From the NCBI RefSeq assembly GCF_001427385.1, contig NZ_LMGJ01000012.1:264783-328782 (forward strand): 64,000 nt of DNA, written 5' to 3'. A program made the translations under genes and the position numbers. Origin of the DNA: Mesorhizobium sp. Root157. Its GTDB lineage: Bacteria; Pseudomonadota; Alphaproteobacteria; Rhizobiales; Rhizobiaceae. Each line of letters starts with the position of its first letter. Position 1 is the stretch's first letter. Shown in pieces: positions 1-64,000 of the stretch. Below the pieces are notes generated by a model, which was given only the letters and a program-made list of their open reading frames with translations, ran no database searches and was not told the DNA's origin.

Positions 1-180
1 GAGGTCGGGAAGACGGGCGGCCGTTCGGACGCTCGTTTAGTAATTTAGTGCGACCTTGCGGCCGCCCGTCCGGTGGCTGTCATCCCGTCGACCGGTCCCA
101 AGACCGTCCGGTGGTTTTCACCTGCCGCGACGATCAGGCGATATACGCCTCTTGCACCTGACACGGGTTGCTCTTTCCGT

Positions 181-352
181 TGGAAAGCCCGCCGCAAGAC
201 GCCGGCCTGTCGGATGCCCTCGGGTCCACTGGCGCCGAACCAATGGGGGGAGGTCACCGCCGCTCTTGGAAAGCCCGCCGCAAGACGCCGGCCTGTCGGA
301 TGCCCTCGGGTCCACTGGCGCCGAACCAATGGGGGGAGGTCACCGCCGCTCT
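181..352. repeat. 86-bp perfect tandem duplication
   Basis: Two adjacent identical copies, 181-266 and 267-352, each beginning TGGAAAGCCCGCC and ending CACCGCCGCTCT. I see no base difference between them, so the duplication is recent or kept uniform. 86 is not a multiple of three, which argues against a coding role. Confidence 0.95.
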
Positions 353-720
353 AACCGTTGCCCGGTGCGCAGCCGGTTCCCGCAAGAGCGATGGCGGGGA
401 TTATGAGAGGGATTGAGAGCGTGTGGACAAGAATGCCGGCGGTTTCTGCACGAAGTGAGCGGGATCAACCGGTTGGCGGAGTGAGGGGTTGGCTTCGATC
501 CACGGCCACTCGCGCGCTCACCTCTCAAGGCTGGCGCCGTTACCCCTCATGCGCCTTCACTTCGTTCAGGCACCGAGCGAAGCGAGGTCGGATGAAGGGT
601 GATTGGACCGCAAATGGCTGCCGCGAGGCAATCCAGGTTTCGAAGCGTCGGCTGGTCGACATGATGCTGTGGACTATGGACAGATATGCGTCTGCTATCC
701 ATATTGAACCGGCAATTGCC

Positions 721-748
721 GCATGCCCTTCGTGCAAGGCCGGCATGC
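721..748. other. Palindromic hairpin in the rpsO upstream region
   Basis: Perfect 7-bp arms GCATGCC (721-727) and GGCATGC (742-748), with a further CTT/AAG pairing inside. It is about 140 bp before the rpsO start and could be part of the leader RNA or an end structure of an upstream transcript. There is no T-tract, so it is not a classical terminator. Confidence 0.4.
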
Positions 749-888
749 GAATTGATGCTGGCTTTTCCCATGAAATTGAACTATATGCGCCGCAGCATCG
801 CGCCAGACGCGCGGTCACAAGTGGCCTTTGCTGGACGACATCCCGGCTTCAGGCGTCCCGTTTCCTCCAACAGACAAGGAAAAGCACG

Positions 889-1158
889 ATGTCGATTACT
901 GCCGAACGCAAGCAAGAATTGATGGCACAATTTGCTACTGTCAAGGGTGACACCGGGTCGCCTGAAGTGCAGGTTGCCATTCTCTCCGAGCGTATCAAGA
1001 ACCTCACCGAGCATTTCAAGGGCCACAAGAAGGATAACCATTCCCGCCGTGGCCTGCTCGCACTCGTCTCCCAGCGCCGCAGCCTGCTTGACTATCTCAA
1101 GCGCAAGGACGACGCGCGCTACCAGACGCTGATCGAGAAGCTCGAACTGCGTCGCTGA
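889..1158 (+). CDS. rpsO: 30S ribosomal protein S15
   Basis: Protein of 89 residues, the usual S15 length. It binds 16S rRNA in the central domain of the 30S subunit and helps form the intersubunit bridge. The sequence from [11 protein letters not shown] through [11 protein letters not shown], the conserved HxxDxxSRRGL-type segment ([12 protein letters not shown]) and the C-terminal LIEKLELRR are typical. The ATG at 889 is preceded by an AAGGAAAAG ribosome-binding region; longer in-frame extensions upstream look non-coding. pnp follows on the same strand 272 bp later, the classical rpsO-pnp order, with a hairpin between them. Confidence 0.98.
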
Positions 1159-1168
1159 CGTATCTACC

Positions 1169-1194
1169 GGCGGGTTCTCGAAAGAGGGCCCGCC
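1169..1194 (+). terminator. rpsO-pnp intergenic hairpin
   Basis: Stem GGCGGG/CCCGCC continued by CTC/GAG across a 2-nt internal loop, with a GAAA tetraloop, 10 bp after the rpsO stop. It lacks a U-tract, so it is more likely a processing or attenuation structure than a strong terminator. In E. coli the equivalent interval carries an RNase III-processed hairpin controlling pnp; the same role here is inference. Confidence 0.5.
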
Positions 1195-1430
1195 GCTTAC
1201 GTATCCGGGCCCAGCAGATCACAGGCCCAACCGGTTCCGATGCAGGAAAGGGCCACTTCGGAGCCGCCCATGGACGGTCATGGGGCAGGATTGCAGGACG
1301 CTTGACATCGGCCTCACGCCGAATTCAACAAGCTTCCCGTTGTCTTGCCCGTGGCTGCCCGAAACAAGCCAGGAAAGTTCAGTCGCGCACGAAATTTCGG
1401 CGCGGCCTTTCCGCATATGAAGGACAAGAC

Positions 1431-3578
1431 ATGTTCAACCAACACAAAGTCGAAATCGAATGGGGCGGACGTCCGCTCACCCTGGAAACCGGCAAGATCG
1501 CCCGTCAGGCCGACGGTGCGGTTCTCGCCACCTATGGCGAAACCATGGTGCTGGCCACCGTCGTCTCGGCCAAGGAACCGAAGCCCGGCTTCGATTTCTT
1601 CCCGCTGACCGTCAACTACCAGGAAAAGACCTACGCAGCCGGCAAGATCCCCGGCGGCTATTTCAAGCGCGAAGGCCGCCCCAGCGAAAAGGAAACGCTG
1701 GTTTCGCGCCTGATCGATCGCCCGATCCGCCCGCTTTTCGCCGATGGCTACAAGAACGACACCCAGGTCGTGGTTACGGTCGTCCAGCACGACCTTGAGA
1801 ACGATCCCGACATCCTGTCGATCGTTGCCACTTCGGCCGCGCTGACATTGTCGGGCGTTCCGTTCATGGGGCCGATCGGCGGCGCTCGCGTCGGCTACAT
1901 CAACGGCGAATACGTTCTGAACCCGCACCTCGACGAGATGCCGGAATCCAAGCTCGACCTCGTTGTCGCCGGCACCAACGAAGCCGTGCTGATGGTCGAA
2001 TCGGAAGCCAAGGAACTCGACGAAAAGACCATGCTCGACGCGGTCATGTTCGGCCATCGCGCTTTCCAGCCGGTCATCGAGGCGATCATCAAGCTCGCCG
2101 AAGCGGCCGCCAAGGACCCGCGCGACTTCACCTCGCCGAACTATTCCGAACTCGAAGCCGAGATGCTCAAGATCGGCGAAGCCGAACTGCGCGAAGCCTA
2201 CAAGAACGTCGACAAGCAGGCCCGCTATGCCGCCGTCGACGCGGTGAAGGCCAAGGTCAAGGCAGCGTTCACCCCGGCCGAAGGCGAGGAAGCGAAGTAC
2301 TCCTCCGAGCAGGTCGCCACTGTTTTCAAGGAACTGCAGGCCAAGATCGTTCGCTGGAACATCCTCGACACCGGTTCGCGCATCGATGGCCGTGACCTGA
2401 AGACGGTCCGCAAGATCGTTTCCGAGGTCGGCGTCCTGCAGCGTACCCACGGCTCGGCGCTGTTCACGCGCGGCGAGACCCAGGCGCTGGTAGTTGCCAC
2501 GCTGGGCACCGGCGAAGACGAGCAGTATGTCGATTCGCTGACCGGCATGTACAAGGAGAAGTTCCTCCTCCACTACAACTTCCCTCCCTATTCGGTCGGC
2601 GAGACCGGCCGCATGGGTTCGCCGGGCCGTCGCGAGATCGGCCACGGCAAGCTGGCATGGCGCGCCATTCGCCCGATGCTGCCGAGCGCGGAACAGTTCC
2701 CCTACACGCTGCGCGTCGTCTCGGAGATCACCGAATCCAACGGTTCGTCCTCGATGGCCACCGTTTGCGGCACCTCGTTGGCGCTGATGGATGCCGGCGT
2801 GCCGCTGGCCAAGCCCGTTGCAGGCATCGCCATGGGCCTCATCAAGGAAGGCGAGCGCTACGCTGTGCTCTCCGACATCCTGGGCGACGAGGATCACCTC
2901 GGCGACATGGACTTCAAGGTGGCCGGTACTGAAGGCGGCATTACCTCGCTGCAGATGGACATCAAGATCGACGGCATCACCGAAGAGATCATGAAGGTCG
3001 CGCTCGGTCAGGCCAAGGACGGCCGCCTCCATATCCTGGGCGAAATGTCCCAGGCGCTTTCCGGCGCGCGTTCGGAACTTGGCGAGTTCGCGCCGCGCAT
3101 CGAGGTCATGCAGATCCCGACCGACAAGATCCGCGACGTCATCGGTTCGGGCGGCAAGGTCATCCGCGAGATCGTGGAAAAGACCGGCGCCAAGATCAAC
3201 ATCGAGGACGACGGCACGGTCAAGATCGCTTCGTCGAACGCCAAGGAGATCGAGGCGGCCAAGAAGTGGATCCACACCATCGTGGCCGAGCCGGAAGTCG
3301 GTGAGATCTACGAAGGCACGGTCGTCAAGACCGCCGATTTCGGCGCCTTCGTCAATTTCTTCGGTCCCAAGGACGGCCTCGTCCACATTTCGCAGCTTGC
3401 CAGCGAGCGTGTCGCCAAGACCTCCGACGTGGTCAAGGAAGGCGACAAGGTCTGGGTCAAGCTGATGGGCTTCGACGAGCGCGGTAAGGTTCGCCTGTCC
3501 ATGAAGGTGGTCGACCAGGCCACCGGCAAGGAAATCGTGCGCGAGAAGAAGGCCGACGGCGAAGAAGACGCTGCCTGA
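1431..3578 (+). CDS. pnp: Polyribonucleotide nucleotidyltransferase (PNPase)
   Basis: 715 residues, full length. It degrades RNA 3' to 5' by phosphorolysis and is a core part of the RNA degradosome. Two RNase PH-like domains (about 10-230 and 320-550) flank the all-alpha linker. A KH domain with GxxG ([11 protein letters not shown], near 561-575) and an S1 domain ([18 protein letters not shown], from about 623) follow. The start at 1431 ([14 protein letters not shown]) is chosen because the 43-residue in-frame extension upstream is not conserved-looking and AAGGACAAG precedes this ATG. A strong intrinsic terminator follows at 3600. Confidence 0.98.
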
Positions 3579-3599
3579 TCGGTTTGGCATGAACAAGGA

Positions 3600-3633
3600 A
3601 ACGGGCGCGCCGCGAGGCTGCGCCCGTTTTCGT
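3600..3633 (+). terminator. Intrinsic terminator of pnp
   Basis: 9-bp stem AACGGGCGC (3600-3608) / GCGCCCGTT (3620-3628) followed by TTTTCGTTT, 21 bp after the pnp stop codon. Confidence 0.9.
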
Positions 3634-3670
3634 TTGGCCATATGGTGGCGACGCCGGATATGATTTCGAT

Positions 3671-4681
3671 ATGGCATCCGAAGCTCTGAAGACCTTGTTC
3701 CACCCATTCGAGACGGACGCGCTGGGCGCGCCCGCAAAAGGCGCGCGCGCGCTCTTTTTCGGGGCCGAACCAGGCTTTCGCTTGCCGGACGGGTTCGACG
3801 CGGAGCTTCACTGCGTCCAGGGTTTCCGCCCGCATTACCGGGCGTTGCAGGCAGCAAGGCAGATGGTTACGCCGCGCGCGGAAGGCGAGGGCTATGCGGC
3901 GGCCTTTGTGCTGGCCGGACGCTATCGCGGCCAGAACGAGTTGTGGATCGCAGAGGCGCTGGAGCGCGTGGTACCAGGCGGGTTGATCCTCGTTGCAGGC
4001 TCCAAGGATGACGGCATTGCCTCCTTGCGCAAGCGCATCGACGCAGTTGTTCCCCTGGAGGGGTCACTGCCGAAATATCATGGCGTGGCGTTCTGGTTGC
4101 GGCGGCCCCCTGGCGAGGGTGCGGCGGCAGACCTGCGTGCTGCCAATCCGGCAATGCGGGTTGAGGAACGCTTCAATACCGCGCCCGGCATGTTTTCCTT
4201 CGAGAAGATCGATGCCGGCTCGAAGCTGCTGGTCGACAATCTCCCTGCCGACATTCGCGGCAGCGTCGCCGATTTCTGCTGCGGCTGGGGCTTGCTTGCC
4301 GCCGAGGTGGCGGCCCGTTCCCCCGGTATATCGGCGCTGGACCTTTATGAAGCCGGCTTCGAGGCGCTGGAGGCGGCCAAGACCAATGTCGAGGCCAAAT
4401 GGGCCCCGCGTTTCTTCTGGCTCGATCTGATCGGGGAGGCGGTGGAGGGGCGCTATGACTGGATCGTCATGAACCCGCCGTTCCATCAGGGCAGGGCAGC
4501 AGAGCCGGATATCGGCATTTCATTGATCAAGGTTGCCGCAAAGGCGCTGAAATCCGGCGGGCGGCTGGCGATGGTGGCGAACCGGCAATTGCCCTACGAG
4601 GCGGTGCTTGCCGCCTCGTTCTCGTCAGCGAGCGAACTCGCCCGCGACAATTGCTTCAAGGTGCTTCTCGCCCGCCGATAG
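3671..4681 (+). CDS. rsmC: Class I SAM-dependent methyltransferase, RsmC-like
   Basis: 336 residues, close to E. coli RsmC, which methylates 16S rRNA G1207. The C-terminal half carries a SAM-binding motif I (VADFCCGWGLLAAEVAA, near residue 200) and the catalytic NPPFH motif (near 266) typical of N2-guanine methyltransferases. The N-terminal half resembles the degenerate methyltransferase-like domain of RsmC. The ATG at 3671 directly follows the pnp terminator region. It stands alone between pnp and the convergent fabI. The RsmC family fit is good; the exact target nucleotide is inferred from the family. Confidence 0.8.
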   Translation: MASEALKTLFHPFETDALGAPAKGARALFFGAEPGFRLPDGFDAELHCVQGFRPHYRALQAARQMVTPRAEGEGYAAAFVLAGRYRGQNELWIAEALERVVPGGLILVAGSKDDGIASLRKRIDAVVPLEGSLPKYHGVAFWLRRPPGEGAAADLRAANPAMRVEERFNTAPGMFSFEKIDAGSKLLVDNLPADIRGSVADFCCGWGLLAAEVAARSPGISALDLYEAGFEALEAAKTNVEAKWAPRFFWLDLIGEAVEGRYDWIVMNPPFHQGRAAEPDIGISLIKVAAKALKSGGRLAMVANRQLPYEAVLAASFSSASELARDNCFKVLLARR

Positions 4682-4747
4682 AGCGTGATCCGGGCAAGCT
4701 GAAACCCGTTTTCGGAAGGCCTGGCTCAAACAGGGAGATGAGGCAGA

Positions 4748-5560
4748 TCAGCCCTTGTCGCCGTCCATCTGCTTCAGTTCGTCCAGCGTCGGCATGGATA
4801 CGATGTGGTAGCCGGAATCGACGTAGTGGATTTCGCCGGTAACGCCGGACGACAGGTCCGACAAAAGGTAGAGCGCCGAGTTGCCGACCTCGTCGATGGT
4901 GATGTTGCGGCGCAGCGGCGAGTTGCGCTGCTGATAGCTGAACATGTGGCGCGCGTCCGAAATACCGGCGCCGGCAAGCGTGCGCACGGGGCCGGCGGAA
5001 ATGCCGTTCACCCTGATGCCGCGCGGTCCGTAATCGTTGGCGAGATAGCGCACGCTGGCCTCGAGACCTGCCTTGGCGACGCCCATGACGTTGTAGTTCG
5101 GCATGACGCGGACGGAACCGGCATAGGTCAGCGTGATCATCGACCCGCCGCCCTGCATCAGCCGCGCCGCGTTGCGGGCAATCTCGGTGAAGGAGTAGCA
5201 GGAGATCACCATGGTGCGCACGAAGTTGTCGCGCGTGGTGTCGGCGTAGGCGCCCTTCAGTTCGTTCTTGTCGGAAAAACCGATGGCGTGGACGACGAAG
5301 TCGAGCCCGCCCCAGGCCTTTTCCAAGGTATCGAAGGTGGCGGTCACCGAAGCGCTGTCCTCGACGTCGCATGGCACGACGAGCTTGGCGCCGATCTGTT
5401 CGGCAAGCGGCTTGACCCTGCGTCCGAAGGCTTCGCCCTGGTAGGTGAAGGCGAGTTCCGCGCCTTGCGCGGCCAATTTCTGCGCGATGCCCCAGGCGAT
5501 CGAATGGTCGTTGGCCACCCCCATGACAAGCCCGCGCTTGCCTTTCATCAATCCATTCAT
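4748..5560 (-). CDS. fabI: Enoyl-[acyl-carrier-protein] reductase (NADH)
   Basis: 270 residues. FabI reduces trans-2-enoyl-ACP in the last step of each fatty acid elongation cycle and is the triclosan target. The N-terminus MNGLMKGKRGLVMGVANDHS is the FabI-type dinucleotide-binding start. The catalytic Tyr-x6-Lys is visible as YNVMGVAK, followed by the substrate-loop region SAGPVRTLAGAGI. It is the last gene of a fabA-fabB-fabI run on the minus strand, 11 bp after fabB, so it is probably co-transcribed and tied to unsaturated fatty acid synthesis. Other FabI paralogues may exist elsewhere in the genome. Confidence 0.95.
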   Translation of the reverse strand: MNGLMKGKRGLVMGVANDHSIAWGIAQKLAAQGAELAFTYQGEAFGRRVKPLAEQIGAKLVVPCDVEDSASVTATFDTLEKAWGGLDFVVHAIGFSDKNELKGAYADTTRDNFVRTMVISCYSFTEIARNAARLMQGGGSMITLTYAGSVRVMPNYNVMGVAKAGLEASVRYLANDYGPRGIRVNGISAGPVRTLAGAGISDARHMFSYQQRNSPLRRNITIDEVGNSALYLLSDLSSGVTGEIHYVDSGYHIVSMPTLDELKQMDGDKG

Positions 5561-5571
5561 GGCCGTAACCT

Positions 5572-6795
5572 TTATGCCGAGTAGCGCTGGAAAACCAACG
5601 TGGCGTTGGTGCCGCCGAAGCCGAACGAATTCGACAGCACAGTATCGATCTTGGCATTGTCGATGCGCTTGCGCACGATCGGCATGCCTTCAAATTCGGG
5701 ATCGAGTTCTTCGATATGGGCGCTTTCACCGATGAAGCCGCCCTGCATCATCAGGATCGAGTAGATCGATTCCTGCACGCCGGCAGCACCCAGCGAGTGG
5801 CCCGTCAGGGACTTGGTGGACGTGATGTTCGGCATCTTGTCGCCGAAAACCTCGCGGATGGCCCCCATCTCCTTGGAATCGCCGACGGGGGTCGATGTGC
5901 CGTGCGTGTTGATGTAGTCGACCGGCCCGGAAACCGTGGACAGGGCTTGGCGCATGCAGCGAATGGCGCCTTCGCCGGACGGGGCCACCATGTCGTAGCC
6001 GTCGGAGGTCGCGCCGTACCCGACCAGTTCACAATAAATCTTCGCGCCGCGCGCCTTGGCGTGCTCCAGTTCCTCAAGCACCAGCACGCCGGCACCGCCG
6101 GCGATGACGAAGCCGTCGCGATTGGCGTCGTAGGCGCGCGAGGCGCTGGACGCCTTGTCGTTGTACTTGGACGACATCGCGCCCATGGCGTCGAACAGGT
6201 CCGACATGGTCCAGTCGAGATCCTCGTGACCGCCGGCGAACATGATGTCCTGCTTGCCCCACTGGATCATTTCGGCGGCGTTGCCGATGCAATGCGCCGA
6301 GGTCGAGCAGGCCGAGGAGATGGAATAGTTGACGCCGTGGATCTTGAACCAGGTGGCGAGCGTGGCCGAGGCCGTGGACGACATCGCCTTCGGCACGGCG
6401 AACGGCCCGATGCGCTTGGGCGAATTGTTCTTCAGCGTGATTTCGGCGGCTTCCACGATGGTGCGGGTGGAAGGGCCGCCAGACCCCATGATGATGCCTG
6501 TGCGTTCGTTTTCGGAATAGTCCGCCTCCGGCAGTCCGCTGTCGGCGATTGCCTGCTTCATCGCGACGTGGTTCCACATGCCGCCCTGCGACAGGAAGCG
6601 CGCGGCGCGGCGGTCGACGAGTTCGCTGGTGTCCAGCTTTGGTGAACCCCAAACCTGGCAGCGGAAGCCATGTTCGGCGAAAGACTCCGAGAAAGTGATG
6701 CCGGATCTGGCGTCCCGCAGCGAAGCTTGCACTTCGCCGGCGTCATTGCCGATTGACGATACGATACCGAGGCCGGTGACGACGACGCGTCTCAT
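5572..6795 (-). CDS. fabB: 3-oxoacyl-[acyl-carrier-protein] synthase I
   Basis: 407 residues. A condensing enzyme that elongates the cis-3-decenoyl-ACP made by FabA. The Cys-His-His triad is visible: [10 protein letters not shown] (active Cys), [11 protein letters not shown] and [11 protein letters not shown]. The start at 6795 ([17 protein letters not shown]) matches the thiolase-fold beginning; the 33-residue open extension upstream is a shadow. It lies 31 bp after fabA and 11 bp before fabI, forming an apparent operon. Confidence 0.97.
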
Positions 6796-6826
6796 GGGCG
6801 GTTTCCTTCCAGAGTCTGCGCGCCGG

Positions 6827-7345
6827 TCAGGCGGCGGCTTCCTGCTTCGACAGGCCGACCTTGAGGTCGGTCGCCTTGTAGATAGGTTCGCCATCGGCCT
6901 TCAGCCAGCCGTCGGCGATGCCGAGCACCAGCCGGCCGCGCATGACGCGCTTGAAATCGATGCCGTATTCGACCTTCTTGACGGAAGGCGTGACCATGCC
7001 CTTGAATTTGACCTCTCCGGTGGAAAGCGCCATGCCCTTGCCCTGCTCGCCGAGCCAGCCTAGGAAAAATCCGGTCAATTGCCACATTGCGTCAAGGCCA
7101 AGGCAGCCCGGCATGATCGGATTGCCGATGAAGTGGCATGGGAAGAACCACAGGTCTGGCTTGATGTCGAACTCGGCGCGAATGAAGCCCTTGTCGAACT
7201 CGCCGCCGGTCTCGCTGATCTCGGTGATGCGATCGAACATCAGCATCGGCGGCGCAGGCAACTGCGCATTTCCCGGACCGAACAGCTCGCCGCGTGCGCA
7301 GGCAAGCAATTCCTCGTAGCCGTAACTGGATTTCCCTGCCGCCAT
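6827..7345 (-). CDS. fabA: 3-hydroxydecanoyl-[acyl-carrier-protein] dehydratase/isomerase
   Basis: 172 residues. FabA dehydrates 3-hydroxydecanoyl-ACP and isomerises the product to the cis-3 form, committing it to unsaturated fatty acids. The catalytic His lies in [18 protein letters not shown] and the active Asp in GLDAMWQ. An in-frame GTG lies two codons upstream (7351), but GGGGA is spaced 7 nt from the ATG at 7345, which decides the start. It is first in the fabA-fabB-fabI operon and divergent from irr, an arrangement found in many rhizobia. A family B repeat lies in the shared upstream region. Confidence 0.96.
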
Positions 7346-7433
7346 CAACACGTCCCCGTTTGTATCGGGCGGTCGGGCGCCCTTGTCTGGTGTGGTGTAA
7401 CACAGTCCGTTTCAGGCCGGAAACCGGCACTAA

Positions 7434-7462
7434 GGTGTGTCTGACCTGAATCTGGACACACC
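7434..7462. repeat. Family B repeat fragment (fabA-irr intergenic)
   Basis: Perfect 8-bp arms GGTGTGTC (7434-7441) and GACACACC (7455-7462) enclose TGACCTGAATCTG. The right part, from TGACCTGAATCT onward through CACACCCT, matches the right end of the 121-bp family B copy after the polyprenyl synthase gene at 42.5 kb. Confidence 0.75.
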
Positions 7463-7516
7463 CTTGTCTAGCGATGTGGCTCTAACGCGCTGATTTGGCC
7501 GGGTCAATGCGCGCTA

Positions 7517-7545
7517 TTGATCGCGATTGGGCGACAGAATATATC
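7517..7545 (+). promoter_or_regulatory. Candidate sigma-70 promoter of irr
   Basis: TTGATC (7517-7522), 17-bp spacer, TATATC (7540-7545), giving a predicted start near 7552 and an 80-nt leader before the irr ATG. The box sequences are close to consensus. Start site not verified. Confidence 0.55.
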
Positions 7546-7631
7546 TTGCGTGGTATCTAATTTGCATTGATGTCCATTTTTCGCCCATATGGGCGTGTTT
7601 GGGGTCATTTGAAGTGGATTGCCGCGAACAA

Positions 7632-8057
7632 ATGGGTTCGGTGGTTCAAAGTGAAAGGGACGCTGTGGACAAGCGCGTTCGAGAAGCCGGTCTGAGGCCC
7701 ACGCGCCAGCGTGTGGCGCTGGCCGACCTGCTTTTCGCCAAGGGCGACCGCCATTTGTCGGCCGAGGAACTGCACGAGGAAGCGCTGGCAGCCGGCGTGC
7801 CGGTATCGCTGGCCACCGTCTACAATGCGCTGCACCAGTTCACCGAGGCGGGCCTGCTCCGCATTCTGGCGGTCGAGGGGGCAAAGACCTATTTCGACAC
7901 CAACACGTCCGATCATCACCATTTCTATATCGAGGGCGAAAACCGGATTTTCGACATCGAGGGCGGACCGGTCAGCGTGATGAACCTGCCCGAGCCACCG
8001 GAGGGGATGGAAATCGCCAACGTCGACATCGTCGTCAGGCTGCGCCCCAAGAAATAG
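7632..8057 (+). CDS. irr: Fur-family iron response regulator Irr
   Basis: 141 residues. In rhizobia and Brucella, Irr is a haem-responsive transcription factor that controls haem synthesis and iron storage and uptake genes. The Fur winged helix is clear (LRPTRQRVALADLLF, then VSLATVYNALHQFTEAGLL). The dimer domain carries the Irr-type His cluster DHHHFYIEGENRI. The N-terminal GCP haem motif of Bradyrhizobium Irr is absent, as in many other rhizobial Irr proteins. The start at 7632 is chosen because the open frame upstream (from a TTG at 7527) is not Fur-like. The SD is weak. Confidence 0.88.
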   Translation: MGSVVQSERDAVDKRVREAGLRPTRQRVALADLLFAKGDRHLSAEELHEEALAAGVPVSLATVYNALHQFTEAGLLRILAVEGAKTYFDTNTSDHHHFYIEGENRIFDIEGGPVSVMNLPEPPEGMEIANVDIVVRLRPKK

Positions 8058-8093
8058 CCGACGAGACTAATAACCGGCGAGACACGCTGTGCA

Positions 8094-8449
8094 ATGACGA
8101 CGGCACTGCTCAGACTTGAAGGTGCCGTCCTGTTGGCGGCGGCGCTGACAGGCTATTGGCTGGCGGGCGCAAGCTGGTGGCTGTTTGCCCTGCTGATCCT
8201 GGCTCCCGACCTTTCCATGCTTGGCTATCTCAGGGGCCCGAAGGTCGGCGCCTATGTCTACAATTGCCTGCACATCACCTTGTGGCCGCTGGCGCTGCTG
8301 ATTGGCGGCTATCTGGCCGGTGAAGCACTACCCGTCAGTCTCGGCCTGATCTGGCTCGCCCATATCGGCATCGACCGCGCGCTGGCTACGGCCTTAAATT
8401 GCCATCGGACTTTCGCGATACGCATCTTGGCCGAATCGGCAGGGGCTAA
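8094..8449 (+). pseudogene. DUF4260 family membrane protein, frameshifted near its 3' end
   Basis: The reading frame from the ATG at 8094 encodes a small hydrophobic protein of the DUF4260 type (LLRLEGAVLLAAALTGYWLA, then APDLSMLGYLRGPKVGAYVYN and LIWLAHIGIDRAL). After codon 97, at about 8384, the expected family ending GYGLKLPSDFRDTHLG lies in the +3-shifted frame (8384-8446, stop TAA 8447-8449). The annotated frame instead runs on as non-family sequence through the adjacent repeat and beyond. One missing G in CTGGCTACGG explains it. It could be a genuine one-base deletion or a sequencing error. Function unknown. Confidence 0.8.
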
Positions 8450-8497
8450 TGCATGTCGCCCGAAAGTGAGACCCGGTTTCGGGATATCGATATGCAT
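8449..8497 (-). repeat. Family A palindromic repeat, 49-bp core (copy 1)
   Basis: ATGCATGTCG at the left and an imperfect partner ending ATATGCAT at the right, with inner arms CCCGAAA / TTTCGGG-type. It is in the opposite orientation to the other three copies and somewhat diverged. Its first base is the last base of the DUF4260 stop codon. Confidence 0.85.
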
Positions 8498-8522
8498 AGA
8501 AACGGGTACTGACCCTAAGTGC

Positions 8523-9080
8523 TCAGTCCTTCACTTTTTCGCCGGGATAAGCGCCCCACACCAGCGACTGGCTGATCCAGCCGGTCTGGCCGCCCAGCGT
8601 CATCTGACACCACTGGCCGTCGCAGGACTTGATCGAACCAATCACGCCCGGCTCGACTTTCGCAACGACACTGGCTTCGGCGCGCGGCTCTTCATACACA
8701 TTGATTTGCGTGTCCTTGCCGCGCTGCCAAGGCGCCACGATGGCCGTGCGCTTGCCCGACAGCAGCGACTGGTTGATCCAGCCTTCCGAGCCTTCAGCAT
8801 CGCGCACCCGCCGCCAGTTGTCGTATTCTTGGATGATTTCCATCGGCAGGCCGGATTTCGTGTACATCCAGTCCACGGAATAATTGACGCCGGGGCCAAC
8901 GCGCGAATTGACGCGCGCCGACTTCAGGCTGACGAACCGGGGCAAGGGCAGTCCGCTTGGGCCGAGCCGCACGTTCTGGGCCGGTGCTGCCGCCGACTGC
9001 GCCGATACCGTTGGGGCTGCGAGCACGCCGCCGAGCAGTATTGCGCTTAGCGCCAAGCGAATCGACACGAGACCAGACAC
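8523..9080 (-). CDS. Exported SH3-like domain protein
   Basis: About 185 residues from the GTG at 9080. An N-terminal signal peptide (LVSIRLALSAILLGGVLAA, then SAQSAA) is followed by two bacterial SH3-like segments: VNSRVGPGVNYSVDWMYTK with EGWINQSLLSGKR, and INVYEEPRAEASVVAKVEPG with GWISQSLVWGAYPGE. Such proteins act in the periplasm or at the cell wall; the ligand is unknown. AGGGAACGAAA before the GTG supports this start, although the frame stays open to about 9167. It is divergent from the dehydrogenase gene at 9242. Confidence 0.78.
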   Translation of the reverse strand: MSGLVSIRLALSAILLGGVLAAPTVSAQSAAAPAQNVRLGPSGLPLPRFVSLKSARVNSRVGPGVNYSVDWMYTKSGLPMEIIQEYDNWRRVRDAEGSEGWINQSLLSGKRTAIVAPWQRGKDTQINVYEEPRAEASVVAKVEPGVIGSIKSCDGQWCQMTLGGQTGWISQSLVWGAYPGEKVKD

Positions 9081-9241
9081 TTTCGTTCCCTTGCGATGGG
9101 AGAGGGTTCGTAACCCTGCCGCCCCTTTTTCTTTGTCTTCGCCGGCACCACTTGATACATGAGGCAATCGGGCCGCGACCGGTTTGCAGTTTCGCCCGTC
9201 TTGGTTAAAGAGGTCTCAACGTATCCGGGATCGAGGGAACT

Positions 9242-10243
9242 ATGGCCGGCAAGAAGAAGCCTCTGGTCGTCATCACGCGCAAGCTGCCCGACCCGGTTGA
9301 AACGCGCATGCGAGAACTGTTCGACGCGCGCCTCAACGTCGAGGACAGGCCGATGACGCAGCCCGAGCTTGTGGCTGCGGTCAAGGAAGCCGATGTGCTG
9401 GTGCCGACGGTCACCGACACCATCGACGCCGCCGTGATCGCGCAGGCCGGCGAAAACCTCAAACTCATCGCCAATTTCGGCAACGGCATCGACAAGATCG
9501 ACATTGCCGCCGCCGCCGCCAGGGGAATAACCGTCACCAACACGTCTGGCGTGTTGACGGAAGATACCGCCGACATGACCATGGCGCTGATCCTCGCTTT
9601 GCCGAGACGCTTGACCGAAGGCGCCAACATCCTGCCGGACGGCAAGAAATGGGCCGGCTGGTCGCCGACATGGATGCTTGGCCGGCGCATCTGGGGCAAG
9701 CGGCTGGGCATTGTCGGCATGGGCCGCATCGGCACCGCGGTTGCGCGGCGCGCCAAGGCTTTCGGCCTGTCCATCCATTATCACAACCGCCACCGCGTCA
9801 TGCCGGCGATCGAGGACGAGCTGGAGGCGACCTATTGGGAAAGCCTCGACCAGATGCTGGCCCGCATGGACATCATTTCGGTCAATTGCCCTTCGACACC
9901 GGCAACCTTTCATCTTCTATCGGCGCGGCGGCTGGCCCTGATGCAGCCGAGCGCCTATCTGGTCAACACCGCACGCGGCGACCTGATCGACGAAGAATCG
10001 CTGGTGAAACTGATCGACACCGGCAAGCTGGCCGGTGCCGGCCTCGACGTCTACGAGAACGAGCCGGCCCTCAGTCCGAAGCTCTTGAAGCTGTCGGCCA
10101 AGGGCAAGGTGGTGCTGTTGCCGCATATGGGCTCTGCCACTCTGGAAGGCCGAATCGATATGGGCGAGAAGGTGATCATCAACATCCGCACATTCTGCGA
10201 CGGTCACCGCCCGCCGGACCGGGTGTTGCCGCTGAAGGCTTGA
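9242..10243 (+). CDS. D-2-hydroxyacid dehydrogenase (glyoxylate/hydroxypyruvate reductase-like)
   Basis: 333 residues, the usual size of the D-isomer-specific 2-hydroxyacid dehydrogenases. It has the NAD(P) motif LGIVGMGRIGTAVARRAKAF, the substrate-binding segment ANFGNGIDKID, catalytic Arg in NTARGDLIDEESL, Glu in DVYENEPALSP and His in LLPHMGSAT. The closest match by motif is glyoxylate reductase (GyaR/GhrB type), which reduces glyoxylate or hydroxypyruvate. The exact substrate cannot be read from sequence. It converges with the aconitase X genes; only 12 bp separate the stops. Confidence 0.85.
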   Translation: MAGKKKPLVVITRKLPDPVETRMRELFDARLNVEDRPMTQPELVAAVKEADVLVPTVTDTIDAAVIAQAGENLKLIANFGNGIDKIDIAAAAARGITVTNTSGVLTEDTADMTMALILALPRRLTEGANILPDGKKWAGWSPTWMLGRRIWGKRLGIVGMGRIGTAVARRAKAFGLSIHYHNRHRVMPAIEDELEATYWESLDQMLARMDIISVNCPSTPATFHLLSARRLALMQPSAYLVNTARGDLIDEESLVKLIDTGKLAGAGLDVYENEPALSPKLLKLSAKGKVVLLPHMGSATLEGRIDMGEKVIINIRTFCDGHRPPDRVLPLKA

Positions 10244-10255
10244 TGGTTTCGCGCT

Positions 10256-10669
10256 TTACGCAGTGATGCCGACGGCACCTTCGGCGGTGATCCGGACCTT
10301 GCGGCCGTCGAATTCGTGGAAACGGTTGCGGTCCAGCCGGACGGCGACCGGGCCTTGCCAGGCCATTTCGCGGCCCACGATGAGGCCAAGCAGCAGGATG
10401 GCGTCCGGTTCGTGCAGGACAAGGGCGGCCGGCGCGTGGCCGTTGTGGACCAGTTCCAGAAGCACCGCGGATGCCGACGACGAGCCGATGGTTCCGGGCA
10501 GGAACAGAACGCGCCCGGCGATGCACTGGCCGTGTTGCGGGTGCCGCACATCGGCGATGCGCCCGGTTTTCGCATCGACGCCGCCCCAGAAACTGATCGG
10601 CTGGCTGAGAACCAGCGCGTCGCCTTCGCCGCCACGACCTGCAACGAGAATCTCGGCGTGTTCGCTCAT
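10256..10669 (-). CDS. Aconitase X small subunit (swivel domain, DUF126)
   Basis: 137 residues. Carries the AcnX swivelling-domain signature LPGTIGSSSASAVLLEL, the serine-rich loop that enters the active site of the partner. Its ATG at 10669 overlaps the TGA of the large subunit as ATGA, so translation is coupled. In bacteria two-subunit AcnX enzymes are described as cis-3-hydroxy-L-proline dehydratases; in archaea as phosphomevalonate dehydratase. No hydroxyproline catabolic genes lie beside it here, so the substrate remains open. Confidence 0.85.
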   Translation of the reverse strand: MSEHAEILVAGRGGEGDALVLSQPISFWGGVDAKTGRIADVRHPQHGQCIAGRVLFLPGTIGSSSASAVLLELVHNGHAPAALVLHEPDAILLLGLIVGREMAWQGPVAVRLDRNRFHEFDGRKVRITAEGAVGITA

Positions 10670-11925
10670 GCCGCCATGTCCGTGTACACGGGCTTGCCGG
10701 TGACCGCGCTTTCCACGCAATCGGTGAGCGAGCCATAGACCACCGAGTAGCCGGTATTGCCGGGTGCGTAGTGGGCGAATTTGCCCGAATTGGTCATCAG
10801 GACGCCGCCCGCAAGCTCGGCAAGGATCGGCGTCACCACAACGCAGGTGTCGGCAACGATGACGACGCCGCAGGATTCCAGCGCCTTTCTGAGGCCGGTC
10901 CTGTCCAGTTCCGTCACCACATGACGCCCGGTGCAGGCGTGGATGGGGACGCTGAGCCGTCGCCCGTCGATCAGCATTGCCAGCCGCTCGAACTCGTCCA
11001 GCGACAGATGCGGACTGCCGATCGCCACGGCGTCGATGGCGGTGGCGTGCTGGGCCGTGGAAAGGCTGGCCCGTGCCGCCGCGATCATTTCGGGTGTTAC
11101 CCGGATGGTCTGTTCGGGTTCGATGTTGTCGAGAGCGGTTTGCGGGTCGGCCGCTTCCGGGGTGATGCCGGCGATGTGGAACAGGCCGACCGCGCCCGAC
11201 GAGGCTGCGGCCGCACCGAAGGCTTTCAAGGCGTCCTCGCCGGGGTGGCGCTCGATGCCTGTCACCACGCCAACCGCATTGCCGACCTCGCGGCCATAGA
11301 GGCTGCCGAGCACCGGCCAGGCAATTTCCGAGGCGAGGAAGGCTGCGGGCAGGGCGCGGACGTCGAATAAAAGCCGCGCGCGGCGGTTTTCCGGACGGTG
11401 CAGACCGTAATCGGGGGCTCGCCCGGCAATGGCGCAGGCAATGTCGAGGAAATCGCCGTAGCGGTTGGTGCGCGCGCCGAGCACCGAGTTGCAGAAGACG
11501 ACGGCGTTCGACTCACCCCAGGCGACGTCGGAGCCGAATTCAGGCCTGTGGCCGGCCTGATAGGGCGCGCAGGTCCAGCTCTGCTCGCAGCCGAGCTTGC
11601 GGTAGGCTTCCGTCATGCGCCGCGCCATGCCGCGCTGCGGCTCTTCCAGCCTGACGCGCGAGCAGCCCAGAAGATCGAGCGCGCCGACATTGAGCGTCGA
11701 GCGCACGGCGACATGCGCCCCGCCCTCGACCAGTTTCTCGGCAAACAGCGTGCCGGAATCACCGTGATAGAGCGCCCCGTCTATGTGAGCCGAGGCGATC
11801 GGCAGCAGGCGTGGCGCGCCGAGCAGGCGGGCGGCGTCGGCCACGATGCGCATGGCCATGGCCGCACCTTCGCCGTCTGCGCCTGAAGCGACGGCACGCT
11901 CCTCGGCGGTGAGGGCGAGGCCCAT
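10666..11925 (-). CDS. Aconitase X large (catalytic) subunit (DUF521)
   Basis: 419 residues from the ATG at 11925, preceded by AGAGG. It is the iron-sulfur catalytic part of a heterodimeric aconitase X. Recognisable segments include ASAHIDGALYHGDSGTLFAE near the N-terminus, SWTCAPYQAGHRPEFGSDVAWGES split around residues 130-155, GARTNRYGDFLDIACAI, and DTCVVVTPIL with MTNSGKFAHYAPG at the C-terminus. The start is one base past the MoeB/HesA stop and the end overlaps the small subunit. The pair therefore closes the dnaA-to-acnX minus-strand run. cis-3-hydroxyproline dehydratase is the best-known bacterial activity; this assignment is inference. Confidence 0.85.
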   Translation of the reverse strand: MGLALTAEERAVASGADGEGAAMAMRIVADAARLLGAPRLLPIASAHIDGALYHGDSGTLFAEKLVEGGAHVAVRSTLNVGALDLLGCSRVRLEEPQRGMARRMTEAYRKLGCEQSWTCAPYQAGHRPEFGSDVAWGESNAVVFCNSVLGARTNRYGDFLDIACAIAGRAPDYGLHRPENRRARLLFDVRALPAAFLASEIAWPVLGSLYGREVGNAVGVVTGIERHPGEDALKAFGAAAASSGAVGLFHIAGITPEAADPQTALDNIEPEQTIRVTPEMIAAARASLSTAQHATAIDAVAIGSPHLSLDEFERLAMLIDGRRLSVPIHACTGRHVVTELDRTGLRKALESCGVVIVADTCVVVTPILAELAGGVLMTNSGKFAHYAPGNTGYSVVYGSLTDCVESAVTGKPVYTDMAA

Positions 11926-11926
11926 C

Positions 11927-12685
11927 TCAGCGCCTCTTGTAGCGGATCGTGTCGAAACGTGCCGCCAGCGCATCGTAGAGCAGCAGGCGGCCGATCAAGG
12001 GTTCGCCGATGCCGGTGATGAGCTTGATCGCCTCCATGGCTTGCAGCGTGCCGATGACGCCGGTCAACGCTCCGACCACGCCGGCAGCGGCACAGGATGG
12101 CACGAGGCCGGGCGGCGGCGGCTCGGGAAACAGGTCGCGATAGGAGGGGTTTTGCGCGCCGTTCTGACCGATCTCGAATGGCTTGAGTACGGTGACGGAA
12201 CCGTCGAAGCGCCCGACTGCGGCATGGACGAGAGGCCTTTGCTCCTGCGCGCACGCATCGGCGACCGCATAGCGGGTCTCGAAATTGTCGGAGCCGTCGA
12301 TGACGAGGTCGTACTGGGCGACGAGGGCCGGGGCGTTTTCCGCCGTCAGCCGAAAGCCGTGCAGTTCGACGGCGACATGCGGATTGATGCGGACAATGGC
12401 CGCCTTGGCGCTCTCGCCTTTCGGTGCGCCTATCGACGCGGTCTCATGGATTACCTGGCGTTGCAGGTTGGAGAGCGACACGGTGTCGTCGTCGATGATG
12501 CCCAGCGTGCCGACGCCGGCGGCGGCGAGATATTCGAGCGCCGGCGCGCCAAGGCCGCCTGCGCCGATGACCAGCACGCGCGCCTGTTTCAGCTTGCGCT
12601 GGCCTGCGCCGCCGATCTCCGGCAGCACGATGTGGCGCGCGTAGCGCTTCAATTCATCTTCGGTAAGCGGCGGCAGCAATGTCAT
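11927..12685 (-). CDS. moeB: HesA/MoeB/ThiF family adenylyltransferase
   Basis: 252 residues from MTLLPPLTEDELKRYARHI. E1-like enzymes of this family adenylate the C-terminal glycine of MoaD or ThiS. The nucleotide motif VIGAGGLGAPALEYLAAAG, the DxxDNFxxR motif (IDGSDNFETRY) and the conserved Cys in GLVPSCAAAG are present. The CxxC zinc pairs of E. coli MoeB are missing: the position of CYRCLF reads PSYRDLF, and the C-terminus has no Cys pair. No rhodanese domain. Whether it serves MoaD, ThiS or another carrier is open. It follows recF by 31 bp. Confidence 0.8.
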   Translation of the reverse strand: MTLLPPLTEDELKRYARHIVLPEIGGAGQRKLKQARVLVIGAGGLGAPALEYLAAAGVGTLGIIDDDTVSLSNLQRQVIHETASIGAPKGESAKAAIVRINPHVAVELHGFRLTAENAPALVAQYDLVIDGSDNFETRYAVADACAQEQRPLVHAAVGRFDGSVTVLKPFEIGQNGAQNPSYRDLFPEPPPPGLVPSCAAAGVVGALTGVIGTLQAMEAIKLITGIGEPLIGRLLLYDALAARFDTIRYKRR

Positions 12686-12716
12686 GGCCGGACAATAGCC
12701 GCGCGCCGAAGCGTTG

Positions 12717-13877
12717 TCAGGCGCTATCGGTGGGGCCAGCGGTGCCATGGTCGATGGTGAGGAACTGGGCCTGGCCCGTCAGGCTGGAGAACAGGGCGGC
12801 GTCCGTGCCGGTCATGAATGCCTGGCAGTTGAGGTCTTTCAGGATCGAAAAAAGCGCCGCGCGCCGTCCGGCGTCGAGATGGGCGGCGATCTCGTCGAGC
12901 AGCAGGATCGGCGTCATCCCCGATATTTCGGCGGTCAGGCGCGCATGGGAAAGCACGATGCCGACAAGCAGCGCCTTCTGTTCGCCGGTCGAGCACAGGT
13001 CGGCAGGCATCGCCTTGGGACGGTGGCGGACCAGGAGGTCGGAGCGATGCGGGCCGGCAAGCGTGCGCCCCGCCGCGCGGTCACGCTCGCGGCCCGTCGC
13101 CAAGGCTTGCCGGAACGTCTCTTCCACGTCCACGGCCGGCAGCGCGCCGATCTGGCTTTCGAGTTCGCCGGACAGGGCGATATCGGCTTGCGGGAACGGT
13201 CCCTCGCCTGGCAGGCGTTCGATCATCGCCGTCAACAGGCGCACCAGTTCTGCCCGGGCTGCCGCGATTGCCACGCCTGTTTCGGCCATTTGCGTCTCGA
13301 TGGCGTCGAACCATGCGCCGTCGCGGGAATTGTCGGCAAGCAGCCGGTTGCGGCCGCGCATCGCCTTTTCATAGTCGAGCGCGCGCTGTCCGTGACTGGC
13401 ATCGATGGCCAGCACCATCCGGTCGAGGAAGCGGCGCCGGTCGCCTGCCGGCCCGGTGAAAAGCGAATCCATGGAAGGGGTGAGCCACACCACGCGCAGC
13501 CATTCGAGCAGATCGTCGGCCGAACGCGCCGGCGCACCGTTGATGCGCACGCGCCTGCCGGCTTCGCCGCTCTCGACGCCGGCAAAGCCCGTGCCGATGT
13601 CAGCCTGTCCGTTCGGGCCGTCGAGTTTTGCGTGCAGGGCAAAGCCGCCGTCGCCGCCTTCGCGCGCAACCTCCGCATAGGGTGCGCGGCGCAAGCCCCG
13701 TCCGGGTGTCAGCAACGAGACGGCTTCGAGAAGATTGGTCTTGCCGGCGCCATTGTCGCCGGTCAGTACGACCACCCCAGCGGTCAGCCCGAGCGAAAGC
13801 GCGGCATAGTTGCGGAAATTCGTCAGCGTGAGTTGGCGAATATGGACCTGTTCATGGCCGGATGGATCCGAAGTCAT
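12717..13877 (-). CDS. recF: DNA replication and repair protein RecF
   Basis: 386 residues. RecF is an SMC-like ATPase that loads RecA at single-strand gaps with RecO and RecR. Walker A is GDNGAGKTNLLE (near residue 40), the ABC signature is STGEQKALLVGIVLSHARL and Walker B is PILLLDEIAAHLD. The N-terminus HIRQLTLTNFRNYAALSL is typical. It sits in the classical dnaA-dnaN-recF order, 58 bp after dnaN. Confidence 0.97.
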   Translation of the reverse strand: MTSDPSGHEQVHIRQLTLTNFRNYAALSLGLTAGVVVLTGDNGAGKTNLLEAVSLLTPGRGLRRAPYAEVAREGGDGGFALHAKLDGPNGQADIGTGFAGVESGEAGRRVRINGAPARSADDLLEWLRVVWLTPSMDSLFTGPAGDRRRFLDRMVLAIDASHGQRALDYEKAMRGRNRLLADNSRDGAWFDAIETQMAETGVAIAAARAELVRLLTAMIERLPGEGPFPQADIALSGELESQIGALPAVDVEETFRQALATGRERDRAAGRTLAGPHRSDLLVRHRPKAMPADLCSTGEQKALLVGIVLSHARLTAEISGMTPILLLDEIAAHLDAGRRAALFSILKDLNCQAFMTGTDAALFSSLTGQAQFLTIDHGTAGPTDSA

Positions 13878-13935
13878 GACAGCACGGCGGCAGGCCAGAG
13901 GGGGGTGAGCGCCGCCATGGGAAGGAAGTGCGGCC

Positions 13936-15054
13936 CTACACCCGCATCGGCATCAAGACGTAGAGCGTGTCCTGGTCGTTGGTGTCGCGGATCAGCGTCG
14001 GCGAGCCGGCGTCGGCCAGCATGAATTCGGCGTTGCCGCCGGTGAGTTGGGCGGCGACGTCGAGCAGATAGCGCGCGTTGAAGCCGATCTCGATGGGGTC
14101 CGACGAATAATCCGCAGCCAATTCCTCGGTGGCGCTGCCGGAATCCGGGTTGTTGACCGCCAGCGTCAATTGCCCTTCGACGATCGAGAGCTTGACCGCT
14201 CGCCCGCGCTCCGAGGAGATGGTCGACACGCGGTCGACGGCCGCTGCGAAGCTCTGGCGGTCGATGGTGAGTTTCTTGTCGTTGCCGGTCGGGATCACGC
14301 GCTGATAATCCGGGAAGGTGCCGTCGATCAGCTTGGAGGTGAGCACGACGCTGCCGACGGTGAAACGGATCTTGGTGTCGGACAACTCGGTGGTGACGGC
14401 GACATCGGGGTTGTCGACGAGCTTTTGCAATTCGCTGACCGTCTTGCGCGGAATGATGATTCCCGGCATGCCTTCCGAACCTGCCGGGGCGTCGATTTCG
14501 GCCCGTGCCAGCCGGTGACCGTCGGTCGCCACCGAGCGCAGCTTGAGCTTGCCGCCGGCCTCGTGCACATGCAGGTAGATGCCGTTGAGATAGTAGCGCG
14601 TCTCCTCGGTCGAAATGGCGAACTGGGTCTTGTCGACAAGACCTTTCAGCGCCGTCGAATCGAGCCGGAAAATGTGTGGGAACGAGCCGGCGGAGAGTTC
14701 GGGAAAATCCGTCTGCGGCAGGCATTGCAGGCGAAAGCTCGACCGCCCCGACGTGACGGTCATGGCATTGCCGTCCTCATCGGTCTTCAGCATCACCTCG
14801 GCGCCCTCGGCGAGCTTGCGCACGATGTCGTAAAGCAGATGCGCCGGCACCGTCGTCGCGCCCGCGCGTTCCACCTTCGCCGGCGTCGCCTCGGTGATCT
14901 CAAGGTCGAGATCGGTCGCCTTCATCTCGAGGCTGGCGCCATCGGCGTTCAACAGCACGTTGGAAAGGATTGGAATTGTATTGCGCCGCTCCACCACCCG
15001 GTGAACGTGGTTGAGCGACTTTAGAAGGTTCGACCGTTCCAGAATTACACGCAT
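13936..15054 (-). CDS. dnaN: DNA polymerase III subunit beta (sliding clamp)
   Basis: 372 residues, full length. Forms the ring-shaped dimer that tethers DNA polymerase III to DNA. The N-terminus MRVILERSNLLKSLNHVHRV and the C-terminus DQDTLYVLMPMRV are characteristic; three repeated clamp domains occupy about 1-120, 125-245 and 248-372. It is on the minus strand 184 bp after dnaA, with a hairpin in the gap, so it may have its own promoter as well as read-through from dnaA. Confidence 0.98.
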   Translation of the reverse strand: MRVILERSNLLKSLNHVHRVVERRNTIPILSNVLLNADGASLEMKATDLDLEITEATPAKVERAGATTVPAHLLYDIVRKLAEGAEVMLKTDEDGNAMTVTSGRSSFRLQCLPQTDFPELSAGSFPHIFRLDSTALKGLVDKTQFAISTEETRYYLNGIYLHVHEAGGKLKLRSVATDGHRLARAEIDAPAGSEGMPGIIIPRKTVSELQKLVDNPDVAVTTELSDTKIRFTVGSVVLTSKLIDGTFPDYQRVIPTGNDKKLTIDRQSFAAAVDRVSTISSERGRAVKLSIVEGQLTLAVNNPDSGSATEELAADYSSDPIEIGFNARYLLDVAAQLTGGNAEFMLADAGSPTLIRDTNDQDTLYVLMPMRV

Positions 15055-15164
15055 GTTGAAACAGGCTCGCTTGAAGGAAAGGGCAGGCCCCCGAATCGGT
15101 CACCTGCCACCGTCTGAACTGGCTTAGAATTTAGCCAAACTGACAGGAAAAAGGTCCTGAAAGC

Positions 15165-15203
15165 AAGCCCGCACGCCCGGTTTGGGCCGGAGATGCGGGC
15201 TTT
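15165..15203. terminator. Hairpin between dnaA and dnaN
   Basis: 9-bp arms AAGCCCGCA (15165-15173) and TGCGGGCTT (15194-15202), with GC-rich inner pairing. The U-run on either side is short (TTTC), so it may attenuate rather than end dnaA transcription. Confidence 0.5.
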
Positions 15204-15238
15204 CCGTGGGAAAACGGCACAGCCGCGGCGATGACCGC

Positions 15239-16780
15239 CTAAGCCTGATCGTTGATCAGCCTTCTCAGCAGTTCGAGTTCCTGTGCCAGCGTGTTGTCCG
15301 CGCCGGACAGATCCTCGATCTTGCGCACCGCATGCAGGACCGTGGTGTGGTCGCGGCCGCCGAAACGCCGGCCGATCTCGGGCAGAGAACGCGGTGTCAT
15401 CACCTTGGACAGATACATCGCCACCTGACGCGGCTTGACGATGGTGCGGGTGCGTCGATTGGAGAGAAGCTCCGTCTTGGAGACATTGTAGTGGCGCGCG
15501 ACGATGCGCTGGATGTCCTCGATGCGCACGCGCTTCGGTTCGCCGGTGCGGTAGATATGACCGAGGATTTCATCGATGCGATCGATGGTGATCTGCGGCT
15601 CGAAGGACTGCCTGAACAGGAGTTGGTTGAAGGCGCCTTCCAGTTCGCGGCCGCTGCCCGTCACCGTACGCGCCACATGCTCCAGTATCTCTTCCGAAAT
15701 CCCCAGCGAAGGGTCTTCGGCCTTGGCCGAGGCGAGCCTCAGCTTGAGCATGGCAAGCCGCATGGTCAGGTCCGGCGCCGACATTTCCAGCGCTACCCCG
15801 CCGTTGAGGCGCGAACGCACGCGCGGCTCCAGCGATTCCAGTTCCGAGGGCGGCCGGTCGGCGGCAACAACCACCTGCTTGGCGCTGTCGAGCAGCATGT
15901 TGATCAGATGACAGAACTCATGCTGGATCGACTTGCCCTGCAGGAACTGCATGTCGTCGATGATCAGGAGGTCGATGTCGCGCAGTTGCTCCTTCAACGT
16001 CAGCGCGTTGTTGTCGCGAATGGCCGTTGCGAAGCGCCACATGAAATATTCCGCCGTCAGGTAGACGACGCGCGACTTCGGATTCTGACGCAGCGATTCC
16101 GCGGCAATGGCTTGCAGCAGATGGGTTTTGCCAAGGCCGACCGTGGCGTGCAGGAACAGCGGATTGAAGCGCACCGCGCTGGACTGCGATTCCGCCACGG
16201 CGCGCGCGGCAGCAAAGGCCACCCGGTTCGAAGGCCCATCGACGAAGGAACCGAAAGTGTAGCGCGGATCGAGCGGCGAGCCGAGCACGCTTTGCCGAAA
16301 TTCCGGCTCGGCCGTGCCGTTGCGGGTCGCCGCAGGGCGCTCGATCTTGCCGGCGGCCATCGTGCTGGTGGAAAGCGCGGTCTGTGCCTGGCGTGTCAGC
16401 GCCTTGCGCTGGGGAATGCCGTCGCTCTCGCCATTGCGTGTCTGGCGGGTGGCGCTGCGCACGATGATCTCGACCTTGATGATGTCGGGGTCTTCTTCCT
16501 TCCACAGTTCCACGATCTGGTCGAGGTAGTGGCCGTTGATCCAGGAGCGGAGAAACGCAGTCGGAACCGACATGCGCACAACGCCTTTGGAAGCCTCTGC
16601 CACCTTCATGCGCCCGAACCAGCTTGAATACACTTCGGTCCCGAGCCGTGCCTTCAACTGGGCCTTGATACGTTCAAATCTCTGATCGGTTCCTACGGGA
16701 ACCGTCAGGCTGTTGTCTTTCACCAAGTCTCTGGAAAGAGGGAGGTCGCCACCAATCTCCCTGTCGATGCCGCTTTGCAT
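15239..16780 (-). CDS. dnaA: Chromosomal replication initiator protein DnaA
   Basis: 513 residues. Binds DnaA boxes and opens the origin. Domain I is N-terminal ([20 protein letters not shown], near 30-50) and domain II is a short low-complexity linker. The AAA+ domain has Walker [11 protein letters not shown], Walker [14 protein letters not shown] and sensor regions. Domain IV ends with the DNA-binding signature [16 protein letters not shown]. It starts at 16780 ([16 protein letters not shown]). An alternative start could trim about 20 residues. The 800-bp AT-richer gap upstream is the likely site of its control. Confidence 0.97.
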
Positions 16781-17579
16781 TCGTCACCCCTGTCTATGCA
16801 TTACCGTCACGATCGCAGTCGCCTGCGTCGTGCGCCTCGTTTTCATTCGCCGTAGCCGCCGCCGGCCAAAGGCGTTTGCCTGCTGCGGGACCCTCGCGGC
16901 CCCCTTCGTCATGGGATGAAGCGACGCCGGACAACGCAAAGCCATCCGGCAAAACCGCCGGTGCGGACTCAACACTGCGTGCGCAAAACCCCGTCCCCTA
17001 CCCGTTTCGAAAAGGCAAACCCAACCACCCCGCGGAAAAGCCCCCGCGGCGTCAATGCTGCCATTTATGATTAGGTCGAGGGCGTTCGGCCCATCCCTTT
17101 CGATGGGCAGACACTACAAAAATCGTTGTGGAAAGGGCAAGGCCGCGTCTAACCGATTTTTAACGAATCTGGTTACTGAAACACCCCCAAAGGGGGCGTG
17201 GCCAGCAGGGTTTCTGGTGAAAGCTATTGTGATTCAACCCCTTTCGGGAGGGCGGCCTGAAAGGCTAGCTGGCGAGACATTTTTTTTAATATTTTGCTTG
17301 ACAGGCGATTGCCTGCCTTCTGCCCCACACAATATGAACAAGTTGTGGACGACCTACGGTAAGTCATTGAAAACAAAAAGATAATGATGAGAGCGAGTAT
17401 ATCAGCAAGCGCTCTTAAATGCGCAACTCTTTGAATATGCCGGCAAAATTTTTAAGCCGCCGGATGTGCCGTTACGGCATCCACTTCGACGAACGCCGGC
17501 AATTATGTCGATAAACGTAAAAAACCCGGCGCGAGCGCACCGGGCTTAAAAAAAATTCAAATTTTTAAACTTTAAAGGG
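16781..17579. other. Long AT-richer intergenic region between dnaA and rpsT
   Basis: About 800 bp without a convincing gene; the open frames give unlikely peptides. From 17101 it becomes AT-richer than its surroundings, with T-runs at 17281-17295 and A/T runs near 17445-17455 and 17548-17575. Sequences partly matching the DnaA box complement (TGTGGATAA) occur as TGTGGAAAG near 17118 and TGTGGACGA near 17344, both imperfect. It probably holds the dnaA promoter and may hold DnaA-binding or origin-related sites. In studied Rhizobiales the origin is often near hemE instead, so an origin here is unproven. Confidence 0.55.
17519..17547 (-). terminator. Intrinsic terminator of rpsT
   Basis: On the minus strand CCCGGTGCG pairs with CGCGCCGGG (one G-U) around CTC, followed by TTTTTT. 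It begins about 30 bp after the rpsT stop. Confidence 0.9.
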
Positions 17580-17846
17580 TCAGGCCGAGAGGCTCTTTAC
17601 CCGGTTGGCCAGACGCGAAACCTTGCGCGATGCCGTGTTCTTGTGCAGCACGCCCTTGGTGGCGGCGCGCATCAGTTCCGGCTGGGCATTCTTGAAGGCG
17701 GCTTCTGCAGCTACCTTGTCGCCGGCAGCCAATGCCTCTTCGACCTGGCGGACATAGGTCCGGACGCGCGAGCGCCGGTTCTTGTTGATCGCGGCGCGGC
17801 GGGCGATCTTGCGCGTTGCCTTTTTGGCCGAGGAGGTGTTGGCCAT
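17580..17846 (-). CDS. rpsT: 30S ribosomal protein S20
   Basis: 88 residues, usual S20 length, binding the 5' domain and helix 44 of 16S rRNA. The typical start [17 protein letters not shown] is lysine/arginine-rich, and the C-terminus [17 protein letters not shown] is conserved. The open frame extends 25 codons upstream, but this ATG has AGAGAGG before it and matches family starts. It has its own promoter at 17944-17972 and its own terminator. rpsT beside dnaA is normal for rhizobia. Confidence 0.98.
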
Positions 17847-17943
17847 GAATGCCTCTCTTCTGATCTCAACGGTGGGCGCACGCGGCATGCCGCAAGGCGC
17901 AAAAAACAAACGGGCAGCCATAGGGCCGCCTCAGTTGGTGCGG

Positions 17944-17972
17944 CTTATAGTTCAGCTTTTGAGGCCCGTCAA
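17944..17972 (-). promoter_or_regulatory. Strong sigma-70-type promoter of rpsT
   Basis: On the minus strand TTGACG (17972-17967), 17-bp spacer, TATAAG (17949-17944). Both boxes are near consensus, as expected for a ribosomal protein gene. The predicted start near 17937 leaves a leader of about 90 nt. Confidence 0.8.
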
Positions 17973-18017
17973 TGTTGGCCGGGGCTCTTTTTGGAGATAT
18001 CGGCGCGCATTGTGCAT

Positions 18018-18791
18018 TTAGCGGTTCCTGAAGCTCGGCTTACGCTTTTCCGCGAACGCCGCCATGCCTTCCTTCTGGTCATCGAGAGCGAACATGGAGT
18101 GGAACACGCGCCTTTCGAACCGCAGCCCCTCGGCAAGCGTCACCTCGTAGGAGCGGTTGACGGCCTCCTTGGTCATGATGACGGCGGGCAATGAGAAATC
18201 GGCGATCTTGGTTGCCGCCTTCAAGGCTTCGTCGATCAGGTCGCTTGACGGCACCACGCGCGAAACGAGGCCCGATCGCTCTGCCTCGGCGGCGTCCATC
18301 ATGCGGCCGGTCAGGCACATGTCCATCGCCTTCGACTTGCCGACGAAACGCGTCAGGCGTTGCGAGCCCCCCATGCCCGGCATGACGCCCAGCGTGATTT
18401 CCGGCTGTCCGAACCTGGCGCTGTCTGCGGCGATGATGAAGTCGCACATCATGGCCAGTTCGCAGCCGCCGCCCAGCGCATAGCCCGCAACCGCCGCAAT
18501 CATCGGCTTGCGCGTGCGCGCGAACTCTTCCCAGCCGCTGAAGAAATCCTGGAGATAGGCTTCGACATAGCTCTTGGCCTGCATCTCCTTGATGTCGGCG
18601 CCGGCGGCAAAGGCTTTTTCCGAACCGGTGATGACGATGGCGCCGACCGAGGCGTCGGCGTCGAAGGCCTTCGTGGCGGCAAGCAGTTCCGACAGGACTT
18701 GCGAGTTGAGAGCGTTCAGCGCCTTGGGTCTGTTGAGCGTGATCAGCCCGACCTTGCCGCGAGTTTCCGCGATGATGGTTTCGTAGGCCAT
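18018..18791 (-). CDS. Enoyl-CoA hydratase
   Basis: 257 residues from [19 protein letters not shown]. Crotonase-fold enzyme hydrating trans-2-enoyl-CoA in beta-oxidation. The oxyanion-hole motifs AAGADIKEM and [15 protein letters not shown] carry the conserved Gly pair. The catalytic Glu pair is in the latter motif (GGGCELA) and in [16 protein letters not shown]. Two in-frame ATGs lie six bases apart; GGGAG is well spaced (8 nt) only from the second. rpsT lies downstream and mutM upstream, an order common in rhizobia. Confidence 0.93.
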
Positions 18792-18830
18792 GGCCATGTC
18801 TCCCGAAGTGGTGCTGTATTCGGCTGTAGC

Positions 18831-19718
18831 TTACTCTTGGCACGCACGGCAATAGAAGGTCGAGCGGCCGCTTTGCACGATCCGTTCCACATGGCCGGCG
18901 CAACCGGGCGTCGGGCAGGCGACGCCTTCCCGGTCGTAGACGGCAAAGGAGTGCTGGAAATAGCCCAGCGATCCGTCGGTGTGCATGTAGTCGCGCAGCG
19001 AGGAGCCGCCTGCGGCAATCGCATCGGCGATGACGGACCGGATCGCCTCGGCAAGGCGCTCGCTTTGCGCCCTGGCCTTCTTCGTCCTGGCGGCGATGGT
19101 TCCTGCCGCGCGCAACGGAGACAGCCCCGCGCGCCAGAGCGCCTCGGAGACGTAGATGTTGCCAAGTCCCGCAATCAGCCGCTGGTCGAGCAAGGCTGCC
19201 TTGAGAGGGGCTTTGCGGTCCTTCAACAAGGCTGCCAATAGCCCGCCGTCCAGTGCGTTGCCGGTCGGTTCGACGCCGAGCCCCGCAAGCATGGGATGCT
19301 CGTCGGGAGCCGTTTCGCTAAACAGCATGAAGCCGAATCGCCGCGGGTCGTTGAAGACGATGCGATGCGGCCCTTGCAAGGACATGATGTCGAAAACGAC
19401 ATGATCGTGCGCGGCGTTCTTGGAACGCTCATGGTGGAATATGCCGGGCGCGGCGCTGCCCCCGCCCGCCTCGATGCGGAACGAGCCGGTCATGCCCAGA
19501 TGGCAGATCAGGGTCGGGCCGTCATCGACGTGCATGGTGAGGTATTTGGCGCGGCGGCCGAGTGCGGTGATCGTTCTGCCCTTGAGCCGCTCGGCGAATT
19601 TTTCGGGCAGGGGAAAGCGCAGATCGGGCCGCCGGGCCTCGACTTCGACGATGCGCGCCCCTTCCATGACGGGCTGCAGGCCGCGCCGTACGGTTTCGAC
19701 TTCGGGCAACTCAGGCAT
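18831..19718 (-). CDS. mutM: Formamidopyrimidine-DNA glycosylase (Fpg)
   Basis: 295 residues. Bifunctional glycosylase/AP lyase that removes 8-oxoguanine. The start is fixed by the catalytic N-terminal proline: [14 protein letters not shown]. The conserved Lys loop is in [12 protein letters not shown]. The H2TH region ([21 protein letters not shown]) spans about 160-180. The C-terminal zinc finger is Cys4 (CPTPGC, then YCRACQE). Its start overlaps the last 8 bases of deoB. In related genomes mutM commonly faces ubiE instead of deoB, so the junction may be a rearrangement. Confidence 0.97.
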
Positions 19719-20967
19719 GGAGGTTCCCCAGGCCGCCGATCGCCGTGTAGAACGAGGTGCCGTGCCGGCCGGGCGCCAGTCCAAGATGCTCGGCAACCGT
19801 TTCGCCGATGTCGGCGAAGGTCGACCGCAGCCCGATCGTGCCCCCCGTCATTCCCGGCGCCATCCCGATGACCGGAATGCGCTCGCGCGTATGGTCGGTG
19901 CCGCGCCAGGTCGGATCGTTGCCGTGATCCGCCGTCAACAGGAAAAGGTCGCCGGGCTTGAGCCGGGCCAGCGCTTCGGGAATACGGCGGTCGAACGCCT
20001 CAAGCGCGGCCGCGTAGCCGGCGACATCGCGCCGGTGACCGAATTCGGTGTCGAAGTCGACGAAATTGGCAAAGACGAGATTGCCGTCCTGGGCGTCGTC
20101 TAGTGCGCCCAGCGCCTTGTCGAACATCGCCATGTTGCCGACGCCCTTGCGAATCTCGGATATGCCGCGATGGGCAAAGATGTCGCCGATCTTGCCGATG
20201 GCAATGACACGGCTGCCGCGCCCGGTCAGCCGGTCGAGCAAGGTGGGTTCGGGAGGCGGCACGGCATAGTCGCGGCGGTTGGGCGTGCGTTTGAACGTGG
20301 CCGCCGTCTCGCCGACAAAGGGGCGGGCGATGACGCGCCCGATCTTGAGCGGATCGCACAATTTGCGTACGACCGCGCAGAAATCATAAAGTCGTTCCAG
20401 GCCGAAAAGCGTTTCGTGGGCGGCGATCTGGAGCACCGAGTCCACCGACGTGTAGCAGATCGGCTTGCCCGTCCTGATGTGCTCCTCGCCGAAATCCTCG
20501 ATGACCGTGATGCCGGAGGCATGGCAGTTGGCCAATATGCCCGGCACCTCGCCTTCGCGGATCATGGCTTCGGTCAGGGTTTGCGGAAAAGCCGGCACCG
20601 TGTCCGGAAAATAACCCCAGTCGAATCGAACGGGCAGGCCCGCGATCTCCCAGTGGCCGGACGGCGTATCCTTGCCGCTCGACACTTCCTGTGCGGCGCC
20701 ATGGAAGGACGAAGCCGACAGCCTGGCGGCCGCTCCGGCATCGAAGGAAAATCCCGAAGCAATCCGCGCGGCTTCGCCAAGGCCGAGCGCCGTCATGTTC
20801 GGCAGGACAAGCGGCCCGGCACGCAAGCCTTCACGGTCGGCCTTGCCGGCTGCGCAGGCTTCGGCGATGTGGCCGAAGGTGTTGGAGCCGGCATCGCCAT
20901 AGACGTCGGCATCCGCTGCGCCGCCGATACCGAACGAGTCGAGAACGAAAACGAATGCGCGCGCCAT
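19711..20967 (-). CDS. deoB: Phosphopentomutase
   Basis: 418 residues, alkaline-phosphatase superfamily. Interconverts ribose-1-phosphate and ribose-5-phosphate (and the deoxy forms) in nucleoside salvage. Metal-binding segments are [18 protein letters not shown] at the N-terminus, [12 protein letters not shown] and [19 protein letters not shown] near the C-terminus. The active-site Thr region is [13 protein letters not shown]. It overlaps mutM by 8 bp and is preceded by a 58-codon small ORF. Other deo genes are not adjacent. Confidence 0.96.
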
Positions 20968-20994
20968 TGCAGCCTTGCAGATTCGATGCGTCGG

Positions 20995-21171
20995 TCAGCG
21001 AAGGCGGGACAATTCCCGGTCTATTCCGGCGCGGATGGGGAAGCCGCGCGGCAGGCCGAATGGCTGCCGCTGCTCCATGGTCATCCAGACATAAATGCCT
21101 GCCAGCCGGTTGGCAATTCGCAAGATGAGGGCGAGGGCAACAGAACGTGCGGTCCCAGGACCAATCGACAT
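20995..21171 (-). CDS. Small hypothetical protein, possible membrane anchor
   Basis: 58 residues, ATG at 21171 to TGA at 20995-20997, 27 bp upstream of deoB on the same strand. It starts MSIGPGTARSVALALILRIA and continues with NRLAGIYVWMTMEQRQPFGL, so residues 10-32 could form one membrane-associated helix; the C-terminal part is basic. No strong Shine-Dalgarno is visible. I do not recognise a family. The codon pattern and hydrophobic N-half look more gene-like than the other frames here, but the call is tentative. Confidence 0.45.
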   Translation of the reverse strand: MSIGPGTARSVALALILRIANRLAGIYVWMTMEQRQPFGLPRGFPIRAGIDRELSRLR

Positions 21172-21221
21172 TCAGGTTTCGAGCGTCGCGCTCCACGGAT
21201 TCATGCGACGGGCTTCAATTT

Positions 21222-21270
21222 ATGCATGTCGTGGTTCCGGAACCGGTTCCCACTTTCGGGCAACATGCAT
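21222..21270 (+). repeat. Family A palindromic repeat, 49-bp core (copy 2)
   Basis: Outer arms beginning ATGCATGTCG and ending CAACATGCAT; inner CCGGAACCGG and TTTCGGG segments. The last base pair of the core overlaps the stop codon of the TadE-like gene on the minus strand. A degenerate version of the GC-rich left module (GAGCGTCGCGCTCC) lies at 21181-21194. Confidence 0.9.
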
Positions 21271-21890
21271 TAGCAGTTGAAGCATCCGATCTCCTGCATG
21301 ACACGCGGCCTGAGATAGTATGTCTCTTTCATGGTAATATTGTTGAATATCCCGGCCAGCCCCGTCGCCTTGTTGCCATCCACGGCCCAGGCGATGACGG
21401 GCGTGTAGCCGAGCTGGCTCTCAACCTTGATCAGGAAAGTTCCCGCTGTCTTGAGTGTGGACGGCACGCCGACGATGTCGTTCTTCGCGAAAGGGACCGT
21501 GTAGTTCGTGCCTGACCCCCTGTAGGACCAGGTCACCTTGGGATCGGCCGCAGCATCGTTGGTGATCTTGATCGCGGTAATGGTGATCGTCGGATCCGAG
21601 CGGTTGTAGGGTCGCATCGTCGAGGCGCCGATCTGCATGATGTCCTTCAGCACCGATGTGGAAACATTGTCCTGCTGCGCAATGAGGTCGGCAACCATGC
21701 TGCCCAGACGGCTAACCTTCTTGCTGGTTTCGATCGCCTGCGCCGCTTCCATGGTGATGAAATACATGATGAGCAAGATAGGTGCGATGAAGGCGAACTC
21801 GACTGCCGCGACCGCCCGGCGGTCCTTCCCGAACCGGACCAGCCGCGACAGGAAGCCGGCCATTGGTCGATGTGCCCCCGCACGAAACAT
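21270..21890 (-). CDS. TadE/TadF-like pilus assembly protein (pseudopilin)
   Basis: 206 residues. The short basic N-terminus is followed by a prepilin-like segment RRAVAAVEFAFIAPILLIMY with the conserved Glu at +5 after the likely processing site, then one membrane helix and an exported C-terminal domain ending QEIGCFNC. Such minor pseudopilins are processed by the prepilin peptidase (CpaA) and support Tad pilus assembly. AGGGA precedes the ATG at 21890; a second ATG lies 9 codons in. It is 44 bp downstream of a TadE gene, so the two are likely co-transcribed. TadF is the probable equivalent. Confidence 0.82.
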   Translation of the reverse strand: MFRAGAHRPMAGFLSRLVRFGKDRRAVAAVEFAFIAPILLIMYFITMEAAQAIETSKKVSRLGSMVADLIAQQDNVSTSVLKDIMQIGASTMRPYNRSDPTITITAIKITNDAAADPKVTWSYRGSGTNYTVPFAKNDIVGVPSTLKTAGTFLIKVESQLGYTPVIAWAVDGNKATGLAGIFNNITMKETYYLRPRVMQEIGCFNC

Positions 21891-21934
21891 TTTCTTCGTT
21901 CCCTCTACGCAGCGCCCGAAAAGGCGGCTTGTCG

Positions 21935-22513
21935 TCAGTATGGTTCGTTCTGCCAGGTCATCGAGGCAAAGTGCAGCGTGGTTCCGTCATCCATGTTGGA
22001 GAGATATTTGCTCATGAAATCGGTCATCACCGGCCATTTGTAGAAGACCCGCAACATATTCTTGGACGATGCGGGGCCGAGCTTTACGTCGAATTCGTCG
22101 TCGCTGCCGTTGTTGGTCAGGACGACCTTGTCGCCGCTGATCCTGAAACTGAACTTTGCTGCCTGTTCGAACGTATCGAAACTGCGCAGGTCGACACTCA
22201 GGCCGGGGCAATCCTGTGAAACGATGATATCGAGCCGATCGCAGACAAGCTGCTCGAGGTCGACCTGATTGATTGTCTTGATCTGCCCCGTGCGCATTTG
22301 CCGGGCGATATCGTCGGTTGCGTTGGCCAGCACTTCCTGCCCGGCGAATGCGATGCAGCTTTCCAGGATGGCGAAGACCAGCATCGAGAAGGGAATGGCA
22401 AGCATCGTGAACTCGATGGCCACGCTGCCGTTGCGGTCGCGTCGGAACCTTCCCAGAAGGCCGCTTCGCCCTGTCCTGCCGCAGCTGTGCGCGATGCTGG
22501 AAACGCTGCCCAT
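21935..22513 (-). CDS. tadE: TadE family pilus assembly protein
   Basis: 192 residues. Pfam TadE-like start: a basic leader then RNGSVAIEFTMLAIPFSMLV, with the conserved Glu in the prepilin-type motif, then an exported domain containing two cysteines (LVCDRLDI and QDCPGLS) that could pair. It acts as a minor pilin in the Tad secretion system. It is first of a two-gene minus-strand unit with the TadF-like gene. A CtrA-like box lies 98-114 bp upstream. Confidence 0.85.
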   Translation of the reverse strand: MGSVSSIAHSCGRTGRSGLLGRFRRDRNGSVAIEFTMLAIPFSMLVFAILESCIAFAGQEVLANATDDIARQMRTGQIKTINQVDLEQLVCDRLDIIVSQDCPGLSVDLRSFDTFEQAAKFSFRISGDKVVLTNNGSDDEFDVKLGPASSKNMLRVFYKWPVMTDFMSKYLSNMDDGTTLHFASMTWQNEPY

Positions 22514-22610
22514 GTCTTGATCTGCCCCGACCCTTTTACGGTATCGGCCAGACAGTATCGAAGAGCCGTTGAAGTCCGGTTTGAATGACCGCTAAATTGC
22601 TTCGGGCGCT

Positions 22611-22627
22611 GTTAACGTTCGGCTAAC
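22611..22627 (-). promoter_or_regulatory. Candidate CtrA box upstream of tadE
   Basis: On the minus strand TTAG-N7-TTAAC, one mismatch to the CtrA consensus TTAA-N7-TTAA. CtrA directly controls pilus genes in Caulobacter; the extension to this locus is inference. Confidence 0.45.
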
Positions 22628-22655
22628 CTTGCCGGACATCGGCCGGATGCGAGTT

Positions 22656-22755
22656 GGAGCGTCGCGATCCTTCAGATCCGCTGGCGCGCTCCAAGTTTTT
22701 GTTTTTATGCATGTCGTCATCCCGAAACCGGTTCCCACCTTCGGGCGACATGCAT
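22656..22755 (+). repeat. Family A composite repeat (copy 3): GC hairpin plus 49-bp palindrome
   Basis: Left module 22656-22692 has arms GGAGCG / CGCTCC and is followed by AAGTTTTTG and TTTTT, which looks like an intrinsic terminator. The right module 22707-22755 is the 49-bp core: ATGCATGTCG / CGACATGCAT outer arms and CCCGAAA / TTCGGG inner arms. It ends 8 bp from the stop of the pilus gene at 22764. The copy at 51.3 kb has the same two-part layout. Confidence 0.9.
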
Positions 22756-22763
22756 TAGGCAGC

Positions 22764-23183
22764 TTACTGGCTGCTCATCTCGGCTTCGGACAGCCGCTCG
22801 GCGTCGCTCTTGTAGGAGCTTTCGCAATAGGGTGAGCATGACATCGTCTGCACCTCGGCACGGCGATAGATCCGGACGGTGGACGCAGCCTGGCGGACGA
22901 CCGTGACCTGCTCGTCGATGATCGGGTTGCCCTCCTTGTCGAGGATCACCAGATTTGTGACGCCGAAGCCCTTGCCCGTCAGCACCACCGTCGAGGCGTC
23001 CTGCACCGAGGCATCGGCAATGGCGGGATTTCCGACCACGATAGTGTCAGCGGCGCGCGCAAGTTTGACGATCTTGGCCTGGTTCATGATGACTTCGATA
23101 CCGGAGGCCGCTGACGCCGGCGCAGAATATGCAGCCCCGACAAACAGTGCTGCCGCAAGAAAAACCGATTTCGACATGGCCAT
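22764..23183 (-). CDS. Pilus assembly protein with CpaC-type N-terminal domain
   Basis: 139 residues. Signal peptide MAMSKSVFLAAALFVGAAYS then one domain like the N-terminal (pilus-formation) domain of CpaC/RcpA secretins: QAKIVKLARAADTIVVGNP, AIADASVQDASTVVLTGKGF, TNLVILDKEGNPI. There is no secretin domain. The C-terminal tail has two cysteines (MSCSPYCESSYK). It is probably a periplasmic partner of the CpaC secretin. The start at 23183 has GGGAG 7 nt upstream. It is divergent from cpaA. Such stand-alone copies are seen in rhizobial Tad loci; the function is inferred. Confidence 0.8.
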   Translation of the reverse strand: MAMSKSVFLAAALFVGAAYSAPASAASGIEVIMNQAKIVKLARAADTIVVGNPAIADASVQDASTVVLTGKGFGVTNLVILDKEGNPIIDEQVTVVRQAASTVRIYRRAEVQTMSCSPYCESSYKSDAERLSEAEMSSQ

Positions 23184-23233
23184 ATCTGGTCTCCCGCCCC
23201 GCAGAGTGTTCAACGGAACATGAACGAGATTGG

Positions 23234-23248
23234 TGAACCAACGGTTAA
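23234..23248 (-). promoter_or_regulatory. Candidate CtrA box in the divergent cpaA region
   Basis: TGAA-N7-TTAA on plus (TTAA-N7-TTCA on minus), one mismatch to TTAA-N7-TTAA, about 50 bp before the start of the minus-strand pilus gene. A weaker CTCA-N7-TTAAC (two mismatches) lies at 23319-23334, about 53 bp before cpaA. Confidence 0.4.
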
Positions 23249-23386
23249 AACCTGCTGGCGTGCGGGCCACGTCGAGTGTTCTCGTGCCGCATCGCCGAGG
23301 GTAATTTTCCCCTTTGCGCTCACCGATCCTTAACGCAGCACGCCTATAGAACTTCCATATTGCGATCGAACTGTCAGGTGAGGCCC

Positions 23387-23905
23387 ATGCTTGAGGCGCT
23401 GATCTTTGTAGTCTTTCCCTTCTGCATGGTATTCGCTGCCGTGTCGGACATGTTGTCCATGACGATCGCCAATCGGGTGTCGCTTCTCCTCGTTGCCAGC
23501 TTCGTGGTGATTGCCCCGCTCACCGGCATGGGTTGGACGGATTTGGGCTGGCATCTGGTCGCGGGCGCGCTGATGCTGAGCCTGACCTTCACTCTGTTCG
23601 CTGTAGGGGGGATGGGCGGCGGCGACGCCAAGCTTATGGCCGCGACGGCAGTATGGATGGGCTTCGATACCGCTCTCGTCCAGTATCTGGTCGTCGCATC
23701 CGTGATCGGCGGTCTGCTGACGCTGGCAATCCTGATGTTTCGTAGTTCGATGCTTGCGCCCATTACCAGGACCAACATCTTCCTGCGCCATTTTGCAGAT
23801 GAGAAGACCGGTATACCGTATGGAATTGCACTGGGAATCGGTGGTCTCATGACCTATCCGCAGACGCCGCTGATGGTCTGGGCGCTCGAACGTCTCTCTA
23901 CCTGA
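23387..23905 (+). CDS. cpaA: Prepilin peptidase CpaA/TadV (A24 family)
   Basis: 172 residues with about five hydrophobic segments. An inner-membrane aspartyl protease that removes the leader of Flp pilin and pseudopilins. The two A24 catalytic Asp sites are in AAVSDMLSMTIANR (near 20) and GGMGGGDAKLMAA (near 80). The ATG at 23387 follows AGGTGAGGC; the upstream extension is not conserved-looking. It is first gene of the plus-strand cpa operon. The flp pilin gene that normally precedes it is not here. Confidence 0.92.
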   Translation: MLEALIFVVFPFCMVFAAVSDMLSMTIANRVSLLLVASFVVIAPLTGMGWTDLGWHLVAGALMLSLTFTLFAVGGMGGGDAKLMAATAVWMGFDTALVQYLVVASVIGGLLTLAILMFRSSMLAPITRTNIFLRHFADEKTGIPYGIALGIGGLMTYPQTPLMVWALERLST

Positions 23906-24099
23906 CACTTTCCATATCTGTACTGACTTGATGTCTGTTTACTGCCGTTGGAACGCGCAAAGCGGGGACGCTGTTCGTTGCCATTTGTATAAACGTTAAA
24001 TTAATCACATTCGTAAGCATTGCATTAACCATAATTTGACGATTGCGGCTGCAAAGTCCCGCCTGGCTGAATGGTTTGCCAAGGGCGAGGTTCAAACAT

Positions 24100-24915
24100 A
24101 TGCCTGCATCCCGATTGATAATCCTGGGCGTGGCCGCGGTCGCCGCCGGCGGCGCGGGACTTGTCGCCAAGAACATGGTGGCGCCTCCGCCGGCACAGGT
24201 CGTCGTATCACCCGGCCCGCAAGCTCCCGCCGTTCCCGTGCAGGAGGTAGCGGTTCTTTCGGGCGATGTCCCGATGGGAAGTCCGCTGGGCAACAACATC
24301 AAGTGGGCGCCGTGGCCCGCCGATTCGATCAACACCAGTTTCGTGACGCGCGCCGCTGAACCCGAGGCGCTCGACAAGCTGAAGGGCTCGGTCGCGCGCA
24401 TGTCGATGTACAGTGGCGAACCGCTGAGGCGGGTCAAGCTGATCGACGAGGGTCAGAGTTTCATGTCCTCGATGCTGCCGGCGGGCTCGCGGGCCGTGGC
24501 AACGTCCATCGCCGCCGACACTTCCGCCGGCGGCTTTATCCTGCCGAACGATTTCGTCGATGTGATCATGACCCGTCGAGCCGATGAGGCCGGCGGCGGC
24601 AGCGGTTTCAGCACCGAGACGATCCTGAAGAACATACGCGTGCTCGCCATCGACCAGACCATCCAGGAAGACGAGGAAGGCAAGAAGACCAGGGTAGGCC
24701 AGACGGCGACCCTGGAGCTTACGCCTGAACAGGCAGAGATCATCACCGTGGCACAGCAGATGGCCGATCGGCTGACACTGTCGCTTCGCTCGATCAGGGA
24801 CACGCAGGAGACGAACCTGGACCAGGCCGACTATCTCGTGAACGGCGCGGGACGCCGCGGCACGGTGCGGCTGATCAAATCCGGCGAGATTTCCGAAGTG
24901 GGGGCAAGGAAATGA
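24100..24915 (+). CDS. cpaB: Flp pilus assembly protein CpaB (RcpC)
   Basis: 271 residues. N-terminal membrane anchor (ASRLIILGVAAVAAGGAGLV) then an SAF-type domain (about 50-115; VLSGDVPMGSPLGNNIKW and SMYSGEPLRRVKLID) and a C-terminal RcpC/CpaB domain with FVDVIMTRRADEAGG. A periplasmic component linking the inner complex to the secretin. ATG 24100 follows AAGGGCGAGG; the 19-codon open extension upstream starts at TTG and is ignored. It overlaps cpaC as ATGA. Confidence 0.92.
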   Translation: MPASRLIILGVAAVAAGGAGLVAKNMVAPPPAQVVVSPGPQAPAVPVQEVAVLSGDVPMGSPLGNNIKWAPWPADSINTSFVTRAAEPEALDKLKGSVARMSMYSGEPLRRVKLIDEGQSFMSSMLPAGSRAVATSIAADTSAGGFILPNDFVDVIMTRRADEAGGGSGFSTETILKNIRVLAIDQTIQEDEEGKKTRVGQTATLELTPEQAEIITVAQQMADRLTLSLRSIRDTQETNLDQADYLVNGAGRRGTVRLIKSGEISEVGARK

Positions 24916-26441
24916 GGTCACATCGCAAACTGCCGCTCACGCTGGCGGCAACGCTGGCCCTGGTCTTCACCGGGGCGAATACGCTTCTGCCGACCGATGC
25001 GAATGCGGCCAGCAGCGCTCGTGTCGGGGCGACCGCCGCCAATCAGCGCATCAAGCTGGGCCTCAACAAGTCCGTCGTGATCGACCTGCCGAGCGACGCC
25101 TACGACATCCTGGTTGCCAACCCCGCCGTCGCCGATGCCGTCACACGCACGTCGCGGCGTATCTACCTGTTCGGGAAGTCGGTGGGGGAAACCAATATCT
25201 TCGTGTTCGGGCCGAACGGCGAGCAGATCGTGAGCCTCGATCTCGCGGTCGAGCGCGACGTTGCCGGCCTTGAGGATTATCTCGAGCGCTTCATCCCCGG
25301 CTCCGACATCAACGTCGAACTGCTCAATGACAACGTCGTCCTGACCGGCACCGTCGAGACGCCGCTGGATGCCAAGCGCGCCAGCCAGTTGGCGCAGGCG
25401 TTCGTGAAGGGCGGCGAAGCAACCACGGGTCAGTATTCGCAGACCGCCTCGGGCGGCTCGGGCGACGGTGGCGTCGACATCAACAATCCGGACTCCGAGC
25501 GCCAGCAGAGCGCCATCATCAACATGATCGAGATCATGGGCGAGGACCAGGTCACCTTGAAGGTGACGGTCGCCGAAGTCAGCCGCTCCGTCATGAAGCA
25601 ACTCGGCGTCAACATGATCGGCAATGGCGGCAGCAACGGTATCAGCTGGCAAGCGATCGGCAGCAACAATTACGGGCTAGGCAAGCCTTTGTCCCAGTTT
25701 TCGGGTCTTTCCCTTGGCTCGTCGGGGCTGGACATGTACCTGAATGCAATGGAACAAAGCGGCGTCATGAAGACGCTGGCCGAGCCGACCCTGACTGCCA
25801 TCTCGGGCGAGAAGGCAACCTTCCGGGTGGGTGGCGAATACAACCTCATCACCGGCCGTTCCAGCGCCAAGTCCGACGACAATCAGGACGGGGCAACGAC
25901 TTACAGCAGCCAGAAGATCGAGTACGGCATCGGATTGGAGTTCCAGCCGGTCGTCCTGTCCGCCGGGCGCATCAGTCTCAAGGTCAGGACCTCCGTTTCC
26001 GAGCCGACGACGGAAGGCGCCACGACGCTTGAAGGCTTGAGAGGCTTGCCGGGCACCACCATGCTCTCGATCCGCAAGCGATTGGCCGATACCACCGTCG
26101 AACTGCCTTCCGGCGGCTCCATGATGATCGCCGGGCTTGTCCGCGACGATATCCGTCAGGCGGTCAGCGGCTTGCCCGGCCTGACCAAGATACCGGTGCT
26201 GGGCACGCTGTTCCGCAGCAGGGATTTCGTCCGCAACGAGTCCGAACTGGTCGTCATCATCACGCCGTACCTGGTTCGACCGGTTGCGCGAAACGACCTG
26301 GCCAGGCCTGACGACAATTTCAATGCCGCAAGCGATGGGGCAGGCATGTTCCTTGGCCGCGTCAACCGTGTTTACGGCACCATGCAGACCGACAAGCCCG
26401 CCGGGCGCTATCACGGCGTGGTTGGCTTCATCTACAAGTGA
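24912..26441 (+). CDS. cpaC: Tad pilus outer-membrane secretin CpaC (RcpA)
   Basis: 509 residues. Signal peptide (LTLAATLALVFTGAN). The N-terminal pilus-formation domain (RIKLGLNKSVVIDLPSDAYD; IYLFGKSVGETNIFV) is followed by a BON-like segment (ELLNDNVVLTGTVETPLDA). The secretin core starts near 215 (GEDQVTLKVTVAEVSRSVMK) and ends with the conserved GLPGLTKIPVLGTLFRS and ELVVIITPYLVRPV. It forms the outer-membrane gate for the pilus. Start overlaps the cpaB stop. Confidence 0.96.
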   Translation: MRSHRKLPLTLAATLALVFTGANTLLPTDANAASSARVGATAANQRIKLGLNKSVVIDLPSDAYDILVANPAVADAVTRTSRRIYLFGKSVGETNIFVFGPNGEQIVSLDLAVERDVAGLEDYLERFIPGSDINVELLNDNVVLTGTVETPLDAKRASQLAQAFVKGGEATTGQYSQTASGGSGDGGVDINNPDSERQQSAIINMIEIMGEDQVTLKVTVAEVSRSVMKQLGVNMIGNGGSNGISWQAIGSNNYGLGKPLSQFSGLSLGSSGLDMYLNAMEQSGVMKTLAEPTLTAISGEKATFRVGGEYNLITGRSSAKSDDNQDGATTYSSQKIEYGIGLEFQPVVLSAGRISLKVRTSVSEPTTEGATTLEGLRGLPGTTMLSIRKRLADTTVELPSGGSMMIAGLVRDDIRQAVSGLPGLTKIPVLGTLFRSRDFVRNESELVVIITPYLVRPVARNDLARPDDNFNAASDGAGMFLGRVNRVYGTMQTDKPAGRYHGVVGFIYK

Positions 26442-26455
26442 GCGGGGAAACGGGC

Positions 26456-27193
26456 ATGTCCGAGGCAGCATTCGACACAAGGACCGCCGCTGTGGCGAGC
26501 CGGTCCACCCCTTTGCGCAGGTTCAAGCCGGCGCTGCCGGTCCTGGCCGTGGCGATCGCAGTCCTGCTGGCAGGCTGCGCCAACCGTGACAGTGTCGTCG
26601 TCGGCTCCATCCCCGACGACTACCGGACCAACCATCCGATCATGATCTCGGAGAAGGACCAGAAGCTGGATCTCCCGGTCGCGGCTTCCGCCAAGGGCAT
26701 GACCCAGACGCAACGCCAGGCGCTGCTCGGCTTCTTCGATGCCTACGACACAGGCGCGGCACCCGTTCTGACCATCGCCGTGCCGTCCGGCTCGGCCAAC
26801 GAGCTTGCCGCCAGGGCGGCGGCGCGCGACTTCGCTCGGCTGGCAGGTGCAAGCGGCATCCGTTCGAACCGCATTGCCATGGCAAGCTATCAGGCTTCGG
26901 GGGCCGAGGTCGCGGCCCCTGTCAGGCTGATCTACACCTCGATCCGAGCCCACACCGACAAATGCGGACGCTGGCCGGACGACCTTCTGGAGACGACCGA
27001 GAACAAGCACTACGCCAATTTCGGCTGCTCTTACCAAAACAACCTTGCTGCCCAGATTGCCAATCCGACCGATCTGCTCGGACCGCGCAAGCGCACGACG
27101 ATCGATGCGGAAAACCGCAGCGAAGTGATCGACATCTACCGCAGGCGCGGCATCTCGGACGAGTTCCTCGGCAATTCGGAAGTCAATTACTAG
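26456..27193 (+). CDS. cpaD: Tad pilus lipoprotein CpaD
   Basis: 245 residues from the ATG at 26456, preceded by GGGGAAA; a GTG six codons earlier overlaps the cpaC stop and is the alternative. The N-terminal hydrophobic stretch ends in the lipobox LLAGC. It is followed by DSVVVGSIPDDYRTNHPIMI, the conserved CpaD opening. It stabilises or targets the CpaC secretin in the outer membrane. Later residues include NFGCSYQNNLAAQIANP, a hallmark of the family. Confidence 0.92.
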   Translation: MSEAAFDTRTAAVASRSTPLRRFKPALPVLAVAIAVLLAGCANRDSVVVGSIPDDYRTNHPIMISEKDQKLDLPVAASAKGMTQTQRQALLGFFDAYDTGAAPVLTIAVPSGSANELAARAAARDFARLAGASGIRSNRIAMASYQASGAEVAAPVRLIYTSIRAHTDKCGRWPDDLLETTENKHYANFGCSYQNNLAAQIANPTDLLGPRKRTTIDAENRSEVIDIYRRRGISDEFLGNSEVNY

Positions 27194-27223
27194 GCGGCGC
27201 GAAGTCAAGGAAAGAGCACGACC

Positions 27224-28504
27224 ATGAGCAATCTGGCCTATGAGCCCACAGACGATGCCGGCGAACTCGCGCAGCGCGAAATCTCGGCCCTGCAGGCGCT
27301 GCGTCCGATACCGCGCATCTCCATCCAGGCGTTCTGCGACACCGATGGCGTTGCCAACCCGATCGAGCGCGCCGCCGAAGATCGCCGCATGGCCAAGGCG
27401 CACGTCAAGGTCCACATGGGCGGCATCGCCACGGCCATCGAATTCTACCAGTCGGCGCCGACGCCCAACCTGATCATGCTGGAATCGCGCAGCGAACCGA
27501 AACAGCTGCTTGAACAGCTCGCACAGTTGTCGGAGCATTGCGATCCGACCACGAAGGTCGTCGTCATCGGCCACTATAACGATGTCGGCCTTTATCGCGA
27601 ACTGATCCGCAACGGCATTTCGGAGTACGTCATCGCGCCCGTGTCGATGGCCGACATCGTCAGTGTCGTCTCCACGATCTTCGTCGACCCGGACGCCGAG
27701 CCGATCGGCCGCTCGATCGCCTTCGTCGGCGCCAAGGGCGGCGTGGGATCTTCCACCCTTGCCCACAACGTCGCCTGGGCGATGTCCACTCTGTTCAAGT
27801 CCGAGGTGGTGGTCGCCGATCTCGATCTTGCCTTCGGCACGGCCAACATCAACTTCGACCAGGATCCCGCCCAGGGAATCGCCGAAGCGGTATTCTCACC
27901 GGAGCGGATCGACGAGGTCTATCTGGACCGCCTGCTAGCGCAGTGCGCCGAACATCTGTCGCTTTTGGCCGCGCCCTCGACGCTGGAACGCGTCTACGAT
28001 TTCGATGCCGACGCATTTTCGCAGATCATCGATACGGCGCAGCGCACCGCGCCTGTCCTCATACTCGACGTTCCGCACATCTGGAGCGGCTGGAGCAAGA
28101 CCACGCTCATGAAGGCAGACGAGGTCGTCATCACGGCGACGCCGGAACTGGCCAATCTGCGCAATACCAAGAACCTCATGGACATGCTGAAGCGGCTGCG
28201 TCCCAACGATCCGCCGCCGAAGCTGGTCCTCAATCAGGCCGGCGTGCCGAAACGGCCAGAAATCACGGCCCAGGATTTCGCCGAGCCGCTGGGCATCACC
28301 CCGATGGCGATCATTCCCTTCGAGCCGCAGTTGTTCGGCAATGCCTCCAACAACGGCCGCATGCTGGGCGAGATGGACACCAAGAGCCCGATTGTCGCCA
28401 CGGTCAACGAAATCGCCCATGTGCTGACGGGGCGCAGCGAGATCAAGGTCAAGAAGAAGGCCGGCCTGGGCAACTTTCTGGGCAAGTTGAAGCGCGGCAA
28501 ATGA
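27224..28504 (+). CDS. cpaE: Tad pilus localisation ATPase CpaE (TadZ)
   Basis: 426 residues. An N-terminal receiver-like domain (about 40-150, LIMLESRSEPKQLLEQLAQL) precedes a MinD/ParA ATPase with the deviant Walker A GAKGGVGSSTLAHNVA (near 168). Walker-type Asp sites follow in VVADLDLAFGTANINFD. It marks the pole or site where the Tad machine assembles. C-terminal KVKKKAGLGNFLGKLKRGK is basic. ATG preceded by AAGGAAAGAG. Confidence 0.95.
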   Translation: MSNLAYEPTDDAGELAQREISALQALRPIPRISIQAFCDTDGVANPIERAAEDRRMAKAHVKVHMGGIATAIEFYQSAPTPNLIMLESRSEPKQLLEQLAQLSEHCDPTTKVVVIGHYNDVGLYRELIRNGISEYVIAPVSMADIVSVVSTIFVDPDAEPIGRSIAFVGAKGGVGSSTLAHNVAWAMSTLFKSEVVVADLDLAFGTANINFDQDPAQGIAEAVFSPERIDEVYLDRLLAQCAEHLSLLAAPSTLERVYDFDADAFSQIIDTAQRTAPVLILDVPHIWSGWSKTTLMKADEVVITATPELANLRNTKNLMDMLKRLRPNDPPPKLVLNQAGVPKRPEITAQDFAEPLGITPMAIIPFEPQLFGNASNNGRMLGEMDTKSPIVATVNEIAHVLTGRSEIKVKKKAGLGNFLGKLKRGK

Positions 28505-28533
28505 CAGCCGCTGGGCGGGACGGGTAGTCGATC

Positions 28534-30018
28534 ATGTTTGGTAGAAGAGGCAATGACGATGTCGGCAGGCCTGCTGGTGCACGGCCGGCTCCGGCATCCT
28601 CGCAGCAAAAGACGGTTGACGCGGCGCTCGTACTCTCCGCCAAGCCGGCTGAGCCGAGCGCGCCGGTAACGCCGCGGCGTGCCGTCGAGGCGCCGCCGCT
28701 CGCATCGGAGCCCCGGCAGGTCCAGCGTGAGCGCAACGAAAACTACTACGACACGAAGAGCCAGGTCTTTGCCGCGCTCATCGACACGATCGACCTGTCG
28801 CAACTCGCCAAGCTCGATCCCGAAAGCGCGCGCGAAGAAATTCGCGACATCGTCAACGACATCATCGCGATCAAGAATTTTGCGATGTCGATCGCCGAGC
28901 AGGAAGAACTGCTCGAAGACATCTGCAACGACGTGCTGGGCTATGGTCCGCTGGAGCCGTTGCTGGCCCGCGACGACATCGCCGATATCATGGTCAACGG
29001 CTCCCGGAACGTCTACATCGAAGTCAACGGCAAGGTGGAGCAGACCAGCATCCGCTTTCGCGACAACCAGCAGCTTCTCAATATCTGCCAGCGCATCGTC
29101 AGCCAGGTTGGACGCCGCGTCGATGAATCCTCGCCGATCTGCGATGCACGCCTTCCCGACGGCTCGCGCGTCAACGTCATCGCCCCGCCATTGGCCATCG
29201 ACGGCACAGCGCTCACCATCCGCAAATTCAAGAAGGACAAGCTGACGCTCGACCAGTTGGTCAAGTTCGGAGCCATCTCGCCCCAGGGCGCGGAGGTTTT
29301 GAAGATCATCGGCCGCGTGCGCTGCAATGTCGTCATCTCGGGCGGTACCGGCTCCGGCAAGACGACGTTGCTCAATTGCCTGACCAACTATGTCGACCGC
29401 GACGAGCGCGTCATTACCTGCGAGGATTCGGCCGAACTGCAATTGCAGCAGCCGCATGTCGTACGCCTTGAAACGCGTCCCCCCAATCTCGAGGGCGAGG
29501 GCGAGGTGACGATGCGCGATCTGGTCAAGAACTGCCTGCGCATGCGGCCCGAACGCATCATCGTCGGCGAAGTGCGCGGACCGGAAGTGTTCGATCTCTT
29601 GCAAGCGATGAACACCGGCCATGACGGCTCGATGGGAACGATCCACTCCAACAGCCCGCGCGAGTGCCTGAACCGCATGGAATCGATGATCGCCATGGGC
29701 GGCTTTTCGCTGCCGCAGAAAACGGTGCGCGAGATCCTTGTCGGTTCCATCGACGTGATCGTCCAGGCCGCCCGTCTGCGCGACGGTTCGCGCCGCATCA
29801 CTCATATCACCGAGGTGATCGGCCTCGAAGGCGACGTTATCATCACCCAGGACCTGGTCGTCTATAACATCAAGGGTGAAGACGCGAGCGGAAGGCTGAT
29901 CGGCGAGCATGTATCGACCGGCATCGGCAGGCCTCATTTCTGGGATCGCGCCCGCTATTACGGCGAGGAGCAGCGTCTCGCCAACGCACTTGAGGCGATG
30001 GAGAAGCGCGCTGACTGA
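28534..30018 (+). CDS. cpaF: Tad pilus assembly ATPase CpaF (TadA)
   Basis: 494 residues, type II/IV secretion ATPase. The proline-rich N-terminus (about 1-65) is followed by the N-terminal domain ([20 protein letters not shown]) and the hexameric motor. Walker A is [16 protein letters not shown] (near 270), Asp box [15 protein letters not shown], Walker [15 protein letters not shown] and His box [12 protein letters not shown]. It powers pilus extension in the cytoplasm together with TadB/TadC. It lies 29 bp after cpaE. Confidence 0.97.
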
Positions 30019-30047
30019 GCGATCGCGATTCGTGGGGTCCTGCATTC

Positions 30048-31061
30048 ATGTTCGGAATTGACAGCACCGTATTGGCTTTCGTCTTGCTTGCCGGCTTGAG
30101 CGCCGGTGCGATCGCATATGCGTTCCTGTTCAGCAGGATCAGCGATGAGAAGAACGTCGGCAAGCGCCTGCAGTCGATCAAGGCGGCGGAGTCCGACCGC
30201 GCTGTCGTGAAGGCTTCACGCGACCGTGTCGCCGAGGCTGCAAGGCGGCGCAAGTCGGTGCAGGATTCGTTGAAGGAACTGGACGAGAAACAGAAGGACC
30301 GGGACGTCAATGTCCGCAAGCCTCCGCTCAAGATCCAGATCCGTCAAGCCGGGATGCATGTGACCATCGAGCGCTTCTACCTTTATTCGGTGGTGTGCGG
30401 GGTTGTGATGACCCTGGTGGCCTTTGTGGCGGGATTGCCGCTGATCGTCCTGCCGGGCGTGCTTGTCGTCGGCGCCCTTGGCCTGCCGCGCTGGTTCGTG
30501 TCGCTGCGCCGTGCCCGCCGCGTCAAGGCCTTCCTCAAGGAGTTTCCGAACGCGCTGGACGTCATCGTGCGCGCCGTGAAGTCGGGACTGCCGCTGAACG
30601 ACGGTATCCGCCTGATTGCCAATGAATCGCCGGAGCCGGTCAAGACCGAGTTCCGCCGCATCGTCGACGCCCAGCAGATGGGCCTGTCGATCCCCGAGGC
30701 GACGTTGCGCATGCCTGAAACGATGCCGTGCACGGAAGCAAGTTTCTTCGGCATCGTCATCCAGATCCAGGCGCAGGCCGGCGGCAACCTGTCGGAAGCG
30801 CTGGGCAATCTTTCACGCGTGCTTCGTGACCGGAAGAAGATGAAGGCCAAGGTTCAGGCGCTGTCGATGGAAGCGAAGGCCTCGGCCGCCATCATCGGTG
30901 CGCTGCCCTTCATCGTCGGGCTTCTCGTTTATCTGAGCAGTCCCACCTACATCATGCCGCTGTTCACCACCAGCGTTGGCCATCTGATCCTCGGCGTATC
31001 GGCCTTCTGGATGTCGATCGGCATTTTCGTGATGCGCAAGATGATGAATTTCGATGTCTAG
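30048..31061 (+). CDS. tadB: Tad pilus inner-membrane protein TadB
   Basis: 337 residues. A T2SSF domain (about 165-295: FPNALDVIVRAVKSGLPLND, EAGLxxPEA-like region IPEATLRMPETMP, GGNLSEALGNLSRVLRDR) lies between hydrophobic segments near 5-25, 110-150 and 285-335. With TadC it forms the inner-membrane platform driven by CpaF. ATG at 30048, 29 bp after cpaF. Confidence 0.94.
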   Translation: MFGIDSTVLAFVLLAGLSAGAIAYAFLFSRISDEKNVGKRLQSIKAAESDRAVVKASRDRVAEAARRRKSVQDSLKELDEKQKDRDVNVRKPPLKIQIRQAGMHVTIERFYLYSVVCGVVMTLVAFVAGLPLIVLPGVLVVGALGLPRWFVSLRRARRVKAFLKEFPNALDVIVRAVKSGLPLNDGIRLIANESPEPVKTEFRRIVDAQQMGLSIPEATLRMPETMPCTEASFFGIVIQIQAQAGGNLSEALGNLSRVLRDRKKMKAKVQALSMEAKASAAIIGALPFIVGLLVYLSSPTYIMPLFTTSVGHLILGVSAFWMSIGIFVMRKMMNFDV

Positions 31062-31102
31062 AGCCTTGATACTGGCCGAAGTCAATTGATGAGCAGGCAA
31101 CC

Positions 31103-32134
31103 ATGACCGAGCAAGTCGTCAAGACCCTTACCGACCCGGCCTTCCTGATCGCGATGCTTGTCGGGATCGCCGTCTTTGCGACCGTCTTCACCGTGCTTCC
31201 AGCCTTCGGCGGCAATCAACTCAAGTCGCGCATGAAGTCGGTTGCGCTCGAGCGCGACGAATTGCGCGCCAAGCAGCGTGCATGGCTGGCGGCCAACGCC
31301 GACCGGCGTGGCAAGGGCGGCTTGCGCGAAGAGCAGTCCGTCGGCATGCGCAGCATCGTCGAAAAACTGGACCTGAGGCGCTTGCTGGCCGACGAAGGGA
31401 CTATGCGCCAGCTCAGGGTGGCTGGTTTTCGTGGCCAGAACCCGCTGACCAGATTCTTGTTCTTCCGGCTCGTCCTGCCTTTCGTCGGTCTGGCTCTGGC
31501 CGTGCTGATCGTGTTTGGCCTCGGTTACCTGGCCGACAAGCCGATGATGGTCAAAGTCCTGGTGTGCGTGGTCGCCGCCTATGCGGGCTTTTACGCTCCG
31601 ATTCTCTACGTCTCCAATCGCGCCAGCAAACGCAGGCAGTCGATCCAGATGGCTTGGCCGGACGCGCTCGACCTGATGCTCATTTGCGTCGAATCCGGCA
31701 TGTCCGTGGAGGCTGCCATGCGCAAGGTCGCCGAGGAGATCGGCGCGCAGTCGGTCGAGCTTGCCGAGGAATTCGTATTGACCAATGCGGAACTCTCCTT
31801 CCTGCAGGAGCGGCGCCAGGCATATGAGAATCTCGCAACGCGCACCGGCCTTGAATCGGTCAGGTCAGTGGCACAGGCGCTCGTCCAGGCCGAGCGCTAC
31901 GGCACGCCGGTTGCCCATGCCCTGCGCGTGCTGGCCAGCGAGAGCCGCGATATGCGGCTGAACGAGGCTGAGAAGAAAGCTGCGGCGCTTCCCCCCAAGC
32001 TCACGGTGCCGATGATCCTGTTCTTCCTGCCGGTGCTGTTTGCCATCATCCTTGGCCCGGCCGGCATCCAGATCAGCCAGCGCGGCATTTTCGGCGACAA
32101 GGCGAACAACTCCTCGGACATCAACACGCAATAG
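31103..32134 (+). CDS. tadC: Tad pilus inner-membrane protein TadC
   Basis: 343 residues. Membrane segments near 12-35 and 115-170 and at the C-terminus (PMILFFLPVLFAIILGPAGI). The T2SSF domain spans about 185-315 (WPDALDLMLICVESGMSVEA; ERYGTPVAHALRVLASESRD). Partner of TadB in the pilus platform. Last gene of the plus-strand cpa/tad operon; an intrinsic terminator follows 20 bp after the stop. Confidence 0.95.
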   Translation: MTEQVVKTLTDPAFLIAMLVGIAVFATVFTVLPAFGGNQLKSRMKSVALERDELRAKQRAWLAANADRRGKGGLREEQSVGMRSIVEKLDLRRLLADEGTMRQLRVAGFRGQNPLTRFLFFRLVLPFVGLALAVLIVFGLGYLADKPMMVKVLVCVVAAYAGFYAPILYVSNRASKRRQSIQMAWPDALDLMLICVESGMSVEAAMRKVAEEIGAQSVELAEEFVLTNAELSFLQERRQAYENLATRTGLESVRSVAQALVQAERYGTPVAHALRVLASESRDMRLNEAEKKAAALPPKLTVPMILFFLPVLFAIILGPAGIQISQRGIFGDKANNSSDINTQ

Positions 32135-32154
32135 CGCGCGCAGAAGCAGACAAG

Positions 32155-32192
32155 AAAAAGCCTTACCGGCGGAAAGTCCGGTAAGGCTTTTT
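32155..32192 (+). terminator. Intrinsic terminator of the cpaA-tadC operon
   Basis: Arms AAAAAGCCTTACCGG and CCGGTAAGGCTTTTT around an 8-nt loop. The A- and T-runs on both sides make it effective in both directions, so it can also end tadD transcription, which converges here. Confidence 0.95.
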
Positions 32193-32230
32193 AATGTTTG
32201 AAGCTGCTGCGGGGCTGCCGCCACGGATTG

Positions 32231-33055
32231 TCAGTTTGTGGCAGGCTTGGCCTTGTCCTGCGCCTTCAACTGGTTCCAGGCGTTCTGCTGCGACAGCATG
32301 GAACGCAGATAGGTGACGTTGGCCTGAGCCTGCTGCGGCGAGAGTTCCTGCGAGGCAATCTGCTCGGCCTCGTCGAAGCGGCCCTGCAATCCGACCACCA
32401 ACGCCAGGTTCTGGCGCACGCGGCTGTCGGAATTCGGCTGCTGGGTTGCCGAACGCAGATAGGTTTCCGCCGTCCTGAGGTCGCCGCTCAGCACATAGGA
32501 CATGCCGAGATTGGACAGGATCGACGGTTCGTTCGGCTTCAGGTCGAGCGCCTTGCGGTAGGTCTGGCGGGCTTCATCCTTCTGCCCGATCTGGTCGAGA
32601 ATAGCGCCTTCAGCCGACATCAGCCGCCAGTCGGGATATTCCGGTGTCTGCGCCCGGCGCACCGCATCCAGCGCCGGTTCAAGCTGGCCGCTAGCGGCGA
32701 GCGCCTTGCCGTAGGCGGCAAGGACATCCCGGTCTTTCGGATAGGCGATGGCCAATTTGCGCATGACCGCAAGCGACTGGTCGGCATTGCCGTCCATCTG
32801 CAAGACGGTCGCGAACTTGATTGCTGTGGATTTGTCGCTCGGATTGGCCGCGTAGGACTTTCCAAGCAGGGCCGACGCGTTGCTCAATTCGTCCGTCGAC
32901 ATGGCCTCGATCGGCTTGCCGCTGGATCGGGCAATCGAACCCGTGGTCATCTTGCTGGTCGATGCGCACCCGGCAGCGCCGGCCATCAGCGCGATTGCAA
33001 ATGTCGTCGCAAGCAAGCGGCTGGATGTCACGGTGTGGGTGCGCGTGCGCGGCAT
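32231..33055 (-). CDS. tadD: Tad pilus TPR lipoprotein TadD
   Basis: 274 residues from MPRTRTHTVTSSRLLATTFA; the lipobox is AGAAGC. At least four TPR units follow (KSYAANPSDKSTAIKFATVL; RKALDLKPNEPSILSNLGMS; YVLSGDLRTAETYLRSATQQ). TadD is an outer-membrane lipoprotein thought to help secretin assembly. It converges with tadC across the shared terminator and is divergent from the aminopeptidase gene. A CtrA-like box lies 76-91 bp upstream. Confidence 0.9.
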   Translation of the reverse strand: MPRTRTHTVTSSRLLATTFAIALMAGAAGCASTSKMTTGSIARSSGKPIEAMSTDELSNASALLGKSYAANPSDKSTAIKFATVLQMDGNADQSLAVMRKLAIAYPKDRDVLAAYGKALAASGQLEPALDAVRRAQTPEYPDWRLMSAEGAILDQIGQKDEARQTYRKALDLKPNEPSILSNLGMSYVLSGDLRTAETYLRSATQQPNSDSRVRQNLALVVGLQGRFDEAEQIASQELSPQQAQANVTYLRSMLSQQNAWNQLKAQDKAKPATN

Positions 33056-33123
33056 CGGAGCTAGACCTTCCGTTCGTGGCTGCGGCAATCGAATGGCCGA
33101 CTTCCCTAGTCGAGAAATATTCT

Positions 33124-33146
33124 GTTAACCCTAATGGTTGGTTAAC
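33124..33146. promoter_or_regulatory. Palindromic operator candidate between tadD and the M17 aminopeptidase gene
   Basis: Perfect 7-bp arms GTTAACC (33124-33130) and GGTTAAC (33140-33146) with a 9-bp spacer. Part of it also reads CTAA-N7-TTAAC (33131-33146), a one-mismatch CtrA box. It lies 35 bp before the aminopeptidase ATG and about 70 bp before the tadD start. Confidence 0.5.
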
Positions 33147-33180
33147 AAGGCCGACTCGCGCTCGGGTCAAAGGGGGAGAA

Positions 33181-34545
33181 ATGGCTGTCGAGCTGGCGCC
33201 AAACAAATTTGCCAAGGCTTTGCCGGTTCATCTGGTGGCCAGGGATGGTCTGGAGACGGCGGGGCTTTCGCTCTCGACTGTCGTGTGGGCCAAGGCCAAC
33301 GGATTTTCAGGCGAGGCGGGCAGGGTGCTCGTGCTGCCGGGAGAGGGCGGCGGCGTGGGTGGCGCGCTGTTCGGCATCGGCAAAGGCGAAGGCGCCCTGG
33401 CGGTGGGGGCATTGGCGAAAATGTTGCCGGACGGCGACTGGCAATTCGCCACGGCGCCCGCCAATGCGGATCTTGCCGCGCTGGCCGTCGTGCTGGGTGG
33501 CTACGCCTTTACGCGCTATGGCAAGAAACCCGGCCGGGCCTTGCGCTTTGGGCTGCCGGCAGGCGCGGATGCGGCCCGTATCCGCCGCATCGCCGATGGC
33601 GTTTTCCTGGCGCGCGATCTCGTCAATACGCCGACTAACGACATGGGCCCCGATGCGCTGGAGAAGGCCGTGCGGGATCTGGGGGCGGCGCATGACGCGG
33701 ACGTCAAGGTAACGGCTGGCGAATATCTGCTGCGCAAGAATTTTCCGATGATCCATGCGGTCGGCCGGGCGTCTTCGCAGGCGCCGCGTCTGATCGACCT
33801 GCGCTGGGGGCCGAAATCCGCACCCAAGGTGACACTGGTCGGCAAGGGCGTCTGCTTCGACACCGGCGGCCTCGATATCAAGCCTGCCGCCGGCATGCTT
33901 TTGATGAAGAAGGATATGGGCGGCGGGGCCAATGTGCTGGGGCTGGCCTCGATGATCATGGCGGCCCGCCTCAAGGTTCGGCTGCGGGTGCTGATCCCGG
34001 CGGTGGAAAACGCCATCTCCGCCAACGCCTTTCGCCCCGGCGACGTTCTGACCAGCCGCAAGGGCATCACCGTCGAGATCGGCAATACGGATGCCGAAGG
34101 ACGGCTGGTTCTTGCCGATGCATTGGCGCTGGCCGATGAGGACGAACCGCAGATGCTGGTCGACATGGCGACGCTGACGGGGGCTGCGCGGGTGGCGCTC
34201 GGCCCCGACCTGCCGCCGTTCTACACCGACGACGAGAAACTTGCGGCAGAGCTTGCGGCGGCGTCCGTGGCGGTGGAGGACCCGTTGTGGCGCATGCCGT
34301 TGTGGCGGCCCTATGAGCCCAAGCTTGCTTCCAAGATCGCCGACATGAACAACGTCACCACCGACGGGTTTGCCGGCTCGATCACTGCAGCACTGTTTCT
34401 CAAGCGCTTTGTCGAAAAGACGCCCGCATGGGTGCACTTCGACATCTTCGCCTGGAATCCGGTCGACCGTCCGCACGGCCCTGCCGGCGGCGAGGCCCAA
34501 GGCATACGGGCGCTGGAGCAGGTGATAGTCAACCGCTTCGGATAG
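33181..34545 (+). CDS. M17 leucyl aminopeptidase family protein
   Basis: 454 residues. Cytosolic di-zinc aminopeptidase that releases N-terminal residues from peptides. M17 metal and catalytic motifs are present: VGKGVCFDTGGLDIK, LMKKDMGGGANVLG and the signature NTDAEGRLVLADAL. The C-terminus keeps NNVTTDGFAGSITAALFLKR. ATG at 33181 after GGGGGAGAA; the frame is open far upstream but that part overlaps tadD antisense. It resembles the PepB/PepA-like group of alphaproteobacteria. Confidence 0.92.
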   Translation: MAVELAPNKFAKALPVHLVARDGLETAGLSLSTVVWAKANGFSGEAGRVLVLPGEGGGVGGALFGIGKGEGALAVGALAKMLPDGDWQFATAPANADLAALAVVLGGYAFTRYGKKPGRALRFGLPAGADAARIRRIADGVFLARDLVNTPTNDMGPDALEKAVRDLGAAHDADVKVTAGEYLLRKNFPMIHAVGRASSQAPRLIDLRWGPKSAPKVTLVGKGVCFDTGGLDIKPAAGMLLMKKDMGGGANVLGLASMIMAARLKVRLRVLIPAVENAISANAFRPGDVLTSRKGITVEIGNTDAEGRLVLADALALADEDEPQMLVDMATLTGAARVALGPDLPPFYTDDEKLAAELAAASVAVEDPLWRMPLWRPYEPKLASKIADMNNVTTDGFAGSITAALFLKRFVEKTPAWVHFDIFAWNPVDRPHGPAGGEAQGIRALEQVIVNRFG

Positions 34546-34593
34546 ATTCAGATGAAGGCGGCCTGCGAAAGGCGGCTCGCCCGACCTGAATTT
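34545..34593. repeat. Family B repeat, short deletion-type copy
   Basis: Left GATTCAGATG and right GACCTGAATTT ends with inner GGCGGCCTGCGAAAGGCGGC. Compared with the 121-bp copy at 42.5 kb the middle is missing. It begins at the last base of the aminopeptidase stop codon. Confidence 0.7.
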
Positions 34594-34647
34594 GATCTCA
34601 AGCGGGAATGAAACGGAACCGAAACAATTTGCCGCGATAATGGGCGC

Positions 34648-34998
34648 ATGGCGATTTCCATGCGTCCGATCCAGGCATTGCGGCTGTGGCAGCAGGTGGC
34701 GCTGCACGCGGTGCAGGGCGACGCGCACGATCTCACCATGCGCCAGATGGCGATCCTGTTCACAATCTATCTGGACGCGCCGCCGCATACGGTGCGCGGG
34801 CTGGCCGCCAAGCTCAACGTCACCAAGCCGGTGATCACCCGCGCTCTGGATACGATGGGTGCGATGAAGCTGGTGTCGCGCCATCGCGACGAGCGCGACA
34901 AGCGCAACGTCCTGATCCGCCGCACGGTGGAAGGTGCGCTCTATGTAGAGCGCTTCGGCGATGATATCATCGCCAAGGCTCTCGACCTCCCATTGTGA
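34648..34998 (+). CDS. MarR/winged-helix family transcriptional regulator
   Basis: 116 residues, shorter than typical MarR proteins (about 140-150). The winged-helix core is clear: MRQMAILFTIYLDAPPHTVR, then GLAAKLNVTKPVITRALDTM (recognition helix) and LVSRHRDERDKRNVLIRRT (wing). No clear SD is seen; a second ATG lies four codons in. Its stop overlaps the GTG start of the NlpC/P60 gene, so the two are translated together. The regulated genes and the ligand are unknown. Confidence 0.82.
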   Translation: MAISMRPIQALRLWQQVALHAVQGDAHDLTMRQMAILFTIYLDAPPHTVRGLAAKLNVTKPVITRALDTMGAMKLVSRHRDERDKRNVLIRRTVEGALYVERFGDDIIAKALDLPL

Positions 34999-35870
34999 AA
35001 GCACCAGCCTTGACCGTTCGCGATACCCGCCTTCATGCCTTTCGCCCCGACCTGGCCGACGCCCGCCTGCAAGGCGAAGTCGTTGCCGAGCGCTTCGTCG
35101 CCGGCACGCCTGCACGCCTCGCGGTGCCTGTCGCCGATGTGCTGAAGACGCCGGCGGTGGGGGCCGGCATCGATACGCAGTTCCTCTATGGCGACGATGT
35201 CCTTGTCTTCGAAGCGGCCGCCGGCTTTGCCTGGGTGCAGGCCGAACGCGACGGCTATGTCGGTTATGTCAGGGAAAGCGATCTTGCTGGACGCGACGGC
35301 CAGCCAACGCACATCGTGTCGGTGCCGCGCACCTTTCTTTATCCCGGACCGGACCTGCGTTTTCCAAGGGCCGGGCAATTATCGATGGGCTCGACGGTGA
35401 CCGTGACTGGTGCAGCCGAAACGCGTGGCACCCAATATGTCGTGCTGGCCAGCGGGCAGGCACTGATCGCCAAGCACTTGATGCCGGTGGTGGACCGCGC
35501 CGCCGACTATGTCGCAGTGGCCGAGACGTTTCTGGGTACGCCCTATCTTTGGGGCGGTGCATCCGGCTTCGGCATCGATTGCTCAGGCCTTGTCCAGCTT
35601 GCCATGCGCATGACCGGTCGCGACGTGCTGCGCGATTCCGACATGCAGGCGGAGGGGCTTGGCGCGCCGCTCGATCCGGGGGCGGATTTTTCCGGCCTGC
35701 GCCGTGGCGACCTGGTGTTTTGGAAAGGCCACGTCGCCATTATGACCGATGCGGAAAATATGATCCACGCCAACGGCCACACCATGCTGGTGTCGCGCGA
35801 AGGCTTGCGCGAAGCCATCGACCGCATCGGCTATCTTTATGGTGTGCCGACGGGATTCCGGCGGCCCTGA
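34995..35870 (+). CDS. NlpC/P60 family peptidase with SH3-like domains
   Basis: 291 residues, GTG start overlapping the previous stop (GTGA). SH3-like segments lie at about 70-165 (FEAAAGFAWVQAERDGYVGY, LYPGPDLRFPRAGQLSMGST). The C-terminal NlpC/P60 domain has the catalytic Cys in GIDCSGLVQLAM and the His in FWKGHVAIMTDAENMIHA. Members cut D-glutamyl-diaminopimelate bonds in peptidoglycan peptides. No signal peptide is evident, which fits a role in cytoplasmic muropeptide recycling. Confidence 0.9.
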   Translation: MKAPALTVRDTRLHAFRPDLADARLQGEVVAERFVAGTPARLAVPVADVLKTPAVGAGIDTQFLYGDDVLVFEAAAGFAWVQAERDGYVGYVRESDLAGRDGQPTHIVSVPRTFLYPGPDLRFPRAGQLSMGSTVTVTGAAETRGTQYVVLASGQALIAKHLMPVVDRAADYVAVAETFLGTPYLWGGASGFGIDCSGLVQLAMRMTGRDVLRDSDMQAEGLGAPLDPGADFSGLRRGDLVFWKGHVAIMTDAENMIHANGHTMLVSREGLREAIDRIGYLYGVPTGFRRP

Positions 35871-35879
35871 ATTGCCGTG

Positions 35880-36428
35880 CTATTTGCCGCCGCGGCGCAG
35901 ATGCTCGTCCAGCCGGGGCATGATTTCCACGAAATTGCAGGGCATGTGCCGATAGTCGAGCTGGGCCTTCAGGATGCTGTCCCAGGCATCCTTGCAGGCG
36001 CCCGGCGAGCCGGGCAGCACGAACACGAATGTGGCGTTGACGACGCCGCCGGTGGCGCGTGACTGGATCGTGGATGTGCCGATCTTGTCGAAGGAGATGC
36101 GGTGGAAGACTTCGGAGAAGCCATCCATGCGCTTTTCAAAGATGGCTTCGAGCGCTTCCGGTGTGACGTCGCGTCCGGTGAAGCCGGTGCCGCCGGTGGT
36201 GATGACGACATCGATGCCGCCGTCCTTCGACCACGCAAGCACCTTGTCGCGGATCTTGTCCTTGTCGTCGGTGACGATGTCGCGCGCCGCCAGCACATGG
36301 CCGGCTTCCACGATGCGGTCGGCCAGCGTCTGGCCTGACTTGTCGTCGGCGGGCGTGCGGGAATCCGACACGGTCAGCACCGCGATGCGCACCGGGATAA
36401 AGGTACGGACCTCGCTAGGCGTCGCCAT
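35880..36428 (-). CDS. moaB: Molybdenum cofactor biosynthesis protein MoaB
   Basis: 182 residues, MogA/MoaB fold that adenylates molybdopterin. Motifs are VSDSRTPADDKSGQTLADRI at the N-terminus, TTGGTGFTGRDVTPEA (near 80) and VLPGSPGACKDAWDSIL near the C-terminus. The start MATPSEVRTFIPVRI overlaps the last 14 bases of ispE. The frame stays open upstream inside ispE but that is a shadow. Confidence 0.94.
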   Translation of the reverse strand: MATPSEVRTFIPVRIAVLTVSDSRTPADDKSGQTLADRIVEAGHVLAARDIVTDDKDKIRDKVLAWSKDGGIDVVITTGGTGFTGRDVTPEALEAIFEKRMDGFSEVFHRISFDKIGTSTIQSRATGGVVNATFVFVLPGSPGACKDAWDSILKAQLDYRHMPCNFVEIMPRLDEHLRRGGK

Positions 36429-37377
36429 CGTCGTTGGCCTCCCATGCCATGCTGCGCGTTGCGGCAACGAACCAGGTCGGGTGCTTGGCCCTGATGGAAA
36501 CGGCGGCGCGCTTGGCGACGTTGCCGGTTTCGAACAGGCCAAAGCAGGTCGCGCCGGAACCCGACATGCGCGAAAATCCGGAACCGGCCTTGTTCAGCGC
36601 GGCCAGCGCTTGACCGATCACCGGCTGGATGCTGCGGGCTGCGGGTTCGAGGTGGTTGTGCGTCGTTTCCAACCAATTCCGAAGCGAATGGAAATCCACT
36701 TTCGAAGGAAGCGGCGGCAGGTTTTCGTTGTCGCGCCGTTCAAGTTTTTCGAAGACGTCCGGGGTCGAAACGGCAACGCCCGGATTGACGAGGACCAGCG
36801 CCAGGGCCGGAAAATCCGCGACAGGCTCGACGAGGTCGCCGATGCCCTTGGCAAGCAGCGGGCGGGCGGACAGGCACATGGGAACGTCGGCGCCGAGGGA
36901 ACGGGCGATTTCGGCCAGTTCATGCTCTCCAAGGCCGCAGTTCCACATCTGGTTCAGTGCCTTGAGGACGGCAGCCGCGTCACTCGATCCGCCACCGACG
37001 CCTGAGGCGACGGGCAGGTTTTTCTCAAGCCGGATGGAGACGGGTGGGAAGCCAGAGGGGTGTGATGAGGAGCGCAAGCCGTCACCTGATCGGCCAAGGC
37101 AGGCCCGCCGCAACGCGTCGCGAGCGCGAATGACGAGGTTGGTGTCATCAGCGGCGAGGTCGCCGCCGAAAGGACCGGTGATCGAAAATTCGTGCGCGGC
37201 CGCCGGTTCCAGATGGATACGGTCGCCGAAGCGGGTGAACACCGCCAGGCTTTCGATGTCGTGATAGCCGTCGGAGCGGCGGCCCGTCACATGCAAGGCC
37301 AGATTAATCTTGGCCGGCGCCAGCGCGACACTGGCCGCCGACACTGCCGGCACGATCGCAGGCTGGGGCACGCTCAA
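36415..37377 (-). CDS. ispE: 4-diphosphocytidyl-2-C-methyl-D-erythritol kinase
   Basis: 320 residues, GHMP kinase of the non-mevalonate isoprenoid pathway. The N-terminal APAKINLALHVTGRRSDGYH is diagnostic; the ATP loop is LPVASGVGGGSSDAAAVL and the C-terminal motif is MSGSGATCFGLF. The insert near 110-125 (LGRSGDGLRSSSHPSGFPP) is longer than in E. coli. It is downstream of a small membrane protein gene (ATGA overlap) and upstream of moaB. Confidence 0.95.
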   Translation of the reverse strand: MSVPQPAIVPAVSAASVALAPAKINLALHVTGRRSDGYHDIESLAVFTRFGDRIHLEPAAAHEFSITGPFGGDLAADDTNLVIRARDALRRACLGRSGDGLRSSSHPSGFPPVSIRLEKNLPVASGVGGGSSDAAAVLKALNQMWNCGLGEHELAEIARSLGADVPMCLSARPLLAKGIGDLVEPVADFPALALVLVNPGVAVSTPDVFEKLERRDNENLPPLPSKVDFHSLRNWLETTHNHLEPAARSIQPVIGQALAALNKAGSGFSRMSGSGATCFGLFETGNVAKRAAVSIRAKHPTWFVAATRSMAWEANDDGDA

Positions 37378-37559
37378 TCCTTCGACAGCCGGTATTCGCC
37401 TGTTTCGGGATCCTTGACCAGCGTGCCGGTAGCGCCGTTGGCAGCCTGTTTCTCGGCGCGGCGGATTTTCGCCGTCACGCGCTCGGCCTCCTTGATGAAG
37501 GTCCGGTAGCCGACATAGGCGACAAGGCCGACGGCCGTGAAGAAAATGATCTGCGGCAT
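37374..37559 (-). CDS. Small single-pass membrane protein
   Basis: 61 residues from the ATG at 37559: MPQIIFFTAVGLVAYVGYRT forms one N-terminal helix, followed by a basic helix (EAERVTAKIRRAEKQAA) and a tail PETGEYRLSKD. Its stop overlaps the ispE start (ATGA), so it is co-translated with ispE. Function unknown; conserved small proteins of this form are common upstream of ispE in related genomes to my knowledge. Confidence 0.8.
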   Translation of the reverse strand: MPQIIFFTAVGLVAYVGYRTFIKEAERVTAKIRRAEKQAANGATGTLVKDPETGEYRLSKD

Positions 37560-37642
37560 CTCAAAACTCCTCCGGCACAGCGTCGGCACGCGAGGCCGAT
37601 TGGGTCGGGTAGCTTGTCATCCTAATGGTTTCCCGCGGCTTT

Positions 37643-38530
37643 TCAAAGACCGAAGCGCGACCACAGCGCGCGTTCTTGTGCCGCATCGATGAGGCCTTCG
37701 GCGGCGGACGCGGCAATTTGGGATGCCGAGATTTTCGAGCCGAACGGCGTGAAGCGCGAAAGCAGGCCGCGCTGGGCGCTGATCAGCTTGACCTGGGTCT
37801 TGGGTCCGTAGCGCGCCTTCAGCACCGAGCGCATGTCGCCCAGCGCATCGACAAGGCCGAGTTCCAGCCCCTTCTTGCCGGTCCAGAACAGGCCGGTGAA
37901 CATATCGGGGTCGTCCTTGAGCTTGGCGCCGCGCCGGCTCTTGACCAGATCGATGAAGGTGTCGTGGACTTCGAGTTGCAGCGCCTTCAGCCGCTCGATG
38001 TCTTCCTTCTTTTCCGGTTTGAAGGGGTCGAGCACCGATTTGTTGTTGCCGGCGGTGTGGACACGGCGCTCGACGCCGATCTTCTTCATCAGTTCGGGGA
38101 AACCGAACGAGGCCGATACGACGCCGATCGAGCCGACGATGGAGGAGGGGTCGGCGATGATCTCGTCGCCGGCAGCCGCGATCATGTAGCCTCCGGAAGC
38201 CGCGACGTCCTCGACGAACATCAGCACTTTCTTGTTCTTCTCCACGGCAAGGTCGCGAATGCGCTTGAAGATGAGGCGCGATTGCACCGGCGAGCCGCCC
38301 GGCGAGTTGACGGAGAACGCAACTGCCGGCGCGTCGAAGGCGAAGGCCTTCTCGATCAGGCCGGCGCTGGAGGCGAGCGAAAGCGAAGGCCGTAACTGGC
38401 CGCCGCCGGCCATGATGGCGCCGTGCAGGCGCACGACCGGAATGGTGACGACGCTCGAACGCCAGGATTTCGGCAGCATGCGGTTGATGAGGCGCTTCAA
38501 GGCAGATGTCTCCATGATCGTGCGAGGCAT
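37643..38530 (-). CDS. S49 family peptidase (SppA/SohB-like)
   Basis: 295 residues. A Ser-Lys dyad protease of the signal peptide peptidase group: NSPGGSPVQSRLIFK, the Ser in AASGGYMIAAAGDEI (near 135) and the Lys in NNKSVLDPFKP (near 185). The single catalytic domain (short form) lacks a clear N-terminal transmembrane helix. In-frame ATGs occur at 38530 and 38515; neither has a good SD. The likely role is degrading membrane-derived or leader peptides. Confidence 0.88.
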   Translation of the reverse strand: MPRTIMETSALKRLINRMLPKSWRSSVVTIPVVRLHGAIMAGGGQLRPSLSLASSAGLIEKAFAFDAPAVAFSVNSPGGSPVQSRLIFKRIRDLAVEKNKKVLMFVEDVAASGGYMIAAAGDEIIADPSSIVGSIGVVSASFGFPELMKKIGVERRVHTAGNNKSVLDPFKPEKKEDIERLKALQLEVHDTFIDLVKSRRGAKLKDDPDMFTGLFWTGKKGLELGLVDALGDMRSVLKARYGPKTQVKLISAQRGLLSRFTPFGSKISASQIAASAAEGLIDAAQERALWSRFGL

Positions 38531-38569
38531 GTAGGCATTCGCACGGGAACGGCAATGCTGCCGCGCCCG

Positions 38570-39364
38570 TCAATCGCCGAAAAGCGACGCCATACCGTTG
38601 TTGATCATGTCGGTATGTTGGGAAAAGCCCTCGCCCGGCATGTCGTGCAGGACAAGGGCGGGGCAGATCGAAAGCTTGCCGCGCGCGCCGCGAGTGCTGC
38701 GTACCACGATGCGGATGGCGGCAGCGTCGGCGCGCGGGTGCACGGCCTTCAGTTCGGTGTTGCCGAAGCGGCCGGTCAGCGCGTCGAGGATCGGGCGCAA
38801 GGATTCGGGGCGTGCGATGATGGCAATGCCGCCGCGCGGGCGGGTGACGGCGGCGGCACTGCGCACCCAGCGCTCGAACAGGCCGTCTTCCATCACATGC
38901 GCTTGCCGTTTGAGGTCATCCGGGGTTGCCCGGTCCCATGCCGCATTGAAGGGCGGGTTCATGACGACGAAGTCGAAGGAATTGTCGGCAAGGCCGGCGG
39001 CGTTGCGGGCGGCACCGCTCAGCGTCACATCGGCGCGAAGCACCGAGGCGCGGTGACCGAGATGGGCGTTGGCGGGATGGGCCAGCGTCGCGTCCGCAAA
39101 CGCAGCCATTTCCGCCGAGCGCTCGACCAGGACGGCGCTGGCGCTGGAGCAGCGTGTAAGTGCGGCAAGGCCGGCAGCACCGGCCCCGGCGCCGAAATCG
39201 GCCAACCGGCCGGCGAAATCGGAGGGGACGGCAGCACCCAGCATCATGGCGTCCATGCCGGCGCGATGGCCGCTCCTGGCCGGCTGGACAAGCCAGAAGC
39301 GTCCGCGATGGAAGGCATCGACGGTATGGGCCGGCGTCACGTCCAAAGCGGCCTGCGTGCTCAT
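38570..39364 (-). CDS. TrmN6-like SAM-dependent methyltransferase
   Basis: 264 residues. Similar to tRNA1(Val) adenine-37 N6-methyltransferase: an N-terminal FHRGRFWLVQPARSGHRAGMD, motif I LADFGAGAGAAGLAALTRC and the catalytic VVMNPPFNAAWD. The C-terminal region carries conserved HPRADAAAIRIVVRSTRGAR. Its start overlaps the DUF2007 stop as ATGA. The exact base target is inferred from the family. Confidence 0.85.
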   Translation of the reverse strand: MSTQAALDVTPAHTVDAFHRGRFWLVQPARSGHRAGMDAMMLGAAVPSDFAGRLADFGAGAGAAGLAALTRCSSASAVLVERSAEMAAFADATLAHPANAHLGHRASVLRADVTLSGAARNAAGLADNSFDFVVMNPPFNAAWDRATPDDLKRQAHVMEDGLFERWVRSAAAVTRPRGGIAIIARPESLRPILDALTGRFGNTELKAVHPRADAAAIRIVVRSTRGARGKLSICPALVLHDMPGEGFSQHTDMINNGMASLFGD

Positions 39365-39585
39365 GGTTCGCGGATTTCGTTGGCGATGCCGGCATCAGTA
39401 AGGATCTTGCGCGCGGCGTCGGCCTGTTCGGCATCGACGAGGATGCGGCGCGGCAGGATACCGAGCGACCCGTCCAGCACGCTCATGTTCTGATCGGCGA
39501 CCAGAAAGGCGATGTCGGCATCGCGCATCAGCGACTCCACGAAGGAGATGATGACGGCGTCGTTGGTGCGGACAAGTTCGATCAT
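39361..39585 (-). CDS. DUF2007 small protein
   Basis: 74 residues from MIELVRTNDAVIISFVESLM. The DUF2007 domain covers nearly all of it (DADIAFLVADQNMSVLDGSL, then PRRILVDAEQADAARKILTD). The family is described as a putative signal-transducing domain with a beta-alpha fold. Co-translated with the methyltransferase gene. Function unknown. Confidence 0.88.
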   Translation of the reverse strand: MIELVRTNDAVIISFVESLMRDADIAFLVADQNMSVLDGSLGILPRRILVDAEQADAARKILTDAGIANEIREP

Positions 39586-39655
39586 GATGTGACGTTCGCA
39601 GTTTGCCGCGCCGATGTAAACGCAGGCAGGCCGCAGCGCCAGTGCCGCGCCTTCG

Positions 39656-41302
39656 TCATTGCTGCCGGAAGTAGGCCTTGAGCCTTTCGATGTTTGTGCT
39701 GGACCAGCCCTTGACATCGGTGACCTCGACCCAGGCGTCGATATAGTGCTGCGGCGCATAGACGTGGCCGTGGCCCATGGGCGCGGTGGTGGCGGTTGCG
39801 ATATCGACCAGAAGTTGCAGGAAGCTGACGACCGGGTACCAGCGCAATTCCGGCGACACGTCCGGCCCGCGCGGCTGGCTCATCCACTCGGGCGCCCGGT
39901 AGAACGACAGCGGGTCGAAGAAGGTGACGGAATCGCTGGCATACTGAAGATAGACGACCCGCATCGGCCCCCAGTGCGCATTGGGAAGGGCAAGCGCGTC
40001 CTGCTGGCTGGTGAAGCGGACATAGGAGCCGTCCCGGAAGCGGGGCAGCCAGAACGGCGAGCCTTCGTTGCGGCGATCGGTGATCGAGCGCCAGACGCGG
40101 CTGGCAAAGGGCGGGCCGCTCCAAAGCGCCCCCTGATAGGGGTCGCCAAGCACTTCGAACAACTCGCTCGACCGCTCCGAGTTCATGGCGCCGAGGCTGA
40201 GGCCGTGGAGATAAAGCTGTGGCCGGTGGTTCTTGGGCAAGCTTGTCCAGTAGCCGTAGATCTCGGTGAACAAGGCGCGCGAAGCTTCGCCGCCATAGCC
40301 GGGCTCGACCAGCAAGGAGAGCCAGCTTGCCAGATAGGAATACTGGATGGCGGCGCTGGCGACGTCGCCGCCATGCAGATATTCGAGCGTATCCATGGCG
40401 GCCGGATCGACCCAGCCGGTGCCTGTCGGCGTAACGATGACGAGGACCGAACGGTCGAAAGCGCCGACGCGCTTCAGTTCTTCCAGGACAAGCCTGGCGC
40501 GGGCTTGAGGCGTTTCGGCCGAATTGAGGCCGGCATAAACGCGGATCGGTTCACGTGCCTCGCGCCCGAGGAATGCGCCGATTTCCTGCGCTGACGGCCC
40601 GGAGGCAACGAATTCGCGCCCGGCGCGGCCAAGCTCGTTCCATTTCAGCAGCGAGGCCGAACTGCCGGTCTTGTCCGGGTCGGTCGGCCGCTTGGTGTCG
40701 GGCTCGATCAATTCGTCGAACGCCCGGTAGGAACCATCGGCGACGTAGAGCGCGTATCGGAACACCAAGCCGTTGGCGAGGCTGGCGAAGACGGCAAGTG
40801 CTGCGGCGGCGCCGATGACGTTGGCGACCCGGCGCGGTATGTAGCCGCCAAGCCGCCCGGCAATCAGGCCAAGCGTGAAGAAAAACAGGCGGCCGATCAC
40901 CAGAAGCAGCGCAAAGGTGCAAAGGGCGATGAGCGCGATCCGCAGCGGGTCGACACTGTCGACCGGCTCCATCTGCATCAGGTCGCGGATCGAATTCTGC
41001 CAGCCTGAGGCACGCCACAGGAACAGCACGGCGATGACCGAGCACAGGGCCGCGGCGACCCGTTTGATCCACGATCCGACGCCGCCCTTCGGGGTAGGCA
41101 GTTCCAGATAGGTCCACAGCCAGGATGCGAAGACGCCGATGCCGTAACCTGCGCCGAACGCGAAGCCTGAAAGCACGCCTTGCACCAGATAGGCGCGGGG
41201 AATGAGGGAAGGCGTGAACGAGGCCGCGAAGAACAAGGTGCCGACGAGCAGGCCGACCGTCGAAAACGACCGCCATAGCCGTGAAGCGAGGTTTTTTATC
41301 AT
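39656..41302 (-). CDS. Membrane-anchored alpha/beta-hydrolase (Abhydrolase_9 type)
   Basis: 548 residues. The N-terminal third has four to five membrane helices (VGLLVGTLFFAASFTPSLIP; VLSGFAFGAGYGIGVFASWL; IALIALCTFALLLVIGRLFF; GAAAALAVFASLANGLV). The cytoplasmic or periplasmic C-terminal part is the hydrolase: the GxSxG-like nucleophile region is LYLHGLSLGAMNSE. The substrate is unknown; the family is often found in actinobacteria and rhizobia. The start at 41302 (MIKNLASRLWRSF) lies between weak SD options. It is divergent from the polyprenyl synthase gene. Confidence 0.85.
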   Translation of the reverse strand: MIKNLASRLWRSFSTVGLLVGTLFFAASFTPSLIPRAYLVQGVLSGFAFGAGYGIGVFASWLWTYLELPTPKGGVGSWIKRVAAALCSVIAVLFLWRASGWQNSIRDLMQMEPVDSVDPLRIALIALCTFALLLVIGRLFFFTLGLIAGRLGGYIPRRVANVIGAAAALAVFASLANGLVFRYALYVADGSYRAFDELIEPDTKRPTDPDKTGSSASLLKWNELGRAGREFVASGPSAQEIGAFLGREAREPIRVYAGLNSAETPQARARLVLEELKRVGAFDRSVLVIVTPTGTGWVDPAAMDTLEYLHGGDVASAAIQYSYLASWLSLLVEPGYGGEASRALFTEIYGYWTSLPKNHRPQLYLHGLSLGAMNSERSSELFEVLGDPYQGALWSGPPFASRVWRSITDRRNEGSPFWLPRFRDGSYVRFTSQQDALALPNAHWGPMRVVYLQYASDSVTFFDPLSFYRAPEWMSQPRGPDVSPELRWYPVVSFLQLLVDIATATTAPMGHGHVYAPQHYIDAWVEVTDVKGWSSTNIERLKAYFRQQ

Positions 41303-41468
41303 ACTGTGGCTCTCGCGATCTCTGCTGCCATGGCAGATTAATGATAGGGCGGCCAAACGCAAACCCGGCATACCGCGCCAATTCGCCACTTGCCGTCCTT
41401 GTGCCATCTCCCTAGAGTCAAAAGAGGTGGGTGGACGCCGTCGAAGGCTATTTGGACGGGAGTGCTTT

Positions 41469-42485
41469 TTGGGTATCGTTGTCAATCTCGAGGGCGGCAC
41501 ACGCGAAGCCGCATCAATCAAGGATCTGATCGATCTGACCGCTTCGGACATGGGGCGCGTCAATGAGTTGATATTGTCCAAGGCCGGCTCGGACGTGCAG
41601 ATGATCCCCGAGGTCGCCAATCACCTGATTTCATCGGGCGGCAAGCGCCTGCGGCCGATGCTGACGCTGGCTGCGGCGCAGATGTTCGGCTACTCCGGCG
41701 ACGGCCACGTCAAGCTCGCGACAAGCGTCGAGTTCATGCACACGGCAACGCTGCTGCATGACGACGTGGTGGATGAAAGCGGCATGCGGCGCGGCAACAA
41801 GACCGCGCGCATGATCTGGGGCAATCAGGCGAGCGTGCTGGTCGGAGACTTCCTGCTCGGCCAGGCTTTCCGCATGATGGTCGATGTCGGCTCGCTGGAC
41901 GCGCTCGATATCCTGTCGTCAGCCGCATCGATCATCGCCGAGGGCGAAGTGATGCAGCTTGCGGCCGCCAAGAACCTCGAAACCACCGAGGACGAGCATT
42001 TCGCTGTTATCAAGGCCAAGACCGCAGCACTGTTTTCCGCTGCCGCCGAGGTCGGGCCGGTGATCGCCAGTGCCTCGCGCAACGATCGTGCGGCGTTGCG
42101 CTCCTACGGCATGAACCTCGGCCTCGCCTTCCAGTTGATCGACGATGCCCTGGATTATGGCGGGTCGAGCCAGGATCTGGGCAAGAATGTCGGCGACGAT
42201 TTCCGTGAAGGCAAGGTGACGCTGCCCGTCATCCTCGCCTATCGGCGCGGCACAGCTGATGATCGGACCTTCTGGAAGACGGCGATCGAGGACAATGCTG
42301 CCGACGACGCCGGGCTGGAAAAGGCAATCGGCCTGATGGCTCGCCATGGCGCAATCGCCGACACCATCGGCCGCGCGCGGCATTTCGGCGAAATCGCCCG
42401 CGATGCGCTGGCGCCGCTGGGCGCCACGCCGCAGAAATCGGCGCTGATCGATGTGATCGACTTCTGCATCAGTCGGGTCAACTAG
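41469..42485 (+). CDS. ispB: Polyprenyl diphosphate synthase (octa-/decaprenyl type)
   Basis: 338 residues from a TTG at 41469, preceded by GGGAG at a good distance; the next in-frame ATG would delete conserved N-terminal sequence. It makes the long isoprenoid tail of ubiquinone. Both Asp-rich motifs are present: LLHDDVVDESGMRRG (first) and FQLIDDALDYGG (second), plus GGKRLRPMLTLAAA. Chain length (C40 to C50) cannot be fixed by eye. A family B repeat begins 8 bp after the stop. Confidence 0.93.
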   Translation: MGIVVNLEGGTREAASIKDLIDLTASDMGRVNELILSKAGSDVQMIPEVANHLISSGGKRLRPMLTLAAAQMFGYSGDGHVKLATSVEFMHTATLLHDDVVDESGMRRGNKTARMIWGNQASVLVGDFLLGQAFRMMVDVGSLDALDILSSAASIIAEGEVMQLAAAKNLETTEDEHFAVIKAKTAALFSAAAEVGPVIASASRNDRAALRSYGMNLGLAFQLIDDALDYGGSSQDLGKNVGDDFREGKVTLPVILAYRRGTADDRTFWKTAIEDNAADDAGLEKAIGLMARHGAIADTIGRARHFGEIARDALAPLGATPQKSALIDVIDFCISRVN

Positions 42486-42492
42486 GCGCGCT

Positions 42493-42613
42493 GATTCAGG
42501 TGATGGTGGCCTGCAAATGGCGGCTTTCTGTGCTTCCGGTGCTCATGTACCAAAACGTACACTGCGCTCCGGTTCTCAAAATCCACCATTCTCGGCTCAC
42601 CCTGACCTGAATC
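42493..42613. repeat. Family B repeat, fullest copy (121 bp)
   Basis: Terminal inverted GATTCAGGT (42493-42501) and ACCTGAATC (42605-42613), with nested inverted segments: GATGGTGG / CCACCATT and a central TGTAC-CAAAAC-GTACA hairpin. The whole element can fold into one long imperfect hairpin. It has no coding capacity. Shorter derivatives occur at 7434, 34545 and 55242. Confidence 0.85.
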
Positions 42614-42650
42614 TCGACACACCCTGGCTAGGTAGCTCCTGAAATCGCTG

Positions 42651-42878
42651 CTAGTGGGCGCAGCAGTTTTCTGTAGCGCCGCTGCTGTGTGCCGCCTGTA
42701 CCGGCGGGCAGGCATCCGACCCGTAGGAACAATAGACGCAGCACTCGCCCGCTTTGGGCCTAAGCAGGGTGCCGCAGCCATTGCATTCATGGAAGAACTG
42801 GCAAGCGTCGGTGGGCATGGTCTCGGTTTCCCGGTGACCGCAGGCCGGACAGGTGATCGTGTTTTGCAGGTTTTCCAT
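42651..42878 (-). CDS. GDCCVxC-domain cysteine-rich protein
   Basis: 75 residues. Twelve cysteines in pairs: ITCPACGHRET (zinc-ribbon-like), ACQFFHECNGCG and the family signature here as GECCVYCSYG, plus a C-terminal NCCAH. The family is usually found beside mercury or other heavy-metal resistance genes and sometimes contains selenocysteine. All codons here are ordinary Cys codons. ATG 42878 begins 8 nt after the merR stop, so it is the second gene of the merR unit. Function unproven; metal binding is likely. Confidence 0.85.
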   Translation of the reverse strand: MENLQNTITCPACGHRETETMPTDACQFFHECNGCGTLLRPKAGECCVYCSYGSDACPPVQAAHSSGATENCCAH

Positions 42879-42886
42879 GATGCTTG

Positions 42887-43306
42887 TTATTTCCATTCCC
42901 TGTGCGAGTGAGTCTGATCCGCCAGCGTCTCGATGACGCGGCATTCGCCGATTCGGCCGCAGGCGCAGCCTTCGATCATCTTGTGCAATTCCCTGCGCAA
43001 GGCGTTCAGGCTGGCGATGCGCTGGTCCACTTCCTTGAGCCGCGCCTTGGCGATCTGGTCGGCCTGGGCGCAGGGCTGGTCCGGCTCGTCCTGGAGCAAC
43101 AGCAGCGTGCGGATAGCGTCCACCTCGAAGCCGAGTTCGCGCGCATGGCGGATGAAGGCGAGCCTGGCGACAGCGGGCTTTCCATAGCGGCGCTGCTGCC
43201 CCTCGGTGCGGAATGTCTCGGGCATCAGGCCGATCTGCTCGTAGTAGCGGATGGTCGGGACCTTCACATCCGCGCGCCGCGCCAGTTCGCCGATTGAAAA
43301 TGCCAT
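42887..43306 (-). CDS. MerR-family metal-responsive regulator
   Basis: 139 residues. MerR helix-turn-helix and wing: FSIGELARRADVKVPTIRYY and GQQRRYGKPAVARLAFIRHA. Effector-binding cysteines are Cys in DEPDQPCAQADQIA and the pair GCACGRIGECRVIE, with a His-containing tail (DQTHSHREWK), a pattern of Cd/Zn/Pb- or Hg-responsive members such as CadR. It is divergent from the CDF transporter gene and most likely activates it through the 19-bp-spacer promoter between them. The exact metal is undetermined. Confidence 0.88.
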   Translation of the reverse strand: MAFSIGELARRADVKVPTIRYYEQIGLMPETFRTEGQQRRYGKPAVARLAFIRHARELGFEVDAIRTLLLLQDEPDQPCAQADQIAKARLKEVDQRIASLNALRRELHKMIEGCACGRIGECRVIETLADQTHSHREWK

Positions 43307-43316
43307 GAAAATCCTC

Positions 43317-43347
43317 TTGATCCTCTAGTGACTAGAGAGATTACGGT
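43317..43347 (+). promoter_or_regulatory. MerR-type operator/promoter of the CDF transporter gene
   Basis: TTGATC (43317-43322) and TACGGT (43342-43347) are separated by an over-long 19-bp spacer that contains the perfect dyad CTCTAGT-G-ACTAGAG (43323-43337). This is the classical architecture by which MerR proteins twist DNA to activate transcription. The boxes point to the plus-strand gene. Confidence 0.85.
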
Positions 43348-43370
43348 GATTTTGAAAAGGAGTCACCAAG

Positions 43371-44117
43371 ATGAGCGAACATTGTTGCGGGCACGAGGAC
43401 GCCACCCGATCGGCAATCCATTCCCATCCTCATGGGCATTCTCATTCGGCCAAGGACATGGCCGCCGCGAAGTCGGGCGACGCCTGCTGCTCCGGCGGCG
43501 TGCCGGTGTTCGACGGCATGGATGTTCGCTACAAGCGCATCTTGTGGGCCGTGATCGCCATCAACGGCACCATGTTCCTGACCGAGATGACGGCGGGACA
43601 GCTTGTCGGCTCGCAGGCGCTGAAGGCCGACGCGCTGGATTTCCTCGCCGACACCGTGACCTATGGCTTGAGCCTTGCGGTGATTGGGGCAAGCCTGCGC
43701 ACACGGGCGACGGCGGCACTGTTCAAGGGCCTGTCGCTCAGCCTGATGGCGGTCTGGGTATTCGGTTCCACCGTCTATCAGACACTGGTGCTGGGTGTGC
43801 CGAGTGCGGAGGTGATGGGCATCATCGCCCTGCTGGCGCTCGCCGCCAACGTTGCATCGGTGGTGCTCCTGCTGCCGTACAAGGACGGCGACGCCAATGT
43901 GCGCTCGGTGTGGCTGTGCTCACGCAACGATGCCATCGGCAATGTGGTGGTGATGGCGGCCGCACTCGGTGTGTGGGGAACGTCGTCGGCATGGCCCGAC
44001 CTTGCGGTCGCGGCACTGATGGCCGGCATTTTCCTGACTTCGTCGGTGCAGATCCTCCGCCAGGCATGGGCCGAGTATCGAACGGACGCCCGGCACCCGG
44101 CCCTGCCGGCGGAATAG
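43371..44117 (+). CDS. CDF-family cation transporter
   Basis: 248 residues. The His/Cys-rich N-terminus (EHCCGHEDATRSAIHSHPHG, then HSHSAKD) suits metal capture. About six membrane helices follow. CDF metal-site motifs are ALKADALDFLADTVTYG in helix II and LCSRNDAIGNVVVMAA in helix V. The usual C-terminal cytoplasmic dimer domain is nearly absent, so this is the short form. An AAGGAGT site lies just before the ATG. Likely exports Zn, Cd, Co or Hg under control of the adjacent MerR protein. Confidence 0.88.
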   Translation: MSEHCCGHEDATRSAIHSHPHGHSHSAKDMAAAKSGDACCSGGVPVFDGMDVRYKRILWAVIAINGTMFLTEMTAGQLVGSQALKADALDFLADTVTYGLSLAVIGASLRTRATAALFKGLSLSLMAVWVFGSTVYQTLVLGVPSAEVMGIIALLALAANVASVVLLLPYKDGDANVRSVWLCSRNDAIGNVVVMAAALGVWGTSSAWPDLAVAALMAGIFLTSSVQILRQAWAEYRTDARHPALPAE

Positions 44118-44121
44118 GAAC

Positions 44122-44159
44122 GCAGCAGGCGGGGCAAGCCTGATTGCCCCGCCTGCTGC
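44122..44159. terminator. Perfect 16-bp-stem hairpin between converging genes
   Basis: GCAGCAGGCGGGGCAA (44122-44137) and its exact complement (44144-44159) around a 6-nt loop. It lies between the CDF gene and the flavin oxidase gene that run into each other. There is no T-run, but the stem is very stable and symmetric, consistent with a two-way end structure. Confidence 0.8.
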
Positions 44160-44168
44160 CAGGCTGCG

Positions 44169-45608
44169 TTACGCCGCGCGCTTCCCTTCCATGGGTCTTA
44201 CGTTCTGGTTCATCCGGAACATGTTCATCGGGTCGTAGCGGCGCTTGATGTCGACCAGTCGCCTGTAGTTCGCGCCATAGGCCGCCTCGACACGATCCAC
44301 CTCGTCTTCCGGCATGAAGTTGATGTAGGCGGTGCCGGCTGCAAACGGTTTGGCCGCTTCGTAGATGCCGCGAGCCCAGCCGATGCAGGTCTGGTCCATG
44401 CTGGCCTCGCGCCAGCGCGCATGGACATTCATGACGAAATGCGAGCTTCGCTGCGGAAATGCCGTGGCATGGGCCGGCACGCGACCGGCCGCACCGCCGA
44501 CATGACCGACGAAGATTTCGCATTCGGGGCCTGGAAGCTTGCGGATGGCGGAGGCGAGCACACCCACCGCAGGATCCGGCAGATCCATGAAATCGTGGCT
44601 CTTCCAGTAGTTGCGGGCGCCGGGCGTCAGCAGCGGGTCGAAGGCCTGCTGCCAGCCGGTGAACGGGTGCGGCGCGACGACATCGACGATCGGCTTGCCG
44701 ATGCCGCGCAACCGGGCCGTCGCCTTCTCGCCTTCCTCCAGGTCGCCGCCATAGCACATGGCCAGCACCACCACTTCCTTGCCGTGCCATTCGGCGGGCA
44801 GGAACGGCAGCGGCGGTGCCTGCCGCATCACCACCCAGCAGGTCAGTTCGTCCGGAGCTTCTTCGAGAGCGGCCCGATATTCGCGCATGACGTTCTCGAC
44901 ATCGGCGAAGGGATGAACGACGAGGCCGGACAGCACTTCCGGGCCGAATTTGTGAAGCTGGAAATCGAATGCCGTGACGATGCCGAAATTGCCGCCGCCA
45001 CCGCGCAACGCCCAGAACAGGTCCGGATTTTCCGCCACGCTGGCGCGTACCAATTCGCCGTTGGCTGTAACCACGTCGGCTGAATGCAGGTTGTCCAGCG
45101 TCAGTCCGAATTTCCGCGTCGTCCAGCCGAAGCCGCCGCCGAGGGTAAGCCCGGCGATGCCGGTGGTGGAGTTGATGCCGGTGGGCACCACCAGCCGGAA
45201 GGCCTGCGTCTCCTTGTCGACATCGGCCAGCGTCGCGCCGGGTTCGACCGTAGCCCGACGGCCGGCCACGTCGACACGCACCGATTTCATCGGCGACAGG
45301 TCGATCATCAGCCCGCCGTCGCAGACCGCTGTCCCAGCGATGTTGTGGCCACCGCCGCGCACCGAGACGAGCAGCCGGTTGTCGTGTGCGAAGCGAACGG
45401 CGCTGACGACGTCGGCAGCGCCGGCGCATCGCACGATCAGGCCCGGCCGCCGGTCGATCATGGCATTCCAGATCGAGCGCGCTTCGTCGTAGGATGCATC
45501 TTCCTTGCGCAAAGCCGTGCCGCGCAACTGCGCTGACAAGGCTTCAAGCGCCGCGGCCTTGATGGTTGTCTTCCCGAACTCGAGTGTGGTGAGGGTCAAA
45601 TCATTCAT
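44169..45608 (-). CDS. FAD-linked oxidase, BBE (berberine-bridge-enzyme-like) type
   Basis: 479 residues. The FAD-binding domain (about 50-230) has the flavinylation motif VRGGGHNIAGTAVCDGG with His, LTLGGGFGWTTRKFGLTLDN and LRGGGGNFGIVTAFDF. The C-terminal BBE segment is YGANYRRLVDIKRRYDPMNM. The family oxidises sugars or secondary metabolites with O2. The start at 45608 has GGGAGGAACCC directly before it. The substrate is unknown. Confidence 0.9.
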   Translation of the reverse strand: MNDLTLTTLEFGKTTIKAAALEALSAQLRGTALRKEDASYDEARSIWNAMIDRRPGLIVRCAGAADVVSAVRFAHDNRLLVSVRGGGHNIAGTAVCDGGLMIDLSPMKSVRVDVAGRRATVEPGATLADVDKETQAFRLVVPTGINSTTGIAGLTLGGGFGWTTRKFGLTLDNLHSADVVTANGELVRASVAENPDLFWALRGGGGNFGIVTAFDFQLHKFGPEVLSGLVVHPFADVENVMREYRAALEEAPDELTCWVVMRQAPPLPFLPAEWHGKEVVVLAMCYGGDLEEGEKATARLRGIGKPIVDVVAPHPFTGWQQAFDPLLTPGARNYWKSHDFMDLPDPAVGVLASAIRKLPGPECEIFVGHVGGAAGRVPAHATAFPQRSSHFVMNVHARWREASMDQTCIGWARGIYEAAKPFAAGTAYINFMPEDEVDRVEAAYGANYRRLVDIKRRYDPMNMFRMNQNVRPMEGKRAA

Positions 45609-45878
45609 GGGTTCCTCCCGATTTGACTGCGAAGCGCCCCCTCCCTTACCCGCAGATAGTGCGCTTATATTAGAGATTGCACAAGTAAATGGCCGCTCGC
45701 GCCAGCCCCGGTTCGCACGTTTCGCCACGGTCTTTGAGAGGCATTTGTCGCCTGACCGGATTGTGACACGGTGGCGGATTGAAGCATGATCCCAAAAAAT
45801 GCCATGCTTTACCGCGACATGAAGTGTTGCGGCGGGTCCAGGCAGGTTGCCGGGCCGCTTTCGCCTGAAAGGAATACG

Positions 45879-47654
45879 ATGCGGCAAAGACGCGTTCTCT
45901 GGCTTGCGGGCCTGGCAGTGATGACCGGCCTGGTGTTTCCAGGCCAAGCCGCCATTGCCAAGGAAGCGGCAAAGCCTATTGAAATCACTTCATTTTCGGG
46001 CGCGTTCCTGGCAGCGCGCGTTGCCGAGGGCGACAATGACCTCGACAATGCGATCACCTACTACAAGCAGGCGCTGGCGTTCGCGCCGGACGACACCTCG
46101 CTGCAGCAAAGCCTGATGCTGTCGCTGATCGCACAGGGCCGTTTCGACGAATCGCTGCCCTATGCCGACAAGCTCAAGGAAGTGCCCGATGTGGAGCGCT
46201 TCTCCCGGCTGGCGCTGGCGATCGATACGTTTCGCAAGAAGGACTACGGCAAGGCCGAATACTGGCTGAAGCTGTCGTTGCAGGCCGATCTCGACCGGCT
46301 GATCGCCGGCATCATGACCGGCTGGGCGCGGGCAGGGGCTGGCGATGGCGTTGACGCAATGGCCTATATCGACAAACTGCAGGGGCCCGAATGGTTCGGC
46401 CTGTTCAAGTCGTATCACCGTGCCCTGATCGCCGACGCCGCGGGCCTGAAGAAACAGGCCGACGAAGCCTATGATGCAACGGTGAAGAACACGGCTGCTG
46501 CCGGTGCCGCACCCGAAACCTGGCTGCGCTGCGCGGAGGCCTATGCCCGTTTCCTGGCCATCAACGGCGAGAAAGACAAGGCGCTTGGCGTGCTCGACCA
46601 GGCCGAGACATTCGTGACCGGCAAGGTCGAGATCACGGCGCTGCGCGAAAAGATCACCAAGGGCGAAAAGGTCGAACCGATGGTAGCCGGCCCGGCCGAT
46701 GGCGCTTCCGAGATACTCCTCGATCTTGCGACGGCGTTGAACCGGGGCGGCGGCGAGCCGTTCGTGCGGCTTTATCTGGAATATGCGCTTGCGTTGAAGC
46801 CGAACAGCGACGCGGCGCTGGTGCAACTGGCGGCCGTTGCCGAGCAGCAGAAGGATGGGGAGCGCGCCATCGGCTTCTACAAGCGCATTCCCGAGACCTC
46901 GCCGCTCAAGGCGGTGGCTGAACTGCAGCTTGGCCTCAACCTTGCCGATCTGGACCGCAACGACGAGGCGATCGCGCATCTGAAGAAGCTGGTCGAGGCG
47001 CACCCCGACGAAATGCGCGGTTATCTGGCGCTGGGCGGGGTCTATTCCTCGAAAGAGGATTTCCGCGCCGCCGCCGGCCTCTACGACAAGGCAGTGGAGC
47101 GTCTGACCGACCCGCAGCCGGCCAACTGGAATATCTTCTATCAGCGCGGCATCGCCTATGAGCGGCTGAAGGATTGGCCGAAGGCGGAGCCGAATTTCCG
47201 CAAGGCGCTCGAACTCAACCCCGAGCAGCCGCAGGTCATGAATTATCTCGGCTATTCCTGGGTCGACAAGAACATGAACCTGACCGAAGCGCTGGAAATG
47301 ATCCAGAAGGCCGTCGATCTGCGGCCGAGCGACGGCTACATCGTCGATTCGCTGGGCTGGGCCTATTACAAGCTGGGCCGCTTCGAGGATGCCGTGCGCG
47401 AACTGGAGCGCGCCGTGTCGCTGAAGCCGGAAGATGCGGTGCTCAACGATCATTTGGGCGACGCCTACTGGCGGGTCGGCCGCAGGCTGGAAGCGACCTT
47501 CCAGTGGAGCTATGCGCGTGACCTGAAGCCGGAACCGGACGTGCTTGCCTCGGTGCAGGAAAAGCTCGCCAAGGGCCTGTCGCCGATCGAAGCCAACACC
47601 GCGCAGGACACGCCGCCGACCAAGCCGAAGCCGGTTCCTGCGCCCAAGGGGTGA
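45879..47654 (+). CDS. Large exported TPR-repeat protein
   Basis: 591 residues. Signal peptide (VLWLAGLAVMTGLVFPGQAA) then TPR units across the length. Clear ones are DLDNAITYYKQALAFAPDD near 50, DWPKAEPNFRKALELNPEQP near 435 and GRFEDAVRELERAVSLKPED near 505. Such proteins act as periplasmic scaffolds. ATG 45879 has AAAGGAA upstream; an earlier in-frame ATG (45786) gives a poor signal. The C-terminal tail is Pro/Lys rich (PPTKPKPVPAPKG). Function unknown. Confidence 0.85.
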   Translation: MRQRRVLWLAGLAVMTGLVFPGQAAIAKEAAKPIEITSFSGAFLAARVAEGDNDLDNAITYYKQALAFAPDDTSLQQSLMLSLIAQGRFDESLPYADKLKEVPDVERFSRLALAIDTFRKKDYGKAEYWLKLSLQADLDRLIAGIMTGWARAGAGDGVDAMAYIDKLQGPEWFGLFKSYHRALIADAAGLKKQADEAYDATVKNTAAAGAAPETWLRCAEAYARFLAINGEKDKALGVLDQAETFVTGKVEITALREKITKGEKVEPMVAGPADGASEILLDLATALNRGGGEPFVRLYLEYALALKPNSDAALVQLAAVAEQQKDGERAIGFYKRIPETSPLKAVAELQLGLNLADLDRNDEAIAHLKKLVEAHPDEMRGYLALGGVYSSKEDFRAAAGLYDKAVERLTDPQPANWNIFYQRGIAYERLKDWPKAEPNFRKALELNPEQPQVMNYLGYSWVDKNMNLTEALEMIQKAVDLRPSDGYIVDSLGWAYYKLGRFEDAVRELERAVSLKPEDAVLNDHLGDAYWRVGRRLEATFQWSYARDLKPEPDVLASVQEKLAKGLSPIEANTAQDTPPTKPKPVPAPKG

Positions 47655-47774
47655 CAACCCGGTCTGCCCATTGGAGGATCGGAAGGTCCGACAACTGAAG
47701 GGCGCTTGAGGCGATCGCGCTATCCGTGGCTCGTCCGTCGCGACCATTGTCGCATCGGGGGAAGGGCCGTTTGC

Positions 47775-47803
47775 CTTGACGCCCATGGACAGGGGCACTA
47801 GGG
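47775..47803 (+). promoter_or_regulatory. Candidate promoter of glyQ-glyS
   Basis: CTTGAC (47775-47780), 17-bp spacer, CTAGGG (47798-47803), about 38 bp before the glyQ GTG. The -35 is consensus for rhizobial housekeeping promoters; the -10 is weaker. Confidence 0.45.
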
Positions 47804-47840
47804 AAAGCCGCATCCTGCCATTGCCGCCGAGGCCATTTCC

Positions 47841-48797
47841 GTGAGCGCCGACCTTCCCGCCCATATGCATCCCAGCCGCTCGTTCCAGGGGCTGATCCTG
47901 ACCTTGCACAACTACTGGGCAAACTACGGTTGCGTCGTGCTGCAGCCTTACGACATGGAAGTGGGTGCCGGTACCTTTCATCCGGCAACGACGCTGCGGG
48001 CGCTGGGGCCGAAGGCATGGAACGCGGCCTATGTGCAGCCTTCGCGCCGGCCCAAGGACGGGCGCTATGGTGAAAACCCCAACAGGCTGCAGCACTACTA
48101 CCAGTATCAGGTGATCCTGAAGCCCAATCCGGACAATCTGCAGGAGCTTTACCTTGGCTCGCTGAAGGCGATCGGCGTCGATCCGCTGCTGCACGACATC
48201 CGCTTCGTCGAGGACGATTGGGAAAGCCCGACGCTGGGCGCCTGGGGGCTTGGCTGGGAATGCTGGTGCGACGGCATGGAGGTGTCGCAGTTCACTTACT
48301 TTCAGCAGGTCTGCGGCATCGAATGCGCGCCGGTGGCGGGCGAACTGACCTACGGGCTGGAGCGGCTGGCCATGTATGTGCAGGGCGTCGACAACGTCTA
48401 CGACCTCAATTTCAACGGCCGCGAAGGCGCTGACAAGGTGACGTACGGCGAGGTCTTCCTGCAGGGCGAGCAGGAATATTCGCGGCACAATTTCGAGTTC
48501 GCCAATACTGCGATGCTGCTGAAGCATTTCGATGACGCCGAGGGCGAATGCCTGGCGCTGCTGGCCGCCGGCGCGCCACTGCCGGGCAGCAATGTGCCGC
48601 ACAAACTGGTGCTGCCGGCTTACGACCAGTGCATCAAGGCCAGCCACGTCTTCAACCTGCTCGATGCGCGCGGCGTCATCTCGGTGACCGAGCGGCAAAG
48701 CTACATCCTGCGCGTCCGCAACCTTGCCAAGGCATGCGGCGAAGCCTTCCTTTTGACCGACGCCGGCGGTTTTTCCCTTGTCGGGGAGGCCGCGTGA
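47841..48797 (+). CDS. glyQ: Glycyl-tRNA synthetase alpha subunit
   Basis: 318 residues from the GTG at 47841; an ATG at 47865 is the shorter option. The class II catalytic subunit of the alpha2beta2 enzyme. Conserved [20 protein letters not shown] at the start, motif-2 region [19 protein letters not shown] and the motif-3 region [17 protein letters not shown]. Its TGA is followed at once by an ATG (TGATG) of a 39-codon ORF that duplicates the start of glyS. Confidence 0.96.
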
Positions 48798-48916
48798 TGC
48801 CCGATCTGCTTCTTGAACTTCGCTCAGAGGAAATTCCGGCCCAGCCGCACCCCCGCAGCGCCGCAGGCGCGAGGGCGTGCAAACCAAGAAAAAGCATGCG
48901 GGTGGAAAAACTCTGA
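48797..48916 (+). CDS. 39-codon ORF: duplicated glyS start fused to a short tail
   Basis: Encodes [15 protein letters not shown] (identical to the first 15 residues of GlyS) followed by an unrelated Gln/Pro/Arg-rich tail ending RVEKL. It overlaps the glyQ stop as TGATG and its own stop overlaps the true glyS start again as TGATG. The 45-bp copies differ at six positions, all synonymous. It may simply couple translation of glyQ to glyS, or be a scar of recombination between two glyS alleles. No independent function is known. Confidence 0.6.
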
Positions 48917-51237
48917 TGCCCGACCTTCTGCTTGAACTTCGTTCCGAAGAAATTCCGGCCCGCATGCAGCGCAAGGCGGCGGGCGATCTGAAGAAACTGG
49001 TGACCGACGGGTTGGTCGACGCCGGCCTGACCTATGAGGCGGCCCGTGAATACTGGACGCCGCGCCGGCTGGCGCTGGACATTCGTGGGCTGACCGCACG
49101 TTCGAAGGATATTCGCGAAGAGCGCAAGGGGCCGTCGACCAAGGCGCCTGAACAGGCAGTCCAGGGTTTTCTTCGCTCGGCCGGGCTAAGCTCGATTGAC
49201 GAGGCGCACGTCCATTCCGATGCCAAGAAGGGCGATTTCTACGTCGCCCTCATCTCCAAACCAGGCAGGGCGGCGGAAGAGATCATCGCGGACCTGATGC
49301 CGGGCATCGTCAAGTCCTTCCCGTGGCCGAAATCGATGCGCTGGGGCGCGGCCTCCGGGCCGAAGGGGATGAGTTATGGCGGCGTCGAAGGGCGCGGCGG
49401 CGCTGCGCTGCGCTGGGTGCGGCCGCTGCAATCGATCCTGTGCACCTTCGGGCCGGAAACCGAGGAGCCGGTGGTGGTCGACTTCGAGGTCGACGGCATC
49501 CGGTCGGGCAACGTGACCTATGGCCACCGCTTTCATGCGCCGGACGCAATCACGGCCAGGCGCTTCGATGACTACGCGGCAAAGCTGGAGGCGGCTAAGG
49601 TTGTGCTCGATGCCGACCGCCGCAAGGAAATCATCCTTGCCGACGCGAAGAACCTGGCGTTCGCCAACGGGCTCGATCTGGTCGAGGACGAGGGCTTGCT
49701 CGAGGAAGTGGCGGGGCTGGTCGAATGGCCGGTGGTGCTGCTTGGCGAATTCGAGAAGGAATTCCTCGCTATTCCGCCCGAGGTGATCCGCTTGACCATC
49801 CGTGCCAACCAGAAATGCTTCGTTACGCGCCCGCAAGGCGAGAGCGGGGACCTCGCCAACCGCTTCCTGCTCGTCGCCAATATCGAGGCGAAGGACGGCG
49901 GCAAGGAGATCGCCTACGGCAACGGCAAGGTGGTGCGGGCGCGCCTCTCCGACGCGGTGCATTTCTGGAAGACCGACCAGGCCAATGTGCCGGACCTCGA
50001 CCAGTTGCAGGCATCGGCCGAAAAGTTCGGGCTGGATCTCACTAAGCCGCTCGACCAGCGCATGGCGCGGCTCGATCATCTCGGCGTCACCTTCCATGCC
50101 AAGCTCGGCACGCAAGGCGAGCGCGTCGAGCGCATCCGCGAACTGGCGTGCGAGATCGCGCCGCTGGTCGGCGCCGATCCCGATCTGGCCGCCCGCGCGG
50201 CTGTGCTGGCCAAGGCCGATCTGACCACCGAGATCGTCGGCGAGTTCCCCGAACTGCAAGGAGCGATGGGCCGTAAGTATGCGCTTCTGCAAGGCGAGGA
50301 TGCCTCGGTCGCGGCGGCAATCGAGGACCACTACAAGCCGCAAGGCCCATCCGACCGCGTGCCGACCGATCCGGTTTCGGTCGCCGTGGCGCTTGCCGAC
50401 AAGTTGGATACGCTGGTCGGCTTTTGGGCGATTGACGAGAAGCCTACCGGCTCGAAGGACCCATTTGCACTGCGCAGGGCGGCGCTGGGCGTGATCCGGA
50501 TTCTGGTTGAGAATGGGGTAAGGTTGGAATTGAATCCTCTCGCGGTCGAAGTTGGCGAAGTCCTGGCCGAGGAACTGGCTGAAAGGGAATTCGCTGATGA
50601 AGCTGAAAGTGCCTCGCTGCTCGACGCTTCGCTGGGTGGAGACTCGCGCTATGATGAAGTGCTCGAGCGTCGGGAGGTTGTCAGGCACACAAAAATCGGC
50701 GAGTGGAAATCTCAACAAAAGGACCTCCTCTCCTTCTTCCATGACCGCCTGAAGGTCTATCTGCGCGATCAAGGCGCAAGGCACGACCTGATCGATGCGG
50801 TGATCACGCCGAAGTCCGACGACCTTCTCACCATCGTCCGCCGCGTCGAGGCGCTGGGCAAATTCCTTGAGACCGATGACGGCAAGAACCTGCTCGCCGG
50901 CACCAAGCGTGCGGCCAACATCCTCGCCGCCGAGGAGAAGAAAGGCACCGCCGTTGCGGCTTCCGTCGAGCCTTCGCTGTTCAAGGAAGACGCGGAGAAA
51001 AACCTGTTCGACGCGGTGAATCAGGCCGAGAAGAAAGCTGGCGAAGCGATTCAAAACGAAGACTTTTCCGGCGCGATGCTGGCGCTTAGCGTTTTGCGTG
51101 AACCAGTTGATTCATTTTTTGAACAGGTGCTGGTCAACGATGACGATCTGGCGGTGCGGGCCAATCGCCTTGCATTGCTGACGCGCATCCGCGCGGCGAC
51201 AGATCAGGTGGCCGATTTCTCGAAGATTGCCGGCTGA
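48916..51237 (+). CDS. glyS: Glycyl-tRNA synthetase beta subunit
   Basis: 773 residues. Beta subunit that provides tRNA recognition. The start [20 protein letters not shown] is the normal GlyS N-terminus. Further family segments are [28 protein letters not shown], and the C-terminal anticodon-binding part ([20 protein letters not shown]). Starts within the stop of the 39-codon ORF. The longer extension from 48877 belongs to the duplicated region. Confidence 0.95.
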
Positions 51238-51254
51238 GCCACCGAGCCAGTCTT

Positions 51255-51357
51255 GAGCGCGCGTCGCGATCTTTCAGATTGGCTGGCGCGCTCCAAGTGT
51301 TGGTTTTTATGCATGTCGTTATCCCGAAACCGGTTCCCACTTTCGGGCGACATGCAT
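51255..51357 (+). repeat. Family A composite repeat (copy 4): GC hairpin plus 49-bp palindrome
   Basis: Left module 51255-51293 has arms GAGCGCG / CGCGCTC and is followed by a T-rich run (GGTTTTTA). The right module 51309-51357 is the best-preserved 49-bp core: ATGCATGTCG / CGACATGCAT outer arms and CCCGAAA / TTTCGGG inner arms. It starts 18 bp after the glyS stop. Confidence 0.92.
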
Positions 51358-51365
51358 TGGCACTG

Positions 51366-51387
51366 AACCCGGCCTTGGCCGGGTTTT
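51366..51387 (+). terminator. Intrinsic terminator after glyS
   Basis: Arms AACCCGGCC (51366-51374) and GGCCGGGTT (51377-51385) with a 2-nt centre, followed by TTTTGC. It ends next to the stop of the converging gene at 51389 and could serve both. Confidence 0.75.
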
Positions 51388-51388
51388 G

Positions 51389-51925
51389 CTATTGGGCTTC
51401 CGGCACCGGCGTACGTTCGACGATGATCGGTTCCGACTTGTCTTGCGAAGCTGGGTTGGAAGGGCTGCGCGGTTGTGCGGAAGCCTGCTGCGTGCCCGGC
51501 GTACTGGCCGGCGTGAACGCATCGCCGACGATGCCGCCCCGGATGACCATGGGGGCGAAGTTGGCCTTGGACAGCGGCTTTTTCGGAATGGACGCCACCT
51601 TCTCGTAGGTGACAGGCGGCAGTGGCTCGCCGAGCGCAATGACCGAAGGGCTGATGACTTGCATCTCGGCGGTTGCCGCGACGGGCGCGTCCATCCAGCT
51701 TCCCGGCGTCATCTGGCGCAACGCCTGCTGGGGCGGATCGGCAGGGGCCGCCGTTTCCTCAACTGCCGTTGCAACGGCCTGGACGGGGTCGGGCGCGCCC
51801 ATGACGACAATGGACGGCGTCGAGGCGGGCGCGGGGTCGCCGAAGGTGACGAACGACGAGGCAGCGGCGCTGCCCGTCATGGCCGCCATCGCCAGCACTC
51901 CAAACGTGATGATGCGTATGGACAA
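51389..51925 (-). CDS. Exported low-complexity hypothetical protein
   Basis: 178 residues. Signal peptide (SIRIITFGVLAMAAMTGSAA) followed by Ala/Pro/Thr-rich sequence with no domain I recognise, for example PSIVVMGAPDPVQAVATAVE and SVIALGEPLPPVTYEKVASI. It converges with glyS and is divergent from the Sua5 gene. Probably periplasmic; function unknown. Confidence 0.75.
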   Translation of the reverse strand: MSIRIITFGVLAMAAMTGSAAASSFVTFGDPAPASTPSIVVMGAPDPVQAVATAVEETAAPADPPQQALRQMTPGSWMDAPVAATAEMQVISPSVIALGEPLPPVTYEKVASIPKKPLSKANFAPMVIRGGIVGDAFTPASTPGTQQASAQPRSPSNPASQDKSEPIIVERTPVPEAQ

Positions 51926-52080
51926 GAGCTTGTTCCCCCAGCTTCCGCCGGAACCTTAGCGCGCGAGCGTTGATATCCGCTTGTGCCTGCCGTTCGCATT
52001 TTAATGAATTGCCTTGACCAACGGGCGCTTGCCGCGTCCTGCCCGCCGCTGTAGGCAAGCGCTGGAAAGGTCGTACACAA

Positions 52081-53052
52081 TTGGCTGAGATAGTTCCCGC
52101 CGACAAGGCCTTGGATCGCGCATTGGCGCTGCTTGGCGCAGGCGAGGTCGTCGCCATTCCGACCGAGACCGTCTACGGCCTGGCCGGCGATGCCACTAGT
52201 GGCGGGGCCGTCGCACGCATCTACGAGGCGAAAGGCCGGCCCCGCTTCAACCCGCTGATTGCCCATGTCTGCGATCTCGCCATGGCCGAACGCATCGGTG
52301 TGTTCGATCCGTTGTCGCGCAGGCTGGCCGAATTGTTCTGGCCCGGACCGCTGACGCTGGTGGTGCCGCTAAAGGCCGATGCCGGCATCCATCCGCTGGC
52401 GACCGCGGGGCTGGATACGATCGCGCTGCGCATGCCGCGCGGCTTCGGCGGCAAGCTGATCGCAGCACTCGGCAGGCCGCTGGCGGCCCCGAGCGCCAAT
52501 ACGTCTGGCCATATCAGTTCCACCTCGGCAGGCGCGGTGGCGGCCGATCTCGGCAGCCGCATCAAGCTGGTGGTCGATGGGGGTGCGACGCCGGTCGGTG
52601 TGGAATCGACCATCGTCAAGGTTCATGACGGCAAGCTGAAATTGCTGCGGCCGGGCGGCGTAGCCGCCGAAGAGATCGAGGCTGCTATTGGCTTGAAGCT
52701 GGAGCGCGGCGCCAAGGGCATCCAGGCGCCGGGCATGATGGCCTCGCACTATGCGCCGAACGCGGCGATGCGACTGCGTGCGGTGAGTGTCGACCAAGGT
52801 GAGGCGTTGCTCGCCTTCGGGGCGACGCGCGCCAAGGGTGCCGAAAATGCGGCGGCGGTGCGCAACCTGTCGCCGTCCGGCGACTTGCGGGAAGCGGCGA
52901 CCAATCTGTTTTCCTTCATGCTGGAACTGGACCGCGCCGGTGCAAGCGTGATTGCCGTCGAGCCGATTCCGATGGAGGGGTTGGGCGAAGCGATCAACGA
53001 CCGGTTGGCGCGCGCTGCCGCCCCGCGTGACATGGAAGCGGCTGGGGAATAG
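52081..53052 (+). CDS. tsaC: L-threonylcarbamoyladenylate synthase (Sua5/YrdC type)
   Basis: 323 residues. Makes threonylcarbamoyl-AMP for the t6A37 modification of ANN-decoding tRNAs. The N-terminal YrdC domain has VVAIPTETVYGLAGDAT, KGRPRFNPLIAHV and APSANTSGHISSTSA. A C-terminal Sua5 domain (from about 235) follows the conserved linker PGMMASHYAPNAAM. The start is a TTG at 52081; no upstream ATG or GTG gives a normal N-terminus. Its stop is 9 bp before the next gene. Confidence 0.92.
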   Translation: MAEIVPADKALDRALALLGAGEVVAIPTETVYGLAGDATSGGAVARIYEAKGRPRFNPLIAHVCDLAMAERIGVFDPLSRRLAELFWPGPLTLVVPLKADAGIHPLATAGLDTIALRMPRGFGGKLIAALGRPLAAPSANTSGHISSTSAGAVAADLGSRIKLVVDGGATPVGVESTIVKVHDGKLKLLRPGGVAAEEIEAAIGLKLERGAKGIQAPGMMASHYAPNAAMRLRAVSVDQGEALLAFGATRAKGAENAAAVRNLSPSGDLREAATNLFSFMLELDRAGASVIAVEPIPMEGLGEAINDRLARAAAPRDMEAAGE

Positions 53053-53061
53053 TTTGCATCC

Positions 53062-54492
53062 ATGAACGATACGGCACGTCCTCTCGATCCCGCCCTGATC
53101 CAGCGCTTTGCGACAATCGTCGGCGACAGATATGCACTGCGTGCACCTGAGGATATCGCACCTTATCTGACCGAACGGCGGGGCTTGTGGCATGGTCGCA
53201 GCTCGCTCGTGCTGAGGCCGGGCAGCGTCGACGAGGTAAGCCGCATCATGCGGCTCGCCACGGAAACGCGCACGCCTGTCGTGCCGCAAAGCGGCAACAC
53301 GGGGCTGGTCGGCGGGCAAGTGCCGGATGCCAGCGGGCAACAGGTGGTGCTGTCTCTGTCCCGGCTGAACCGCATTCGCGAGATCGACACGCAGTCGAAC
53401 ACGGTGACGGCCGAGGCGGGCGTCATCCTGCAGAGCCTGCAGGAAGCGGCGGATGCCGCCGACCGGTTGTTCCCGCTTTCGTTGGGCGCGCAAGGCTCCT
53501 GCCAGATCGGCGGCAACCTGTCTTCCAATGCCGGCGGCACCAACGTGCTTGCCTACGGCAATACGCGCGAATTGTGCCTGGGAGTCGAGGTTGTGTTGCC
53601 GACCGGCGAGGTGTTCGACGATCTGCGCAAGCTGAAGAAGGACAACACCGGCTACGATCTGAAGAACCTGTTCGTCGGGGCCGAGGGTACGCTGGGCGTG
53701 ATCACGGCGGCGGTGTTGAAGCTGTTTCCGAAGCCGAAGGGCCGCGAGGTTGCCTTTGTCGGCCTGCCCTCGGCTGAGGCCGCACTTGCTCTGTTCGGCA
53801 TGACGAGCGGGCGCGCCGGCAGCGCGCTGACCGCGTTCGAACTGATCGGCAAGCGCCCTTATGACTTTACGCTTTTGCATGGAGTAGGCGTGGTGCGGCC
53901 GCTGGAAGGCGATTGGCCGTGGTATGTGCTGATGGAGATTTCCTCCGGACGCTCGGCAGAGGATGCACGCGCCCTGATCGAGGATATATTGTCGGCGGCG
54001 ATCGAAACGGAACTCGCCGGCGATGCGGTGATTGCGTCGAGCCTGGCGCAAAGTGCTGCGTTCTGGAGTTTCCGCGAGGTGCTGCCGGAATCGCAGAAGC
54101 CGGAAGGCGCCTCGATCAAGCACGATATTTCCGTCCCGGTGTCTTCGATCCCCGCCTTTATCGAGCGGGCGGAGAAAGCCGTCGCTTCGGTGAACCCCGA
54201 TGCGCGTATCGTCTGCTTCGGCCATATGGGCGATGGCAATTTGCATTATAATATTTCGCGCCCGGCCGATGGCGACGACCAGGCCTTCCTCGACCTTTAC
54301 CACGCGATGAACAAGGCGGTGCATGACGTGGTGCGGGCGCTTGATGGCTCGATCTCGGCCGAGCACGGCATCGGGCAGTTGAAGCGCGATGAATTGATCG
54401 CGACCGCCCCGCCGATGGCCGTCGACCTGATGCGGCGGGTGAAGGCTGCTTTCGATCCGGCCGGCATCATGAATCCCGGTAAGGTTATCTGA
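53062..54492 (+). CDS. FAD-binding D-2-hydroxyacid dehydrogenase (D-lactate/D-2-hydroxyglutarate type)
   Basis: 476 residues. FAD-binding 4 domain (about 40-180: VPQSGNTGLVGGQVPDASGQ and SSNAGGTNVLAYGNTRELCL) and FAD-oxidase C domain (from about 220), ending with SAEHGIGQLKRDELIATAPP and FDPAGIMNPGKVI. The His-rich metal site region is FGHMGDGNLHYNISRP. It oxidises a D-2-hydroxyacid and passes electrons to a carrier. Which acid is unknown. It follows tsaC by 9 bp and is likely co-transcribed. Confidence 0.9.
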   Translation: MNDTARPLDPALIQRFATIVGDRYALRAPEDIAPYLTERRGLWHGRSSLVLRPGSVDEVSRIMRLATETRTPVVPQSGNTGLVGGQVPDASGQQVVLSLSRLNRIREIDTQSNTVTAEAGVILQSLQEAADAADRLFPLSLGAQGSCQIGGNLSSNAGGTNVLAYGNTRELCLGVEVVLPTGEVFDDLRKLKKDNTGYDLKNLFVGAEGTLGVITAAVLKLFPKPKGREVAFVGLPSAEAALALFGMTSGRAGSALTAFELIGKRPYDFTLLHGVGVVRPLEGDWPWYVLMEISSGRSAEDARALIEDILSAAIETELAGDAVIASSLAQSAAFWSFREVLPESQKPEGASIKHDISVPVSSIPAFIERAEKAVASVNPDARIVCFGHMGDGNLHYNISRPADGDDQAFLDLYHAMNKAVHDVVRALDGSISAEHGIGQLKRDELIATAPPMAVDLMRRVKAAFDPAGIMNPGKVI

Positions 54493-54611
54493 TCCTTTCC
54501 AATCCGATCAGTTGGTCGGATTCCGATAACCATCTGGCAGATCAGCAAAATTTAACCGACTTTTTTAAGCCCGGCGGTAAGGTCGGCGCGCTACCGTCAT
54601 CTCCATAACGA

Positions 54612-54652
54612 GGCCGGACAACCGGCCCGGAGAGACCGGAAAACCGGCTCTC
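54612..54652 (+). promoter_or_regulatory. Two consecutive leader hairpins before the DUF6101 gene
   Basis: Hairpin 1: GGCCGG-ACAA-CCGGCC (54612-54627). Hairpin 2: GAGAG(A)CCGG-AAAA-CCGGCTCTC (54630-54652), one bulged A. Both have tetraloops and lie directly before the AGGAAGG ribosome-binding site of the gene at 54674. They could control translation or stability. Confidence 0.6.
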
Positions 54653-54673
54653 AGGAGAAACAGGAAGGCACCG

Positions 54674-55243
54674 ATGAAATCTGGACTGAAGCCAGTCTGG
54701 GCGGGACGCAACATGCGCCTCGACCCGTTCCGATTGCCGCAGGTGGTCAGCTATGCGACCCGCGACGACCATGGCGATGTGACCTCGACCATCGACCACC
54801 GCGGCGCTGTCATCCGCCGCACGCTCGAGATGAGCGGCCTTCCGGCGATCATCGCCTTGCCCGCCAATGCCTTCCGCGGCGTGGCGGCACGCGCCATGGA
54901 AGACGAGAGCGGCAATGTTACCGTGACGCTGGAATTGCTGCACAACGATCCGATGCTTTCAGTGCCGCTGCTGGTGGCGGACGATCTGGACGACGTGGCC
55001 GCGGACTGGCGCGCCTGGGCCGAGGCCTATCGGCTGCCGATGCTGCTGATCGAAGCCGATGGCGAGGCGCGCACGCTGGAGGAATCGCTGGGGGCGGCGA
55101 TCAAGACATTGCCGCCGCAGGAGCGCCGCAAGGGCCGCGCCTCCAACCAGAGGCGGCCGCGCTTCCTTGCCCGCCGCCGCGCCGGTGACCTCGGCCTCAG
55201 GCTGGTGATTGACGGCGAGGAAATGATCTCGGCAGATTGTTGA
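54674..55243 (+). CDS. DUF6101 family protein
   Basis: 189 residues. Alphaproteobacterial family of unknown function: AGRNMRLDPFRLPQVVSYAT, IDHRGAVIRRTLEMSGLPAI, ALPANAFRGVAARAMED and a basic tail KGRASNQRRPRFLARRRAGD. No signal peptide or membrane helix. A strong AGGAAGG precedes the ATG. The leader carries tandem hairpins and the stop codon overlaps a family B repeat. Confidence 0.8.
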   Translation: MKSGLKPVWAGRNMRLDPFRLPQVVSYATRDDHGDVTSTIDHRGAVIRRTLEMSGLPAIIALPANAFRGVAARAMEDESGNVTVTLELLHNDPMLSVPLLVADDLDDVAADWRAWAEAYRLPMLLIEADGEARTLEESLGAAIKTLPPQERRKGRASNQRRPRFLARRRAGDLGLRLVIDGEEMISADC

Positions 55244-55271
55244 TTCAGGTCAGTGCGCCCTGACCTGAATC
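55242..55271. repeat. Family B repeat, minimal copy
   Basis: GATTCAGGT (55242-55250) and ACCTGAATC (55263-55271) around 12 bases. The left arm begins inside the DUF6101 stop codon TGA. Confidence 0.75.
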
Positions 55272-55302
55272 TCGGGCACCTTTCCAAGAGAGCGGGAGAT
55301 GG

Positions 55303-56286
55303 CTACAGCAGCGGCTTGAGCGCCGCCCACGCCGCGCCACCGACGATGCCGAGGAAGATCAACCAGCCGACCTCGTTGTTCGACTTGAACAGACGCAGGC
55401 ATTGGTCGGGATTGTCGATGTCGAGGGTGGCGATCTGGCGCGCCATATGCGCGCCGGCGGCGATCAGCCCGGCCATCACCGGAACCGGCGCCTGCGCATT
55501 GGCAAAGGCGACGGCGAAACACATCAGCGCACCCGCATAGAGGCCGATCAGCCACGACTGGGTGTTGTCGCCGAACAGGCGAGCGGTGGAGCGTACGCCG
55601 ACGATGGCGTCGTCCTCCTTGTCCTGGTGCGCGTAGATGGTGTCGTAGCCGATGACCCACAGGATCGAGCCGATGTAGAGCAGCACGGCCGGGCCGTCGA
55701 CGTCGCCGAATTCCGCCGCCCAGCCCATCAGCGCGCCCCAGGAAAAGGCGAGGCCCAGGACCAGTTGCGGCCAGTCCGTGAACCGTTTCATGAATGGGTA
55801 GATCGCGACGATCACCAGCGACGAGATGCCGAGCCCTACCGCGAAACTGTTGAACTGCAACAGCACCGCAAGCCCGACCATAGCCTGAAGTACCAGGAAG
55901 ACCCATGCCTGGCGGCGCGTCACCTGTCCCGATGGCAGCGGGCGCGATCGCGTGCGCTCGACCTCGCTGTCGATGTCTTCGTCGACGAGGTCGTTGTAGG
56001 TGCAGCCGGCGCCGCGCATGGCGATTGCGCCAAGCGTGAACAGGGCCAGCGTCGACAGTTGCGGCAGCAGCGACAGCACCGGATCGCCGGGGCGCGCATA
56101 GGCCGATGCCGCGAGCGCTGCCGACCACCAGCACGGCCACATCAGGAGTTGCCAGCCGATCGGCCGGTCCCAGCGCGCAAGCTGCGCGTAAGGCCACAAG
56201 CGGCGCGGCAAGGCGCGGTAGACCCAGTGCCCGCTGGGCGCATCGGCGACGCGCCCCTGGGCGACTTTCGACTGAACAGGTTCCAT
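55303..56286 (-). CDS. ubiA: 4-hydroxybenzoate polyprenyltransferase
   Basis: 327 residues with about eight membrane helices. It attaches the polyprenyl tail to 4-hydroxybenzoate in ubiquinone synthesis. Both Asp-rich motifs are visible: [20 protein letters not shown] and [19 protein letters not shown]. The supply enzyme (polyprenyl diphosphate synthase) is elsewhere in this window at 41.5 kb. Divergent from purD. Confidence 0.95.
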
Positions 56287-56425
56287 GGCGCTGGAGTGGC
56301 AGCGCTGGGCGGTGCAGTCAAGTCAGCGAATTGCCCTTGATAAATTCCCGCAAAGCTTGACCGTGCGGCCCCGGAGCCATACCGAAAGTTTTCGCCACCG
56401 GTTTGGACAGCGAGGTGCACCAGGC

Positions 56426-57706
56426 ATGAAAGTTCTTCTTCTCGGCTCGGGCGGCCGCGAGCATGCGCTGGCCTGGAGGCTTGCCGCGTCGCCGCTGCTG
56501 ACCAAACTTTATGCGGCACCCGGAAATCCGGGCATCGCCAAGGAAGCGGAACTCGTTGCGCTGGACATCGCCGATCATTCGGCGGTCGGCCGGTTCTGTC
56601 TCGACAATAAGATCGACCTCGTCGTCGTCGGACCGGAAGCGCCTCTGGTAGCCGGCATCGCCGACGATTTGCGCGTGCAAGGCATCCGCGTCTTCGGCCC
56701 GTCCAGGGCGGCGGCGCAGCTTGAAGGGTCAAAAGGCTTCACCAAGAATCTGTGCGCCCGCTACGACATTCCGACCGGAGCCTATGGCCGCTTCGACAAT
56801 CTTGCGGCGGCGAAAGCCTATGTCGAGGAAAAGGGTGCGCCGATCGTCGTCAAGGCGGACGGGCTGGCCGCCGGCAAGGGTGTTACCGTCGCCATGACGT
56901 TGGCCGAGGCGATTTCGGCGCTGGAAGCCTGTTTCGACGGTTCGTTCGGCAGCGCCGGCGCCGAGGTGGTGGTCGAGGAGTTCCTGGCCGGCGAGGAGGC
57001 AAGCTTCTTTTGCCTTTGCGATGGTAGCACGGCCTTGCCCTTCGGCACGGCGCAGGATCACAAGCGCGTCGGGGAAGGCGACACCGGGCCCAACACCGGC
57101 GGCATGGGCGCCTATTCGCCAGCGCCGGTGATGACACCCGAGGTGGTGGATCGTACCATGCGCGAGATCGTCGAGCCGACCATGCGCGGCATGGCCGAAC
57201 AGGGCATGCCGTTCTCCGGCGTGCTGTTCGTCGGCCTGATGATCGATGGCAAGGGGGCACCGAAACTGATCGAGTTCAATGCGCGTTTCGGCGATCCGGA
57301 ATGCCAGGTGCTGATGATGCGCCTGAAAGAGGATTTGCTGGTGCTGCTCAACGCCGCCGTTGACGGGCAATTGGCGCACATGTCGGCGCGATGGCGCGAC
57401 GATACGGCGCTCACCGTGGTGATGGCAGCGAACGGCTACCCGGCCTCGCCCGAAAAAGGTTCAGTCATCCGCAACCTGGATGCAGCTGCAGGCAAGGGCG
57501 TCGAGATATTCCATGCCGGCACGGCGCTGCGCGGCGGCGATCTGGTCGCCAATGGCGGGCGTGTGTTGAATGTGACCGCGACCGGCGCGACGGCCAGCGA
57601 AGCGCAGAAGAAGGCCTATGCCGCGGTAGACCTGATTGACTGGCCGCAAGGCTTCTGCCGCCGCGATATAGGCTGGCGCGCGGTCGACAGGGAGTTCGTG
57701 AAATGA
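56426..57706 (+). CDS. purD: Phosphoribosylamine-glycine ligase
   Basis: 426 residues. ATP-grasp enzyme forming GAR in de novo purine synthesis. N-terminal [23 protein letters not shown]-grasp segment [20 protein letters not shown], and [22 protein letters not shown] 56426 lies just after AGGTGCACCAGGC; the open frame upstream is not PurD-like. Its stop overlaps arsC as ATGA. Confidence 0.97.
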
Positions 57707-58149
57707 GCGTCACCATCTACCATAATCCCGCGTGCGGCACCTCGCGCAATACCCTGGCCATGATCCGGGCCTCGGGCGAGGAGCCGGAAGTCATCGAATA
57801 TCTGGAGACGCCGCCGTCGCGGCAAAGGCTGCTGGAGTTGCTCGACCTGCTGCGCATGAGGCCGCGCGACCTGCTGCGCATGAGGCCGCGCGACCTGCTG
57901 CGCAAGAAGGGCACGCCCAATGCCGAGCTTGGCCTGGACGATCCGAAATGGAGCGACGATGAGATCGTGGATCTCATGATCGCCAACCCGATCCTGATCG
58001 AGCGCCCGATCGTCATAACGGACAAGGGCGCGGTGCTGGCGCGACCCTCGGAAAAGGTTCTGTATATCCTAGCCAATCCTGACATTGGCGAGTTCACCAA
58101 GGAAGATGGCGAGGTTGTTAAGGCGCGGCCGACCGCTCAGGGCCAGTAG
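57703..58149 (+). CDS. arsC: Glutaredoxin-type arsenate reductase with an 8-residue internal duplication
   Basis: 148 residues against about 140 for the family. Reduces arsenate to arsenite with glutathione. Catalytic Cys in [15 protein letters not shown]; later motifs are [20 protein letters not shown] and [16 protein letters not shown]. The extra length comes from a tandem in-frame 24-bp repeat giving RMRPRDLL twice (57847-57894), next to the conserved [10 protein letters not shown]. Whether the insert is tolerated is unknown. It starts inside the purD stop; its 3' end overlaps the converging gene by 13 bp. No other ars genes nearby. Confidence 0.9.
57847..57894 (+). repeat. 24-bp perfect tandem duplication inside arsC
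   Basis: Copies 57847-57870 and 57871-57894 are identical (CTGCTGCGCATGAGG, then CCGCGCGAC), followed by the first 10 bases of a third. In-frame, adding eight residues. Confidence 0.95.
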
Positions 58150-59327
58150 GGCTGCGCGTCTTCCTTGATCGATCCCGTTGCGATCGGATCGACGGCAGGC
58201 TCTGCCTCGGCAACGAGCGATATTTGTGCCTCTTGCTTGGCGTATGCGTATTCGGCCATGCCGTGCCGATATGGGTTGTCGTCGACAGGTTCGCTGGCGA
58301 CGACGGACTGCATCCAGCCGGCGCGGAACTTCGTCCAACCGGTGCCGAATGCCACCATCAACTCCTCGAAGGTCGGAGGGGTGGCGACCGCCGCATAGGT
58401 GATTTCAACCTTGCCTTTGAGGCCGTCCTCACGTGCGATCGGAACCGGAACGCTGGCCAGATAGTCGACCGGTACGTCGATCAGGTTGCCGAATGGCCAC
58501 TGTGCGCGCAACTCCGCCGCGGTCATCGGTGCGACGTTGACATCGATGTCCATCGGCGTGCCGGGTGGCCGGTAGGGACAACTGCGCTTGTCGCAATTGG
58601 CCTGCGCGGAGAACTGCCACAGCGCGTAGCCTTGCCAGTTGCCCTTCGGGAAATGCATGTCGATCTCGGGTTTGTAGCGCGCATACCAGAGCGGCAGCCG
58701 GGACAGGAGGCGATAGCGGAAACGATTGTCGGCGATATGCTTTGCGGTGGAGCCGTTGGTGTAGAGGACAGGAAAGCGGCCGATGCGGCGATGAACCTGA
58801 CGCACGAATTCCTCGGCGTCGTCCAGCGACATCCACTGCGCGGGATCGTTGTCCTCGATGTCGAGGGCAAGCAGGTCGTCGGGAGCCGGCTCGGCGAAAT
58901 CGATGAAGTTGTTGGCCTGATCGACCGGATTGCCGGGGCGGGCAAGATGATAGGCGCCCCATTCGAGCCCGAGCGCCTTGGCCACCGTCCTGCGGGTATG
59001 GAACAGTTCGCGCGCCACGGCGTGGCGCTTCCACAGCGCCTTGCAAAGCTTGACCGCTTCTTCGTTGCCTGAGCAGGCGTAAGGCGGCGGCAGGCCATCC
59101 GATGCCTTGTTGATGAAACCGACGATGCGCTTGTCGGAGGCAAGCGCATTCCAGTCGATGGAATTGTATTCGTAAGCATCTATGACCAGCGCGCGGTCGG
59201 CCTTCTTCCAGGGCTGTGAGAAGTCCGAGGCATGGGCGGCCGGAAGTGTGGCTGCGGCCAGGGTCGCTGCTGCCAGTGCTGCCCGCCAGAAAGTGTGCGC
59301 TGGCAATCCCAAGCCTGATTCCCTCAT
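58137..59327 (-). CDS. Exported GH25-like (lysozyme-type) protein
   Basis: 396 residues. Signal peptide (RAALAAATLAAATLPAAHAS) then a TIM-barrel domain of glycoside hydrolase family 25: DAYEYNSIDWNALASDKRIV, YHLARPGNPVDQANNFIDF, the catalytic DxE in LLALDIEDND and YALWQFSAQANC. The C-terminal 120 residues are unassigned. Likely cuts peptidoglycan in the periplasm or outside the cell. It converges on arsC with a 13-bp overlap. Confidence 0.85.
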   Translation of the reverse strand: MRESGLGLPAHTFWRAALAAATLAAATLPAAHASDFSQPWKKADRALVIDAYEYNSIDWNALASDKRIVGFINKASDGLPPPYACSGNEEAVKLCKALWKRHAVARELFHTRRTVAKALGLEWGAYHLARPGNPVDQANNFIDFAEPAPDDLLALDIEDNDPAQWMSLDDAEEFVRQVHRRIGRFPVLYTNGSTAKHIADNRFRYRLLSRLPLWYARYKPEIDMHFPKGNWQGYALWQFSAQANCDKRSCPYRPPGTPMDIDVNVAPMTAAELRAQWPFGNLIDVPVDYLASVPVPIAREDGLKGKVEITYAAVATPPTFEELMVAFGTGWTKFRAGWMQSVVASEPVDDNPYRHGMAEYAYAKQEAQISLVAEAEPAVDPIATGSIKEDAQPYWP

Positions 59328-59658
59328 GTCTGGCGTAAATACTGGATAGTTATGGTTAATGAATGCTTGCAGGGCTAACGATGCGTCCCGGTGCTCACGC
59401 CCTTATGCCTGCTTTTGGCCGGAAGTGAGGAAGAAGGGCTCAGGCACCGGCATCTGGCGGACCCATTCGATACAATGGTCTGATCTGGCGAGCATGGCGA
59501 TGTGTTTCGCAATCCTGTATGAATCGCGCAATAGGCGGCATGCAAAAATCAGCGTGACAAAATTTGACGTTTACGTAAAGTGCAGTCCAATACGACTGGC
59601 AGTTGCATTTTGGCCGGCCGAAGCCCGAAAATGATGGCAGTCACAGGAGCAAGCTCGA
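59328..59658. other. Intergenic region upstream of the acyl-CoA dehydrogenase
   Basis: 331 bp between divergent genes. The longest open frame (59359-59634) gives a Cys-rich peptide without gene-like composition and is not called. The region holds the promoters of the GH25-like gene and of the dehydrogenase, and an inverted-repeat operator candidate at 59563-59580. Confidence 0.6.
59563..59580 (+). promoter_or_regulatory. Candidate operator of the acyl-CoA dehydrogenase operon
   Basis: TTTGACGTTTACGTAAAG, containing TTTACGTAAA (one step short of a perfect palindrome) and a direct ACGT repeat. It resembles, from memory, sites of MerR-type LiuR regulators of branched-chain or fatty acid breakdown. 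It lies 79 bp before the gene start. Confidence 0.4.
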
Positions 59659-61434
59659 ATGTATCGCGCACCCGTCGAGGAAATAGCCTTTACGCTGAAG
59701 CATGTGGCCGGCCTCAAGGAAGCTCTGGCGACGGGCGCATTCGGTGACCTTGGCGAGGACCTGGTCGACGCCGTGCTGCAGGAAGCGGGGCGGTTTGCAT
59801 CGGAGGAAATCGCGCCGCTCTACAAGGCGGGCGATGAGGCGGGCGCGGTGTTGAAGGATGCTGCCGTCACCACGCCGCCGGGCTGGAAGGAGCTATACAA
59901 GAACTGGGCCGGAGGCGGCTGGAACGCTGTGTCGGCGCCCGAGGAGCATGGCGGGCAGGGGCTGCCGATGATGCTGTCGGTGGCGGTGCTTGAAATGTGG
60001 AATTCGGCATCTGTCGCCTTTTGCCTTGGCCCGATGCTGACGATGGGTGCGGTCGAGGCGCTGGACAAGCATGCGACGGACTATCTCAAGCAGACATATC
60101 TCGCCAAGCTGGTCTCGGGCGAATGGATGGGGACCATGAACCTGACCGAACCGCAGGCCGGTTCGGACCTCGCCGCCTTGCGCACCCGCGCCGAACCTGT
60201 CGGCGACGGCACCTATCGTATTTTCGGCCAGAAGATCTTCATCACCTATGGCGAGCACGATTTCACCGACAATATCGTGCATATGGTTCTGGCGCGGCTG
60301 CCGGATGCGCCGGCCGGCACGCGCGGTATTTCCCTGTTCCTGGTGCCGAAATTCCTGGTCAACCAGGACGGCTCGCTAGGCGCGCGCAACGACCTGTTCT
60401 GCTCCGGGCTGGAAGAAAAGCTCGGCATCCATGGCTCGCCGACCTGCACCATGATTTATGGAGACGGTTTTGCCGGCGACAGGCCGGGCGCCGTCGGCTG
60501 GCTGATCGGCGAGGAGAACAAGGGGCTGGCGTGTATGTTCACGATGATGAACAACGCACGGCTCAATGTCGGCATGCAGGGCGTCGGCATCGCCGAGATG
60601 GCATTCCAGAAGGCGCTTGCCTATGCCAACGAGCGCCGTCAGGGCAGGGCCGCCAGCTACAATGGCAACGGCATGGCGCCGATCGTCCATCATCCGGATG
60701 TGCAGCGCAATCTCTTGACCATGAAGGCGCTGACGCAGATTTCGCGCGCCATCAGCTATAGTTGCGCCCACGCCATCGACATGGCGCGGGTGTCGAACGG
60801 GGCCGAGGCGGACAAGTGGCGCGGCAGGGCCGATCTGCTGACGCCGCTGGCCAAGGCGTTTTCAACCGATGCCGGTGTCGACGTCGCGTCGCTCGGCGTG
60901 CAGGTGCATGGCGGCATGGGCTTTATCGAGGAGACGGGAGCGGCCGCCCTTTACCGCGATGCGCGTATCGCGCCGATCTATGAAGGCACCAATGGCATCC
61001 AGGCTATCGATCTGGTGATGCGCAAGCTGCCGCTGCGGGACGGCGAGGAGGTGCACAGCTATATCGACGACCTTGTCGCCATCGCCAGCGCCGTGCGCAC
61101 ATCCGGGCAGGCAGGCTTCGGCCAGGCCGCCGACCTGCTCGACCAGGCGCTGGACGATCTGTCGGAGACGACGCGGTTCCTGCAATACCAGTTGGAGAAG
61201 GGGCAAACCGAGGCGGCGCTGGCAGGAGCGACGCCGTATCTCAGGCTATTTTCGCTCGCCGCCGGCGGCGCCTATCTGGCGCGCGCAGCACTTGCCGACC
61301 CGTCCGAGGCCCGTCTCACGCTGTGCCGTTTCTTTGCGGAGAACATGCTGGCCGAGGTGGCGGCGCTCAAGGACCGGGTCATCGAAGGCGCCTCCAGCCT
61401 GGTTGCGGCCGGCAAGACGCTGATTTCAGCCTGA
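59659..61434 (+). CDS. Acyl-CoA dehydrogenase, long form with C-terminal domain (DmdC-like)
   Basis: 591 residues; ordinary acyl-CoA dehydrogenases are about 380-400. Domains: an N-terminal extra segment (YRAPVEEIAFTLKHVAGLKE), the FAD-binding core (GTMNLTEPQAGSDLAALRTR; FGQKIFITYGEHDF) and the C-terminal Acyl-CoA_dh_C domain (from about 470). The catalytic-region sequence GGMGFIEETGAAALYRDARI, then PIYEGTNGIQAIDL, is conserved. Members act in fatty acid oxidation or on methylmercaptopropionyl-CoA (DmdC). It is followed by a crotonase gene after 7 bp. The substrate is unknown. Confidence 0.9.
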   Translation: MYRAPVEEIAFTLKHVAGLKEALATGAFGDLGEDLVDAVLQEAGRFASEEIAPLYKAGDEAGAVLKDAAVTTPPGWKELYKNWAGGGWNAVSAPEEHGGQGLPMMLSVAVLEMWNSASVAFCLGPMLTMGAVEALDKHATDYLKQTYLAKLVSGEWMGTMNLTEPQAGSDLAALRTRAEPVGDGTYRIFGQKIFITYGEHDFTDNIVHMVLARLPDAPAGTRGISLFLVPKFLVNQDGSLGARNDLFCSGLEEKLGIHGSPTCTMIYGDGFAGDRPGAVGWLIGEENKGLACMFTMMNNARLNVGMQGVGIAEMAFQKALAYANERRQGRAASYNGNGMAPIVHHPDVQRNLLTMKALTQISRAISYSCAHAIDMARVSNGAEADKWRGRADLLTPLAKAFSTDAGVDVASLGVQVHGGMGFIEETGAAALYRDARIAPIYEGTNGIQAIDLVMRKLPLRDGEEVHSYIDDLVAIASAVRTSGQAGFGQAADLLDQALDDLSETTRFLQYQLEKGQTEAALAGATPYLRLFSLAAGGAYLARAALADPSEARLTLCRFFAENMLAEVAALKDRVIEGASSLVAAGKTLISA

Positions 61435-61441
61435 CCTTTCA

Positions 61442-62215
61442 ATGAGGGAATTTCGGATTTTGACTGACCACATCCTCATCGAACGGCACGGCGCCGTGCA
61501 GATCATCCGCATGAACCGGTCGGAAAAGAAGAATGCGCTGACGCGCGCCATGTATGCGACCATGTCGGCGGCGCTGACCGAGGGCGATGCCGATCCGTCG
61601 ATCCGTGTCCATGTCTTCCTGGGCGTGCCGGGCGCTTTCTCGGCCGGCAACGACCTCACCGACTTCCTCGCTGTCGCCACTGGCGCCGGGGGCGGCAATG
61701 AGGTCTGGGATTTCCTGATGGCGTTGGCCAATTCGCAAAAGCCGATTGTGTCGGGCGTCGACGGTATCGCCGTTGGCATCGGCACTACGCTCAACCTGCA
61801 CTGCGACCTGACCTTCGCCACGCCGCGCACGGTGTTCCGCACGCCCTTCGTCGATCTGGGCCTCGTGCCGGAGGCTGGCTCAAGCCTGCTTGCCCCGCAG
61901 ATACTCGGTCTGCAAGGGGCGTTTGCGCTGCTCGGGTTGGGCGAGGGGATTTCAGCCGAACGTGCCGTGCGGGCCGGGCTGATCTACGACGTGGTCGAGG
62001 AGGACGGCCTTGAGGGGGCTGTGCTGGCCGCGGCGGAAGATATTGCCGCCAAGCCGCCTGAGGCGCTCAAGATCGCGCGCGACCTGATGCGCGGTCCTCG
62101 CGACGGGCTCGTTGCCCGTATCCGGGAAGAAGCCGAGCATTTCCGCGAGCGGCTGCAATCGGACGAGGCGCGGGCGGCGCTGGTCGCCTTCATGAACCGC
62201 AAGAAGGCGCGATAA
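61442..62215 (+). CDS. Enoyl-CoA hydratase/crotonase family protein
   Basis: 257 residues. Crotonase fold: oxyanion segments GAFSAGNDLTDFLA and GIAVGIGTTLNLHCDLTFA. The Glu of typical hydratases in the first Gly-rich motif is replaced (IGTTLNLH), while the second Glu is kept (LGLVPEAGSSLLAP), a pattern of isomerase-type members. It forms an operon with the acyl-CoA dehydrogenase. Reaction not certain: delta-isomerase or hydratase. Confidence 0.87.
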   Translation: MREFRILTDHILIERHGAVQIIRMNRSEKKNALTRAMYATMSAALTEGDADPSIRVHVFLGVPGAFSAGNDLTDFLAVATGAGGGNEVWDFLMALANSQKPIVSGVDGIAVGIGTTLNLHCDLTFATPRTVFRTPFVDLGLVPEAGSSLLAPQILGLQGAFALLGLGEGISAERAVRAGLIYDVVEEDGLEGAVLAAAEDIAAKPPEALKIARDLMRGPRDGLVARIREEAEHFRERLQSDEARAALVAFMNRKKAR

Positions 62216-62224
62216 GGGCGCGGA

Positions 62225-62842
62225 TCAGGGATACAGCCGCTTGGTGTCCCAATTGCCGCTGTCGTTGTGTGAAAACACGACGCGGTCATGCAGGCGGAAC
62301 GGCCTGTCGTGCCAGAACTCGATCGTTTGCGGCAGGATGCGGAAGCCCGACCAGTGTTTCGGGCGCGGAATTTCGCCGATGGCGTAGCGGGCGGTGTATT
62401 CGGCGACGGCTTTCTCCAGCGCGAATCGGCTTTCCAGCGGCCGCGACTGTTTCGAGGCCCAGGCGCCGATGCGGCTGCCGCGCGGACGGGACGCGTAATA
62501 GGCATCGGCTTCCTCGTCGGTGACGATCTCGACCGCACCGCGCACCCGCACCTGCCGGCGCAGCGATTTCCAGTGGAAGCATAGCGCCGCCTTCATGCTG
62601 CCCAGGATTTCGCGGCCCTTGGCGCTTTCGAAATTGGTGTAGAAGACAAAGCCGCGCTCGTCGAAACCCTTCAACAGCACCATGCGCACATCGGGAAGGC
62701 CGTCGGTATCCACGGTTGCCACCGCGACGGCGCTGGGGTCGTTGGGCTCGGATTTGGTGGCGTCCTCGAGCCATTGCGAAAACAGCCGGTATGGCTCGAC
62801 GGCTTCGGTAAAGTCATTTTCTGTTAACTTGCTATCGTTCAT
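62225..62842 (-). CDS. pdxH: Pyridoxamine 5'-phosphate oxidase
   Basis: 205 residues. FMN enzyme forming pyridoxal 5'-phosphate. Conserved [49 protein letters not shown] and the C-terminal [12 protein letters not shown]. Converges with the crotonase gene (9 bp apart). Only 39 bp separate its start from the next, divergent gene. Confidence 0.95.
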
Positions 62843-62881
62843 AGTTTATTCAAACTCTATTACCGTGTCGGGAGATACCGA

Positions 62882-63343
62882 TTGTCGCGTATCGCGCAAG
62901 CTTTTGACAGTCGGCAAGACCGCATTTTCGCTTCAGCCAGCATGAAGATCGCGGCCATGGCTGGCGTGCTGGCGCTGGCCGGCTGCGGCGTTGGCGGCTT
63001 CAGTCTGGAAAAGGCCGCGATCGACCGTTCGATCGTTACCAGCAATGTACCGACGGACTCGGTAGCGGCGGATTACGGCCTGGTCGCCGACCAGGTGACG
63101 ATCCGCAATGCGGTGTCGTCCGCCGACCTTGAGGAAATGGCTGGACGGCAACTGTCGTGGGCCAATGCCGACACCGGATCGCGCGGATCGATTACGGGGC
63201 TTGCCGAAAGCCGGACCAAAGGCGAGCTTTGCCGTGATTTCGCCGCCACGAGGGAAAGCTTCGACGGCATCGCGCTCTACGAGGGCCGCATCTGCATGGT
63301 CGGCGCGGGCGCCTGGCGCATCGACGCTTTCAGGGCTGCCTGA
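62882..63343 (+). CDS. Lipoprotein of the RT0821/Lpp0805 surface-antigen type
   Basis: 153 residues from a TTG at 62882 that has GGGAG 8 nt upstream; an ATG at 62942 is the shorter option but lacks an SD. Lipobox ALAGC. The mature part ends with the family region LSWANADTGSRGSITGLAES, CRDFAATRESFDGIALYEGR and CMVGAGAWRIDAF. Outer-membrane or periplasmic lipoprotein; function unknown. Divergent from pdxH with a shared 39-bp promoter gap. Confidence 0.82.
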   Translation: MSRIAQAFDSRQDRIFASASMKIAAMAGVLALAGCGVGGFSLEKAAIDRSIVTSNVPTDSVAADYGLVADQVTIRNAVSSADLEEMAGRQLSWANADTGSRGSITGLAESRTKGELCRDFAATRESFDGIALYEGRICMVGAGAWRIDAFRAA

Positions 63344-63433
63344 CTTCTCCCGTTTTGTCGCGGCACTGGAATTTCTTCCTATTGAAGCGCATATAAGGGC
63401 CGACCCTACCTATTCCTCTTGCAGGCAGGATTG

Positions 63434-64000
63434 ATGCGCGATCCCTATGAGGTGCTGGGCGTTGCAAAAAACGCTTCGGCCAAGGAAATCAAATCGGCGT
63501 ACCGCAAGCTCGCCAAAAAGGATCATCCGGATCAGAATCCGAATGATCCCAAGGCGAAGGATCGCTTTGCCGCCGCCAGCCAGGCTTACGAGATTCTGGG
63601 CGACGAGAAGGCGCGCGCCGCATTCGACCGCGGCGAGATCGGCGCCGACGGCAAGCCGCGCTTCCACGGCTTCGAAGGGACGGCAGGCGGCGATCCGTTC
63701 GCCGGCTTCCGCCGCCAGCAGGGGCCGGGCGGCGCTCATTTCGAGTTCCGCGGCGGCGGTGCGGGGCAGGAAGGGTTCAGCAGCGACATATTCAGCCAAA
63801 TTTTCGGCGATGCCATGGGACAGCAGGCACGTGGCCAGGGACCGTGGTCCGGGGCGGATCGCCGGCGCGCCGCGCCCCAGGGTGCCGATCTGAACGTGGT
63901 GCTGGACATCACCATCGAGGAGGCGGCAACCGCTCCCAAGGTCACGGCGCAGTTTCCCGATGGGCGCAAGGTTGCGGTCAAGCTGCCGGCCTATGTCGAG
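63434..64000 (+). CDS. DnaJ/CbpA-type co-chaperone, cut by the window end
   Basis: 189 residues visible and the frame is still open at base 64000, so the gene is incomplete. An N-terminal J domain ([20 protein letters not shown], the HPD motif in [12 protein letters not shown]) is followed by a Gly/Phe-rich linker ([20 protein letters not shown]) and the start of a DnaJ C-terminal domain ([16 protein letters not shown]). No Cys-rich zinc domain is seen between them, so it is class II (CbpA-like). It stimulates DnaK. Confidence 0.9.

What the first reader, a model, noticed from the sequence alone, without database searches (positions are those of the whole stretch)
48797..48960. Start of glyS is duplicated, with all differences synonymous
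The first 15 codons of glyS ([15 protein letters not shown]) occur twice, 119 bp apart. The six base differences are all silent. Both junctions have the TGATG stop-start overlap, so glyQ, the 39-codon ORF and glyS form a coupled chain. The pattern fits recombination between two diverged glyS alleles, or selection for the leader peptide.
Basis: seen in the sequence. Interest (0 to 1): 0.65.

Follow-up and report, generated by a model that had tools for sequence, protein, structure and literature searches.

The report
Tiny guide-bearing element capping glyS
The repeated start of glyS is the footprint of a tiny mobile-looking DNA unit that carries a hairpin, a short guide matching its landing site and a spare copy of the gene's end, so that it can sit inside important genes of many rhizobia-like bacteria without breaking them.

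Summary
In detail: glyS codons 1-15 occur twice, 119 bp apart, with six silent differences. It is no private accident. The same unit sits in glyS of 27 of 146 genomes of the genus and in other Hyphomicrobiales, in tandem arrays of up to three units. In empty relatives glyS is intact. In filled genomes the first copy has native codons and the second foreign ones: a ready-made ~119-bp unit was inserted after codon 15 and supplies a new start.

Its 74-bp spacer holds a covarying hairpin that recurs at nine other genes, beside a duplicated end of each gene: hisF, hisA, cimA, rnhA, a CoA-transferase and tRNA-Met (5'), mmsA, ilvC and sdhB (3'). After the hairpin, about 8-12 nt are the reverse complement of the target across the insertion point (0 of 200,000 permutations) and co-vary with it.

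Best reading: a non-coding, non-autonomous, guide-directed insertion unit that restores the gene it enters. Movement, the acting molecule and the enzyme are inferred, not shown. I found no such family in Rfam or in my paper searches.

The parts
47841..48797 (+). glyQ, upstream neighbour; its TGA stop overlaps the orphan glyS start
   Evidence: ORF; Pfam PF02091
48797..48841 (+). copy 1: orphan native 5' end of glyS (codons 1-15)
   Evidence: native codon choice of copy 1 in filled genomes
48797..48916 (+). 39-codon leader ORF; its TGA overlaps the glyS ATG
48842..48960 (+). the inserted 119-bp unit (spacer plus carried glyS start)
   Evidence: comparison with empty sites; unit repeated in tandem elsewhere
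48847..48880 (+). conserved hairpin core
   Evidence: R2 match 48840-48890, 61.4 bits; covariation on 32 cores; predicted folds
48881..48893 (+). A-rich linker
   Evidence: similar linkers in other units
48894..48902 (+). guide GCATGCGGG, reverse complement of 48959-48967
   Evidence: the pairing appears in the predicted fold
48903..48915 (+). filler up to the new ATG; with the end of the guide it forms a likely ribosome site (GGGTGGA)
   Evidence: ribosome site is inference
48916..48960 (+). copy 2: carried glyS 5' end, the working start
48959..48967 (+). target sequence across the insertion point (48960|48961) that the guide matches
48916..51237 (+). glyS
   Evidence: Pfam PF02092

Best explanation
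48842-48960 is one copy of a dispersed, non-coding insertion unit. On one strand each unit reads: conserved hairpin; A-rich linker; a guide of about 8-12 nt that is the reverse complement of the target across the insertion point; a short filler; and a replacement copy of the target gene's end. It lies about 15-60 bp inside a conserved gene. The old gene end is left outside as an orphan, and the unit's own copy is joined to the gene body, so the gene survives. In glyS the orphan start keeps its upstream context and translation of the leader runs into the new start by stop-start overlap. Shown by sequence: the unit, its ten targets, empty sites, the foreign second copy, hairpin covariation, guide-target complementarity and co-variation, and tandem arrays. 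Inferred: that the guide chooses the site (and perhaps the excision point) by base pairing; that the acting molecule is a single strand (RNA or ssDNA) of the element strand; that an unidentified enzyme acts in trans.
For: Same unit in 27 of 146 genus genomes with intact empty sites in relatives. Copy 1 native, copy 2 foreign, flank unchanged. Patchy: 22 changes on a short glyS tree, 100 label shuffles give 21-27, mean 25.4. Hairpin covariation 0.350 against 0.102 shuffled, 0 of 500; 37 G.T against 7 A.C pairs in 71 cores, so the element strand folds. Same core at ten genes beside duplicated ends. Guide: 0 of 200,000 permutations over ten targets, 8 of 10 guides scoring highest on their own target; allele level mmsA 0 of 20,000, hisF 67, ilvC 378; best complement within 8 nt of the junction in 57 of 62 earlier and 21 of 26 later loci, expected 2.9 and 1.1.
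Against: No movement was observed and no enzyme found. Y1 transposase shows no association and the Y1 and IS110 loci tested carry no convincing core. The rnhA guide scores better on ilvC than on its own site and the cimA guide ties with mmsA. In one search, 10 of 88 loci miss (L314, L322, L324, L351, L360, L380, L389, L393, L407, L413) and 25 of 113 could not be classified. A first automated test, which misplaced the junction in arrays, gave p<=0.05 for only 38 of 61. Guide against codon 15 of glyS: 11 of 57 mismatched. Permutations ignore relatedness. Single-strand folding energy is not unusual (z -1.53; z -1.07).
Confidence: 0.66

Rival explanations
1. Homologous recombination only: an old insertion at each gene is passed between strains and amplified on the repeated gene ends; there is no dedicated mobility, and the guide is a relic or a structural arm.
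For: Arrays and near-identical copies within a genome fit unequal crossing-over or gene conversion; in L124 the end of the spacer has been replaced by a copy of the glyQ end.
Against: Foreign sequence stops at the unit; one core has reached ten unrelated genes; guide and target alleles co-vary.
Confidence: 0.17
2. A cis-regulatory leader: the hairpin and leader ORF tune glyS (and hisF, cimA) translation.
For: Leader stop kept next to the following start in 64 of 65 glyS units, 7 of 10 hisF pairs and 2 of 2 cimA pairs.
Against: Same core at 3' ends of mmsA, ilvC and sdhB on the opposite strand and at tRNA-Met; only 3 of 13 rnhA pairs are coupled; 119 of 146 genus genomes show no glyS unit.
Confidence: 0.06
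3. Scars of larger integrative elements whose integrase used these gene ends as attachment sites.
For: Known islands also carry a replacement gene end (recalled).
Against: All units read are small and alike in size, many stand in tandem, none carries a gene, and one core serves ten targets.
Confidence: 0.06
4. Assembly artefact or local tandem duplication of glyS.
For: The repeated arrangement itself.
Against: Independent assemblies share it; the spacer is not glyS sequence and copy 2 is foreign.
Confidence: 0.01

Closest known systems
IS200/IS605 single-strand transposons, e.g. IS608 (PMC5934647, passages)
   Same: Hairpin, cleavage site recognised by base pairing with a guide in the element, insertion site can be changed by changing element DNA; extended pairing with sequence 3' of the hairpin was engineered there.
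   Different: IS608 encodes TnpA and has two hairpin ends with 4-nt guides 5' of each hairpin; these units have no gene, one hairpin, a longer guide 3' of it and a carried gene end.
REP elements moved by TnpA-REP (PMC8266576, abstract and outline)
   Same: Small non-coding hairpins thought to be moved in trans.
   Different: No conserved GTAG motif beside this hairpin in alignment A2; here there are duplicated gene ends and a target-specific guide.
seekRNA / bridge RNA of IS1111 and IS110 (PMC11187229, passages; PMC11208160, listing only)
   Same: 70-100 nt RNA with short segments matching the target; naturally reprogrammed.
   Different: Those RNAs come from an element with a DEDD transposase gene and match both target strands; here one contiguous guide spans the junction and no transposase is present.
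Genomic islands that restore the gene end they enter (recalled)
   Same: The element brings a copy of the end of the gene it enters.
   Different: Those are large and carry an integrase; these are about 97-138 bp and carry no gene.
Group I intron internal guide sequence (recalled)
   Same: An internal guide complementary to the joined exons across the insertion point.
   Different: Far too small for such an intron, and the gene end is duplicated.

Membership tests
IS200/IS605 | Y1 (HUH) transposase in or with the element | tested here: not met
   Units carry no gene; PF01797 in 24 of 146 genus genomes, 6 of 27 filled ones, not in the own genome, Fisher p 0.41; best core match near 30 Y1 loci E 0.023, 15.1 bits
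IS200/IS605 | Hairpin near the element end, one folded strand | tested here: met
   Covariation; strand bias 37 to 7; only one hairpin per unit
IS200/IS605 | Guide pairs with the cleavage site | tested here: inconclusive
   Complementarity shown; cleavage not testable with these tools
REP / TnpA-REP | GTAG-type motif beside the hairpin | tested here: not met
   Consensus of A2 has none
IS110/IS1111 seekRNA | DEDD transposase with the element | tested here: inconclusive
   None in the units; PF01548 in 119 of 144 genus genomes, but only the 30 returned loci were scanned for the core, best E 0.085
IS110/IS1111 seekRNA | RNA complementary to both target strands | tested here: inconclusive
   Top-strand guide found; the only copy matching the other strand is the carried gene end; transcription not testable
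Gene-restoring genomic island | Integrase gene in the element | tested here: not met
   Units of about 97-138 bp leave no room for one
Known structured RNA family | Rfam match at gathering score | tested here: not met
   Window 48600-49200 and nine loci: only rRNA and tRNA genes beside the unit in L366 reached it
Integron attC | Paired RYYYAAC/GTTRRRY sites (recalled) | not tested
   Not searched for
MITE | Terminal inverted repeats of a parent transposon and a short fixed target duplication | tested here: inconclusive
   Duplicated stretch varies with the gene; no parent element found

The most novel reading that the evidence does not exclude
A new class of guide-directed mobile unit: a gene-less agent of about 97-138 nt, RNA or single-stranded DNA, whose hairpin binds an unknown recombinase and whose internal guide of about 10 nt names the landing site. 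It spares the gene it enters by carrying a copy of its end, finds new genes by change of guide, and stacks in tandem.
Probability: 0.5. Interest if true: 0.95.

Novelty: categorically new. Interest (0 to 1): 0.87.

Why it matters
If right, bacteria host a gene-less guided insertion system that enters genes such as glyS, hisF, ilvC and a tRNA gene without breaking them because it brings the missing end along. It would add a third natural guide logic beside the DNA guides of IS608 and the seekRNA of IS110/IS1111, offer a model for gene-sparing insertion, and make the search for its enzyme a concrete problem. It also warns annotators that a start or stop at these genes may belong to an orphaned copy.

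Tried and rejected
Another copy of the 164-bp segment in the own genome by BLAST: none convincing (best E 0.026). Exact core pattern in viral contigs: 0. Plasmid BLAST: glyS pieces and weak hits in the 30 of 136 records listed; I opened four, two of which lie in recombinase genes and look like coding coincidences, by eye. Antisense sRNA to the target mRNA: rejected, since at 3' targets the guide carries the gene's sense sequence. Y1 transposase or IS110 as partner: no support. Selection on the spacer peptide: not supported. Coupling as a general rule: fails for most rnhA units. Paper searches for the thing itself: two with no hit, three whose listed papers look unrelated (12 of 36 listed); the library lacks most subscription journals.

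Limits. Of 146 genus genomes, five GlyS junctions (G079, G006, G044, G035, G114) were not fetched and G122 had no match; two 'empty' loci (L144, L206) have under 90 nt upstream, but one search finds no unit there either. The 65 glyS units probably count two genomes twice (L041/L288, L061/L280); its script misplaced the guide in L041, L288 and L300 and found none in L124. Of 30 loci printed, three had no core by the pattern used (L327, L328, L358) and L370 and L371 look like chance. In one search the script picked a wrong place or the wrong strand in several loci (e.g. L377, L388, L392, L396, L403, L408, L409, L411, L413).

Full report
What is there. The window lies in an unnamed Mesorhizobium-like genome (nearest named record by GlyQ: Mesorhizobium sp. 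Root552, 96%). glyQ (47841-48797) runs by a TGATG overlap into a 39-codon ORF, and that by a second TGATG into glyS (48916-51237). Codons 1-15 of glyS occur at 48797-48841 and 48916-48960 with six silent differences.

It recurs. Among the first 110 loci the same layout with a similar spacer appeared in Mesorhizobium genomes, in Aquibium sp. ELW1220, in Rhizobium alarense (121 bp) and in a Phyllobacteriaceae MAG (116 bp). I read the junction in 140 of 146 genus genomes: 113 have a single glyS start, 23 one unit, 3 two units and 1 three units in tandem. A structure model of the spacer (R1) finds glyS units with E below 1e-14 in the same 27 of 146 genomes; the next best hit has E 6e-11 and lies elsewhere. 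Outside the genus, the 27 loci returned with the best scores are all glyS units, with offsets of 112-131 bp and one of 163 bp that holds a run of N.

It is an insertion. In the genus, copy 1 of filled genomes has native codon choice over codons 2-7 (identity to empties 0.866; empties among themselves 0.852). Copy 2 does not (0.688), and copies 2 resemble each other (0.868). The next 200 nt of glyS do not separate filled from empty genomes (filled-filled 0.863, filled-empty 0.859, empty-empty 0.864). So a ready-made unit, spacer plus a foreign glyS 5' end, was placed after codon 15 of a native gene. Presence is patchy: 22 changes on a tree of 195 nt of glyS, 100 label shuffles 21-27, mean 25.4. 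Close pairs differ: G022 filled and G036 empty at 98.5% over 200 nt, G062 and G064 at 96.5%. This explains the silent differences: both copies are, or recently were, working glyS starts of different lineages.

It is not about glyS alone. R1 also hits other places (115 of 146 genus genomes at E<=0.1, many of them weak; 130 of 394 family genomes at E<=0.01), often in arrays. I read 23 loci of such hits, 30 from later searches and 40 more. In most of those with a clear core, the hairpin lies between two copies of a gene's end. 5' ends: glyS, hisF, hisA, cimA, rnhA, a CoA-transferase family III gene and a tRNA-Met gene. 3' ends, with the element on the opposite strand: mmsA, ilvC and sdhB. One example of each gene was checked by Pfam, five also by NCBIfam, and the tRNA by ARAGORN; sdhB rests on Fer4 domains and its C-terminus. 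In the cases I read, the gene body lies to the right of the second copy in element orientation. Many mmsA units carry a TAG stop where orphan copies often have TGA. L313 has lost its orphan copy. The window's own genome has a second, worn unit at mmsA (G000:C33:119374-119420, E 5e-6).

The hairpin is real. On 32 cores from six targets (A2), 94.3% of cells pair, 8 of 12 pairs change on both sides, and the covariation score is 0.350 against 0.102 in shuffles (0 of 500) and at most 0.053 when slid. In 71 distinct cores G.T pairs outnumber A.C pairs 37 to 7, so the element strand is the one that folds. Against this, folding energies of the window's copy are not unusual (z -1.53; z -1.07). A core model (R2) finds 66 of 397 order genomes and 8 of 289 class genomes at E<=0.001, the own genome counted in both. 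Among class hits outside the order, L366 (tRNA-Met) is a clear unit; L370 and L371 show no duplicated end; the others match only part of the model.

The guide. After the hairpin come an A-rich linker and then about 8-12 nt (6 at rnhA) that are the reverse complement of the target across the insertion point. In the window GCATGCGGG (48894-48902) faces CC|CGCATGC (48959-48967). Over ten targets, one unit each, own pairings sum to 84.0 (mean 8.4, mismatched 4.8) and 0 of 200,000 permutations reach that; a same-strand control is flat (4.8 against 4.5). Eight of ten guides score highest on their own target, cimA ties with mmsA, and rnhA scores better on ilvC. Within a target the guide follows the allele: mmsA 28 units 0 of 20,000 permutations, hisF 20 units 67, ilvC 7 units 378. 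Telling cases: hisF GGATGG with guide CCATCC (L350), GGGCGG with CCGCCC (L382), mmsA TAACACCCGAC with GTCGGGTGTTA (L315, L320) and GCCGCTCG with CGAGCGGC (L399). With no site chosen by hand for each locus, the best complement of the guide segment in the 400 nt downstream lies within 8 nt of the junction in 57 of 62 earlier loci and 21 of 26 loci fetched after the rule was written down (expected 2.9 and 1.1; 25 of 113 loci unclassified). A first automated test that misplaced junctions in arrays gave p<=0.05 for 38 of 61. Permutations do not correct for relatedness.

What it does to the gene. In 64 of 65 glyS units the leader stop lies at -1 (51), -8 (10), 0 (1) or +1 (2) relative to the next ATG although the unit's length varies; the exception (L293) holds Ns. 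So coupled re-initiation from the old start seems to be kept by selection. hisF (7 of 10 pairs) and cimA (2 of 2) are similar; rnhA mostly is not (3 of 13). This fits an insert that must not silence its host gene better than a regulator, since most relatives do without it and other units sit at 3' ends and at a tRNA gene.

How it may work. A conserved hairpin with a matching guide, on one strand and whatever the direction of the gene, points to recognition of DNA by base pairing from a single strand of the unit: ssDNA, as in IS608 (PMC5934647, passages), or RNA, as in the seekRNA of IS1111/IS110 (PMC11187229, passages). After insertion the guide also matches the junction beyond the carried gene end, which could set the excision point; arrays could then come from repeated insertion or from recombination between repeats. 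These steps are inference. I found no enzyme: Y1 transposase shows no association (24 of 146 genomes, 6 of 27 filled), and neither 30 Y1 loci nor the 30 returned IS110 loci carry a convincing core.

Status. Five paper searches aimed at the thing itself listed nothing that looks relevant, and Rfam has no matching family. I file it as categorically new in kind, with the caution that it may prove to be a non-autonomous branch of a known guided transposon.

Noticed in passing
G000:C33:119374-119420 (locus L326): A worn copy of the same element at the 3' end of mmsA in the window's own genome; the guide and the gene site still partly match.
   Followed up: partly
L348 (G571:C10:244668-244948): A tandem array of the bare core with a 46-bp period and no gene end between copies.
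   Followed up: no
L124, spacer of the unit: In G012 the last part of the spacer, guide included, is replaced by a copy of the glyQ 3' end, which looks like gene conversion between the two glyS upstream regions.
   Followed up: no
L130, L152, L161, L229 and others, just upstream of the first glyS start: A palindromic stretch of the type CCCTCCCCATCAAGGGGAGGG stands before glyS in several genus genomes; probably an unrelated small repeat.
   Followed up: no
L363: Two different cores lie close together beside a duplicated stretch that I could not assign to a gene.
   Followed up: no
L306 and L307 (G004:C24 start, G004:C26 end): Contigs of a draft assembly break at an mmsA array of identical units, so arrays may be longer than drafts show.
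   Followed up: no
window 45990-48974, minus strand: A 994-codon open frame runs antisense through glyQ and the unit; probably a high-GC coincidence.
   Followed up: no
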